This document shows, in pieces, positions 1 to 64,000 of a DNA stretch of 64,000 nt. The notes below the pieces were generated by a model. The model did not search any database. It worked only from the letters and a program-made list of their open reading frames with translations, and had not been told where the DNA came from. The position numbers and the translations under genes were made by a program. The DNA comes from Amaranthus tricolor. Taxonomy: Eukaryota > Streptophyta > Magnoliopsida > Caryophyllales > Amaranthaceae. Each line of letters opens with the position of its first letter. Within the stretch, counting starts at the first letter, position 1. The stretch is taken from assembly GCF_026212465.1 (NCBI RefSeq), contig NC_080063.1, positions 19,080,797 through 19,144,796 on the forward strand, written 5' to 3'.

Positions 1-613
1 GGCTTAAATTGTTTTAGCAGGCAAAGCCGTGTAAGATGTTTGTACATAAAATATCACACTTGTATTGTATGAAAATCCAATGCAACTTCATGTGGAAACT
101 GTATGCAACTCGTAGTTTCTTTGCATAGTTGATTATAAAGGTGCGTATATGAAACCTGAATCGGAAAAATCCAATTATGATCCAATCGGACTCTAATGAT
201 ACAAGCATAAAAACGAACGTAACAAAATATTGTTTATGTTAACGTAACTCCAACCCGCTTTCTTGGCATGAAATGATGAATATATATAGATGTATAAGCA
301 CGACTAAAAGCGCTATTTCAAATCGAGCAAGAGCTTGGAAATTGCAACTAAAAGTTGAAAAAATCACTACAATTTCTGATTTATGCACTCATACATGATA
401 CAACAAAGATAAAGGAAGGGGAAGAACTCGGTTTTACCGACTTACAGTATTTTATCATTTGGAGGTATTGACTCGAAAGTCGAGATATATCAAGAATAAA
501 CACACTCGAATTATACTTTTGGAGTTGATACAAATTGTTACAAATGCAGTAAGTGTAAGAAATAAAATCGCCTTTCACCAAGCTAAGAGTATGAAGTAGA
601 TTCTAAGTTTTGA
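1..613. other. 3' flank of the ABHD17-like gene, no coding signal
   Basis: AT-rich sequence downstream of the stop codon at 614-616 (minus strand). It probably holds the 3' UTR and polyadenylation region of that gene. The short open frames here have no recognisable domain and poor composition. I see no neighbouring gene entering from the left edge. Confidence 0.5.
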
Positions 614-3600
614 TCACCATAATAGACCCTTTTTTCGTCTAAATCGATCAACCTGGTCGGTGCTCATTCGTGATTTCTCTGGCTTGCTAGTCTTTTTGGA
701 TTTTTCAAGTCGGCTATCTAAGCTGTTTCTAGAAACTTCTGGAAGGTAGGGATTAAATTCAAATGTGTCTGCATTAGATGATGTTGTGTTTACCTTGCTT
801 TGGTTGTCGGATGCCTTGTTTTGATTGTTTGATTCTACTGTTGACTCTTGGGAAGACCCGTTCGATGAGGACTCGACAGCCGGAGTATCTTTTGTTCCGT
901 TTGTGGTCGCTTTCGATTTGTTGAGAAATGATACAAACTTCTTCAAATGTCGGATGTATTCTGGGTAAAGCTCGAGATTGCAGTGTCCGCCGCCACTGAG
1001 CCACAAGGGTTCATACTTTTCTTTACAGAGTTCGTGTAGTTGTTTTCCGTGGGAACAATCAACAACTTCATCGGATGTTCCCTGACACAATTCGATAAAT
1101 CAACAATGTTCAGCTAGTAGCATTTCTAGGTGCACATTATCCAACTATACAACGGAAAAGAAAGCCACATTATAATCTCTAGACCTTACAAGTTACAAGT
1201 CTTCCGAAGCAAATGACATAAACGGAGGTTACAACACGATCAAAAGAGGAAGCGGGCTTGGAGAGCACGAAAGAACAATTAGGGCAGTGCAAAACCACCA
1301 AAAATAGAGAGGGACAGATAAATAGTACGTACGGCATTGCTGTCTTGATATTATTAGGACCACAATCTTCACCAGTTACTGTTTGGTCTCAGAGATCAAA
1401 GGTAAAGGACACTCCCAGTATCCCGCACAAGACAAGGTCCGGATGGTTTTTTTTTTTTCATGAAAGATGCGGACAAACCATAACTGTTCCCCTTAAAGAG
1501 GAAGTCAAAAAACCCCCAGCTGATGCCTGCACCCAGTAGGGGTTGAACCCCAAACCTTCTGCATGTCATGCCGATGCTCTATCCATTGAGCAACAAGCAC
1601 TTTTGGCAGTCTCAGAGATCAAAACCTAGAATTGGATTCGACTACCTCGACAGCACATACAAATGATAAGTCGGGCTAATAGAAGTTCAAGTAGCTACAG
1701 GTCCAATTATCGGGGAAAGGAGGGTCAGCAAAGATTGCAAATGTTCTTAAATGATTAGCGAGCACAAATCCACAAATGGGTGATTGCGGAAACCACCCGT
1801 TGCTCAAGAAAATAATGTTCTAACAGGTAAATCATAATTTGCCATCCATTCCATATTACGATAAAAAACAGAAATAAACCCGAAGTGATCTAAATTAATT
1901 CGTAAGGCCATTCATTCCAAATAAGTTTATTGATAGAAAATGAATGAACACAAAGCCACAGAGAACGGAAAAAATGGTCGAACTTACATGGATCACCAAG
2001 ACAGGACAGTTCACCTGGGATATTTTGTCGATGTTCTGTAAGAAACAGAAAAGTAAGCACAATTGGCAAAAGTGTATGTTAAATAAAACTTTGATTTCTT
2101 TTATCCTGTTACCTTGTAAATATCAAACCAATATGTTTTTTTCACAGAATAAAGTACCCTCACTCCAGAAAGGATTGGGCTATGCAGAACAACCCCTCTC
2201 AGGTTAGGGGTGCGAGCAGCGAGATCAACTGTAGGACCACTACCAACAGACTGACCATACAATATTAATTGCTCATCTTTCACCCCATACTGCTCTTTGA
2301 GGCATTTATATGCTGCATCAATGTCGGCGTATGTATTAGATTCAGATGGCTGTTCCAAGAGAAAAACAATCAATGTTATGATTGTTATGTTAGGGCAAAC
2401 ATCATGTAATAATTAAACCAATGATTCTTTGCAAGACAAGAACCAAAACAATCAAGGCCCTGATTAAACATGAAAATATGATGCAAACATTTGCAAGGCA
2501 TGATGAACAGAATGACTTGGACACTCAAATTTGAGACTTTTTATGAAATGGAATATGCATACCTTCAGGGATAGAATTCGAAACGAAGTTATAAGAAACG
2601 GTTTAGAAGCTGCAAACATCGAGGAAATGATGAAACATAATTGCTTAAGATGGTTTCAGTTTGTGCAAAGATGGAGTATTAACTGTAAAGAAGATAAAAG
2701 GTTGAGAATAAGGGACTCGAAAAGAGGGTGAGGAAGACGGAAGATAACTTGGAGGGAGGGAGTGGAAAAAGATATTAAAGATTTAGACTTACAAATTGAG
2801 ATAGTAGAAAATTGATGTGAATGGAGAAGAAAACGACCATTGGAACTGATAGATTGGTTCATGTAACCGACCCCAATAAGACTCCGGCATTGTTGTTGTA
2901 ACTAAATGGAATATGCAAGACTAAATCGTTCTTCATGTATATTCATATCCACTTTCCATAGAAATCGAAGGAACCTTGTCAATCATTAATGATTAAACCA
3001 TAAACCTCCCTACATAATCATCAATTCAATCACTTCATTAAGTTCTAGCACAAGGTAAATATGAATATAGTGACCCTTGAATAAAAATAATTACCCGGCC
3101 TGAACAAGATGTAAGGTATTTCCAGTTTTCCGACAATCTATTTACAGTACTCAGATGAAATTATTTTTTTTTTACAATTATTACACACATTCAAGTTCAG
3201 GATGAGTTTTATCGTTGATTCGATCATTCATTGACACAACTGTATAGCAAGGTATTCTTTCCCCAAGAGGCCCATAGGTAAGGTAAGCATTAGTTCATGC
3301 ATATTACAAAGATCTTTCTCTACCATCTCCCATTTCCTTGGAAGTCATAAATGTTGAATGCATGAAACTTGGCAAAAGAATGCCTTGAAGAAAAGGTCTG
3401 AAATACGAAAACATGTATAATTCACACATTCAACTGACTAGTCATAGGATATTCCATTGCTAGCAAGTGAGACGGCAAAATAAAACGTTACCTTTCCTGT
3501 TGATTGTCCGTATCCAGAGTAATCATACCTAAAAATAAACACAATCAAGAAAATTGGGATCAGAAACACAAATATTCAGGAAATAACACATTCAAAAAGT

Positions 3601-5830
3601 CATATGAATTGCAAGTTATGGAGGATGTACCACAAAGACACAGATGCCAGATTTGCTATCATTTTATACAAAACACAATGTCAGCTAAAAAGTCACCTAA
3701 TTTACACACATAAAAAACAAACACAAAAAATGAGATTCTTTATCTAATTGTAGGTCTCACCATATGTCCTGTTGCTTCTATTTTGCCAAATCATTTCTTA
3801 AATGATCAATTGCCATCAACTGTAATGGACTTTAACTCAATGATTGTATTATCGTAAAGGTACACTAGATAATTAATATGATACGTATCACGAATAAGGA
3901 TATTCATTCATTGGTTCGGTAATGTCACATAAGATTTATCAGAGTATATAATATATCCTAAAGCCTCAACCACCAACTTAAGCAATTGTTCGAGCTGGTC
4001 TCTTGACATAATATCATAAGCTAATGTGACAAAAAGGGTCACATATCTCTTCCACTCCTCACTTCAAGTAGAATAATTAGCACCATCTATGAAGAGGGCA
4101 TGCGTTGCATCCACATTTCTCGCCAAAAGGGTTCTAGTGTGAAGGGAAATGATAGAGTATATAATTTATATTAGGCTTCAACCATTAGCTTAAATTTTTA
4201 GTTGAGTTGATTTGTTGACTTGGTATAAAGCAAACGTGACAAGAGGTTACGAGTTCAAATCACACTCACTCTTCGTTTAAAGTCGAATATTTTGTGTCGA
4301 GTATGAGGAGGCTTTGTGCCGCAACCACACATTTAGCCTAAAAGGCTCTCGGGTGAGGGAGAGTGTAAGAGTATATAATATATTCTTGGGCCTCAACCAT
4401 CAACTTAAACTTTTGATTAAGTTGGGTACAAGAATCCCCAATACAATAAGGAGTGAAGCCAATGTATCAAGCCACGGTGTCTTGCAAACTTAAATATAAA
4501 TACATGTTTGACAAATCGCAAAGAAAAATTGATAAATACAATCGATAATTTAGATTTTCAATAATCACTCTCGAGCAAAAACACTTATACAAGATTGCAT
4601 CTTTACCAAATATAGTTACCAATTAAAAAAAAAGATACTTTTCCATTTATGATCATCAAGCACCCTCAAGCCAAGCTTCAACAAGACAATATGCATCAGT
4701 TCAAGCAATGCCCAAGGAGTTCGTCCTCTATTTTAGCATAGTTGACCTTCTAAACGCAGTCTATTTCCTTTCTAAACGCTTATATGGAAAATTATTTTTT
4801 GAATACCATATAGGACACTACATCTTAGTTTAACATCTAATGTTCTCTACAACTTACTACTTTTGTTTCAATTTCCATTTCTAACATGTAGTAAGAAAAA
4901 GTAGTTATAAATAGAATTTCCTAAATCAACACACAAATTTATGTTTGAACAGGCTTAATTATTGGAAACAGAATTTCTCCCTTGGGAGATTATATGTTCA
5001 TTATCACACACACATACTTCTATATATATGGAAATTGGAATCCCTTATTTTTGAATATGATAAACATTTATTTACAATATTTTATCTTAGTTATTTTTCT
5101 CATATTAACCATAATCTTAAACCCTAGGTGCTAAGACTTTTCACCAATAAATCAACAATGTCAACCCCTTATTCCTAAAAGATGAAGTCGGCACATGAAT
5201 CAAAACAAATCAATTTTATGAAATTGTGAACAATAATCATCCTATATTCCTATTCCATTCATTCTTATATAACTCAATGAGTTATAAACTTCATCAATTT
5301 AATTATCCATCAAATACAAATATAGAAAGCCCTAAACAACCACAATTTTATTCATCATCATCATCATGCTCCTAATGAGGAAGGCGGGAAAGAAGTCAGA
5401 CCAATACCTCATCACGAGGAGGTCATACAATATATATCCAAACTAAACCAAATTTCATGCTTCAAATTTCAACAAAATTTCAAACTTTAAAAACTGAACT
5501 AAATCAAAGATAAGTAAATTACCCCATAAGATTAACCCTAAGACGACTACTAAGCTCCACAAAAAGCTCAAACATTTGACCTAAATCAGCAGCATTGCCA
5601 TGAGAATAGAGCAAAGTAGATGAAGCTTTAGGATGCTTCACATACACCGCGACGACATCGTTTCCTCGCCGAGTTTTGAGCTTCACAACATCCACGCCAT
5701 CCCTTCCAGAAACTTCCGGTATAGAAAGTTTCCCGTCGCCGGAATTCTCGTCGACGATCACTGTATATGACGGAGGATTAGGAGGAAAAAATGCAAATTT
5801 AGCAGCAATTGATGAAGTAACTCCGCCCAT
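614..5830 (-). CDS. ABHD17-like alpha/beta hydrolase (five exons, 365 aa)
   Basis: Exons on the minus strand: 5523-5830, 3492-3528, 2113-2349, 1988-2035, 614-1081. They sum to 1098 nt (365 aa plus stop) with every junction in phase and GT/AG bounded. The fold is an alpha/beta hydrolase of the ABHD17/FAM108 group, whose animal members remove palmitate from membrane proteins; the plant substrate is not known. Visible motifs are SHGNAAD (oxyanion region), nucleophile elbow GQSVGSG (Ser149), TSDEVVD (Asp214) and GGGHC (His243), so the catalytic triad is complete. The N-terminus MGGVTSS fits an N-myristoylation consensus (Gly2, Ser6), suggesting membrane attachment. The C-terminal tail after about residue 265 is Ser/Asn/Lys-rich and looks disordered. 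Introns 1 and 4 hold repeats listed separately. Function as a depalmitoylase is inferred from the family only. Confidence 0.93.
1401..1608 (-). mobile_element. tRNA-derived SINE with 15-bp target site duplication
   Basis: The minus strand reads as a tRNA-like head: a box A-like TTGCTCAATGGATAGAGC, then a box B-like GGGTTCAACCCC about 35 nt later, followed by a non-tRNA body to 1401. A perfect direct repeat GTCTCAGAGATCAAA flanks it at 1386-1400 and 1609-1623, the mark of target-primed insertion. The element lies in intron 4 of the ABHD17-like gene, in sense with it. The anticodon loop would read GAC but the acceptor arms do not pair, so it is not a working tRNA gene. Confidence 0.8.
2555..2905 (+). 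mobile_element. RTE-type LINE remnant (reverse transcriptase 3' end)
   Basis: The plus strand translates to a decayed non-LTR retrotransposon C-terminus: [20 protein letters not shown], then [11 protein letters not shown], then after an in-frame [23 protein letters not shown] and, past a further stop, [12 protein letters not shown] text. It ends in a GTTGTTGT simple tail, as RTE-clade elements do. It sits in intron 2 of the ABHD17-like gene, antisense to it. Stops and small changes show that it is dead. Confidence 0.75.
3941..4430 (+). repeat. Tandem repeat, unit 213-214 bp, about 2.3 copies
   Basis: The motif AGAGTATATAAT starts at 3941, 4154 and 4368, spacings of 213 and 214 bp. Each is followed by a similar CCTCAACCA...CTTAA segment. 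The second unit has a B-box-like GAGTTCAAATC, so the unit may derive from a tRNA-related SINE. It lies in intron 1 of the ABHD17-like gene. Single diverged copies occur near 31398 and, reversed, near 37395-37466. Confidence 0.75.
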
Positions 5831-6516
5831 TATCTCTCTTTCATCAGTTTACGCTGTTTCATACGATTTTCATCCCTAAAAACCTCTTTCCTCTCAAACA
5901 AGATTGAAAAACTTTCCAAAATTTCTCGATGATTATGATATAATTTGAGCTCAAACTCGATTACCCACCAAAATTTTCAACTCAAATTCAACAACCAGAA
6001 AAGTATAAGCTATATATGATAAGCCTAAAACTTTATTCCTAATACCCACACAAAATTGCAGCTCCAAATCGATAATCCATAAAGCTTTGAGCTTACCCAG
6101 AACTTTTTCAGCACAAAATTGAAAACCCACAAAAATTTGAGCTCAAAATCAATAACCCGAAAAAGGTTTTACCTATGTTGAGCTAGTATAAGATGACCCA
6201 AAAGATTTTTACAGCAGAAAGTGTATAACCCAGATAATATTGAGCTAAGAAAATTGAAGAACCCAAAGATTTGGGCAAAAAAGTGAAAACCCAATTGATT
6301 AAGATGAGGTAATTGTTAAAATGGAAGACAATCAATCGGAAGAAAAGAAGAATCTTTAGGGGTGTGGGGTTTTTGAACGTTGTAGGGAAGTCAGCTTTTG
6401 GTTTTAGAGAGAGGTGAGAGAAAATATGGTATTGATGACGGCGACAATGGGGGGTGTAATATGTAATGTAATGTAAGGTAAGATGAGAAGTTTTATCTTA
6501 ATGGGTTTCAACAGTT

Positions 6517-6524
6517 TATTTATA
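6517..6524 (-). promoter_or_regulatory. Putative TATA box of the ABHD17-like gene
   Basis: The minus strand reads TATAAATA, upstream of a CT-rich leader near 6400-6420. A start about 30 nt downstream would give a 5' UTR of roughly 650 nt. Position and sequence only; other promoters are possible. Confidence 0.35.
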
Positions 6525-6529
6525 AAAAC

Positions 6530-9500
6530 ATAGAGGAAGACAAATGAGAATAGCAAAAGAATTTTCAAAGTTGGAAACTTCTTTTTTTTCTCACAAAGGT
6601 CAAAATGATATTGTGGTATTTAACAAATGCTTAAAAGTTAATGCTTTTGATAGCTGATTGAGATGAATGATTTAAGTAGTTAATTTTAATTTTTTAAATA
6701 TATTAATAAGAGTAGCTTGTTGTAAATTAGCTAATTCTTAATAATAAGTTATTTTAACTGTAACTGTTTAGTTTACTAAATGTTAAGAGTATTAGATAGT
6801 TTGACCACTGGTCTATTTATTTATACCTAAATAAATTAAAGTTATTTGATAAGCTACTACATATATCAATTTCGATTCGCCTTAATAAAAGAGGATGTAA
6901 TTTGAGTCAAAAACTAAATTTTGTGAGTTCTTTGAAACATATAAAGGTTTCAGTGATTTCTTATTTATCTTATGAAACCATTAATGTGTTTGATTTGTAT
7001 AATGAGTGTTGATGAAAATTAGGGTTATTCATGGGATTTTGGTAACATTCTAAATGTTTTGTCTGAATTATTTGTAATTGTTGCAACACTTTCACAAGAT
7101 TAGTCTACACTCTACACTCTACACTCTACAAGACTACGTACAATTAACAATATTTTTCCCACTTTGGTTAATTCCTAGTATTGTAGGAAAATTTAGTCAC
7201 CTCTACTCACCTTTTTGAGTTAGGTTTCTTTCTATATTGGCAAACATCAATTTTTATAGATTCTCTCTTTATAAAATAACTTTAAATAATGACTTTATAT
7301 TTTCATAATATATATAATATATATAAGGTACTATTTAATCTATATATAAGACACGTTTTTAGGTTAGACCGTCTTATATAATAATTTTGTGACGGTAAAA
7401 TGTCAAGTATATAACACATTTAGGAATTAAAAAAAAATTGTAGTTATATCTAGGGATTTCTAGTAATGTTTTATCCATTTAAGTCCTTATTTGAATGGAA
7501 GGGATGGAAGGGGAAGAAATTAAAGGTGATAATCCCTTTATTATATTTGTAATAAACAAATTTTTTTAACATGTAGATTTTGAAGAAAATGCTTCAATTA
7601 CCTCTTTTTTTTTCTCCTTCTATTCCACACAATACTTTCCCCTAAATTTTATTCAATCACACTCTAAAAGAGAATATAAACAATCTTCAGATGCAAAAGA
7701 ATTCTTTGCGGAAAAAAAAAAGCTAAAATAGTACCAATTTTGTTAAATTTGTATCAATTGTTTAATATTTCATCGACTCACCTAATTATTATACACACTT
7801 GTTCATGAGAGTACATATTCAAAATCATCTTCATATATATTCAAATGAAAAGGTCTATCAAGATCATCTTTACCTTATATAGTAATATTGCTCCATCCCA
7901 CAACTACGGCGGGTAAATGTAAAATAGGTGAATATAAAACAATCAGGTGAAAATTAAAAGCAAATGCAATTATATATGTCACAAATACACAATATATAAC
8001 AAACAAGGCTTTTATGAAAATATTTGTGTACAGAATTTATATTCATATATATCTCGATCAAGGCGAAATATATACAAAATCTTTACGTATCTACTATTCC
8101 TAACTTAAGAGGAAACAATCCCGTAAAAAAATTCAATAGGCGAAATATATACAAAAGCTTTTGATATTTCTACTTTATTTTTAAAATTTTCAAATTATCA
8201 AGATTTTTTATTTGAAATTACATAAAAATATAAGTTAGTAATGGCAAATTTTTAATGGTCAAGTGTACAAAATGTTTCACATAGTTTGTGATGAAAAAAA
8301 ATCATACCATGGTTTTCTATAATCACCATTAGTGGGTCATGATGTTTTAACCATCCTCATATTTCCATGGATATGATGAAATTCCATATGAAATAATAAT
8401 AACATATGTACAAATAATATCATTATTCTACTATTAGTTTCATTTATATTACTTTTTTATCTTTTCGCATTATAAATCATCATATCATAATATTCACTAA
8501 AAAAATCTATTCAATGTAAATTATAAAGATAATAAAGGAGTATATCAATGATAAATTCGATATAAAATAATAGCAAAAGTACAAAGATAATCATTTAATT
8601 CTTCCACAATTAATTCCACCTTCATTAATCCAAATATTACTTAATTAGGAGTACATCGTTAAAGTTAATATATTAAAAAATGAAATATCATTTTTTTCAA
8701 TGACAAATAAGTATCAAATATTATTTTTCATTAATATTAACCAATATATTCATCATAATAAACATAAAAATATTTTTCATCATAATTATAGATTCAAATA
8801 TAATATTCAAAGTTACATAAACAAAAAATATATATCACAATAATTAAATCAATTCAATTTATTTTAAAAAATTAAATAGAAATAACTAAATCAACTATAG
8901 TCCATAAATTTACACGGAAAGTTAAGCTAACTAATGAAATTCTTATGCTAACATAATGGTAGCATTAGTGTCGCAAATATTGATTCCACACACAATATAT
9001 ATATGAGCCATTACACTACAATTATTGTAAATCGATTTTGCAAAATTATTTTATTTCATTAATATTGATATGATATTCTTTTTTTTGTCTTTAATTCATC
9101 TCCACTCTAATAAAATTGTTATTTTTTCCTTAACAAATAGAAGTACTTTTCTAGAAAGAAATATGTAAAGATTCAATTGACATGAATGAGAAAAAAAATT
9201 AGTTTCTTTTTTATTGTCAAAGAGCTTTTAATGGTCGTTTTATTTCGAGAGACCTCTTTAAGTGGTGTCCTTTCTTTAGACAAGTTGTTATTCAACCTAT
9301 CACCTGATTTTCACTTTAAGTAAGATCAATCAGACTCTCTTTCTATTCGTATTATTTAATTCTTTTATCAATTTTCAATACATAAACAAATATTTTTGTT
9401 TAAAGTTTTTATTTATACATGGAGGATGTATAGGTAAATAACGGTTATTTAAGAAAGTAGTAAAAATCACTCTTATGCATCCTCATTTTATAGGAGGGCT

Positions 9501-11520
9501 TTTAAGATTTTTATTTTATCTTTTTCTTATATTATTTATTTTAATATTATATATCTTGTCTTTTTGTAATTATTTGCAAATAACCGCTATTGATTAAGAT
9601 TTTCAATCATGAATATTTTTCCTTTTAAGTGTTATTCTAACTCATAGCATATACATAAGAAACAAAGAGGAAAACATTCCACAAATCAAAATTTTCATTA
9701 TGTAGATTTAGTTCTTTAATAAGAGTATTACAATCATTTGTCTAGGAAATCACCATTAAATTATATTAACTCGAGAAAAGCAAATTTCTTATTGGCCTTA
9801 GAGCCTTGATGTTTGACCAAGCAACTTTACCTAAATTATTGACCTTTTGGGGAGACCAAAAACTTTGGGGATCAAAAGTTGAAAGATTGTTTGGATCATA
9901 TGGATGATTATTTTCATGAAGCTTTAACAAAAATATGTTGAATTAAGTAAGCATGTCTCATTGGATAACGTTGATTGGACCATTCTTGTCTACATATCTA
10001 GTCTAAATCATGTCTATTTCTTCACAAATCACATGGGTGGGTACATTTTACCCATTTGAATTTTCTCTAATTACCTATCATTTTAGATTTAATTTATTCA
10101 AAAATCATAACATATATTCATTGAAAAACAATTTATATTTATCCCTTATGAATAATAGCTCGTTTATACATAAAAAAAAAAAAAAAAAAAAAACTCTAAA
10201 AATAATATATACATAATTTATGATCTTGTATCAAAAGCATTCAACTGCTGACATGATTTTACTTCTAAAACATGTTTGACATATTGTAATTAATGTAATA
10301 CAATATGTACATAGTAAAATTTTACGGTCAGTAAATATAATATTAAATGAGTTTTTTTTTAACTTATGACAAGTTTTAAAATTACATGGATCTAAACAAA
10401 ACTATATTTAAAAATTGCTAACTATCAAATTCAATAATAAGTTAAAACCTATTATAATTGATCAAAATTTTCAATTTAGCATAATAATTAGTAATTTTTT
10501 TAAAGGAAAAGGGAAATAAATATTTTAATTCATAACTATTTTAAGATTTAAATTAAGAATTTATTTTCAATGTTTGATTGACTATTATTGAAATAGGCAT
10601 TTAAAAGTCAACTATTCATGCAAGCATGATATTGTGTCCAATGTCCATACATATATTTGTATTTTTATGGTAGGACTTATTAAGAATTATTAGTCTATTA
10701 ATTTTAATTATTTATATAAAATACATAAGGCAGCCATTTGAATGTTTTGCAACAGAAAAAGGAAGCCTTTTGAATTGAATTGAAGTGTATAAAGAAATTG
10801 ATTAGGATGCAATGAATTTATAAAATATATGAAATTTCTGGTAATTATGAATGGATTGCAAGGAAAATGAATGATGAAAAATGGTGGAAATGAATATTCA
10901 TTTAATGGCCAGCGTATAATTGGTGATCCTTGGATTACTATTTGAACTTTATTTATTACAAGGTAGACTAAAGAAAGATGGAGATTAGGTACGGTGAAAA
11001 TCAACGCTAAGACTTTATCTATAGATTGTAAAACTTGATCCAATTGAGATAATATACGATTTTCAACTCTTTAAACTTAAATTCGAATGCTTGTATCAAT
11101 GTCATTAATAAAAATCTATACAATGTTGATTATGGCCTAATGGGTGTTCAATAAGATGGTCAGTCAGATTCTAAATGTAAATTTTATAGGAGTAATATTT
11201 ATTTTAAGTTATGTATTTTTATATTTATATTTTTTTTATTAGATTATTTAATTTGTAAAAAATTCATATATCTCATGTATGTTGAGATGGTTTCATCAAT
11301 AAATTTGGAATCTAGTTTGAATGAATGAATTGGATGTGTTAGAAATTGTTATATGACGTCCATCATGTCAGATTGTCCATGTTCAAACAGACAGGCCTCT
11401 GATCATAAAGCCTAATAATCACAGTTATATGTCATCTCGCAATCTTCTTGGGTTATTGGGTCTTTAGGCTTATCGTCATAAATTCAGAGTAGGCTTTTAG
11501 GGCTCTGAATTATATGTACA
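6530..11520. other. AT-rich intergenic region, no gene
   Basis: About 5 kb of AT-rich DNA without a recognisable coding frame on either strand. It contains a short (CTACACT)n run near 7108-7130 and a run of about 22 A near 10172-10193. The longest open frames (near 10010 and 10708) are low-complexity and match no domain I know. Old, degraded transposon DNA is likely, but I could not delimit any element. Confidence 0.6.
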
Positions 11521-11581
11521 ATCACAAATTTGTCTTTGCCAATTTAAGGCCCATTTATGTTTACGCATCAATGCACTTTTT
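11521..11581. repeat. Left copy of a 61-bp direct repeat flanking the MULE
   Basis: Matches 15256-15316 at 60 of 61 positions. It abuts the left inverted terminus directly, whereas the right copy is separated from the right terminus by 16 bp. Confidence 0.85.
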
Positions 11582-11860
11582 CGCCACCCCTTTTCATTTT
11601 ATCGCCATCCCCTGTAAAATTACAATTTTGCCCCTGTATTTAAAAAAATTACAAAATTACCACTATACTTAAAAATTAATTAATAAATGTAAATCACGCT
11701 TAATAACACTAATAAGAATTTAATGCGTAAGATTTGTCTATATATATGGAATTCTGAGATGCGTATGAAATACGAATTCAAACACGGTACTATCTCTCTA
11801 AAAACTGGTATTATCTCTCTAAAAAGTGTTAAAGAAGTGGTAACCCGTAATTGGTTAAAT

Positions 11861-13357
11861 ATGGCTAACGAAAGCGACTATGAGTCGGATGCGGTACGTA
11901 AAGTTGTCGTTGGAAAATTAAAAAAAAAAAAAGGCGCACAAATCTAGGCCGCTGAACCATGGTTCAGGCGCACAGATCTGGGCGCCTGAACCAATCTGGG
12001 CGCCTGAACCATGGTTCAGGCGCATAGATCTGTGCGCCTGTGAATTTTTTTTTTTTTCCATATTAATTATTTTTAAATTATTATTATTATTATTGTTAGT
12101 ACTATTTTTTATTTTCCGTATTAATTTTTTTATTTTCCGTATAAATTTTTATTGTTGATAAATTTAAATTTTTAAGATTTTTTTATTTACGTAATGTTTT
12201 TAATTTGTTGTTGTTGTTGTCATTATTATTATTATTATTATTGTAGTCATTAATGTACTTAATTTATATTATTTATATTTCAAATTTGCAGGAGTTTGAA
12301 AACTTTGGAGACAACGTAGATGAGTTACATAGTTGGGCCGATGCGATAGCAATAACAATCGGTTTTCAATTTACACGTGCTTCTTATAAAAAGAAAGAAG
12401 GACGTTCTAGAGTTAGTGTCTATTTAAGATGTCACCGCTATGGTAATATTAGGGGTGATGTACATAATCTAGATAATACTGCCCGACCTGGTTCTAAAAG
12501 TAGAAGTTGCGGGTGTAAATTTATGATTGTAGGAAGTAGTCGTAAACCACCAGAAAGACCTTGGACGGTAAGGGTGTGTCCTGGTGAAAAGGGAAAACAT
12601 AACCACCCGTTCTTGGTGTACAGAGATGGTCATGTAAGGGCAAATAGGATTAATATAGACATTCGGGAGCACATACGACAGCTTAGTGCAACCGGAATGC
12701 AACCGGCCTTTATTATGAATTCTATTAGAGATAATTTTCCTAGTTTTTATGCTAGTATGAATCAGATATATAATATTAGACAATCAATAAGGAGAGAAGA
12801 GATGGAGGGTAGGACTCCCCTTCAACACTGTCTTCATATGGCCACAGAACTTAATTATGTGGTATGGACAGACTTGGATAACGAAGGGCAATTGAGCAAA
12901 CTATTAATTGCAAATCCTACCTCTATCCAAATGATACGTACGTGGCCGTATGTTGTGCTGATAGATACAACGTACAAAACGAACAAACAAAAGTGGCCAC
13001 TATGTGAAGTGATCGGAATGACGCCAGCCAATCACAATTTCTTGGTTACGTTTTGTTTGATGCGAGATGAGGCGGCTGTGTCGTATTCGTGGGTGCTGCA
13101 GGGATTGAGAGATATTTTCGGCACTGCTCAGACTCCTAGCGTCATTGTAACCGATCGAGACGAAGGTTTATCTGCAGCTATTCGTGACGTCTTCCCAGGT
13201 AAAAAGGCTTTGCTGATTCATTATTGTGGTTATATCTAATGATAATGTCTTAATTACGTTCAATGTTTTGTTTAATGTAGATGTGCGGCATTTGTTATGC
13301 ATCTGGCATATTGGCAACGACGTTGAGAACATGGTGGACAAGTTGTGTGGCGGCTAG
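11861..13357 (+). pseudogene. MULE transposase, C-terminally truncated
   Basis: Best model: exons 11861-11893, 12292-13198, 13281-13357 (1017 nt, 338 aa), all junctions in phase. The N-terminus MANESDYESD is acidic. Residues about 20-125 form a FAR1/WRKY-GCM1-type zinc module (CHRYG, SCGCK, HNHPF). A MULE transposase core follows, with first Asp in VVLIDTTYKTN and second Asp in VTDRDEGLSAA, then HLLCIWHIGNDVENMVDKLC. A TAG at 13355-13357 ends the frame, so the third catalytic Glu and the SWIM zinc finger expected downstream are missing. It would not be an active transposase, though it could still bind DNA. Intron 1 contains GC-rich palindromes. The start is inferred from phase and donor quality. 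Confidence 0.8.
11933..12043. repeat. GC-rich palindromic cluster (MULE, left side)
   Basis: About 110 bp of high-GC sequence in AT-rich surroundings, lying in intron 1 of the transposase model. It repeats the core CTGAACCATGGTTCAG, bounded by GGCGC and AGATCTG motifs. A perfect 24-bp palindrome spans 12000-12023. Runs of A precede it and runs of T follow it. Confidence 0.85.
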
Positions 13358-13362
13358 AAAAA

Positions 13363-14181
13363 TCAACAAGTGCAGGTATTCAGAATAAGTAGATGGAACC
13401 CCAATATGCGTTGCACGTCGTGCAACATAATCGTCATCTCTCCCCAGGGCATGTGGAAGGTGTTCGTATCCGGCTGCCACCTCTCGACGAACGCAGATAT
13501 CAAAGCACAATCGATGTGCTGGTGCATAATGATCGGTAGTCGGTCGAGGGAAGTGGCAGGTAGAACATCGTTTAGCGCATCGGACATATCCTTCAGTTCG
13601 ATGATGGACTCCACCGGTCTCTTCCTAATACGGCATTCTAGAATCGGAGGCGTACGCTCGGAGCCGTCATAAATAAGTTTAGCTATGTGCCCGCCATAGC
13701 TAGGGATCAGTCGCGTATCTATCGGCCCACCGGGCTGGGGTGATGTCACTAACCAGTCCGTGTTAGTGGACTGTGAGGGCTGATTATCGACAAAACTACG
13801 TCCTGCGCGCTCAGATGCGGCAGAAGAACTCGGGCCGCCCAGCGCAAATCTGCCGTCGGGACCGCGAACAACAGCCCAGTCCACTTGGCGACACTCAGTA
13901 CCTTGGAACTGAACATCATCAGCATCATTATCATCATCACTATAAACCCCCCAACTACTCTGAAGGCTGTCAGCCTCGTCATCAATAGGAGTACGCACTT
14001 GGTTCAGCGTACTCGACCTTTGGGCCTCACTGTGTCTGACAGCCTCTTCATGCCTAGCCCTCCTAGCAGAACCCGTCACCCCCCTCTCATGCGGGTCCCC
14101 TCTAAGTAAAGTAGGCCTTGAACTATTACCTCTCAACAATTGCCTAAAAAAACCTTTTCCTTTTCCTTGATTACCAGCCAT
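13363..14181 (-). pseudogene. Plant mobile domain (MAIN-like) protein, 3'-truncated
   Basis: Open frame of 272 codons starting MAGNQGKGKG. The first 170 residues are charged and low-complexity (DDDNDADD). The C-terminal part matches the start of the plant mobile domain: LPIIMHQHIDCALISAFVER, then WQPDTNTFHMPWGEMTI and LHDVQRILG. The frame ends shortly after this motif; an intact domain would continue for some 250 more residues. Plant mobile domains occur both in host MAIN/MAIL proteins, which act in gene silencing, and in transposons. Here its place inside a MULE, convergent with the transposase, marks it as element cargo cut off by an internal deletion. Codon use and GC content are much higher than in the flanks. 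Confidence 0.75.
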
Positions 14182-14492
14182 TTTCTACAATTTTTACAGT
14201 TTTATTCAAAGATAAATAATAATTTAACAACAAAAAAATTAACATACAAATTTACACTAATAATTTATAAAACAACACATGAACATATTTATAATAATAA
14301 AAAAAATAACAATGACATTAATAATAACATAATTAATTATAATAACATTAACATATATTTAATAAAAAAATACAATCATAATAATAATAAAAATAAAATT
14401 AATAATAATAACATTAACAACAATAATAACATACTTCAAAATTTAAATTAATTATTCCTAAATATAACGAAAAAAATAAAATAAAATAAAAA
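14182..14492 (-). other. AT-rich leader of the plant mobile domain gene
   Basis: About 300 bp rich in AAT/AAC triplets between the gene start and the GC-rich hairpin. Probably 5' UTR or promoter sequence internal to the transposon. Apparent Asn/Lys-rich frames here are composition artefacts. Confidence 0.5.
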
Positions 14493-14985
14493 GGGAGGCT
14501 CCCAGATCCGGGCGGCTGGACCCCGGTTCAGCCGCCTAATTTTAGGCGGCTGAACCGGGGTCCAGCCGCACGAATTTGGGCGCCTCCCTTTCAAATTTTT
14601 TTTTTCTTTTGCATTCAAAACAATATATAAAATTTACTAAAAAATATAAAAATTACACATTACAACATACAAATTTACAATAATAATTCAAAATTTATAC
14701 TAATTAATCCTAAATACACGAAAAAAAAAAAAAATTTAAAACGAGGCGCCCAGATCTGGGCGCCTCGTTTTGAAATTTTTTTTTTCTTTTGCATTCAAAA
14801 CAATATATAAAATTGACTAAAAAATATAAAAATTACACATTACAACATACAAATTTACAATAATAATTCAAAATTTATATTAATTAATCCTAAATACACG
14901 AAAAAAAAAATTAAAAACGAGGCGCCCAGATCTTGGCGCCTCTACCCCGGTTCAGGCGCCCACCCAGATCTGGGCGCCTCGTTTT
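14493..14985. repeat. 180-bp subterminal units with GC-rich perfect hairpins (MULE, right side)
   Basis: Two AT-rich units of 180 bp (GCATTCAAAACAATATATAA at 14611 and again at 14791) alternate with GC-rich hairpins. Hairpin 1: perfect 27-bp arms 14512-14538 and 14543-14569 with a 4-nt loop. Hairpin 2: perfect 34-bp palindrome 14738-14771 centred on AGATCT. Hairpin 3 (about 14917-14985) is imperfect, with an inserted ACCCCGGTTCAGG. Each GC block is bounded by A-runs and T-runs and shares the GGCGCC(C)AGATCTGGGCGCC core with the left cluster. Confidence 0.85.
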
Positions 14986-15255
14986 GAAATTTTTTTTTTC
15001 TTTTGCAACGAATTAAATTAAAAATAACTTACCTCGATTAATAATTTGGGGATTGTACTTAATTTTTGCTCCGAGATTTAGCTTTAGTGAGTTGTATTTA
15101 GTTGTAGTGAGAATAATTTTAGGTGGAGTGTGGTATATATAGGAATTTCACCCTTAATGGCAATATTGTAAATTTTTTATAAAGTAAGGGTAAAATGGTA
15201 ATTTACTCAGGGGGTGGCGATAAAATGAAAAGGGTGGCGGATTATAAGGATTGGG

Positions 15256-15316
15256 ATCACAAATTTGTCTTTGCCAATTTAAGGCCCATTTATGTTTACA
15301 CATCAATGCACTTTTT
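15256..15316. repeat. Right copy of the 61-bp direct repeat flanking the MULE
   Basis: 60/61 identical to 11521-11581. It is separated from the right terminus by 16 bp (15240-15255) that have no counterpart on the left side. Confidence 0.85.
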
Positions 15317-16441
15317 TAAATTAAAAAAAAATAAAACTATTTCTTTTTGTATGAAATCGTCTCATCATAAGAGAGGTCCATATAATTAATTTATTTTTTA
15401 AATTGATTACTTTAAAATTATAAGTGACCACTTTAACACATTAAATGTACATAATCAGTCCAATAAATATGCTCTCACCATAAGACCATCTTATTTAAGA
15501 ATTTTATGAATAAATAAACTCACTTACTAGGAGTATTCAAATAATATAAATAAAACATACATTAACAAAATTAAATAACATAGAAATATGATATCATTTG
15601 TTGCTTTAAATAATAAAATTAAGATTTATTTTTCAAAATACCACACATCATCAATTAAAATAAAAAGAGTAAAAAAATACATAGAGCTCTTGGAGGCCGA
15701 CCACTAGTCGAGGCTTTGACCACCCACATGCAAAAAATATTTTAAAAAATATATTAAAGTTGTACCTATTTTTCAAAATACATGCTAAATTTTTCATCAA
15801 TTTGATTTACTCTTCATTGGGCAATTTTATAGAAACTCGTAACTAATGTGAGTCTTAAAGTAACGGTAATTAATTATTTTTTAAATCATATTTTGAAATA
15901 TAATATATTACGATAAACATGGTTGATACTTGATACTATATTTTTTTTTTTGTAATTCTAAAATGTCAAATAATTCACGAGCGACAACAATGTGTATAAC
16001 AATATATTCTTCTTTATTTGTTTTTCTCGATGTATAAAATAAATTTTCTTATATATTAGGGCGACCCTCTCCGAAAAAAAACTCATTGAAATCTATTAAT
16101 TTTTGATTATATATAGTTTTTCCAATATATAAAAAAAATTTGTATTGTTACCTTTTTGAAGACCATTACCATTATATAGTTAGTGATATTGATGTGATAT
16201 TACTATGATGAGGCAATTCAGTAAACATAGAGCTTTAGCAATAGGACAATCTAACAATAAATTTTTCATGAATTTACAACCACAATAAAATAGCATGGAC
16301 GTAGGATTAATTTTAAAAGGTGCAAATATGATAAATTCATCCTATTTAAAATTACAATTAAGTATAATTATTGAAAAAATAATTTTTATTTTAAGATTGG
16401 TACATACTAAATCGATGCGTACCAAATTCATACTAGACTTT
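15317..16441. other. AT-rich intergenic spacer
   Basis: No coding frame. Contains a copy of a dispersed family marked by TCTCAT...GAG and ATTACTTTAAAATTATAAGTG near 15345-15510 (see 27780-28190). Confidence 0.5.
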
Positions 16442-16444
16442 ACC

Positions 16445-18162
16445 CACTACAAAAAGAGTTGCATCTACCTACGCTTATTTACCCATGCTAATTAAGTGTA
16501 AAGATAATATTAAATTTACCCACGCTTAATAAGCGTGGGGAAAACAAATCTAAAGGCAAAAACTCAAATATAATATTACACACGCTTATAAGTGTGGATA
16601 CAAGTCTAATTAACCACACTTCTATGCGTGGTTAATTTCCTAACTAAACATAATTATTTAAATTTAATAGTATAATAAAAGTTGTCTTACACTCTAACTT
16701 ATTTTGGCCTTATAAGCACATTTCTGTAATATTTAGAGGGATTAGGATTTTGAATAAAAAAAGGAATAATAGAAAACAAAAAAAATAAAAGTATAATTGT
16801 ATCAATTCTCTTCAAAAAAATTTATATCAATTATTTATGCATTAAAGAAAAATATATCAATTATTTATGGGAAAAAAATTGTGTCGATTCTCTTTCCTCA
16901 ACCCTAAATCATCATCTGCCATTTGAATCGACAAGCAGTCGCGCCGCCATCTCTCCTTCTCTTCTCTCCATCGTGAACGACTAGCAAGTTGCCATCTCCA
17001 CCCATTTTCATCCGAACAACCACCAGCATCCACAAGTGATACTTTTTTCCATTCGCTCCCACACAGCAACGGCAGCAGGGCCACCGCAGCTTCCTTACGG
17101 GGTCTCTTCCTCCACGCCTTATCAATTTCTCAAGTGATCAAGTCCCTTTGTAAGCAATTTCTTCCAAAATTTAATTCATGATTATTATTGATATTTTCTT
17201 TCTAATCTAGTTGATCAGCTCCAGACTTGCCCACCTACACAAACCTTGTAGACTGCTGTATTGCTTACATTTTGTGTTGCTGCTGCTGAGTACTAATTAA
17301 CCTGCTATCGTAGTGCTGTTGTTGTTGGGCAGCTGATTAAGACTGTTGTCGGGTGCTACTATTGTAGTGCTATTGTGAAATAGTCGAACAAATTAATCTC
17401 ATTTTAATCACGAATTTGACGTCTAAATTTTATTTAATTAGTGATAGTAGTAATAAAAAAAAATCTACGATAATTGAAAACTCATTAATTTGTAACGTGG
17501 TTATGAATTGTAACAACTATCGTAATCTTTGGAGGTAACACTTAAAGTTGAGCAACTATTCCACTACATTTCAGAAATATTATTATACTTACTCAAAAAC
17601 TTTATTTACCTCATATTGAGAATAAATTAAATATTTCATAAACATATACAAGTGATTTTTAAATATGAAATACAAGTTACATAACTTGTAACATGTACAA
17701 TAATTTTTACCCAAACTTTAAATTATCGTAGATAAACCTTTCTTACACCATAATAGATCAATTGAAGTACAAAATCCACCTCCAAACAATCCCAAAAGTC
17801 AGCCACCTATTGCTGTCCCATATTAGAAAAAATCATAATAGAAAAAATATAATAATTAATAATAATATTAAACTTCGTGCAAAATTTATTAAAAAGTAAT
17901 TAACATATTCATTACCCACACTATATGTGTGAATAACAAGGCATACATCAATGGGCTTCAATATAATTTCCCCACGCTTATAAGTGAGGGGAATGTACAC
18001 ACACCTATATGCGTGGTTGAAAGTACGTCTCCCCATGCTTATAAGCGTGGCAAATGTATTACAGAAAATTTCCCTACACTTATCTAAGTGTGGTGAAATT
18101 ACTTTAGCAAGCGTAGACAATAACATTTTAAAGCGTAAAAAAATGCAACTTTTTTTGTAGTG
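16445..18162. mobile_element. Non-autonomous CACTA (En/Spm) transposon, 1.7 kb
   Basis: The left terminus reads CACTACAAAAAGAGTTGCAT; the right terminus reversed reads CACTACAAAAAAAGTTGCAT. A 3-bp target duplication ACC lies at 16442-16444 and 18163-18165. Subterminal regions (16480-16640 and 17915-18110) carry many short hairpins built on ACGCTTATAAGCGT-like units, the expected transposase-binding repeats. No transposase frame exists inside, so it depends on another copy. Confidence 0.92.
16850..17400 (+). other. GC-richer insert inside the CACTA element, possible captured host sequence
   Basis: Between the hairpin blocks lies a stretch with clearly higher GC, including a CT-rich part and a CAGCAACGGCAGCAGGGCC-type segment near 17065-17090. 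Short frames on both strands cross it but none resembles a known protein. It looks like a captured 5' UTR or first exon rather than transposon sequence; the source is unknown. Confidence 0.35.
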
Positions 18163-18165
18163 ACC

Positions 18166-20643
18166 GAATGTTACCACTTAATTAAAGTTAGAGGTCCTTA
18201 TATTAATGTACTTTAGGTGGGGTTGGCGTGGATCAACTTAAGTGAATTGAATAACCTTTAAGTTTATTATTGATGATGAAGAATTCAACTTAATTAGGCT
18301 AAATGAACAATCAATGTTTCTTAATCATAATTAAGAACCTAATAAGTATGATATTTGTCACACCTAACACATGAAGATTTCCTATCATAGTAGCTTAAAA
18401 ATGTCTTAGGCTCTAATTAATTAAGCCTATATTTTTTATTATGTAGTTATCTTACTTTGCTTTACCTAACATTATAAAAATAAAAGAATATAAATATTGA
18501 TTTAAAGTAATATCCAAGATTATTTGGAATCTAAAAATTATCGAATTAGGTCGATCTTATTGTAGATGATCGGAGAAATTTTCAATTTTGATTTTCTCAA
18601 ATGGCTTGAACCTCATGGATACAAATATTAGATATTCATATATAAAACATGACATAATAAATAGGATATGGGTTGAGTTATAGACCCATACCTATATTTA
18701 AGCATGATCAAGCCTGAAATTTAAGACACTTATGTTAGAGTTTAAGTGTAAAAATACTTTAAAATAATGTCAATTATTTCTAGTATACTAAGTTATCCAA
18801 TAATCAACTCTATAAATTTTGAATACAAATATATCAAAGGAGGTTTCTATAAAAATCCTTCTAAATTGCTTTTTTAACAATTATAATTGACTTATTAAGT
18901 ATTATATTTGGCAATTTGAATGGATTCTTGAAACGAGTGAATAAAAAAAATATTTTATTGAATTTAATTAATTTGATATATTTATGAGATTTTTTTGGTC
19001 AAGCTACTGAATTTAATTAATGGATGTGAATAAATCCATTGGATTAATGGTTTTTATAAAAATGTTTAGTAAATTTAGTTGATAAGTATTTTTTTCGTCC
19101 CACATATTTAGCATTATTTGCTATTTTAGTTTATCTTATTCGTATTGGATCATTTCTGCTTTTGAAAAATAATCTGTCACTAATTAATTTAATTTTGTCC
19201 GTATGTACGATTTAATTTTATTTTCATTAATTATTAAATATCTATTTTTTTTAAAAAAAAAAGCATTTGCTCTAATTTAAAGAGATTTTAACTTTAAATT
19301 AGAGTTATTTTCATTTATTCTTTTCAAAAAGAGTGTAGTGAGGTGATTGATAGAACTAAGACTCTAAGAGTGAGCACTGACGTGGTGGACAATCTTTTTG
19401 GCCCAATCACTTGTCTTTATCATTAAAATGCTCACTAGTTTAAGCACCTTTTGCCCCTTGCATTGCATGTAACATGGAACTCAACAAAATTGTTTTCATT
19501 ATTAGTCCCTTTCCTTAAAAATATTTGAAATTATATTTTATAATCCTTAAAAAAAAATCACACTTCTCCAAATACAAAACAACAAATACCTAAATTATTT
19601 AAGTTCAAAATTCTAATGTGAGACAAATTTATTTCAATAATATTTTTTGGAGAATAAAAGATTTATATTCAATAATATTACTCCTAGTACTTTTACATTT
19701 TTATATTGGATTAATTTGGAGAAAATTATAGTAATTTTTTTATAAAGGAAACTATGTACTTATTTATTCAAATATATGAACTTTTAAATTCTTCAAATGT
19801 TAAATTACCAGCTTTAAATGTTTGTCTCTTTAGGCTATTTTTAGGCTTGAGGCTAATTTTCAACTTATTATTATTTACTTTTAAATGCAACCTTTTACTA
19901 TCTATTTTTGTTTTTTTGATTTTAATATTAAGATTGTTTGAACTATTTGTTCTTTTTGACATAGAATGAGAATACTCTCTACTTTGATGAGGCCACACAC
20001 TTTAATTTTTAAATGTATATTACTATAGAATTCATTATTTATTTTTAATGTCGCTTTGGATAATGTAACTATATAAGTAGTATTAGTAAAAAAAAAAATA
20101 GTCGTTTAAAATTTTATTTGATTTGCTCATTTTTTGTAACGTACATTTTAAAATTTTTACTATATTTTTATAAAAGACTATTCATCTAATATACGTATCA
20201 CCTAATATATTTTACTGATTTCATTCATCACTCATATTATTTCATCTTTTAGTTGTAAAGTGGAGTATAATAGAGCAAGTACCATTTTTTAAGTAAAGTA
20301 TCAAAATTTAATTCTCACTTAGTTTTTCCAGTCATATAATTTATTACTCTCTTTGCGAATCATGAATCAAAAAATGAAAATTATGGTCGGTTTTGGACTA
20401 TTTTAGATTTATTTTGAGCGAATCGCAAAATAAAAAGAAAAGTAACCGAAGAACACCGATTTTTCGCTTATATAATTAAAATCCATTTTATTTTATTTAT
20501 TTACATATCATACTCATCAACCAAATTCCCAAAAAAGAACTAGTGATCGTTATCATCATCAATATCTAATTAATACAAAATTAAACAAACTATGTCTATA
20601 TCAAAAACCTGATTATTACTCAATTCCCTTCAATTTCGCCCTA
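18166..20643. other. AT-rich intergenic spacer
   Basis: No convincing gene. A dispersed repeat copy near 20355-20450 (GTCGGTTTTGGACTATTTTA, ATTTTGAGCGAATCGC) recurs near 52935-53025. A MITE-like stretch CGTCCCACATATTTAGC begins near 19096. The frames at 19754-19998 are low-complexity. Confidence 0.5.
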
Positions 20644-21141
20644 TTAAGGAGAATGTTCAGGTATCCCTACAAGTACAGGTCTCCACATTCTCCTCATCAA
20701 CAATCTCTGCCTCAACGTCGCCGAAAACGGCCTCACTCCGCCACCATTCACTCGGCGCGCCACCACGCCACCGCCTTCACCGCCGACAGAACCTGAAGAA
20801 TCTGAGAGTAACAATCTATTATCTTGTCCTTCTTCTTCTAGAACCTTCGTAGGTGTTGAAGAAGACACAAAAAGATCCTTCAACTTGAGCCTCGCGCCAA
20901 TATTTTCCTTTTCAATAACCGATTTTTCGGAGCCGATTTTTTGACGATCAAGCGATTCAACTCGGCGACTTGGATAAATAAATCGGCGATTAAAAACGCT
21001 GCCGTTTCCTTTACCACCGAGAAGCATTCGGAGGGTTTTACGACGGCGGATGTGGATTACTGGGCTTGTTGTTGGGCTTCGAGCTGGGCTTCCGATAACT
21101 GCACATTGTGTAGCTAATAGCTTGAATTTCTGCAGTGACAT
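20644..21141 (-). CDS. Uncharacterised plant protein (165 aa, intronless)
   Basis: Intact frame from MSLQKFKLLATQCAV to the stop, with GC-rich coding composition against an AT-rich flank. I do not recognise the family with certainty. Visible features are a basic N-terminal patch IRRRKTLRMLL (residues 31-41), KLKDLFVSSS in the middle, a Gly-rich stretch (residues 115-135), and a conserved-looking basic C-terminus RQRLLMRRMWRPVLVGIPE. There is no signal peptide or membrane span; the charge pattern would suit a nuclear or cytosolic small regulatory protein, but that is speculation. A CT-rich leader follows the start codon upstream (21180-21300), typical of plant 5' UTRs. Confidence 0.75.
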   Translation of the reverse strand: MSLQKFKLLATQCAVIGSPARSPTTSPVIHIRRRKTLRMLLGGKGNGSVFNRRFIYPSRRVESLDRQKIGSEKSVIEKENIGARLKLKDLFVSSSTPTKVLEEEGQDNRLLLSDSSGSVGGEGGGVVARRVNGGGVRPFSATLRQRLLMRRMWRPVLVGIPEHSP

Positions 21142-21885
21142 TTTGTAAATAATTAATTTTTTTTTTTTTACTGTGTGAATTTTTGGGGTTTACGAGATAG
21201 AAGAATGTGACAAAAAATTGGGTGAATTTGTAGATTAGAGAAGAAAGAGAGAGAGAGGATTGATTGGTTTAAAAGGGTGAGGTAGAGAAGAAGATGATGA
21301 GATGAAATTGGGAAATGGGAAAGTAAAGTGACACTAAAATTGTAAGTACTAAAGTAAGGGTAACTACTAATTACTAATTAGGAGGGTTTGCTTTAGAATA
21401 TTTTTGGGAGGTGCTATTCATTTATCTTGTAATTTGTTCTTCGTTCTTTTGTTTTTATTAAATTTTAGATTCCACCTCATTGATTTTTTTTCCTCAAATG
21501 TAAAAGTTAGTGTATTACTTCGACCGTTTTATTATATTCGTTATATTTGACTTTTACGCAATTTAATATATTCTTTTGATAATTTATATATTGAAATATG
21601 CATATATAAAAATTATAAAAAGTTAATATTATGAAATTATGCTATTAAACGATTCAAATAAGATTCCACTTGACTATATTTTTTTATACATTAGTTGCAA
21701 TATATAAAATAAGCGGGAACGATAAATAGTTCCAATAATCGTAATTAGCAAGTATTTCAGAACAGAGAAAGTATAATAAAAAAAATTTTAACGAGTTGGA
21801 TTGAATTAGGTCGAATTGATTTTTTCGGTTTTTAGATTGCTTTGAGGATGAATATGTGAGTGTGAATTTACTTATAAGTTTATAA
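21142..21885. other. 5' flank of the 165-aa gene, with a MITE
   Basis: 21142-21320 is a likely 5' UTR and promoter of the minus-strand gene (GAGAGAGAGAGG tract). About 21508-21782 is a reversed copy of the mariner/Stowaway-like family that also occurs at 47300-47790 (TTGACTTTTTACGC-like arm and AACAGAGAAAGTATAA end). Confidence 0.5.
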
Positions 21886-21914
21886 GAGCACCATCATTCA
21901 TGAGGATATATATA

Positions 21915-22759
21915 CTAGAATACACGGACACTTCTCTAAACTGGCGTGTCCCGTGTCGGACACGTGTCGGACACGGACACGCGACGGACACGCGAAAATC
22001 CGTGTCCGACACGCCAAATGAAGTGTCCAATATTTTAATATTTTTTCGGACACGCGGACACGGCATGGACACGACAAGCAGTCAAGGACACGTTTTTTTG
22101 AAAAAAAAAATAAAAATAAAAGTTGAAATGTTGTTCTTGATTTTTTTGTATATCCTCTTTGAATATTTGTTAATTGCTATTTGTTAAGGTTAAATTGTTA
22201 ATGTGTTATTTGTTAATCTTAAATTCTTAATCTTAGTGTTTGTAATTTGAATTTTGAAAAGTTGAAATGTTGTTTTTGATTTTTTTGTATATCCTCTTTG
22301 AATATTTGTTAATTGTTATTTGTTAATGTTAAATTGTTCATGTGTTTGTAATTTGAATTTTGAAAAGTTGAAATGTTGTTTATGATTTTTTTGTATATTC
22401 TCTTTGAATATTTGTTAATTGTTATTTGTTAATGTTAAATTGTTAATGTGTTATTTGTTAATCTTGATTTTTAAATCTTAAATTTAGCTATTTATTTGGT
22501 TTTCTTTGATTTGGTTTGTATGACTATTTTTAAATACTCATGTTGTTTATTTGGTACTTATTTGCATTTTATGTGTGTTTTATGTTTTTAAAGTGTTTAT
22601 TTACATATATCAAATGAAAGATTGTAAAATTATCTTTAATTTGATATATTTATTATATTACCATTTTCGTGTCCCCGTGTCCGCCATTTTTAAGTTGGCG
22701 TTTTCCCGTACTCGTGTCGTGTCCGTGTCCGTGTCCGTGTCTGTTTTAGTGCAACCTAG
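21915..22759. mobile_element. Nested non-autonomous DNA transposon rich in GTGTCC motifs
   Basis: Ends CTAGAATACACGGACAC (left) and, reversed, CTAGGTTGCACTAAAACAGA then CACGGACAC (right). Both terminal regions are packed with alternating GTGTCC/GGACAC words that form long inverted repeats. TATATATA flanks both ends (21907-21914, 22760-22767), consistent with an 8-bp hAT-like duplication, though the low complexity weakens that. It interrupts the Harbinger sequence 21 bp from its left tip. Confidence 0.65.
22110..22480 (+). repeat. Internal imperfect tandem repeat of the nested element
   Basis: The phrase AGTTGAAATGTTGTT begins at about 22121, 22260 and 22366, followed each time by a near-identical CTTTGAATATTTGTTAATTG segment. 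The spacing differs (139 and 106 bp) because one unit lacks an inner block. Non-coding. Confidence 0.7.
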
Positions 22760-22769
22760 TATATATATC

Positions 22770-23221
22770 CTTTCCCATTTTCTCTCTCCTTTCCTACACT
22801 TGACACATCATTTTCTCTTTCCTCCACATCACTTCCCACTATCTCCATCCTTTTACTTATCCTTTCCCTCAAAATTTCCCAACATCTATGAGTATCCTTT
22901 CCCACTTTCTCTCTCCTACTTACATATTCCCCACCATTTATTCCCTTTTCAAATTACATATATTTTTTTTTTGAGGGGAATTAATAAACTTAATTATTAT
23001 TATTATTGGTGTACATGTTGTTAATAACAATTAATATGTAGATCATTCTATTAATTAGACACATTAATTAAACGAGACGAATTCTAAAACATAAAATTCA
23101 TTGATTAACAACATGAAATACAATGATTAAACGACAAGAATAAAAAAAACATGACTTACGTTGATTAAAATAACACGCAAAGAAAAAATAACAAACATAA
23201 CTTTAAAAATTACTAAAATGT
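22770..23221. other. Harbinger left subterminal region, pyrimidine-rich
   Basis: CT-rich stretch (22770-22960), then AT-rich sequence up to the transposase stop codon. The plus-strand frame crossing it is low-complexity and not a gene. Probably the 3' UTR of the transposase. Confidence 0.5.
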
Positions 23222-24610
23222 TTAATTTTCATCCGACCTCCTAGATTGTGCCCATAAATGCTCGATCAAGTCGTTCTTCAAAGCCATATGGACATTTCTA
23301 TCACGAATCTCCCCTCTCGAAGCTATCAATGTACCGAAATAATCTGGATCATAATGTCCGGGAGTGACGGTGAATGTTGTTGCATTCCTAGTTGAGGACG
23401 ACCACGGCATATTCTCAGGCTGTTCATCGGCAAACTCGAGTGGATCTTTATAATTTAAATAAGTATCACGCTCGTCTTCAACAATCATGTTGTGGATGAT
23501 GATGCAAGTCATCATAATTTTCCACAACAGATCTACAGTCCATGCCAAAGCAGGCTTCCTGATTATTGCGAAACGAGCTTGTAACACACCAAAAGCACGT
23601 TCAACATCCTTTCTCGCACTCTCTTGACGTTCAGTAAATAACGTATCCTTAGCTGTTTGAGGGGTCGTAACCGCATCTATAAATGTCGACCACTTTGGAT
23701 AAATGCCATCGGTGAGATAGTATCCTTTTGTGTAAGTGTTTCCATTAACTGTGAACAGAACTTGTGGAGCACGATTACTTATTATATCATCAAACACCGG
23801 AGAACGTTGTAGTACATTAATATCATTGCACGACCCAGGAGTCCCAAAGAAGGCGTGCCAAATCCATAAATCCCTAGATGCAACCGCTTCCAAGATAACA
23901 GTGGCCGTTTTAGATCGGCCTTGATACATTCCATTCCATCCAGCTGGACAATTTTTCCATACCCAATGCATGCAATCAATGCTGCCAAGCATGCCGGGGA
24001 AGTTTCTAGCCTCCCCTTCTCTTAGTAGACGCTGCATATCTTCCGGTGTTGGCTTGCGGAGGTACTCAGTTGCAAATTGAGCAATAACTCCATCGACAAA
24101 TTGTGAAAGACATTCTCTAGCAGTACTTTCACTAAGCTTTAGATATTCATCTACTTGATCAGCTGAACAACCATAAGCTAACATACGTATAGCCGCGGTG
24201 CATTTTTGAAGGGGTGAAGCACCAAGACGCATGGTAGCATCGGGACGTTGTTGGAAATAGCGATTACTTGCGCTTAATGTGTCCACAATCCGAAGGAACA
24301 AGGGTTTCCTCATACGAAACCTCCTTCGAAATACGGTATCATTGTATACCGGTTGATTACTAAAGTAATCTGCAACTAGATTGTCGTGAGCCGCTTCACG
24401 ATTTCTAGGCACAGTTTCCCTTCGTTTTCTTGGACGTTTTTGATTATCATGTTGTACTGAATTGTTAACAGCTACAAGCACCGACTTTTGCATCGCAAGT
24501 AAACGTTGACTCTCATTTATATAATTCATGACCATGTGATCATAAATTTCATCAGTTATACTTGAGGAGGAAGAGCTTGAAGAACTTGAAGAGATTGAAT
24601 CTAAGCTCAT
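23222..24610 (-). CDS. PIF/Harbinger DDE transposase (462 aa)
   Basis: Intact DDE_Tnp_4-type nuclease that cuts and joins the element's ends. Catalytic residues are visible: Asp212 in MLGSIDCMHW, Asp301 in YYLTDGIYPKW, Glu337 in KDVERAFGVLQ. A helix-turn-helix-like region precedes them (LQKCTAAIRMLAYG...ESTARECLSQF, residues about 134-171). Upstream are a Ser run (7-17) and a basic KRPRKRRE patch (58-65) likely to act as a nuclear signal. The Met at 24608-24610 is chosen because the extra upstream codons are hydrophobic and non-conserved in character, and a DDE protein of about 460 aa is usual. It acts with the MYB-like protein encoded just upstream on the same strand. Confidence 0.93.
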   Translation of the reverse strand: MSLDSISSSSSSSSSSSITDEIYDHMVMNYINESQRLLAMQKSVLVAVNNSVQHDNQKRPRKRRETVPRNREAAHDNLVADYFSNQPVYNDTVFRRRFRMRKPLFLRIVDTLSASNRYFQQRPDATMRLGASPLQKCTAAIRMLAYGCSADQVDEYLKLSESTARECLSQFVDGVIAQFATEYLRKPTPEDMQRLLREGEARNFPGMLGSIDCMHWVWKNCPAGWNGMYQGRSKTATVILEAVASRDLWIWHAFFGTPGSCNDINVLQRSPVFDDIISNRAPQVLFTVNGNTYTKGYYLTDGIYPKWSTFIDAVTTPQTAKDTLFTERQESARKDVERAFGVLQARFAIIRKPALAWTVDLLWKIMMTCIIIHNMIVEDERDTYLNYKDPLEFADEQPENMPWSSSTRNATTFTVTPGHYDPDYFGTLIASRGEIRDRNVHMALKNDLIEHLWAQSRRSDEN

Positions 24611-24944
24611 ATTGCATTTGGTGTTTTTATTTTGGTGTGTTTGTTTGTGATACAAGAAGATGGAAATCATATACCTTAAATAGACAAAAATAGGATAATG
24701 TTCGTCAGAAGATAAGATTTTGTTGAAACATAATTGGTGCACATAAGATATGGGTAAGATAAGGATTGTATGGTGATGAGTTTGACCAATGCATGCATAA
24801 TTTTGTACGGTTAGTTTTTTGACTAATGCATATACGTACAACAACATTACTAGTAGCAGAAACAATTCAAAAAAAGGAAAATAACTTGCGTACCTTACAA
24901 TACCCTTAAATTAAAATACAAACATTGCAAAAACTAAAATGAAA

Positions 24945-26225
24945 TTAAAGCGAAAACCTACTACTAAATTCGTCTCTCAGTTTGTTATACATTGCTAATT
25001 CCTTGTCATCAAGAACGGGCTTCAGCATTAACCTTTCCGACATTCTGAACTTCATGGCCTCCTCCTTCTGCCTTTTCTTTTCTTCCACTCGGGCCTTCTG
25101 TTCTTCATCTCGTTCCTTCATCTGCTCAAGTAGTCGCTCTCCCAGATCACCCAATTTATCTCCCATTTCATTAAAATTTGTATTTAAAGAATCAAGATTT
25201 ACACTTGACGAAGTACTTGATGCTTTACCTTTCATCTTTGTCTGTTTTATGCCAGAAGGTCTTTTAGCCCTTCTGCCAACCTCACACTGTGTGCCAACCT
25301 CACACTGCGAATCGGGTTGGGATCTTTTACCGCTCCCCCCACTATCTGTAGATGCTTGACCACCCGGTAACATATCAGACTGAACTTTGGACAAGGAGGG
25401 ATCCCACTTGGGGTAATTCCTCAGAATTGCAAAACAATGCAAATAACAAAACATCTTATTATTAGTTGCTTTGTAATCTATATGAGCGAATCTCTCCAAA
25501 TTTTGCTCAGATTCACCACTACCCTTAGTTCGAAAGTGATAACCGTAGGCGTCAACCCATTTACTAACATGTAAGTTTATTTGATCCCATCGATTTTGCA
25601 AAGATTTAACGTTTCTTACCTTAATCTCATTGAGATTTTCAGCTCTAGCCTTTTCGTACTGGTTGTGAATTTCTGCCCATAACCCACTTCTCTTGGTCTT
25701 CGTTCCCCTCTCCACATCGCCTCCCGCATTTATATAGGCTGATACAAGAGCATTGTCTTCGGCGATAGTCCACGCTTGGTTTTTCCTTTGTGCAGATGTA
25801 TTATTGAGTTGCACTTTCGGAACAATTTCGACTTCATCATCGTCAATCTCTTCAAGATGTTGTGCTCCTGCTAATTCTTCAACATGTTCACCACTTAACT
25901 CAATTGGAGTAGCATTGCTACTACAAACTCCACCTGGAGATTGATTCATATTTTGAGTTAAATGTTCTGATATAGGGAAAAAAGGGGTATTACCAAAAGA
26001 TTGTTGATATGATTGGGAATTTTGAGGAAAATTTGGTTGCATTGGTGGAATATTATTGAAATTTGTTGGTCTTGGTTGACTACTACACCATTGAAAAAAT
26101 GCAGCTTGAATTTGAGGATTATTCAACATATTAGGGTCAACAGGAGGATTAGATTGGTTAAATTGAAAGTTTGAATTGTTAGGAAAATTCGGGTTATGGC
26201 CGTAATTAGAATTATTACGATCCAT
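24945..26225 (-). CDS. Harbinger ORF1, MYB/SANT-like DNA-binding protein (426 aa)
   Basis: The second protein of PIF/Harbinger elements, which binds the transposon and helps import the transposase to the nucleus. Residues 1-100 are Asn/Gln/Pro-rich. About 150-230 hold a MYB/SANT-like trihelix: NQAWTIAEDNALVSAYINAG, then SLQNRWDQINLHVSKW. The C-terminal third has KRSQPDS and RRAKRP basic patches and a predicted coiled coil (ERDEEQKARVEEKKRQKEEA, about 372-391). Such proteins are often labelled glutathione S-transferase T3-like in plant annotation; there is no such activity here. The frame is intact from Met at 26225 to stop and is codirectional with the transposase, 334 bp apart. Confidence 0.88.
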   Translation of the reverse strand: MDRNNSNYGHNPNFPNNSNFQFNQSNPPVDPNMLNNPQIQAAFFQWCSSQPRPTNFNNIPPMQPNFPQNSQSYQQSFGNTPFFPISEHLTQNMNQSPGGVCSSNATPIELSGEHVEELAGAQHLEEIDDDEVEIVPKVQLNNTSAQRKNQAWTIAEDNALVSAYINAGGDVERGTKTKRSGLWAEIHNQYEKARAENLNEIKVRNVKSLQNRWDQINLHVSKWVDAYGYHFRTKGSGESEQNLERFAHIDYKATNNKMFCYLHCFAILRNYPKWDPSLSKVQSDMLPGGQASTDSGGSGKRSQPDSQCEVGTQCEVGRRAKRPSGIKQTKMKGKASSTSSSVNLDSLNTNFNEMGDKLGDLGERLLEQMKERDEEQKARVEEKKRQKEEAMKFRMSERLMLKPVLDDKELAMYNKLRDEFSSRFSL

Positions 26226-26750
26226 ATTGAAGACTCTAAGAAATTGGAAGTAAAATGGAGAAAAATAAACTTGAAAATATGGAGATTAGAATAATTTATG
26301 TGTTTAAGAGTATTAACTGAAAATGAAAGTATGTGAAAATATGGAAAACTTATACTCATTTTATAGGGAAAAAAATTTTATGACCGTTGGTGTTTTCAGT
26401 TTTTCCAAATGTATTACCGTTTACAAATTATGGTAGTTTTTCATTTTTTAGACATATAAAAATACCCACCCACCCATAATCTGACAAGTGGCGTCATTTC
26501 CTTGCTCAACAAAAGCAATATTACCGTTGCAAAGCCATGAACTTCAAAAATATGTTATCCATTGCACTGTTTCTTTCCTCTTTTCAGTATTTTTTTTGGC
26601 TTCTTGTACAACTTGTGCTCGTGGGCCGAGGAGCCTTCTCCTTTCCATGGAAAGGAATACCCAATTCCTTTTTCTAACAGGATCCTCAAACTTATTTTTA
26701 CATTGTTATTCATCAAGATAAGTACAAGATAAGGGAGCTAAAAGGAGAGT
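26226..26750. other. Harbinger right subterminal region / ORF1 promoter
   Basis: AT-rich leader of the ORF1 gene followed by subterminal sequence up to the right inverted terminus. No further gene. Confidence 0.5.
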
Positions 26751-26776
26751 AGTCCTCAACAATGTTGGTGCTCTAA

Positions 26777-28589
26777 CGAATTGAATTAAACTAAATTGAT
26801 CTGAGCTAACTTGAAACTAAAAAAGTGAATGGAAATATATTGAAGTGAATAAAGATGTTACAGTAAAAAGATGTGTTGAAACTTGTCTTTGCCTATAGTC
26901 ACTCTATAGTCTAGTCTAGACCCCAACAAATAATTATTCAAATAATTGTAAATTTGTGAGAAATAATCCTAAATGGACAGTAGATGTCTTTGCAGCTTTT
27001 GTTCCAAATTTCCACTAAAATTTAGATTCATTCAAATAGAAGATTAAAGCTCTTTTTTTTTTTTTTTTTTTGAATATTCAATGTGTCAAAAAGAATAAAA
27101 GAAGATCGTACATCAAAAGAATTAAAAGTATAAAGTAGTATATATTTGGTCTAATCAACAATTTAGAAAATTTTATGCATAGATTTGTGTGTTATATAAA
27201 GAAAAAGGTCACCACTTAAATCCTCACCTATTTCCCTCCTAGATTGAGAGAGCTCAACATTCTCACCTTTTTTTTTTTTTTTTTTTTTTCCCTAAAACCA
27301 ATTTTAAGCACCTTGTAACAATTTTGAAAGTAAGTGTTTTAATTTCTAGCTTAGTGTTCCCACTCACTTGTTTGCCAATTAAGAATCATCAGCGTTTTCT
27401 ATGAAAAAGTACGAGTTAATAAAGACATAAAAACACTAAGTTAAAAGTTAGATAAAAAAATAGAGCTAAAAGACTCAAACATCTAAAGGTTTTAAGACAA
27501 AATCTAACATGAATTTGTTGTTTTGGACTTTTGATTATAACTTTGGACATAATATTCAAATGCTGTAAGACTGATGCTGTTGAAAATAAAGATTATAAGA
27601 GTTTTTTAATGATATATTATATGCTCCAAACGAACACCTAAGCAAAAATTATAGCCACTTAGAAGCAACATACATAGAGGGACAGTGTTAGTACCTTTTT
27701 TTACTCAAATGAAGAGATGATTATTTTGGAAAGGTTTCAGCCGATGCATACTTTTTAGACAAATTTTCAAATGACACAGTCTCACTGTGACCATTTCAAT
27801 TTGGTTAATCCAACGTCCACTTATAATTTTAAAGTAATCATTTAATTAAAACTTTAAAATGATGACTTACAATCTTAAAGTGGTTAATTATCTTAAAATG
27901 ATTACTTACAATTTTATATTATCATTTTTTATAGTCTTAAAACAATTATTTATAACTTTAAAGTGATTACTTATAAATTGATTACTTATAAATTTAAATT
28001 AATCACTTACAATCTCACATAGACCATTTATAACCTTGAAGTCATCATCTATAATTTTGAAATGATCACTTTTTATAGTCTTAAAGTGATTAATTATAAT
28101 CTTGAAGTAATAACTTGTACTCTTAAATTACTAGAGAAATAAATTGATTATATAGATCCATCTCATGGTAAAACAGTTTTATACAAGACTTATTGCATTT
28201 TTAAAAATAATTTTAAAAATTTTTTAAAATTTTTAAAATTCACGTGAAAAATGGTTACGCCCTCAGTGTTAAGGCAAGCCCAACCCGACTTGGAAGTCTT
28301 ATAAATTTGGCCCAAGGAGCCTCGCAATAAACAGGCTGAGAAATTAAATGAGTTGAATGCAATATTGTTGAATCTAAGACTAGGAGCCCACCAACTACAC
28401 TATTACCAAATTCGGCTGGTTGCTGATTTGTTGTCTACTTTGGAATTTGATACAAAACCAAACCAAATTAAACAAATGTAGACTATTGTTTATCTTTCTC
28501 CATCAAGGACATGGTGTGAATGAAAACACTATTTTATCGTATCATTTAAGAATTTTAGGTTATTTGGGATGATTAAATAAGAGTTGACT
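26777..28589. other. AT-rich intergenic spacer
   Basis: No gene. Two long T-runs (about 27053-27071 and 27270-27289). The stretch 27780-28190 is a repeat listed separately. Confidence 0.5.
27780..28190. repeat. Imperfect short-unit array, dispersed family
   Basis: Roughly 20-24-bp units of the type CTTAAAGTGATTACTTATAA repeat about a dozen times with variation between 27815 and 28130. The block is bounded by GTCTCACTGTGAC on the left and CATCTCATGGTAAAAC on the right, which look like degenerate inverted ends. Related single or double units lie near 15400, 56270-56400 and 59755. Confidence 0.6.
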
Positions 28590-28945
28590 TGTATGAGTTA
28601 AACCTCTCTGCGGACCTGACTAGAAATAGGATCAGTTGGAGACATCAAATCCATGTTTTAGATTACTGATGTCCTCTTAGTTTACCTTTTAGTGTCCTTA
28701 ACCTCCTACTTTTATCGTTTCCTCACGATTAGCTCTTTGTTTTCTTTTGTAGTGGTTCTACTTTTTTATAGACCGTTAAGTCATCTTTTAAGTGTAATCA
28801 CGTCTCTTTATCTTCCTCGAGCCGGGGGACTCCTTTGGCCGCGCTCTCCTTTATGGGTATGAGTTGCCACCGTCTTTCCCTCCCCAGACCCTGGCCTTAG
28901 TTTTCAATGAGCGGGATATACTAGGTAGGATGATGATGATTATGA
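28590..28945 (+). mobile_element. RTE-type LINE 3' end fragment
   Basis: Plus-strand text LTRNRISWRHQIHVLDY followed by a stop at about 28662-28667 is the C-terminus of an RTE reverse transcriptase. A GC-richer 3' UTR with GAGCGGGATATACTAGG and a (GATGAT) tail follows. Only the 3' end is present, the normal 5'-truncated form. A related 3' tail lies reversed at 37572-37690. Confidence 0.7.
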
Positions 28946-29958
28946 TAATCTACGAATTTTAGGTTAGTCTGATAGCTTTTTCTTTATCCTTGTAATAAGA
29001 GTTTAATTCATACCACCTACAAAATCGATACAATGTCTGACCCTTGCAATAGAAATTCTCTAACCTACATTGGCTTAAAACATGTTGAGATATAGACTCT
29101 ATTATGCGAGAATCGTGGATTTAGATCTCATAAATTTTTAGACTTGTGAATTTGTGATGGATTTGGATGGCTAAAACATGCCATATGATTTGTTATAAAA
29201 AAAGACATGTTATTATAATTTTAAGACTTATTTCAATATCTTGAAAATCAAATTTTGTCTTATTAGAACATGTATAATTTTCTCCAGAAAAAATTTAAAG
29301 TTGATTTCGCTGTTAACTTCCCTTTATTCGGTCTATCCATTAAAAAAATGATTGTATTGTGTTATAGATCATTTTTATAACATACAAAAAGAACATTACA
29401 TTGACAAAGTATTTTTTTAATAACATGAAAACAGAGAACATTGACCAAGTGACATATGATTCGGCACTACCAACAACTATGGAAATATAAAATTCCGATG
29501 CCTTAAAACACTTTTCTAGGTGCTCCATCGGTTTCTTTGAGATTATTATTGTATACTTTGATTAATTTGGTGGCTTTCCAAGGAGTAAATATTATAATTT
29601 GCCTATTCTAGACTATGAATATTTGACTTTTCATCTTCTTTGACTTATTTGTGTGTGTGATGAGAACTTTAATTAGTGTTAGGAGTTCTATTTATATCCT
29701 CAAGTTTGAATCAAATAGTGTGTGAAATAATCAAATAATAAAAGTATTTTCAAATAACATGTATATTGAATATTTTGAAACTAAATCATACCATTGGCCA
29801 CATTAAATACGACCTGATTTGAATTGATTGAAGTACAATCATCAATTTAAATAATTAACTTAACACCTCTACATACTTGGATAAAAAAAATTTAAAATTA
29901 AATAGCTTCATAAAAACTCTAATTATGAAATACTTCTAGGTTTTGAAACTATATAGTT
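28946..29958. other. 3' flank of the LRK10L-type gene
   Basis: AT-rich DNA without gene signals; probably includes the 3' UTR of the minus-strand receptor kinase next to its stop at 29959. Confidence 0.5.
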
Positions 29959-32900
29959 TCATAGTGTAGGAGTATGTGTTACATTAAAAGTACGTAATGA
30001 CCCTGGTTGTGAACCTAGCGAGCCAGCATCTGACGGGGAGCCAACGAATGAGGACGAAAGGGGAACCGAAGAGGGAGTAGTCGAGGAGGATGAGGCAACC
30101 AAAGACGAGTTAATAAGTGATGAAGTGGGGGCTAACGAGGTGATACGAGGAAGTTGTAACGAATCAACACGTCCTTGAAGCATATCTACTACTTTACTCA
30201 TCTCAGGCCGACTCGATGGGTTGGTTTTCACACAAGCTAAGCTAACTAAAATCATCTTCTTTTGAATCTCCCTATCTTCATAGCTCAACCTCTCATCCTC
30301 CTCTTGATCATCACCAAATTCAACTCTAGATTCAAGTTGTTCATATATCCATTGCGGAAAATATTTCTCACTACTCCTTTCAGTACCTTCAATATCAATA
30401 TTTCTTCTACACCCAACCATTTCCAAAACCAACATTCCGTAACTATAAACATCCGACTTATAAGAAACACCACCAAAACTCCTCAAAAACACCTCAGGAG
30501 CAATGTACCCAACAGTTCCCCTAGCCTCAGATATCGAAACTAAGCTCTCCTTTTGAGGGCATAACTTTGCAAGCCCAAAATCCGAAATCTTTGGACAAAA
30601 ATTTTCATCTAGGAGAATATTATGCGGTTTGATGTCGAAATGAAGGATTCTAGTGTTACAACCTCGATGCAAGTACTCGAGTCCTCTAGCAATTCCTACC
30701 GCAATTTTGAACAAGTCTTCCCAAGATAACAAATGATGATGATCTCTTCCATACAAGTACTTCTCAAGCGACCCATTAACCATAAAGTCATACACAAGAG
30801 CTCTATTTTGCCCTTCATAACAAAACCCTAAAAGTGTAACCACATTAACATGGTTAGTTTTACCTATACTTGCAACCTCATTGATAAAATCCTCTGCATT
30901 TCCTTGTGCCTTTTTAAGTATTTTTACTGCTACAAGATGTCCTGTATGCTGCACTTTCCCTTTGTATACTGCACCATATGCTCCTCCACCTAACTTTTCT
31001 CTAAAAGAATTGGTTATTTTCTTTAGATCAGAGTACGTGTATCTTTGTAGCCCAACTGTTCCATGGTTCCTTAAGAATGCCTCAACATCTGGTTTCGTTT
31101 TGTGCTGCGAATCCTCGTTTGTCGACCATTTTCGTGTTAAGTAGAAGCATATGCTGATCAATATGCATCCTGTGACAGCAGGTAAAGATGCTGCAAGGAC
31201 ATCAAGCACACAAGTTTATGGTCTTATGGACTTGGATATGTAAGCACAAAACGCAAAATCGGATGACAGGGTGAGAAAACGAAAGGTATGTTACCTATAA
31301 GCGCGATTTCAGACTTGGATAGGCTGTGCTTGTTTGGTGTGGAACCTGTTTTTGACTAGGTCACATTAGTGCATTAGAGCAACCAATTTGGCTCCGATAG
31401 AGTATATAAGATATCGTAGGGCTACTACCATCAGCTCAAGCTTTTGGTTGAGCCGGTTCTTTGACTGAATCGGCCAGGCTGCCCCCAAGTTGAAGACATT
31501 AGATAGTTTTCATGTAGGCCAAAGACCTTCAGAATTTTGAGACATTAGCATTGTTCACAAACATTATCCTAAAGACTAGAGGCCAGTCCCAACTGAGCTA
31601 AGCCTCTTCTTCACACCGCTCAATAACTTATACATGGTGTGTTTTATAAATGACTTTTTCATTGTTTTTTGTTAGCTTTCTACTTTTGGCTTTTTTGCTT
31701 TCAAACAGCCAAAAAATGCTTGATAAACGGCTTTAAGAAAGCCAAAAAACTGACTTTAAACCAAAACCCTAAAGCTATTTTAAAAAGCATTTTATTTACT
31801 ATTGCAATTTTCTCTAATAAACAGTCAACAGTAACAAACAAATAACCAACAACTAATTTTTACCAAATATCTCCATAACACCCGCATAAAACAAATGAAT
31901 CAACAAATCCCACCAATAACCTATTAGGCCGTGACAATTCATCACATAATCTCACCGTGGCCCACGGGTAACCCACGGATCAAGAGCGTTGACTTGCACA
32001 TACACTTAGTGAGGTTTATAGTTTCCTAAAACCATATGATAGTAGGAGGATTAGCCCACCCAATATATATATAAGTCCACAACCCACTATTTTATCGATG
32101 TGAAATCTTGTCTCACATTTGAAATATTTCCAACACAACCATTTGTCAAACAGACTCACAATCAAATACACCTAGTTAGTAAATTAAAGAATAAATGATC
32201 ATACCAGGAAAAGGGCACTTAGATTCATCATTACAAAAGCAAAAAAACTTATTAGAACTTGGGTCATGCCCACACTGTCCTCCTGATCTAAGACAATCCT
32301 TACACAACCCATTATTTGCACTCCATTTAAGCTCAAAACCATTCCAAGCAACTGCAGGAAAGTATGCTCCCCTTTTATCCATACCCAAATTATCTTCCAT
32401 ATGAATAGGAAGAAAAAGATGGCTAGAACAAGACCCTTGTGTAATATTTTTCTTCATCATCACATTCTTTGTCAACCAACAAACTGGTATATTTACAGGA
32501 CTCATAGGACAATCAAACGTCGAAAATGTCGTAAGATTACATAATCTTGCACAATTTCCATAAAACAAGGTAAGATTTGCATTCATTTCGGTGTATTGAA
32601 ACAAAGAGAAGTCAATACTAATGTTGGTTAATGAATTTGGACACCCTGAATTTGCTTTAAAGTCTTGTCTAGCTATATTAACAGTTGAAGATGTGTAATT
32701 TATGCTTATAAGGGTAAAATTTTGGGAGTTCATAATGATATGGGCATTTGTTTGGTTGCAATTTTGAAGCTCAAAACCAGGGTGTCCACAATATGATGGT
32801 CTGTTTAAGCCATAGAAAGGGTAGGTAATGTTGGTTAGGGACCCACAATTGAATGTTTGACTACAAGTTTTGTGTTCTTTGCTTAAATGGGAATGGTATG

Positions 32901-32970
32901 TAGGAAGATGATTGAGTAGTGTAAGGAAAATTATGAGATATGAAGATGAAACTAACATGTTTGCCTCCAT
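29959..32970 (-). CDS. LRK10L-type receptor-like kinase (three exons, 682 aa)
   Basis: Exons 32205-32970, 31295-31345, 29959-31190; 2049 nt in total, all phases agree. A signal peptide (about 1-26) is followed by a Cys-rich GUB_WAK_bind region starting CSQTFNCGSLTNITYPF and a WAK-associated C-terminal module (WSANNGLCKDCLRSGGQCG). A membrane span lies at about 275-290 (LPAVTGCILISICFYL). The kinase has P-loop GGGAYGAVYKG, Lys362 in VAVKIL, catalytic loop HFDIKPHN (456-463) and DFG at 476-478. HFD in place of HRD makes it a non-RD kinase, usual for LRK10L/PR5K-type receptors and common among immune receptors. The C-terminus is a Ser/Thr-rich tail. Plasma-membrane receptor; ligand unknown. Intron 1 holds two repeats. 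Confidence 0.93.
31398..31460 (+). repeat. Diverged copy of the 213-bp repeat family
   Basis: GATAGAGTATATAAGATATC followed by GCTACTACCATCAGCTCAAG matches the unit starts at 3941, 4154 and 4368. It lies in intron 1 of the LRK10L-type gene. Confidence 0.6.
31630..31935. mobile_element. MITE-like element in LRK10L intron 1
   Basis: Shares TCTCTAATAAACAGTC, TTTTTACCAAA and repeated TTTTTGGCTTTTTTG words with 45195-45515 and, more weakly, 56490-56720. Ends are not sharp enough to define a target duplication. Confidence 0.5.
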
Positions 32971-33485
32971 TATGATTTTTGAGGATTTTTTTTGGGGATT
33001 TGATGTATGATGGATTGGAATGAAGGATATGTGATTATATGAATGGTGGGTTTTATGGTCAATATCAACTTGTCAATTAGTGGGGTTTAATTTAGTTTAT
33101 TGATATGGAAAATTTGGAATTTGGTTATTAGAATTAATTGTTTTCATATTTTTGCTTTCCTCTATCAAAAAGTCTATTAGTGGGGGGTTATTGAAACTCT
33201 ATCCAATTGAACTCCCTATTTTAAATGTATATTTCTTTTCGTAACATATTTGTATTTTTTGACTTTTCGCGCAGTCTAATACGCTAATTCAATCCTTAAT
33301 ACCTTTAATTATACATAATAAAAAAATTATAAAAATTTAATAAAAATATCTTGTATTGGGACGAATCAAACAAGATCAAACTTCAATATGTTTTAACTTA
33401 TAAATTAAAAACTAATCACAAATAAAGAATAATAAATAGATAGTGTATTGCCTTATAATGTAGCAAATAATATGAAACAATTTAA

Positions 33486-33489
<4 letters not shown>

Positions 33490-33533
<44 letters not shown>
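33490..33533. repeat. TA microsatellite (about 22 units)
   Basis: Uninterrupted alternation of T and A. Confidence 0.95.
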
Positions 33534-33535
<2 letters not shown>

Positions 33536-34793
33536 CCGTTTGACTTAGGGATGAGTGAAAGCATACACTCAATGTAATTTTCTATAACAAAAGTATTGTA
33601 CATGTGCTAATGGACAAGAATCATAATATAATAAGGTTTTTTTTATTGGGATCAGAAAAGTTGAACTCAATCAGTACCGTTAAAAAATAAAGAGTGAATA
33701 GAAAAATTTTTAATCACTAGATTAATTCATAATTTTCTTATGTGATGTTTTATATATTGTAAATGGTTTACCAATTATATATACAGAATTTCACACCTTT
33801 TCTTTTGTGAGAATACCAAGGAAAAAGAAAATAAATGATGCTCTATAGAAAAATAAAAATGAGTAGATGAGATGAAAAAATAAATTAATTATGTGGATAA
33901 GATTTTAAAGAAGAGGGTGAACTATGACTAAAAATAAATATACAGTAAATTTTATTGGACATACCAAAATAAATAATATAGCAAAACCTATGAGATGGGA
34001 TATTAATTTGTTAATTAATGTGATGTTGAGAATTCATTCAATATTTTCTTGTTTATGATTTATTCGTAAATAAATAAATGGAGAAGCAAAATGAGTTAGT
34101 CCAACTTTGAACGACATGACCAAACAACTAGAAATTGATGCCGCAACTGAAAGTTGCTCCTTAGTTTAATTGTTCTTGTTTGAACTGTTGCACTCGATTA
34201 GACCTATTAAATCGATTTTGGATCGGTAACTCCATTAAATTATAGATTTATTATTATTTTAATATTATCGCCAATGTTAAAGAAATATACCATGTACTTG
34301 GATGCTCTTTGTTCCTACGAGATTGTTAGTTGGGTGCGTGTAAATGGATATATTTAGTGGGGTATTGTAGGTGAGGTCATATTTTTTAGTGGATAAATAT
34401 AAATTTTATAATAAATTATAGATTTTAATGAGGTATTATAAAAAGGGCTATGTCTAAAAATAATAATAACGTTTTTACTAAGTTTATCAGAGTTTAAAAT
34501 TGAAATTTATTAGTCTCTCATAAGAATAAATTAAACATTAATTGAAGTTATTAGTAATGAGTAATGACAAATGACAAAGTATGTTAAGCATAATTGAATT
34601 GTATTAAACTACCTACTACACCTAGCTTTTGTACAACTTAGAGCTGTTAAATATTGTGTTTTATCCTTCATTTGGAGTGTGTTTTAGGCTTATTAGGGAC
34701 ACCAAGTAAGAAGTAGATAAGGAGCCTCTTATATATGAATTGAGAAACACATTATTTCGTTCATAAAAACAATTACATCAATTATATAGAATT

Positions 34794-34796
<3 letters not shown>

Positions 34797-34837
<41 letters not shown>
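34797..34837. repeat. Poly-T run (41 nt)
   Basis: Homopolymer just downstream of the kinase stop codon. On the minus strand it is a poly-A tract about 60 nt past the stop, as a polyadenylated retrocopy would leave, but no target duplication was found. Confidence 0.9.
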
Positions 34838-34839
<2 letters not shown>

Positions 34840-36587
34840 GGTAAAAATTTATTTGCATCATATTTTGGGCCCATCGCACTTCTACTCACCCCTCCTTATC
34901 TGGGTCCTGATAAAATCGATGGAGAAAGTTGAGTTGCATCTTCATTAGTTAAAGTTCCATCAACTGTCATAACTGTCAAGGAGTACTGATTTACAGCCTC
35001 TGAAATAGATGCACCCTCTAAAACTTTAACCACTGTTGACATAGATGGCCTCTTTTCTGGTTCACTATGCAAACATGACACACCCAAAATTAAGGTTTTC
35101 TTTATTTCCTCAGCATATTGTTGCACATCCTCACCACATTCATCGAGTAAACCCGAAAATTCATTTGCTTCAACGTTCATTTTAACCATCTGAATCAGTG
35201 TCTTACTCTCGTCAGGCCGACTGTAATCCAAATTCTTCCTACCAAACACAACTTCCATCACTAGAACTCCGTAGCTGTACACATCGACTTTTTCCATGAT
35301 CTTCCTGCCTAAAAATTCGGGCGCAAGATACCCGCGAGTTCCCCTCATTTGAGTCATTACATGACTTTGGTCTCTATCGATTAGCTTCGCTAGGCCAAAA
35401 TCAGATAACTTTGCGTTATATTCTTCGTCTAAAAGCACATTTTGGGGTTTTACATCGAGATGGGCTATTCTCTTTTGACAATCTTCATGCAAATAAGCAA
35501 GTCCCTTAGCAATGTGCAGAATGATTTTTCTTCTAGTTACCCAAGTAAGGGCATGTTTCGAATCGGAGTTAAAAACCCATTTGTCTAGTGATCCTTTGCT
35601 CATGTACTCATACACTAGAAGTCTTTGGACTTTTTCTGCACAAAACCCAACCAGTTTCACCAAGTTTACATGGTGTATACTTCCTATTGTCTGAACTTCT
35701 GTCAAAAATTCCTTCCTTCCTTGTCCAACGTGATCCAGACGCTTAACAGCAATGCGTGTTCCATCATCTAATTTTCCTTCGTAAACAGTACCAAAGCCAC
35801 CTCCACCGAGTTTCCTGTTGTCATCAAAGTTGTTGGTTGCCATTTTTAAGTTATTGTATTTGAACGTCAGCGGAGAATCAAGTTCTACGTGCAAGTTCCA
35901 TTGTTCTGCATCCTCGTCGTGTTCTAACCACCATTTTCTCTTATATGCATATACAAAAAACCATAACGCAGCCATTAAAATCGTAGGAATCAAGGTTACT
36001 AACAGTATCTTAGCAGTTTTTGTCAAAGATTTGTGTCTTTCGTCTGCAGGGGTGGTAGTGCTGTTGTTGCTGCGTCCAATGTTTTTGTTCCCCGCTACAA
36101 GAACAGTCACGGAGGACTTAAAATTTGGCACTTCACCCGACAGATCATTGTTGGATACATTCAGTTGTTTGAGCCGTTTCAAGGTTGTTAAAGTTTCGGG
36201 TATAGTACCCGTCAAGTTGTTATCGTTCAAGTACAACTCGTTCAAAAACGTCAAGTTTGCGAAAGCAGGCGAAATGGTACCCGTAAATCCCTGCTTGGAT
36301 AGATTAACTTTAATGATGTTCCCAGACGCATCGCAAGTCACAAACGGCCATTTGCTGCACGCATTGTTACCCTGCCATGCCTCAGCAAGTTTCAATGGAT
36401 AATCTAATGCTCCAGCAACCTTTAACAATGTCATGACTTGAGGATTGCAATCTCCTGGAACATTCTTGCAGAATAAGTTGTTTGTCCCGAGGGATACCAA
36501 CACGCTTTCTGGGAAAACTGGAAACGGACCTTGAAGCTTGTTGTTCTGCAATGATATATTGAGTAATCGAGGCATCGATATCAAGGA

Positions 36588-36590
36588 TTA
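36588..36590 (-). other. Premature TAA in the LRR region
   Basis: The frame reads TGVVP-stop-SLISMPRLL, where related LRR proteins have a continuous VP.SL turn. A single C-to-T change (CAA to TAA) would explain it. Translation stopping here would give a 486-residue secreted LysM-LRR protein without membrane span or kinase. Confidence 0.9.
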
Positions 36591-37324
36591 TGGGACGACT
36601 CCAGTCAATAAGTTGTTTTGCAGTTGTAGAACAGAAAGGCCGGTGCTATTAGAAAGGTCAGGAATCGGGCCGGTAAACTTGTTTCCCTGTAGCCAAACTT
36701 GTTTTAAGAAGCTCATTCCGGCAAGTGCATCAAGCGGGCCAGAGAGACCTATATATTGATTTTCCAGCCACAGATTCTCCATCTTGGTTTTTTGAAGGGA
36801 ATTTGGTATCAGTCCTGTCAGATTGTTATTCGACAGTCTCAGGGTTTGCAAACTTTTCAGGAAATCAAAAACATCCGGTATGCTTCCAATGAGATTGGTA
36901 TTTTTAGCATAAAATTCTACCAAAATTGTAGAGTCAGACAACTCTGCAGGGAAAGTCCATGGATTGAGATGTGGGTTGTCGTCTATGGAAAGAATTTGAA
37001 GGCGATTAAGGCCAGAAAATGCTCCATGAGGAACAGACGAGAAATTGTTGGAGTCGAGGTGTATTTCTTGGAGTAGTTTAAGGTTGGCAAAAGATGGGAT
37101 AGAACCCGAGAGGCGGTTGTTTTGGAGGGAGATCGTTGTTAGCTGAGAAAGAGAACTGAGATCGTCCGGAAGGCTTCCAGATATGTTTTGGGATGGTATG
37201 CTAATAGATCTCACGAACCCATTGTACGTGCAAACAACCCCAGACCAGATGCAGAAGTTGGAGCCTGACCAACCCGATACTTGATTCAGCGTGCCAGCCA
37301 TTTTCTTCATTACTGCTCCATCAG

Positions 37325-37752
37325 CTGATGTTGAGAAAGTAATAAGAATATAAGAGAAGCAATAAGAAAAGGTATCATGTTGATACCATACAAACATATG
37401 TTGTATCAGCTCGACCAAATGTTTAAGCTGATGCCTGGAGCTCCATAATATATTATATACTCTATCATATGCCTTGTATTGAGCTTTGCAAATTAAATAA
37501 AATCTTAAAATAGTTGTTAGTTGATCTTCATTAATCTATGAGCTTTTATCTTTACATGTAACAATCTTGGTGGAAATCATCATCACCATCATCCTACATC
37601 CCCTGTATATCCCGCTCATGGAAGTTATGATCAAGGGCCGGGGAAGGTTGGAAGGCAGACTGTACCTTTATCAAAAGAGATAAGGAGGTTGCGGCTAGTA
37701 AGATCCTCGACTCAAGAATAAATTGCAAATGAAAACGAATGAAAGAACGTAC
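37325..37752 (-). other. Intron of the chimeric gene, made largely of repeat sequence
   Basis: On the minus strand the donor is GAAG|GTACGT and the acceptor AACATCAG|CTGATGG after a pyrimidine-rich tract. It contains an RTE LINE 3' tail (37572-37690; ATGAGCGGGATATACAGG, then GATGATGGTGATGATG) and a diverged copy of the 213-bp repeat family (37395-37466; GATAGAGTATATAATATATT). The apparent hydrophobic leader in frame before the LRR exon is read from the second repeat and the pyrimidine tract. Confidence 0.7.
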
Positions 37753-38476
37753 CTTCAGAAGGGGTAGCAAGGTTCTGCAGAACTGGACCTTTAAGAGGGA
37801 CATCAATGATCTGCCCAGCTAGTATCGTTGTAGGATCAGTAATATTGTTCAAGCTGATTAAAGTTTCGCTTGTGGTTCCAAACTCGGCTGCAACTTGATT
37901 CAGGGTGCTCTTTGGTGCCATCACGTGTGCGTAATGCACAACCTTCTGCCCCTCGACTTCATCACAGCTGCAGGGTAACGGAATCCACAGCTTCTCGTCC
38001 ACCAAGATCAAGTTTCCATTTTCGATGTGATTTGCATTCTGAATCTGCTCATAGGTCACTGATCCAGAATAAACCCCATTTTGAGTCACCAAACCAGAGA
38101 AAATCTTATTTGCTATATTGTACAAAGTATCCCCCTTTTCAACAGTGTATATGGGGACTCTGTCAGAGATCCCAGCGCCATTTATGCACCGGCAAGGGAA
38201 AGGAATCTTGACTGTCTGATTGTTATAGACGGTGAAGTTTTCAGGCGTCGAAGGAGGGAGAAGGTTGACTCCTAAAAGAGAACTCAGGTCTTTTACCTGG
38301 AATAATGACCGGATATGGGCAAGTGTAGTAGTGTTACGAGACACATATCCTACTAAGGCCTCACATGTAGCATTGTCAGTCGTGCACTTGAACGACGGTT
38401 GTGTTTGGGCTTCGATGGATTTCCGAGCAAACAGAAACATGAAAGTGAGTGATGTCAAAAGGCTAAGAACACCCAT

Positions 38477-39707
38477 TTTTGACTTATGAATTCTGATGCT
38501 AACCTGTATTCAGAGCTCCACATGATAAGGAGGAAATGTTCAAGTTCAACCTTATTTTTTTTTGTCTTTTCTTTGCATATAGAAAAGTATATCTTGATAA
38601 GCCTCTTAGTATTAGCTGTTTATTGTTGACTAGATCAAGGAATGCAATGAACTTTGTAAGCCTATTAGTTGTTACTTGAGGACTATGGTAACTGGTGTAG
38701 TCTGTTTCACTCGCACTTGGATACAAGAATCAAACCATAGATGTGAAATATAATCTACAACATCATATAAATAAGATGTGCACATGATGTGATGATCAGT
38801 TTACATGTTGGGGAAAATTTTTATGTGACTGCTTCCATTTTATTTCATAAATTTAGTTTAGAATTATATGAAGATTGTTTGGTTTCAATCTCAATGGTGT
38901 ATGATTAAGACTAATCAGGTTGGCCAAAGCCTGTCCATTTTGTTCGTTAGAGTAAGACTTGAATAATAGCTTAATAATAGTTTTTATTATTCCAAGGTAA
39001 GGATAATCTCCTACATGCAAGAGCGGACTAATTGTTTGGTCTTTGACATCTTATCTTGCGCCAAACATTGTTTCCAATGCACGGAGTTTATAGAATAGAC
39101 ATAGCACATTCTTCTACAAGTTTTGGATGAAGTACATTGAATATCATAATAACTTCCATGGTAATAAATTTACACGTGTGGCAAGAAATATTACATAAAT
39201 AATGTTATCTTAATTTTTATTACTTTCAAAAATCGCACTTAATATGGGACAAAAGAGAGAAAACGTTCGCTAAAACTCCAACTTTTCAAGCCCTAGTCTC
39301 CAACTTCTCGCCCCAATTCAAGTATAATTATAAAATCGAGTACGGTTGACTTTTGACATTTTGTCCATCCTAGCACTAGAATCTATAGTGTAATTGCTCC
39401 TATTACAGAGAACCAAAAAGTTTTCAAAATTATAAATTTCTCATAGATTCCAATATAATGAACCAAAAGCGAAGGAATACCTATTTCATTTACAACAAAA
39501 AGAACATGGCCATTCCAAGTAAACAAGTTTTATCAACTAAACATGAATTGGTAAATTACTAATTGGTAGAGGTGTTCCACACGGTCAAAATTGAACCGTA
39601 GCATAATAATGAAATTGTATTAGTATATCAACTCATACGTATTATGTAAAATTGAAACGATTCAAAAATCTGACGATATCCGAATGTACACCTACTAATT
39701 AGTAGGT
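38477..39707. other. Promoter region of the chimeric receptor gene and 3' flank of the PAM68-like gene
   Basis: No coding signal. The part next to 38476 is the LysM exon's 5' UTR; the part next to 39708 is the PAM68-like 3' UTR. Confidence 0.5.
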
Positions 39708-40316
39708 TTACTTCTTGGAAGAACCACCACCACCACGAAGAGATTGCCAAAAAACAGGCCAATTCTTTTGAGCCTCTTGCCAACCTAAAAAAGAACCTTC
39801 CCTCATGGGATCCCAACTAGAGGACACAATCCCATAACTAACCCCTAAAAGGGCAGTCCCAAAGAAGATAAAGGATACAATGAAAGGTACCCAAGTTGGA
39901 ACATCAATTTTCAATCCAACTTTCAAGTAATAGAAAAAGGGAAAAAATGCTAATCCTATAAACAAAGGTATCCCAACAGAAAATGCCATTCTATTCATCA
40001 TTCTGTTTGTCACTATCTCTGGAATTATTCCTTGTTCTTCCTCTTCTTCTTCATAATCATCATCTTCATCTTCTTCTTCATTGTTGTAGTTTTTAAGGTT
40101 CTTGCTTTTTTTGCTCTTTTTTTGGGGGGCACCAAACCCTTTTGGGTTTGGATTTCTTAGAGTTGCATTAAGATGGGTGGGTTTTGAGGACAGAAAGAGG
40201 AGATTTTGATGGATATTTGAGGTATAAAATGGGAGTTTTGAAGTGGGTTTTGTGTTGGGTTTTGATGTATTTGGGCAGATTAATGTGGGAGCTCTTTGGA
40301 AAGAGCAAGACTCCAT
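39708..40316 (-). CDS. PAM68: PAM68-like chloroplast protein (202 aa)
   Basis: Intronless frame from MESCSFQRAPTL. Residues 1 to about 50 are Ser/Thr/Pro-rich and acid-poor, a plastid transit peptide. A basic patch (QKKSKKSKNLK) and an acidic stretch (EEEDEDDDYEEEEEEQ) follow, then NRMMNRMAFSVGIPLFIGLA with the first membrane span and PFIVSFIFFGTALLGVSYG with the second. The C-terminal SSWDPMREGSFLGWQEAQKN is the family signature. PAM68 is a thylakoid membrane protein that helps early photosystem II assembly in Arabidopsis. Length and layout match the family; whether this copy is PAM68 itself or a paralogue cannot be told from sequence alone. Confidence 0.9.
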   Translation of the reverse strand: MESCSFQRAPTLICPNTSKPNTKPTSKLPFYTSNIHQNLLFLSSKPTHLNATLRNPNPKGFGAPQKKSKKSKNLKNYNNEEEDEDDDYEEEEEEQGIIPEIVTNRMMNRMAFSVGIPLFIGLAFFPFFYYLKVGLKIDVPTWVPFIVSFIFFGTALLGVSYGIVSSSWDPMREGSFLGWQEAQKNWPVFWQSLRGGGGSSKK

Positions 40317-40450
40317 TGTTATGGAGCTCCTTTTCCTTTGTGAACTTCTGTTAAAATGGGTGGTGAATGAGAGAACAAATCTTATCCTAATTGATGAACC
40401 AGGTTCAGTTTACTCAAATGCCCCTATACTCTTTGAAATGCTCATTGGCA

Positions 40451-40458
40451 TTATATAG
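40451..40458 (-). promoter_or_regulatory. Putative TATA box of the PAM68-like gene
   Basis: The minus strand reads CTATATAA about 135 nt upstream of the start codon, giving a short plant-typical 5' UTR. Confidence 0.45.
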
Positions 40459-41084
40459 TTATGGGCTTATGACCGGAGGGGTACATTTGGATGCTCGAAA
40501 ACGAATTTTGGATATGATATAAAAAAAATTTCTACAATGCTATCTTGACAATATATTTGATTTTAGTCTAGTCATACTCATTATTTAACTATTAAGTCAA
40601 TTTATCATTCTTTTTATTAGTGGTACGATATAAACTCCTATTATAAGAATTTAAAAAAAAAAAATTTTCACCGTTCACAATTCTCTAAAAATGTCTTTTT
40701 TCATGAAGTAGCAGATAATTTTTATAATCAAAAAACAATCGTAAACTTCTTTGTTATTACCGAAGTTTGTTATTACCGAAGTAAAGGTGCATACATCTTA
40801 TCCTTTGCCTACCAAGAGTAATAATAATGTAATATGAATATCATCGTTATAATAAATCTGAATCACCGGTATATATTGGAAAGGGATGAACCAATAAAGT
40901 CATTTACATTTAATTTTAAAATATTAAAATGTCTATAAGATAAATTTACTGTTTGAGAAACCGTAGGACATTATTTAGATGGAAAAATAAATCTATAAAA
41001 GATATATACAAATTATACACTAGAAAAAACACCATCTTATGCATGAACGTGAGACGAACATAAATTGCTTGCAACAGGCCTAAA
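40459..41084. other. Spacer between the PAM68-like gene and the FYVE-SYLF gene
   Basis: AT-rich, no gene; the right part is the likely 3' UTR of the FYVE-SYLF gene. Confidence 0.5.
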
Positions 41085-44000
41085 CTAAATTTGGGAGTAA
41101 AGGTCTTCAAGAGCGACATACAAGGGCTCAGCAGCTTTTGGTCTATCCACAGTCCCGAGCAAAAGATCAGCTGATGTAAGATAAGGATCGCCATAGAAGC
41201 GAAGATTCGTGTCTGTCCTTGTTGAGACTATATTCCCTTCCAACGATACGCCAACGAAAGCCCCTGCGATATTGAATTAAAGTGGACATTGTCAAGCAAG
41301 AAGGTGAAAAAGCTCTCAAAGTGGCCTTCTGAAAGCAAGACTAGATCCACTAGATCCAAAAGCCAAGAGTGGAGTGCCTAGATGATAGGCTTTTTTTGAT
41401 TGCTAGATAGGCTAAGGGAAGGGAGACTAGGTGAGAACGAACCCAAAACTTTTTTCTGAAAAGTGATAATTGTTTTCTGACTAAGACAATCTTGTCTCCT
41501 AGATGATAGGCTTTATTACTAGTGGGAAAATGATAGAAATTGATCAACTAAAAGCATAGAAAAACAGTGAATCAGAAAATCAGAATAGAATGTTCATTTT
41601 TTGTCAGTAAAATATCCGTTAAAATCAGATCAATTCAGCAAAACATAAGTGAAGATAACAGGGCCTTCGAATCATAAGTTCTCAATGACATCCAAAATGC
41701 ATCATGGATCACTGCTAGGGGAACTTATGGAAGAATATTTGCGTAGACATGAAAAGTTGAAGGCACAGATAAAGCATACCTTTGCTACAACTATAAGTGT
41801 AGCACATGCCAGACCCTCTATCCCCAGCACGAAGATCTGCTTCAAGCACTCTTCCAACAGGACCAGCAGCAGCACTGCAGCCAGCCCCAAGAGAAAAGTG
41901 CATGCGACTACAGAATGTCTTCACAGCTTTGTAATCATGAAGCACAATCACGAAATCTGTGAGCTCACCACCAATCTATTGGCCAAATAAATATATCACC
42001 ATCATAAAAAGCTATCAAGAACATACAATTTTCAAAATATACTACCAACCAAAAACTCCAAAAGCATCAATAATAACTGGTCTTTCTCACAAGATATTGC
42101 ACCAACCTCAGAAACCTTACAAAATTTTACACAACATTGTCATTTTAAAACAACTGTTTAGCGACACAAAAGTAAAAATGGACACCATATAACACCAATT
42201 TGTGCAATCAATTTCTCACATTCAGAAGAGCTAGGATACAACCCTTAAAATAGGCAGCAAGTAAAAAAGATAATAAAGGAAAACGTCTATTAAGTCAGCT
42301 CAAGGTAGTTTTTAGCAGCGTTGAAGCTAATAATTTTTCCAGTGTAGCATGAAATCAACATCAAAAACTAAACAAAAGATACAGGTGTTACACGGTGGTC
42401 AAAACACAATCAATACAATATTAGGCATTCAATACAAGACTCGAAACAAGGCATAAGACAACAATTCCAGGTTTTAAAATCAAACAGCTAGGATTTTTTA
42501 AGAAATACAATCTCAAATATACTCATCAATTTATTCAGCTTCACAAAGATGTCAGCAGTCAAAACATACATGAAGACAAACATCAAGCAGTTCCCAACAG
42601 ATATCATTTAAGTCTTAGTACTACAAACACTAAAATACATTCCATAACCCCAATACCATTAAGTGGCTCCCACTTCGGCTTCTATTGAGGTGTTATTTGG
42701 GGATCAGATGCACGCAACCTTACCCTCATAAAAACAGAAATGTTATTTGTGATTGACCCTTGATAGCATACAAAATATTACAAATATTAATTGGACAATT
42801 CAATTACAGCAACTATTCCTACCTGAGCTCCCCATCCCAGGCCAACTGAAGCAATTGCAGATGGAGCAGACCATGTTCCATCCATCCTCCGAGCGACAAC
42901 TAGACCAGTACCCATCTTATACGCAATCACTGCACCAACTTTGGCAACAGTCAAAATAGCAAGACCTTTAGCTCCTTTAAGAATAGCTGAAGGAATACAT
43001 CTCTCAGGATTCAACCTTGCAACCTGCAAAGCTCTGTGTGAGTAAAAGTATAGAATTTACTCAAGACCACATTTAACTAGTGTTAAGTGAAGAGAAAAAG
43101 CAAAGCCAGTTAGGCATTTAAATGACAACAATTATTTGTTAGACCTTAGAAGAGCACAAGGCCGAAGGCATTACGAGGTTTTACAAACAGACACCATATT
43201 GGAGTTGCAACAATTAGTGTTCCAAACATAGAAAAACCAGAATGTTCACAAATCTAACCAGTCGTTATTTGATTAATCAACCCAACCCCCCTCCCCAAAA
43301 AAAGTCTTTTCAAATGACTTCCATCATCGGTTATATGCATATTCTTCAGGTAATCAGAGGTAAATTTGACAGCAAAACATCTGAGTAAAAACAAAAATAA
43401 CTGGGTTTTGAATGGTCTCTATGAATACAGCCTTGTTCCTACATGATCAAATTAAATCAGAGAACATATCCTTTCAACTATTAGTAGTCTATGTACACAA
43501 CATGATAATAATAACACCAATAATAACAGTAGTAATGATGCAAATTCATCGAAGAATATCAGATAACATTAACGAAAATATAGGCAATACACTTCACCAA
43601 ACATTAGTAACAGCATTAAGATCCATCTGAGAGGTAAATATAGAAAATTTAAGAAATTTAAGCACATAATTTACCTGCACATAACTCCTCAGTGAGATAG
43701 AAGCTTTGTAGATCTCATGCTCCATGGATAGACCAACAGGAAGATTCAACCAACCTCTTGTACATGTCCAATCCAACACATCATGTTTTGCTGCCTGTAC
43801 AGCGTTGCTGATGGAGCTAATGAGTATCCCTTGTAAAGGATCCAGCCTGTCATAGCAGGAATCACAAACTCTCTGTGGATTTCGCTCCCTAAACTTAACT
43901 GGAAGCAAACACCTCCCTTTTGTGCATACTCGACAAAATATCCCCCCACAAAATCGACAGTGATGACGGCCACGAGTAAGTGCAGTAAAAGGAGCAGTAC

Positions 44001-44532
44001 ACTGCATGCAAACTGTAGTGTAGCTATCTGGCAGCCACTCAGGAGGTTCAGCTTCTAAAACATCTTTGAAATCACTATAATTGACCGCATTGGCACCGAG
44101 AAGTGGTGGAGCACTAGGTATATAAACTGATGAATTCAAAACAGTATCCCCATTCTTTCCAGAGCCCAAAAACGAAACATTTGAAGGGGAAATCTGTTGA
44201 CCATAACTTCCACTCTTATTCTGTCCAGTTAAAATAGCAAATATCCCAGCCAACACATTCTTCAGATTAACATCTGGAGGCTTATTAAAATGTGTAAAAT
44301 TTGAAGGCTCATCGCCAGAATCGTAATCCACATCATTATAATCTTTGGAACCACCTATGTACGGATATAAAGCACCCTTTAAGGTATGTGCTACTGCAGA
44401 ATGGGCTTCAGATTCTGTCATAGTCCATGCAGAATCGACATAATCATCATCATCAACATAGTGAACCTTTTTCTCCTCCCTACCCATATTACTCAGTGAA
44501 GAGTATGAAACACTTTGGCCGGACATAGCCAT
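41085..44532 (-). CDS. FYVE and SYLF domain protein (four coding exons, 477 aa)
   Basis: Exons 43675-44532, 42823-43023, 41780-41975, 41085-41263; 1434 nt, all phases agree. The N-terminal 150 residues are acidic and probably disordered. The FYVE zinc finger spans about 165-230 with WLPD, the basic RGRHHCRFC motif and paired cysteines (CMQC, CRVC, CDSC), all needed to bind phosphatidylinositol 3-phosphate on endosomes. Residues about 240-470 form a SYLF (DUF500/Ysc84) lipid-binding domain, with AKGLAILTVAKVGAVIAYKM, ASVGLGWGAQIGGELTDF and GAGCSAAAGPVGR, ending SLEGNIVSTR...DLYSQI. Proteins of this layout exist as RING/FYVE/PHD-type proteins in Arabidopsis; their role in membrane traffic is inferred. 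Met at 44532 lies three codons past a likely acceptor (ag at 44537-44536). Confidence 0.93.
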
Positions 44533-44535
44533 AGG

Positions 44536-46670
44536 CTATGCAACATAACAATGTTGATTAGATATGCAATTTAGTGCTGCAAAGCAAAGAGACATCCAAA
44601 AAAGGCATACAAATCAGATGAGATTGCATGTCTGGATTCGAAAGAATCAAAACAAAGAAAGAAGACATAAGGGATGAAGCACAAAACAAAAGGAGAAAAG
44701 TATTAATAACAACACTACACATCAAGCTCCAAATAGAGAGTTCCTTTTTTCGATTCGAGCATGGACCGGAGAATCTCTATAGGCAAAGGGTAGAGAGAAT
44801 TAATACTTTCTGTGGGCGGTGAAAATCAAACCTTGATACATGCAAGAAAAGAAAAAATACTCAAACACGTGGTTCAAGATTCTCATCTTCAGGTTTCTTA
44901 TTAAAGTAAGACGTGGGGAACATTAGATTGGAAACCAACAAGAAATGCTCCTTGAGAAATTATTTTTTGAAAAGTTTTGACATGAAATTTCCGACAGGAA
45001 ATTAGTTATGAATGAGAACTCCTTCCCAGGATAGTCAAGCAGAGTTCATTAAGCCCAACCTTTCACCCCCAATGTCAGACAAGACAAGCCTATAAGATTC
45101 AAGAAGCAGCTAACACACTCGATTGAGTAATAATCAACTACAATTCGATTGCGAGAGAATTTGTATCCTCCCACCATTGCTCTTTACTCCAATAAAAGAC
45201 AATTATTGGGAGGTGGCAATTAACTTTCTTTTTGGTTGATTTTTGACTTTTTGGTTGGTCAAACAGTCACAAAAATATTTGACAAATGGCTTTTAAGCTA
45301 TAATCAAAAAGCTACTAATAATGTTTTTATATTGGTTTGTAGCTATTGGCTATTAGTCTACATTCTCTCTAATAAACAGTCGACACCGGAAAATGTTTTT
45401 ACCAAACATCTCTCTAACAATTGGCTTGAACAGCTTACCAGTCAATACTTTCAGCTAGTCAATCAGCCAACAAGCTCTATCTTCCAACCATTTGCCAAAC
45501 AAGCCCGTTAAAAGTTAATCCATAAAATTAACATCATATGTAACACGGCTGACGGCCTCCTCCTTTCATCACAAAAGCCCGTGTCAAATCCTCGACACTC
45601 TATCATGAGTATCACACTTTGAAAGTCCATGTGTTCCTTAATGACTAGAAATGAATTTTCTTATTAAATATCCAAATTTGACGCTAGCACATGTACCCAA
45701 GACCAACAGAAGTATCCAAATTTAAGTAAAATAGTTGAAAGCTCTAAAATGTGCTAGTACGCAGTAGTTCTCACCTATCATAATGCAATTTCAAAAACTT
45801 AGAAATGAGATCCTTAAAGAGCTAACATGTAGTAATACATCTGTACTTCCTGCTTTCCTCACATAACTTGCTGCTATTCTTCACATAACTTGCAGCTATT
45901 TACAAAGGCACGTCAATGAAGACATTCTATTCATTTTACCATACAAGATCGTACATATTCTTATATAAACAAGTGTACAAAGTTTTCCATGGCAAACACA
46001 TTACTAAAATTGAAAAAAAAAAAAAAGAACAGTATCCCACAAACTAAGTAGATGGAGTACCAAGCGGTAGCAACGAAAAACAACGTTCGTACGTTCCATA
46101 CACAACCCACAAGCTATTTCTATTTAATGAAAGTTCACCTTTAATCAAGTAATCGAAATAATATATGAATTGTGTTCCGAGACAGATGAGTATCATCAAT
46201 CAATCCTTTAAATGGATACAGAAAACAACACCTTTGAATAATTCCAATCAATTTCCCAGTAAAACTCAGATCTTTATGCTCATAAGAATAAAGAGTCAAC
46301 ATTGCAATAAAAATGAAACAATTGATACCAAGAAAACCTTACAAACACTAATTGAGATGTAAAATAGGTAGTATGATTACCAAATGTGATGAACATTGAG
46401 AAATTCTAGTGTCAGATTCTAGTAATTAAAATTTGAGGCTTCAACAATTCAAACATGGATGAATTAAGATTGAATTCTGGAAAAAGTCAGTAAACCCTAA
46501 AATTGAAATTCTACGAAACCTCAAATTATCGAATTCAAGAAAATAATAATAGGGCGAGTAAAACTTACCAAATCGAAAACTTATAGATTGTACTCGGCGA
46601 ATTCTTCGGTACACAAACCCTAAATAACTAACCAGAGAATTGCGAAGACGAAAGAAAGGAGATTGGGTTT
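44536..46670 (-). other. 5' UTR exon and long leader intron of the FYVE-SYLF gene
   Basis: A likely non-coding first exon lies at about 46570-46665 (minus strand CTTTCGTCTTCGC, then a donor TTTG|GTAAGT at 46569/46568). The acceptor GTTGCATAG ends at 44536, just before the start codon. The 2-kb intron contains a MITE-like element and no gene. Confidence 0.55.
45195..45515. mobile_element. MITE-like element in the leader intron
   Basis: Reversed, the right end begins GGGCTTGTTTGGCAAATGG, a form common for Tourist/hAT-like MITEs. Internal words TCTCTAATAAACAGTC and TTTTTACCAAACATCTC are shared with 31630-31935. Left end and target duplication uncertain. Confidence 0.5.
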
Positions 46671-48919
46671 GGCATAAAACGGACGAAAGAGGTTCCTTTA
46701 ACTACTTGCTATCAAATTACTTGAGTCAAATTAATTTCAAGAAATAATTGGATGATTATAAAACTATTACTATAATGAAAATTAAAATTATAAAATATTA
46801 ATGTGTGACTATGCAAATTTAGCCTCGATATCATACGTCTTACTCATTCATCATTCCGGGTTTTCGGTCCGGTCCAGTCTAAACCTGAAAAAATCTGGGT
46901 TAGATCGGATGAGACCAAATGTACATAAAATTAATTTTAAAGGAAAATAATATTTAAGATTTTTATGTATATACTTATTTAAAGGACTTTAAATTTTTTA
47001 TTTCTAACACAAAATAATTTTTAATTCGAATATTTTAATTTTATAATAATTAATTTGCTAAATTAGTTTAAAATCTTTCTTTTTTTTTTAATTTATTCTT
47101 GGTATCAAAAATTATTTCCGGTCTAACTAGTCTAAACCCCGACCGGACCGAGAGGAAACCGAGTTAGATCGGGACCGAACCGGATGGAATCAGTCCGATC
47201 TCTGGTCTTAGCATATTCGAAATTCCGGGCGGTCCGATCCGAGTTTGGACCGGTGAACACTCCTACTCTACATTTCTGTTATTGGCAATATTCATCGTAC
47301 AAGCTTATTTTATATATTACGTTTAATTTGTAAGAAAAAATATAGTCAAGTAAGATCTTGTTTGAATCGTCTTATTGCATACTTTCATAATATTAATTTT
47401 TTATAATTTTTAGACGTGTATAATTCAATATATAAATAATCAAAATAACGCATTGAATTGCGTAAAAAGTCAAATGTAACAAGTATAATAGAACGAAAGA
47501 AGTATATATTAATTTATACTCCTAGTACTTCCTCCGTTCTGAAATACTTGCTATATAATGATTTTTAACACTATTTATTGTTCAAACTTATTTTATATAT
47601 TGCGGTTAATGTGTAAGAAAAAATATAGTCAAGTGGAATCTTGTTTGAATCGTCTAATCTCATACTTTTATAATAGTAAGTTTTTATAATTTTTAGATAT
47701 GTGTAGTTCAATAAATAAATGATCAAAAGAACATATTGGATTAGATAAAAAATCAAATGTAACAAATATAGTGAACGGAACAAAGTATATACTTTCTAAT
47801 TGTCTTATAAATTAATTTGGGTTCTTGTGATCTCATTGAATGTATCGTAAAATGAAAAAATGTTTGGGTACAGTTGTATATATAAAAGCTTAAATGCAAC
47901 AAAACATGACCGGAAAAATTTTTAAATTAATAAATAATAATAATAATAATGATTTTTTTTATAAAAAAAAAATAGAATTTTTATAATCTAAGAGGATAAA
48001 TATGGAATTTTTAAATTTAAATTTTCAAATAAAAATTATTTTTTTGTAAAAGCCAAAGGTTATATATTTCTAACTCAACTTGTAATTAGGTGTAGTAAAC
48101 TACTAGTTGTAGTTTTTGATTCCTATACTATTTAGGATAATTTTTTCAATAAATTAGAGAAATATTTTAATATCTAATTATAAAATTATTTTACTTGTCT
48201 TTTATATTAAGTTATGATCGATTTTTACTTCCTCAATTTAATTTTGAAGTATAGCGAATTCGATCATTATGCTAATCTTTCTAATTACAGCTAGTCTCTT
48301 GAGAGATCGTCTTTTTGTGAGACATATCTCAAACCCAACTCATTAAAGATTAATGTCTATTTATCGTATTCTTAATGCCTACTTACTTTATCCCTAATGT
48401 TTACTTACTGTATCCTTAATATCTACTTTCAATATCTTAAATGTTTACTTATATCATTTTTAATTCATATTTATAATATTTTAAAAAATATATAATGAGC
48501 CGGCCCAATTAAAAATGGTTTCTTAAAGAGACTGTCTCTAACAAGAACTTGTGTTCTAATTATTAAATTTTAAAATGAGTGTTTTGGTTAAGTTGCTTTC
48601 AAATTTTTGTCATATTATAATATTTCTATCTATCATTGAAATAGCTAAATGTTGCAATTTTAATGAAACAAATGAGTACGTCATTTTTTTTTCTTTTCTT
48701 TTAATGTCCGAATAAATCAAATCAGGCCCACATCTAGTAGTGCCTCTAAAAAAACAAGTGCAAATCCAAAGACATTAAGTTAAGCTAGAAAGTTTCAATT
48801 CACATTCTTAGTTTTACAAGTAGGAGTAAAAATTTATTCCAAAAACCAGGAATTATTATTATTATTACTAACAAAAACAATTCTCTCTAAATTGGAAAAA
48901 AAAAAAAACATCCTCTAAA
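46671..48919. other. Intergenic region rich in MITEs
   Basis: No gene. 46840-47275 is a GGTCCGGTCC/GGACCG-rich block resembling a small DNA element. 47290-47515 and 47525-47790 are two adjacent copies of a mariner-like MITE. 48290-48560 is an element with ends AGAGATCGTCTTTTTGTGAG and, reversed, AGAGACAGTCTCTTTAAGAA and inner TACTTACT..ATCC units. A short TAA-type run lies near 47930. Confidence 0.55.
47525..47790 (+). mobile_element. Stowaway/mariner-like MITE
   Basis: Begins CTTCCTCCGTTCTGAAATAC and ends near GAACGGAACAAAG; TA flanks both sides. The CCTCCGTTC terminus is the Stowaway hallmark. A diverged tandem neighbour is 47290-47515; other relatives are at about 21508-21782 and 33215-33410 (both reversed) and 61720-61952. 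Confidence 0.65.
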
Positions 48920-51900
48920 TTAAGCAGCAGGGTTTAGAGCAAGTTCGATCTCCTCCAATGATCGGCCTTTTGTTTCGACAACGTTACCAGCGATGTACAA
49001 CACGGCTAGCACACACACAAGTGCGAAGCCCAGATACACTGTGCTGATGCCAAACTTGGTCACTACGCTCAAGAAGTAAAGCCCGATGATGAAGTTCGAA
49101 GCCTGCAAAACACAAACGAAAAAACGAAAAAATATGATCATCGGGAGGAAAATTCCAATTTCCGAAGCTAAATTTGCGTATATGTATAGTGTAGAGTACT
49201 AACCCAATGCATTCCCAGTGACAAAGCGACTGCTTTTGCTCGGATCCTAGATGCAAAGATCTCGGGAAGTAGAAGAGCAGGCACAGGACCAGCACCGAGA
49301 GAAAAGGAAAGCACGTATCTGTCGGGAAGTATTCGTATCGTTACTTGGGAGAAAAAGAGGAAATATGAAGGAATTTACGAGTAGGATACTCACAGGACAG
49401 TCCCTATGACGGCAAGTGTGCCCGAGTATGGCGCTAGAACCTTCCAAGTGAATGATAGAGACAGCAACAACATTGAAGCAGCCTACAGAACAGATTAAAT
49501 AATATGGTTAGTCGTACAACTTTCCAATATATCTTTGAGATTTAAGAAATATATGGTTTTATCGAATCACAATACACTGAAAGTGTCCTCTACTTTTTGT
49601 TTCGTGTCAGAGCTTCTACAGATCATAGTGCAAAAACAAGGTCGCGTCATATCGAATCGACTGTATCATAAAGGTTTTCAAATTTACCGAACCGGTATTA
49701 CACGCATCGTTAAAGTGTAAAAAAAACCGCATTTTAGGCCGTTCCAAGAGATAGTTCATGATTCAGGCCGATTTTGGTGGTACGACAACCCCATCATCCC
49801 TATTACCGCATTATCGTTCCGTTACTATAACTATGACCGTTGCTGCATTTTTGCACTATACTACAGATGATGGAATATAAAATGTTGAATGAACTTTTTA
49901 CGGAAACCTACCATTCCGGAGAAACTTGTCATTAGCAGGCTTTTTCTTCCCTGCCTGTCCATTAGAGAAGAGGCAATAACAGTGCCTACAAAGAAGAATT
50001 GAGAATTCAAGCAAACGGGTTGTGCAAGATAAATTAGAAAAAGAGTATGGAAATTGTTTCATTAACATACCAAAAACATTTGATGCTCCAACGAGGGCAC
50101 TAGCAGCAACATCGGATGTAATTCCGGCACTACGGAAAACAGAAGTCGAGTAATATACTACAGCATTGATTCCCGCCATTTGCTGGAACAGGAAAAGTGC
50201 AGCACCAACACTTACCACTGTACATACGGAAATATTTTATAAATAACGAGAACTAAGTATTTTTAATCACCAATGCACAAAACTAAAAATAATATTGTTA
50301 CTCGCAAAACCAATGCTCTCCAGCACGGCAGGTCGGCAGCATTTCATAGCAACTACTGATCTTAGTACCATGCATTAGCCCAAATCAAAGAATGATATGA
50401 ATAAATGATAACTATCAGTCTTAAGTTGACAAGAGTAACATTTGCTCATTATCACGTCTTTTATTGATCGCTTCTTTAATCAAATGTAAATGTCATTTCT
50501 GACATTGCTAATCAAATGTAAATGTCATTTCTGACATTGCGAGTAGAGGTGTTCATTCGGGTAATCGAGGTGATTGCAGGTAAGGTGTTTCGGGTTGGTT
50601 TGAAATCGGGTTTTGTGTCCATATTGTTTTTTACATAATTGTAAACCATTTTTAAAATCGGGTTAAATCAGATTCGATTATAAGGTCAGGTAAATTTTGG
50701 GTCATCAGGTCTGTTTTAAACACCTCTTATTGCGAGCAACGATAAATACTCTGAATTGAGGTTCTTACACAATTACTTACACCACAGTCAACCGGAGCCT
50801 TTTTCCAAATCAATTAGTGATTGATTACATTAGCCTTAATAATGGCTGCGGGAAGAGGTCGGCTTTCTTGGATATACCTTTCCAATAACGGCTACTGAAC
50901 AGATCAAACCAACCAGCTTCAGGTTCAGAAGAACCTTGAACAGATGTTCTCAAATCATTTATCACCTCAGGAACCCTTTCTTTTCCATAGAGGGCGGCCA
51001 CAGCCTTTTGTGCTTCCGCAATTTTTCCTTGCTGCAAATCAGTTGAGTATGTTATGAGGACAATAAATCAGTAAAATCCGAGCAGTCGTCTTCAGTCATC
51101 ATAGCATAGAATAGGAGAAACAAAAAATTTGGAAGTATATCAGAACACCTGGAAAAGCCACCTAGGGCTTTCTGGACAGAAACCCATCCCGAGAGCCAAG
51201 AGAACTGAGGGAATTGTCGCTACACCGAACATTGTTCTCCACCTGTGAAGAGGGAGAAGACACCAATTAAATTATCTCATTGATATGAGGATTGTCGACA
51301 GAAGTTGACTACTATGTTCAAGAGAAGGTCCAATTACACACTACCCAATTAAGGCAATCAATCATAGTGCAAAAATGTGGTAACGGTAATGGTAACGACA
51401 TGGTGATGCGGTGACAAGAGTGTTACGATCGTCGTAGCGCTAAATATTTTGGCCAAAATCATGAGATATCCCATGAACCAGCGGGTCTTTTACACCTTGA
51501 TAGCGTGGGTAATATTGATTGGGTGAATTTGAAAATATTTACAGAGCGGCCGACAAGATAAAAATGCAGCCTTGCTTTTGCACTATGCAATCAGTGGCTT
51601 AAATGAATATGCATATGACTAGAGGTACTCGGGTTATCGGGTTAATTTCGAGTCAAGTGTTTTGGGCTTGTTCAAAATCGGGTCTTGTGTTCATTTTGAT
51701 TTTTACATTATTTAAAATTCATTTTGAAGTCGGGTTTGGTCAAGTTCGGTTCCAAGGTCGGGTAAATATCGGGTCATCAATTCCGTTTTGAACACCTCTA
51801 CATATGACATTAAAGTATGAAAAGCTTTCAAATAGAATTGTCAGACAAACACAGATATATCAAAGTCGTACCAAGAAGGGTTTCCTGCCAACGGCAATCC

Positions 51901-54900
51901 AGCAACCAAAGCAACAAGAATTCCAATGCATATAAAAAGCTGATTGACAGAACCAAGTGCACCCCGAATCTCAGTTGGTGAGATCTGTGATAGAAAGCAT
52001 CTCTGATTAGTCTCAACGACACGACAAAATCAAAAAAAAAAAAAAAAAGGATAAGAGGCAATTACCTCAGAAATGTATAATGGGACCAAGGCAGACGAAA
52101 CACCAATTCCAATGCCACAAAGTAAACGGCCGATCATCATTACCTGTACACTCTTTGCGGTCGCACTATGAAAGATCAAGGACAGAAGTTACAAGTGAGC
52201 GGCTGTAAAAAGAAAGTCCAGACCTTGAAGGAAGGTGTACTAACCAGAGATAAGCTCCGATTGCAAGCGGAATCGCATCTAACTGGAAAGTTCGTGTTCT
52301 TCCAAATTGATCAGCCAAAGATCCGCCGGTAAATGAACCAACAGTTGCTCCGGCAAGTAATATGCTCACAACCCATCCTGCAAGAAACCAATATAATTTT
52401 TATCATCCAAATAATCAAGAGGTCGCTTTCTAAATGTTTAGTAAACAAAACTCATTTTCACTACGACAACTTGCCTTGCAGAACCGTATTGCCAGCAATA
52501 GCCAAATCCGCAGATAGGTAGTCAAGAGCTCCATTAACCACACTTCAAGATAAAAAAAAATACAGATCAAAACCATAATTAAGGATGGAAAGATCGCCAA
52601 ATACAAACATCACAAAACAGATTGAAGCTTCAACTAAAAACAAAGACCATGTCAAGTGTATAATTTGAATATGACGTACCCGAGATGATATCCAAATAAG
52701 ATAGCTCCTAAACAAGCAACACCAACATATGGCAAAACTGATCCAGATGATTTTCCATGATATTTGACGGGCGTAGCATCTTCAAGATCCCCTCCTACAA
52801 TGCATGTAGAACGTGAAATATAAAAGAATAATTAGTATGATTCCCAAAGTTGGATAAATGCTGGAAAAAGTCGATGCATAGCATATTCATATTAGACACG
52901 CCGTCAGTCCTCTGTCACATGATTCACTAATCTCCTTGTGAATCGGGAATTAAAAAAGCAAATTATAGTCGGTTAGTCTATTTTACGGTCATTTTGAGCG
53001 AATCACGAATTCAAATAGCGAATTATGTTATTGCGTCAGTCACTCAGTCACAACAAAAAGCTTTAGTTCACAACTCCTTGATCTTACTTAATTTCCCCGT
53101 GACTTACTGACTACATATGTACCTTATAGTCAACTGTTGGACTTATTAATCAATGAACATCATTTTATCATACAGCAGGATCGCAGAGAGAGCTGACACG
53201 AAAGGACCATGCTCTTAGCTACAAAAGATCATAAAGATTAGTACTTTAAGGTCAGTGGAGCGAATTCATCCATGATCTCGCCAACATGGGTGTCCTTATT
53301 CTCAGGCTATGGCTATAGACCTTGGTTGATATGCTTCCACAAGTGACAAGCCTTCCTTACATAAATCAGAAAAATTAACTTTGTTACAAGGTATGTTTCT
53401 TACTCCTTAAATATGGTTACTTATGGAAACATTGTATATAGCTAACTGCTGAGATGTAGAATTTTATATGCCATTAGCCCATTACCATACCCAAGTGCAT
53501 GATTCATCTAGCTCAGTTCAGCCAAACCTTGCTCATTTGCTCTAAATACTATGATTTGGCAGTAAACCATGGTTGATAATTATCTTCGATACTATTCCAC
53601 AAGCCTAAATTACTATAGTTCCTTACTTTCACTACTTTCTAAGAGCTTGGATGCATGCAACCACGAAGATATGAAGCACTTATACCATTACCGACTACCG
53701 CACCCAAGTATCTAAATTGAGTCTAACTATGTTCAATGGTTGGAGCTCGAAAGACTTCTTACAAATCTCTTTTGAGCTTGACTCGGGAGATTTGATTCCC
53801 TTTGTTCTGCTCAAACTTGCTCAATTGAACATTGAGCATGTTTGACTATTTGAGCCTAAGCCTTTGTCATGCTTAAATAAAGCTTAATAATGAATAAACA
53901 AGACTTCTAATACTAGCAACACTTTTTAAGTTATGGCACTACCACTACATTCTTTATAAATCGTCACCTTCTTAGAGAGGTGATAATAGATTATGATAGG
54001 AATGCATTTTTCTCATTTTGAAAAAAGCTTAAACAAACTTATATGATCCTAAACAGGAAGAATTGAGTTCCACTCGACAATTAAACTTGAAAATGTAGGT
54101 TACACTAGTTTATTTACTTGGAGTTACAACCCCGTTAATGGCATTGTAATCCTCAAATTCTAAAAACCCTTTCGCAGCAAATAAGACAGATGCATCATAT
54201 CAACCAACCACCTTAAGTGAAGCATCAAACTAAATCACAATCTTCGAATGATGCTAATCCTATGCTATACAGCCCATTCCGTCACCAATTACATCCAATC
54301 CATAAATAAATGAAAAAATTACCAGGAATAATATAACTTTTGCTTATTTCCCTACATTAATACCTACTTTTGATTAACCATAAATAATACTAACTTAGGG
54401 GTATTTCTGTTAAAAATCAAACTATAGGAAATTATATATATAAAAAACAAAAAAAATAAAAAAATTGGTAAATTAGTTAATTAACTAAAGTTGGTATTAT
54501 TCTAGGAAAAAACCTCCTCTTTTTGGTTGTTATTCATGGTAACAAAAGATTGAATTATTCCCGATAGTTTTTCCTAAATAAATCCATACGACAACAAAAA
54601 TTTAGCTTCATATGATACAAATCAAGGAATTCCACCTTATAAAATGACAAGATGACCATTTTTAACTATTCAATAGTCATGCAATTGAAGCCCATTTCAT
54701 AAAATGACATTCTATCATACCAATACCATCAATCAAAATCATCATTACATTAAATGCAGGGAAATCTAGGCTCAAGCCAGGTTATGGTCCGCAAACTCTT
54801 CTAATATTGAATTGTGTTAACATATAACACAGAATGACAATCAAGTTGGTTCAGCAAATGTTCAGACGATTGTTCGGTCCATGGATTTGCCATTGATCAA

Positions 54901-55248
54901 ATACTCCAAAAGTATTAAGCATTAAAAAAGCACAAAACATAAAGAAGAAGCATAACAAGAAGTTAAGGAACACAAACCAGAAGAAGCTTGAGCCTTGACT
55001 GATCTATACTTGGCTGATGACCTCAATACATGATCAAGTCCCAATCTTCCAAATCCAGCTCCCATTGAAAGTGACCCACAACTCAATTTAAGAGAATTAT
55101 TTTTGAAATTATTCTCATTAATATCCTTAAATCTCAAATTGCTGCAAAGAACAGAGCTTGAACCCCTAGACCCACCAATCCTAGCCACTCTATGGTTTGG
55201 AAATTCAAACCCCAAATTGCCTTTGACCATAAAAGTTGAAGCTTGCAT
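48920..55248 (-). CDS. pGlcT: Plastidic glucose transporter (13 exons, 551 aa)
   Basis: Exons: 54978-55248, 52680-52794, 52475-52542, 52245-52377, 52066-52165, 51872-51984, 51149-51242, 50878-51031, 50071-50217, 49912-49985, 49394-49482, 49204-49318, 48920-49102; 1656 nt, every phase agrees. Major-facilitator sugar porter of the chloroplast inner envelope that exports glucose from starch breakdown. The first 90 residues are a Ser/Arg-rich transit peptide. Family motifs: GYHLGVVNGAL in span 1, [13 protein letters not shown] after span 2, [14 protein letters not shown] after span 6, [13 protein letters not shown] in span 7, [20 protein letters not shown], and [12 protein letters not shown] at the end. 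Twelve spans can be traced. The length is typical for pGlcT. Intron 3 uses a GC donor. Introns carry four hAT-type MITEs. Confidence 0.95.
49624..49860. mobile_element. hAT-type MITE, family A copy 1 (intron 10 of pGlcT)
   Basis: Inverted ends CATAGTGCAAAAA and, reversed, TATAGTGCAAAAA; perfect 8-bp target duplication CTACAGAT at 49616-49623 and 49861-49868. No coding capacity (237 bp). Confidence 0.88.
50478..50540. repeat. Tandem duplication, about 32-bp unit
   Basis: AATCAAATGTAAATGTCATT followed by TCTGACATTGC occurs twice in a row, just left of the MITE at 50544. Confidence 0.85.
50544..50728. mobile_element. hAT-type MITE, family B copy 1 (intron 8 of pGlcT)
   Basis: Ends TAGAGGTGTTCA and, reversed, AAGAGGTGTTTA; perfect 8-bp duplication ATTGCGAG at 50536-50543 and 50729-50736. 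The interior is rich in TCGGGT words (185 bp). Confidence 0.88.
51363..51587. mobile_element. hAT-type MITE, family A copy 2 (intron 6 of pGlcT)
   Basis: Ends CATAGTGCAAAAA and, reversed, CATAGTGCAAAAG; flanked by CAATCAAT (51355-51362) and CAATCAGT (51588-51595), a 7/8 match. Same terminus as 49624-49860. Confidence 0.83.
51620..51800. mobile_element. hAT-type MITE, family B copy 2 (intron 6 of pGlcT)
   Basis: Ends TAGAGGTACTC and, reversed, TAGAGGTGTTCA; perfect 8-bp duplication CATATGAC at 51612-51619 and 51801-51808. It lies only 25 bp from the second family A copy's target duplication. Confidence 0.88.
52473..52474 (-). other. GC splice donor of pGlcT intron 3
   Basis: The exon ends CAAG and the intron begins GCAAGTTG, a good match to the minor GC-AG donor consensus AG|GCAAGT. 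No GT donor nearby keeps the LQGWVVS reading frame. Confidence 0.85.
52935..53025. repeat. Dispersed repeat in pGlcT intron 1
   Basis: GTCGGTTAGTCTATTTTACG and ATTTTGAGCGAATCACGAAT match the copy near 20355-20450. The rest of intron 1 (52795-54977, 2.2 kb) has no gene. Confidence 0.6.
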
Positions 55249-56875
55249 TTTTTATCTCTTTACAAAACCTATTATAAATCCCACGAAAAGTCAATACATA
55301 AAAAAATTAAAAGCTAATTAATTAATTAATTACTTGAAAGTAACTTACAAGCTATTACACACATTAACTCAAAAAGGTACATAAATTGGCAAAGAAAATG
55401 ATTATTTGACAAAAATAAAAAGAATGAAACTTGATCCCACATTTTAATTATTCAGAACTGGGATTTTTTCAACAGATTGAATCAAAATTACCCAGAAATA
55501 TATCTCACTGAAAATCAAATCAAACCAAATGGGAAAGAAATAAAATTACCTATGATAATTAAAAAGATTAAATAATCGAAATTGGAATGATTTTGGATGA
55601 TGTTAATCTCTTCCTTGATTTGCAAAAATGTTTGTATTAACAAAAGTCACTTTCTAATAGAAAATTTGATCGAATAAGGAACCTAAATGATATTGAAAAG
55701 GAGAGAAATGAAGTTAGAGAATATGACACTTTTAACGGAGAGTAAGTAGATTAATTTCTTAAAGCTGAATTTGAGAAATTTGTGGTTTTTATTTTTGATG
55801 TTTTGATGGTGGGGTAAATTTATGGATAATAATGATTAAATTTCAAGATTGGAAAGATAGGCTAAGATTTTTGAGGGTCCATGTAATGTGCAAATGATGA
55901 TCAAGGCAAATGACATAATGACATGATGGTATAATAGATGATAGATCTTTCTTTGTAAAATTGCACGAGTCTCATTGAATTTTAGGCAAAAAGAAATTAT
56001 GAAGTTGAACTTAAACATTTAACATCTAGGGGAATAAAATGTAATAATAAATTATTAAATTAAATATTAAATAAGTAATAGCTCTCCCATATGTACAAAT
56101 TACAATCATATTATAAAGTGGTGATGTCCAAGTCACCAATATTGTTTAATGTTGAAGTTCGACCTAATAAATTTCAACAAGTTTGTATGAGATTGTATCA
56201 CCATGAAACGAGCTTATATAATCGTCTATGTTTAAATTAGTGAACAGTGAACACGTTATGCTTATAATTTGGTCATTTTAAGATTATAAGTAATCACTTT
56301 AAGATCATAAAATAATTACTTCAAAATTTGTAGTTGATTACTTTAACATTATAATTAGTTATTTTAAGATTATAGATGACCACTTAAAGGTTATGAGTGA
56401 GAGAAACTTGTTAGGAATATTTTCTTCTTGGCAATTTTCAAAAAGCTAAAATGATATACCAACAAGAAAAAAAAGATGATGGAGAGTTTTACAATTTGCT
56501 TTTTTAGTCTTTTTGGTTAGCTTTTGACTTTTGATTTTGGTTGGTTACAAAGCCGAAAAATGTATTTGATAAATGACTTTTAGCCAATTGAAAATATAAT
56601 TTTTAAGCCAAAATCAAAAACTCCTCATGGCAGCGTTTTAATTAGTTTTTGGCTTTTTGACACTCTTTTAAAAAAAATCAATAAATATTTTTTTACAAAA
56701 AATCCATAACACTAGAAGAAACAAATTCATATAAGTAGCCTAAGTTTAAATTTTAAGTACAAACGTAAATATTTTTAATAATCTAATGTAACTTTTTAAC
56801 AATCTAAAACCGCCTCATGAAATAACAACTTGTGAAAATGGATTATTGGGGTGACAAACTTTGTATTTGATCCAT
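55249..56875. other. pGlcT promoter side and spacer
   Basis: 5' UTR and promoter of pGlcT, then AT-rich spacer. Units of the TAAGTAATCACTTTAAGAT family occur at 56270-56400, and a MITE-like stretch with TTTTTGGTTAGCTTTTGAC at about 56490-56720. No gene. Confidence 0.5.
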
Positions 56876-57152
56876 TTTAAAGACGAAAATTTGAAAAAAA
56901 TAAGATTATTTAACAACTTAATTCTCAAAATAAGTTTCGTGAAAACTTATTTCCCAAAATAAGCTTCCGTACATCCAAGCCTAGCCTCGGGTAAAATCGC
57001 TGTTACTAACAGCGAAAGAGGAAAAGAAAATAAAATTAAAAGGCCAAAGTCGATGTGCCCTTAATTCTTTTTTTTTTTATGAACTAAAGTAGCCGTTGTT
57101 AAATAGAAAAATAGCCGTTTGGAACTTGAAAATAGCCGTTGTGATGATGCAC

Positions 57153-57160
57153 TATAAATA
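57153..57160 (+). promoter_or_regulatory. TATA box of the GRF-type gene
   Basis: CTATAAATAGC is a strong plant TATA box. A start near 57185 would lead into a leader with an intron (donor AAAG|GTAACA near 57231, acceptor TATGTAG ending 57329) directly before the ATG. Confidence 0.65.
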
Positions 57161-57329
57161 GCTGCATCATTTCTCATACTTCATTATATCCATTCTACAT
57201 CATTCTTCTTCTTTTCAATCAATTTTTAAAGGTAACATAAGGTATTATGTTAGTTTTACTCTCAATTAATAAATGTTAATACTTTTTTTGAAAGTTCACT
57301 TACGTTACTATATTATATGTATTATGTAG

Positions 57330-57647
57330 ATGTCAAAGGAGCATTGTATTGAAGAGCTTTGTGATTGTGGTTATGAAGTTGAGATTAATACAGATTGGAG
57401 CGACTTCGATCCTGGGCATGATTTTGTTGCTTGTCCTTTCTACTTGGTTGAAGGATTAGGATACACATACTTTAGATGGATTGATCCGGAGGGTACCAAA
57501 TGGCAGAGACACCTAATAATACGGCTTGAAAAAGAAAAACAAGAGCTTAAAGATGAGGATTGTAATCTCAAGAGACAAATAGATGATATGGCACATAGGA
57601 AAGAAGAGACTGAAAGGATTATGAGAAAGTTTAAGAAGCAATCTTAG
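57330..57647 (+). CDS. GRF-type zinc-finger protein in a MULE (105 aa)
   Basis: Intact small frame. Residues 10-55 follow the GRF zinc-finger pattern: CDCGYEVEINTDWSD, then HDFVACPFY, then TYFRWIDPEG, although the third metal ligand is not a clear Cys (GLGYTYF where GCGFF-type text is usual). Residues 62-103 are a charged coiled coil (LIIRLEKEKQELKDEDCNLK onward). Such GRF plus coiled-coil proteins are common in plant genomes, often in transposons; GRF fingers bind single-stranded nucleic acid or protein partners. It has its own TATA box inside the element. Host function or captured gene cannot be decided from sequence. Confidence 0.7.
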   Translation: MSKEHCIEELCDCGYEVEINTDWSDFDPGHDFVACPFYLVEGLGYTYFRWIDPEGTKWQRHLIIRLEKEKQELKDEDCNLKRQIDDMAHRKEETERIMRKFKKQS

Positions 57648-57977
57648 TTAGCATCGGTGGTTTAAGTTAACGAATGAACTATGTAATTTGATATGTATTC
57701 GTTGAACATGAATGAAATTGTGTAGAATTTTCGAGAGCATTTTTCCTATTTGAATATTGTATGGTTTTTTTTGATTAAATTCATACTACATTCTTGGCGG
57801 AATGATTCATCGCCGAAAACTCTGAGTACCTAACATCATTTCATTCATAATAAACATGTGATAATACGATAAAAATATATACATCTACATATATATTACA
57901 ATTTATACACAAAAGACCAAATGTTACAAATATTGAGTATGTACAAATGTTCAATATATACAAACAGTATTCTAATG

Positions 57978-58496
57978 CTAATCCTCCTCCTGTACCCTGT
58001 CTAACTGTGACGGTTTACGACGCCTCTTACGATAGTAAGAGGCTGTCGCATGACGCTCGGGTAGAGGAGGTGATTGATAATGTGATGATGTGGCACCCTG
58101 TGAGGACCCGGTACCGTAGTCCGGGCACGTTAAGTCAACCTCCTCAAGATGAACGTCGGGGTGATGACTCGTACTCGTACTCGTACATAGTGGTGTGGGG
58201 CGCAGTCACTTCCGGAATGAAGTGTTGAAACTGCGTGCCTAGGAGTATGCCTTGGGCAATCTCCCGTACAGGCTCCTCTTGTCTCCACTAAGATTGTACT
58301 TAAAACTTAAATTAACAGTACTTCTTGTAGTGTCAATGCCAATCTTAGAGCATAAAAAATGTTTAAATTCATTAAAATCCATGTATGAGTTGCATGCAAA
58401 CAGTTTACGTCTTCCCCCAACATACTTAACATTGTTACTAGTTGATCGAATTGAACCATTCCAAAAGCATACAACAGTCACACGAAATGAATCCAT
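57978..58496 (-). pseudogene. MURA-like transposase, internally deleted
   Basis: The minus strand starts MDSFRVTVVCFWNGSIRSTS and GGRRKLFACNSYMDFNEFKH, the N-terminal domain of MuDR-type transposases. At about 58270 the text switches to a C-terminal tail in other frames (PVREIAQGILLGTQFQHFIP, then SPPLPERHATASYYRKRRR and a stop at 57978-57980). The zinc finger, DDE core and SWIM finger are absent, and at least one frameshift is present, so the gene is dead. Confidence 0.75.
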
Positions 58497-59190
58497 TTCT
58501 ACAACAATATATACAAAATCAACATCACCATCACGTTCATAAATATATTACCACTATAGATGACATACATTTTAAAATCAACAACAAATTCATGAACAAA
58601 CAACCTCATTATGAAGATCACTATATATGACATACATTTTCAAATCAACAACAAATAAAAAAATTTATAATAAAAACGTACCTCAATAAGCTGTAGATCA
58701 ACAAGAAGTAGTAAATTGGAAGTTCATGAACCTACATTTATGTGAAAGTTGGTTAAAAGTTTGTAAACCCTAATTTTTCGAAAATGGAAAAAACACAAAG
58801 AAAAACGTACCTTAAGGCAATGTAGGAAAATGACAGAACTAATTAGTGGTATAAACTTGAAATTTGATGAGTTTAGTTGAAATATTGAATGTGATTTTAA
58901 AGGAGGAAAGAAGAAGAAAACTCATAAGTGTGGCAAAGGGAAAACAAAAGGCGTGAACTGAAATGAGGAAGAAGGAAACTGGAAAAACATATAAGACTTC
59001 AGTTGCTGTTAGTAACAGCGACTTTGGCCTTTTAATTTTTTTTTTCTCTTTCGCTGTTAATAACAACGATTTTACCCAAGGCTAGGCTTGGATGTACGGA
59101 AGCTTATTTTGGGAAATAAGTTTTCACGAAGCTTATTTTGGGAATTAAGTTGTTAAATAATCTTATTTTTTTCAAATTTTCTTTAAAGAC

Positions 59191-62100
59191 TAGATTTTGG
59201 GCTCGGGCCCAACCGAATGAGCTCATGAATGAAGCCTTGGGAGAATTATTGAAATAGATAAGATAAATTATTAAAAAAAGAAAAAGCATTGAATAAGACG
59301 AAAATTAACTTATTTCTAAAAGTAAGCGTCTAATTTTCAAACCTGGGGTTTGGTTCTGTTCACAGTTAGTAGTGCTTAATTTTTTTAAAAGTCAACAACC
59401 CTGTTCCCAGTTACTAACTGGGAACAGCTTCTTTGCCTTTTCAAAAAATTAAGCACTTGTTTGTAATTGCTATCTGCGAACAAAACTAAACCTCATGTTT
59501 GAAAATTAGATGCTTATTTTCCGAAATAAGTTAATTTTCGTCTTATTTCGTGCTTTTATTTAATAATTTATGTTATCTATTTCATTTTTTCGCCTTGGGA
59601 TGCTGTTGCTATTCATTACTTCTATTTGCTATGGATTCAAACTGGGCTATAGTTTTTCACTTAAGTGAAAATTTTAATTACTTGAAATTTACCTTATTAT
59701 TATAATATATGGTTTATTTTATTTGAGACAGATTCATATAATTAGTTTATTTTTGTAATTGATCACTTTAAAATTGTAAGCGATTATTTTAACATATTAA
59801 TTTACATAAGTCAGCTAACAAAAATGATCTCGCCATGAGATTATCTCATTTAAAAATATATGTATATAAGTCTACTCCTTATATTCTAATGAGCTTCCAA
59901 TGTTTTTCGTTTTAAATCAATTAATATGAATCTTAATGTATCTCCTAAAATACGATGTAAAGTCAACATAGAGCTTAGATCCACAGACTTTGTTTTTTCA
60001 ATTATTTTTAAAAAACATTAAGCTAGACTATAAAGGAAAACAGCATTATAATTATATTGAATGAAACCAATGTCAAATAAAAATTCTTATGTAAAACGGT
60101 TTCATCGTGAGACATTTTTTATATATGGGTTGAATAGTCAATCAATACAATTATTATTATATGAGCTCTTTGTTTTGAGGTTATCTCACCAAAAGACGAC
60201 CTCACACAAGAGTAATTCATATTAAATAAAAATTGACCCTTATATGGAAATGAACACTGAAAATAAACCCGAGCTCATCATGAACATGAGTTAACGATAC
60301 ATATGACAACATAAAAACGAAAGGAATGAGTATGACTAAATGTATGCTCTTTTTTTCCATTTGAAATTGCGATAAGAAAAGTTGACATAAATATTAAAAA
60401 GTGGCGAAGACATGTAAAATATAGAGATAATATTAAAAAAGAGGAGAAACGCATTGATGAGAATTAAATAATATAGAAAATTATGATAATAAATTACTTA
60501 TTAATTTTCTAATTAACAATTATTCATAAAAGTGTTACATGCACGTAGTTAACCATTAATTTAATCATAGCTAATACAAAAATTTTCATGTGTCTCATGG
60601 TAAAACCGCTTCATATAAGTTAATACAAATCAGTATAATATAAATTTTTTATTTTAAAGTCGTTATATAAAAAGAGAATTTCTTACTAACGCAACTTTAT
60701 TAATAGGCCAGGAATGGTCCAAGGTTGAGTACATTAATACTTGTTGGCATTGAATAACCTTTAAAACTGTTTGGTCATTTTCTCATGTCGTGGAAGTCAT
60801 GTTCTTACATCGACTTTTCCTTTCATTTCATATTCAACACTCTTTTTTTGTCCTTTTTTTCCTACTTTTTGAAAAAATTGGGTTATAGAATTGTGATATA
60901 CCGATATTAAAGAAAAAGATATTCGTTTTGTACTGCACCATTTTTTTAAATTCATCTCATACATTTTGTACCATAATGGTTTATTCGGTAATCTGTAAAT
61001 AATTCGAATAAAACTGATTTATAGTGTAAATTTTCATAATATGTATCATGTCATTTTCATGGTATGAAAGTTTAATCATAAAAAAGTTTTTTTCTTTACA
61101 ATTTTTCATTACTACTTAATACCACATATTCAAATGGTAATACAATAGAATAACTTTTGTGAAGAAAATAAGATTTTTGAAGGAGAATAACCATAATAAA
61201 TATTCCAACTAAAATTACACTAATACCAAATAGGCCATAAGTTCTCTTGTTCAAGATGTTTTTTCCCTTTTGCCATTTTGTTTTCTCTCTAGTTTATTAT
61301 TTCTTTTATCTATTTATTTTATGATTTCCACTTCCTTTTTTTCATATAAGTATTAAATTTTAATGAAAACGCAAAATTTAAGGTGATTGGATATTATGCT
61401 CTCATCGTCGATACTATTATCAAAATGTCAAATATAAATACATTCTTACATGGATCATAACTATTATAAAGAATTTAAATTTATTTCTCCATTCAAATCA
61501 TTTAATTAAAAACACTATAACATTAAATTATACAATATATAATATAAAAAATAACATTCAAGTTTTTTCAACAATTCAGCACATCCATTGACGAAGCCAC
61601 AAGGGGTGGACAGGGGTACGAGTAGGACGTACGACTTTGTGCCTACTTTCCAAGTCTATTATCACAACCTATTTATTTAGTACAGATTGAAATTTTTTTA
61701 AATTATGTAATGTCCTATTTATTTTTTGAACATTATTTATTTATCACTCTTAAATTGTATATGATTATTAATCTATGAGATAAAATATAGTTATGTAGGA
61801 TCTTATTTAAATCGTTTTAATGTAATGCATATTAATATTAACTTTTCATAATTTTTAATTATATATAATTAGATATATTAAAAACTGAATAAGTACATTA
61901 AATTAAATGTATAATGTAAATGAGACAGTTAAGATGAATAAGAAGGAGTAATATATAATTAGTAATGCTTAATATTTTCATGAACCCTCGACTATTTTTT
62001 CTATCTTCATTCAAAAGCAAATTGCAGATAGAATTGATAAAAATTTGGGGTTTGTAAAAATTCTCAATATAATTATGTCAATGACTAATATTTTGATTAA

Positions 62101-62865
62101 GTGAAAATAACAACAATCAACATATCATCATATCATATAATTAATTAATTCAGCAACCACTTAACACATGACGGCTTAAAAAAAAAAGAAGGTTGAAAAA
62201 TTCCTATAATTTGCTACATGTCACTTTGCTAATTTTTTTATTCCTTCATTAAATACCTATGTTTGACACATATAACTTCATTTAATTATCCCCTCAAATT
62301 ACTTTTATAACATTAATTTTTATAATAAAAATTATTACATTTTGTTATGTATATCTTATGATTTTAACTATTTAAAAAATTAATTTTTTGATAGGAGAAA
62401 AAAGCTGAGCATTTTGAAAGTCAAATTTAATACTTTGCATAATATGAGAGTTTTCTTATTTTCAAGCTAATTGTAATACGTTTATTTATAATGGCAATTT
62501 TGTTCAAAAATGGAATGTATTTAATTTAATAATAATAGTTGTCTGGTTTGTTTTTTTCCTTGCCTTTTATACACAATTTTTTTCTTATTTAAATACAATT
62601 ATTCTTAAAAACTAAAAATACTAAAAGCCTGAATTTTAAAATCTAAATTCAAGCCTTACAGTTTGATATAATTCTTTACATATTTTAAGGTTGTTTTGAA
62701 GGATAATAATAAAATTAATTTCACGAAAACCACTTTAGAAATAAAGATATGAAAAGTTTAAACAAAAAAAAAAAGGCTATGAAGAAAATATGTCGAAGGA
62801 ATTATGCCAAGAAAGTTAAAGCAATATGCTTTTATTTGAAGACTGGATTGTAACATGTAAGTATG
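59191..62865. other. AT-rich intergenic spacer
   Basis: No gene. Copies of the TCTCATGGTAAAACCG / TTTCATCGTGAGAC MITE-like family near 59720-59880, 60080-60230 and 60590-60620; a mariner-like MITE relative at about 61720-61952 ending GAATAAGAAGGAGTA. A short inverted repeat around 59280-59560 (GAAAATTAACTTATTTC and its reverse) suggests a further small MITE. Confidence 0.5.
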
Positions 62866-62867
62866 TG

Positions 62868-64000
<1,133 letters not shown>

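Follow-up and report, generated by a model that had tools for sequence, protein, structure and literature searches.

The locus and its features

The stretch of DNA analysed here, referred to throughout as the window, comprises 64,000 nucleotides of Amaranthus tricolor (contig NC_080063.1, positions 19,080,797 to 19,144,796). On its minus strand lie an exon that codes for a LysM ectodomain and, 3′ of it, a long frame that codes for leucine-rich repeats (LRRs) and a protein kinase, with a putative intron between the two. The features, in coordinates of the window, are as follows.

38476-37753, minus strand: LysM exon 1 (241 codons plus one base; start codon 38476-38474), an open frame for a signal peptide (identified by eye) and a LYM2/CEBiP-type LysM ectodomain (Pfam LysM 1e-20, two plant LysM models)
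37753-37788, minus strand: 36-nt extension of exon 1 past the ordinary LYM2 exon-1 donor position (VPLK/G), coding for a GPVLQNLATPSE-type linker
37325-37752, minus strand: putative phase-1 intron, GTACGT...CATCAG, 428 nt
37325-37378, minus strand: probable relic of a TMK signal peptide, frameshifted, which would now form the intron's 3′ end, pyrimidine tract and AG included
37324-34896, minus strand: LRR-kinase frame (exon 2)
36591-37324, minus strand: TMK-like LRR N-cap helix, Cys pair and first LRR solenoid (TMK3 ectodomain 7brc_A, E 6.1e-58, residues 2-244; Pfam LRR)
36590-36588, minus strand: in-frame stop TAA midway through the LRR domain, codon 487 of 1051 in the joined frame
35943-36587, minus strand: rest of the LRR ectodomain and probable transmembrane helix (7brc_A residues 251-432, 4hq1_A residues 274-455)
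34896-36587, minus strand: second half of the broken frame; the database protein P0001 starts at the first Met beyond the stop
35025-35825, minus strand: protein kinase domain, non-RD (HLDVKPQN), not TMK-like by identities and trees (Pfam Pkinase 1.1e-51)
39711-40316: gene for a PAM68-like chloroplast protein (DUF3464, 1.3e-51), lying upstream of the LysM exon
29962-33069, minus strand: pieces of an LRK10L/WAK-type receptor kinase (one frame with GUB_WAK_bind and WAK_assoc, another for the kinase)
23225-24910 and 12247-13236: transposon genes (a 562-aa DDE/Plant_tran frame next to a frame with a NAM-associated domain; part of a MULE transposase)

Exon 1 ends on base 37753 and is followed directly by the donor GTACGT; the acceptor CATCAG ends at 37325. 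A sequence-only reading of this DNA had proposed that a phase 1 donor here meets an acceptor in the matching phase, with codon 242 completed as GCT, and that the joined length is a multiple of three. Both points hold: the codon was read from the DNA and the two exons add up to 724 + 2429 = 3153 nt. The GC content of the putative intron is 0.355 as against 0.452 and 0.419 in the flanking exons, and the 9-mer of the strong donor, AAG^GTACGT, has two minus-strand occurrences in the window and no plus-strand one. A phase match was rejected as sole proof of a fusion, the chance of one being one in three. The joint nevertheless stands above chance because two predicted proteins from quinoa have the same joint.

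The LysM exon and the absent LYM tail

The LysM exon matches OsCEBiP (5jcd) over residues 29-228 with an E value of 1.3e-43, far more strongly than it matches LysM receptor kinases (best 3.7e-08). The LysM ectodomain with CxC-spaced cysteines that characterizes the LYM/CEBiP proteins is present, as are six cysteines that vary little or not at all across the LYM alignment. When compared with two LYM2 paralogues over 191-192 codons, with the first 25 aligned codons left out, the exon has 57 differences at first, 35-39 at second and 117-118 at third codon positions; third-position changes are thus about three times as numerous as second-position ones, and dN is 0.29-0.31. At the level of codon comparison, this shows that the exon has kept its frame under long-term constraint relative to the LYM2 paralogues. 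The genome search (519.85 Mb, 45 contigs) gave 13 LysM matches; DNA was read around C5:31976, C1, C2:32411 and C3, and four further places lie on C8, C5:27957, C12 and C2:35880. The two LYM2 genes of the genome match P0133 and P0125 of Amaranthus hypochondriacus at 88% and 95%, respectively, over exon 1.

That the exon stands without the rest of a LYM gene, namely the Cys-rich tail and GPI signal, had already been remarked and was upheld by searches of the window, in which full-length LYM2 proteins matched the LysM exon only (E <= 0.01) and seven LYM tails searched alone gave a best E of 0.38. As a positive control, tail exons were found at E <= 0.01 within 10 kb in both ordinary LYM2 genes of the genome. 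The first introns of these genes measure ~3 and ~6 kb, and the window contains ~37 kb downstream of the LysM exon; a LYM tail lying farther downstream was considered and rejected, the whole window having been searched and none found.

The LRR ectodomain and the in-frame stop

The LRR part has the double LRR solenoid of a TMK-type ectodomain, followed by a probable transmembrane helix at about 36008-35943, read by eye. No ordinary signal peptide can be read in frame ahead of it, in agreement with the sequence-only reading. The same reading overlooked the TAA at codon 487; apart from it the joined frame of 1050 codons is unbroken. Homology, also to the TMK3 and TMK1 ectodomains, continues on both sides of this codon, with no gap at the stop when the frame is aligned with six relatives. 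The genome-wide search likewise gives '1 TAA' for this frame, and no donor matching GTRNGT was found in exon 2 before the stop. The window copy is therefore unable to encode the whole receptor and would give at most a secreted LysM/half-LRR protein of 486 aa; it is probably a pseudogene or null allele, and probably does not work as a receptor. Departures from columns invariant in the other sequences number 15/251 in the window, 4/240 in spinach P0003 and 7/243 in P0002, and 21, 24, 21 and 31 in P0004, P0005, P0006 and P0007, respectively. Any decay of the window copy is mild at most, since P0004-P0007 depart from the invariant columns more often.

The kinase domain

The LRR and kinase had been assigned together to the TMK type; the assignment is correct for the LRR part but not for the kinase, which is 38-41% identical to nine canonical TMK kinases, reads HLD where a TMK-type RD kinase reads HRD and falls outside the TMK kinase group. 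H-L-D is found in 7/7 kinases of the window and P0002-P0007, the latter being 67-79% identical to the window, and HRD in the 12 TMK kinases that group together. The window kinase is 44% identical to P0064, a hop protein named TMK2, and 43% identical to the neighbouring LRK10L-type kinase. The TMK2 name of P0064 is doubtful, because this protein has H-F-D and, in the kinase tree, falls together with the neighbouring LRK10L-type kinase.

When the genome was searched with P0002, the best-scoring kinase matches outside the locus and the TMK loci were L016 (50% identical), L017 (53%) and L018 (46%), with 44 of 1643 candidates scored. All three are long genes in a single frame that carry B-lectin domains and share the C-terminal SGPR; no B-lectin ectodomain was found in the window. 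Two kinase trees were built, from 21 and from 20 chosen rows rather than from all matches, L026 and L031 having fallen to a motif or length filter in the second, and in the tree of 20 rows the window and P0002-P0007 form one group (98/95), with a poorly supported fork to the nearest neighbour. Judged by these comparisons the kinase is probably of the G-lectin-RLK type. It would derive from a third parent, besides the LYM2-like and TMK4-like genes.

Relatives with the same architecture

A protein search with the LRR-kinase part listed 120 of 6903 proteins, and two of the 120 combine LysM, LRR and kinase. Both are predictions from quinoa, P0002 (1054 aa) and P0004 (1008 aa), paralogues whose LRR parts are 62.5% identical, and both carry LysM, LRR, transmembrane helix and kinase in the single open frame that is broken in the window by the TAA. 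The residues at the joint are LATPSE-ADGAV in the window, LATPSA-ADGAV in P0002 and TAPSQ-VDGAA in P0004. Related sequences with the same order and the same joint are thereby provided by two predicted proteins. The proposal of a single LysM-LRR-kinase polypeptide fares less evenly: the quinoa predictions and the trees speak for it and Pfam matches LysM, LRR and Pkinase in the parts, but the frame of the window copy itself is interrupted. The LysM-LRR-kinase architecture is probably real, on this comparative evidence. Other relatives are modelled in part. P0005 (quinoa), P0006 (Silene) and P0007 (Cuscuta) are predicted proteins with LRRs and the same kinase type, without LysM, and their own N-terminus reads like a signal peptide; spinach P0003 (762 aa) is likewise modelled without LysM, whereas the models of P0122, P0123 (Amaranthus hypochondriacus) and P0124 (Bienertia) contain LysM alone.

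In the LysM tree (window plus 24 chosen proteins; unrooted, drawn with a midpoint root), 19 other LYM rows stand apart from one group (100/98) that unites the window, P0002, P0004, P0122, P0123 and P0124, although the place of P0004 is unsure because of its long branch (1.16). In the LRR tree (window plus 23 chosen proteins), the window, P0002, P0003 and P0004 form one group (100/100), P0005 falls with the canonical TMK4 of quinoa and P0006 with core TMKs. The trees conflict in one respect, in that the kinase tree joins the window with spinach and the LRR tree joins P0002 with spinach. The LysM and LRR groupings suggest that LysM was captured once, before P0004 split from the rest, and that LRR ectodomains were exchanged more than once on this kinase type.

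Two of the relatives deserve separate mention. P0005 has the non-TMK kinase, yet its LRR groups with P0056, the canonical quinoa TMK4, pointing to what may be a recent ectodomain swap or gene conversion. P0007, from the parasitic Cuscuta campestris, is the only non-Caryophyllales protein, among those checked, that has TMK-type LRRs with this non-TMK kinase; it was possibly gained by gene transfer from a host, but its LRR branch is long and weakly placed.

In the P0002 search of the plant's own genome (44 of 1643 candidates scored), the window was the only listed place that matches the LysM part of P0002 and the only one listed with LRRs and this kinase type in one frame. The next best match, L013, ends as a TMK-type kinase; this TMK-like locus (C1:45151290-45156503) has one TGA inside its P0002 match. 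A search with residues 1-262 of P0002 gave two matches in 2504 candidates, one being P0002 itself and the other a LysM protein of Diplodiscus that carries another domain, PF01554; it missed P0004 and is thus weak as evidence of absence.

An AlphaFold2 model was made of quinoa P0002, not of the window protein, from a 25-row alignment (mean pLDDT 75.6, pTM 0.48). It has a confident LRR part, a LysM head of moderate confidence and a low-confidence linker at residues 235-241, and its N-cap helix starts at residue 247, adjoining the joint at residue 248; in the model, the LysM-LRR joint falls between domains. A Foldseek search with the model placed TMK3 (7brc) at rank 1 (TMt 0.95) and OsCEBiP (5jce_B) at rank 46 (204 columns, rmsd 2.8, TMt 0.55).

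One gene or two, and the state of the window copy

We consider it likely that the locus is a disabled relative of a LysM-LRR-non-RD-kinase chimeric receptor specific to the amaranth/chenopod lineage, for which we infer the splicing, ligand, signalling and order of events from sequence. The main rival, which we regard as unlikely, is that a short secreted LysM protein and a start-less LRR-kinase are two neighbouring genes, placed in one and the same order in several species, whose phases fit and which gene predictors have mis-joined in quinoa. The LysM-only models P0122-P0124 and the LRR-kinase-only model of spinach would be expected in that case, and an ATG-led stretch resembling a signal peptide does lie just upstream of the window LRR, though it is frameshifted. 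The LysM-only protein P0122 bears on the question from both sides: the residues VLQNLATPS before the donor are common to the window, P0002 and P0122, and the tblastn match of P0122 runs on past the donor for some ten codons, to 37721, but few residues are identical there and agreement with the window after the donor drops to about 2/10 residues (hand count). Two neighbouring genes are further argued against by the recurrence of the same joint in two paralogous quinoa proteins, and by a window LRR part without in-frame signal peptide beside a LysM part without LYM tail.

The chimeric receptor might, alternatively, be intact in other plants of the species, the stop being a local allele or an assembly error. 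That the TAA is the only break in the joined frame and that the kinase domain scores well would agree with this, but we think it distinctly improbable. P0001, a 559-aa database protein that stands for five member sequences, begins after the stop and lies on a contig of 20,436,632 bases, as against 20,432,796 for C17 of the genome searched, which suggests that a second assembly has the TAA as well; P0051, the one named Amaranthus row among the 120 listed, is a canonical TMK; and the window departs from invariant columns more often than spinach or P0002, if less often than P0004-P0007. There is very little to recommend the idea that the truncated 486-aa secreted protein is itself functional, for example as a decoy: its frame is intact up to the stop, but P0002-P0007 have no stop at that position and half an LRR solenoid without its C-cap is unlikely to fold well.

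A run of 41 A bases at 34797-34837, resembling a poly(A) tail, begins 59 bases past the stop codon of the kinase frame and is preceded, at a distance of about 10 bases, by AATAAA. Least credible of all is that the LRR-kinase part is a retrocopy, for which this A run and the absence of introns from the part would speak, given that no stretch of more than 8 bases is shared between the end of the A run and two 5′ stretches searched (no target-site duplication), that the putative intron before the LRR is present and the quinoa proteins have the same layout, and that the nearest B-lectin RLKs are also single long open frames.

How the joint may have arisen

In the chimeric-receptor reading, three parents are combined: a LYM2-like gene would have given the signal peptide and LysM modules, and a TMK4-like gene the LRR ectodomain and transmembrane helix, on the kinase described above. 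The combination of TMK-type LRRs with the other kinase, which also occurs without LysM in P0005, P0006 and P0007, would have come first and LysM would then have been added. On the LYM side, exon 1 of the two ordinary LYM2 genes of this genome stops at AAAG^GT in phase 1; one of the two has a second exon beginning CAG^CTTGT, which likewise completes GCT. The old LYM2 donor in the window is still GT but weak (GTCCAG), with the strong donor 36 nt downstream of it.

On the TMK side, the DNA upstream of the window LRR can be aligned to the signal-peptide codons of TMK loci L014 and L013. From the relic ATG at 37378, the old TMK signal peptide looks frameshifted, because ITFSTSADGAV is read in the frame of the LRR and MIPFLIASLIFLLL in another; such resemblance needs caution, as a tract of pyrimidines reads as Phe, Leu and Ser whatever the frame. 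Six loci were read around the corresponding boundary. The TMK4 locus L014 has, at the matching boundary (S-S-A-D-D), TCCTTTCCTTTTCTTC^AG in phase 1 with 16/16 pyrimidines; L013 has a phase-1 AG one codon farther on, with 12/16 pyrimidines, and phase-1 AGs also lie close to the boundary in L015 and L019, with 8 to 10 of 16. No phase-1 AG was found near the boundary in L021, and none in L020. Signal-peptide codons could thus serve as pyrimidine tract and acceptor, and therefore no new splice site would be needed.

Under the proposed mechanism, the captured LysM exon would splice from its phase-1 donor, shifted 36 nt downstream, to the AG inside the TMK signal-peptide codons, such that the LysM signal peptide replaces that of the TMK and the LRR N-cap is left intact. 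If the copy were unbroken, a GlcNAc-type ligand (chitin being the default guess) would be bound by the LysM head, and co-receptor pairing would relay the signal along the TMK-type LRR stem to the non-RD kinase. The species of the window has most likely lost the receptor, because of the in-frame stop. As to the fuller proposal, that a working two-headed LysM and LRR non-RD receptor kinase evolved in amaranths and chenopods by splicing a LYM exon into TMK-like signal-peptide codons and was kept in quinoa and lost in this species, we hold it to be evenly poised.

Comparison with known systems

Plant receptor kinases are mostly classed by a single ectodomain class, and CEBiP-type chitin sensing needs a separate kinase partner. 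A LysM-LRR-kinase was not found in the literature searched. The combination is not mentioned in the passages considered from PMC7333395, PMC10834447, PMC4234491, PMC5485960 and PMC10152718, and in PMC7333395 the phrase 'LRR and LysM domains' refers to separate proteins. If the reading as a chimeric receptor is correct, a single natural chain would carry a head resembling CEBiP, a stem of LRRs and a kinase, a natural three-part receptor building that would be useful for receptor engineering. It would also offer a testable route by which receptors gain ectodomains with no new splice site having to arise, in that signal-peptide codons, which are pyrimidine-rich and often end in S-A (TCA-GCN), would be ready-made phase-1 acceptors.

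Each of the known systems resembles the locus in part. LYM2 and CEBiP share with the window the signal peptide, the LysM ectodomain, the paired cysteines and the phase-1 end of exon 1, but continue into a Cys-rich tail and GPI signal where the window has an LRR-kinase exon next. TMK1-4 (LRR-IX) share the two-solenoid LRR ectodomain, N-cap and Cys pair; in the window, however, the TMK signal peptide looks frameshifted and the kinase is non-RD, at the low identity to the nine TMK kinases given above. The B-lectin (G-type lectin) RLKs of the genome, which we take to be SD2-5-like, provide the best-scoring kinases, in single long frames with the C-terminal SGPR, but their ectodomain is B-lectin and not LysM or LRR, and they read HCD as against HLD in the window. 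The LysM receptor kinases CERK1, LYK and NFP have a LysM ectodomain, transmembrane helix and kinase in one chain; they are without LRRs, and the LysM part of the window is nearer to CEBiP.
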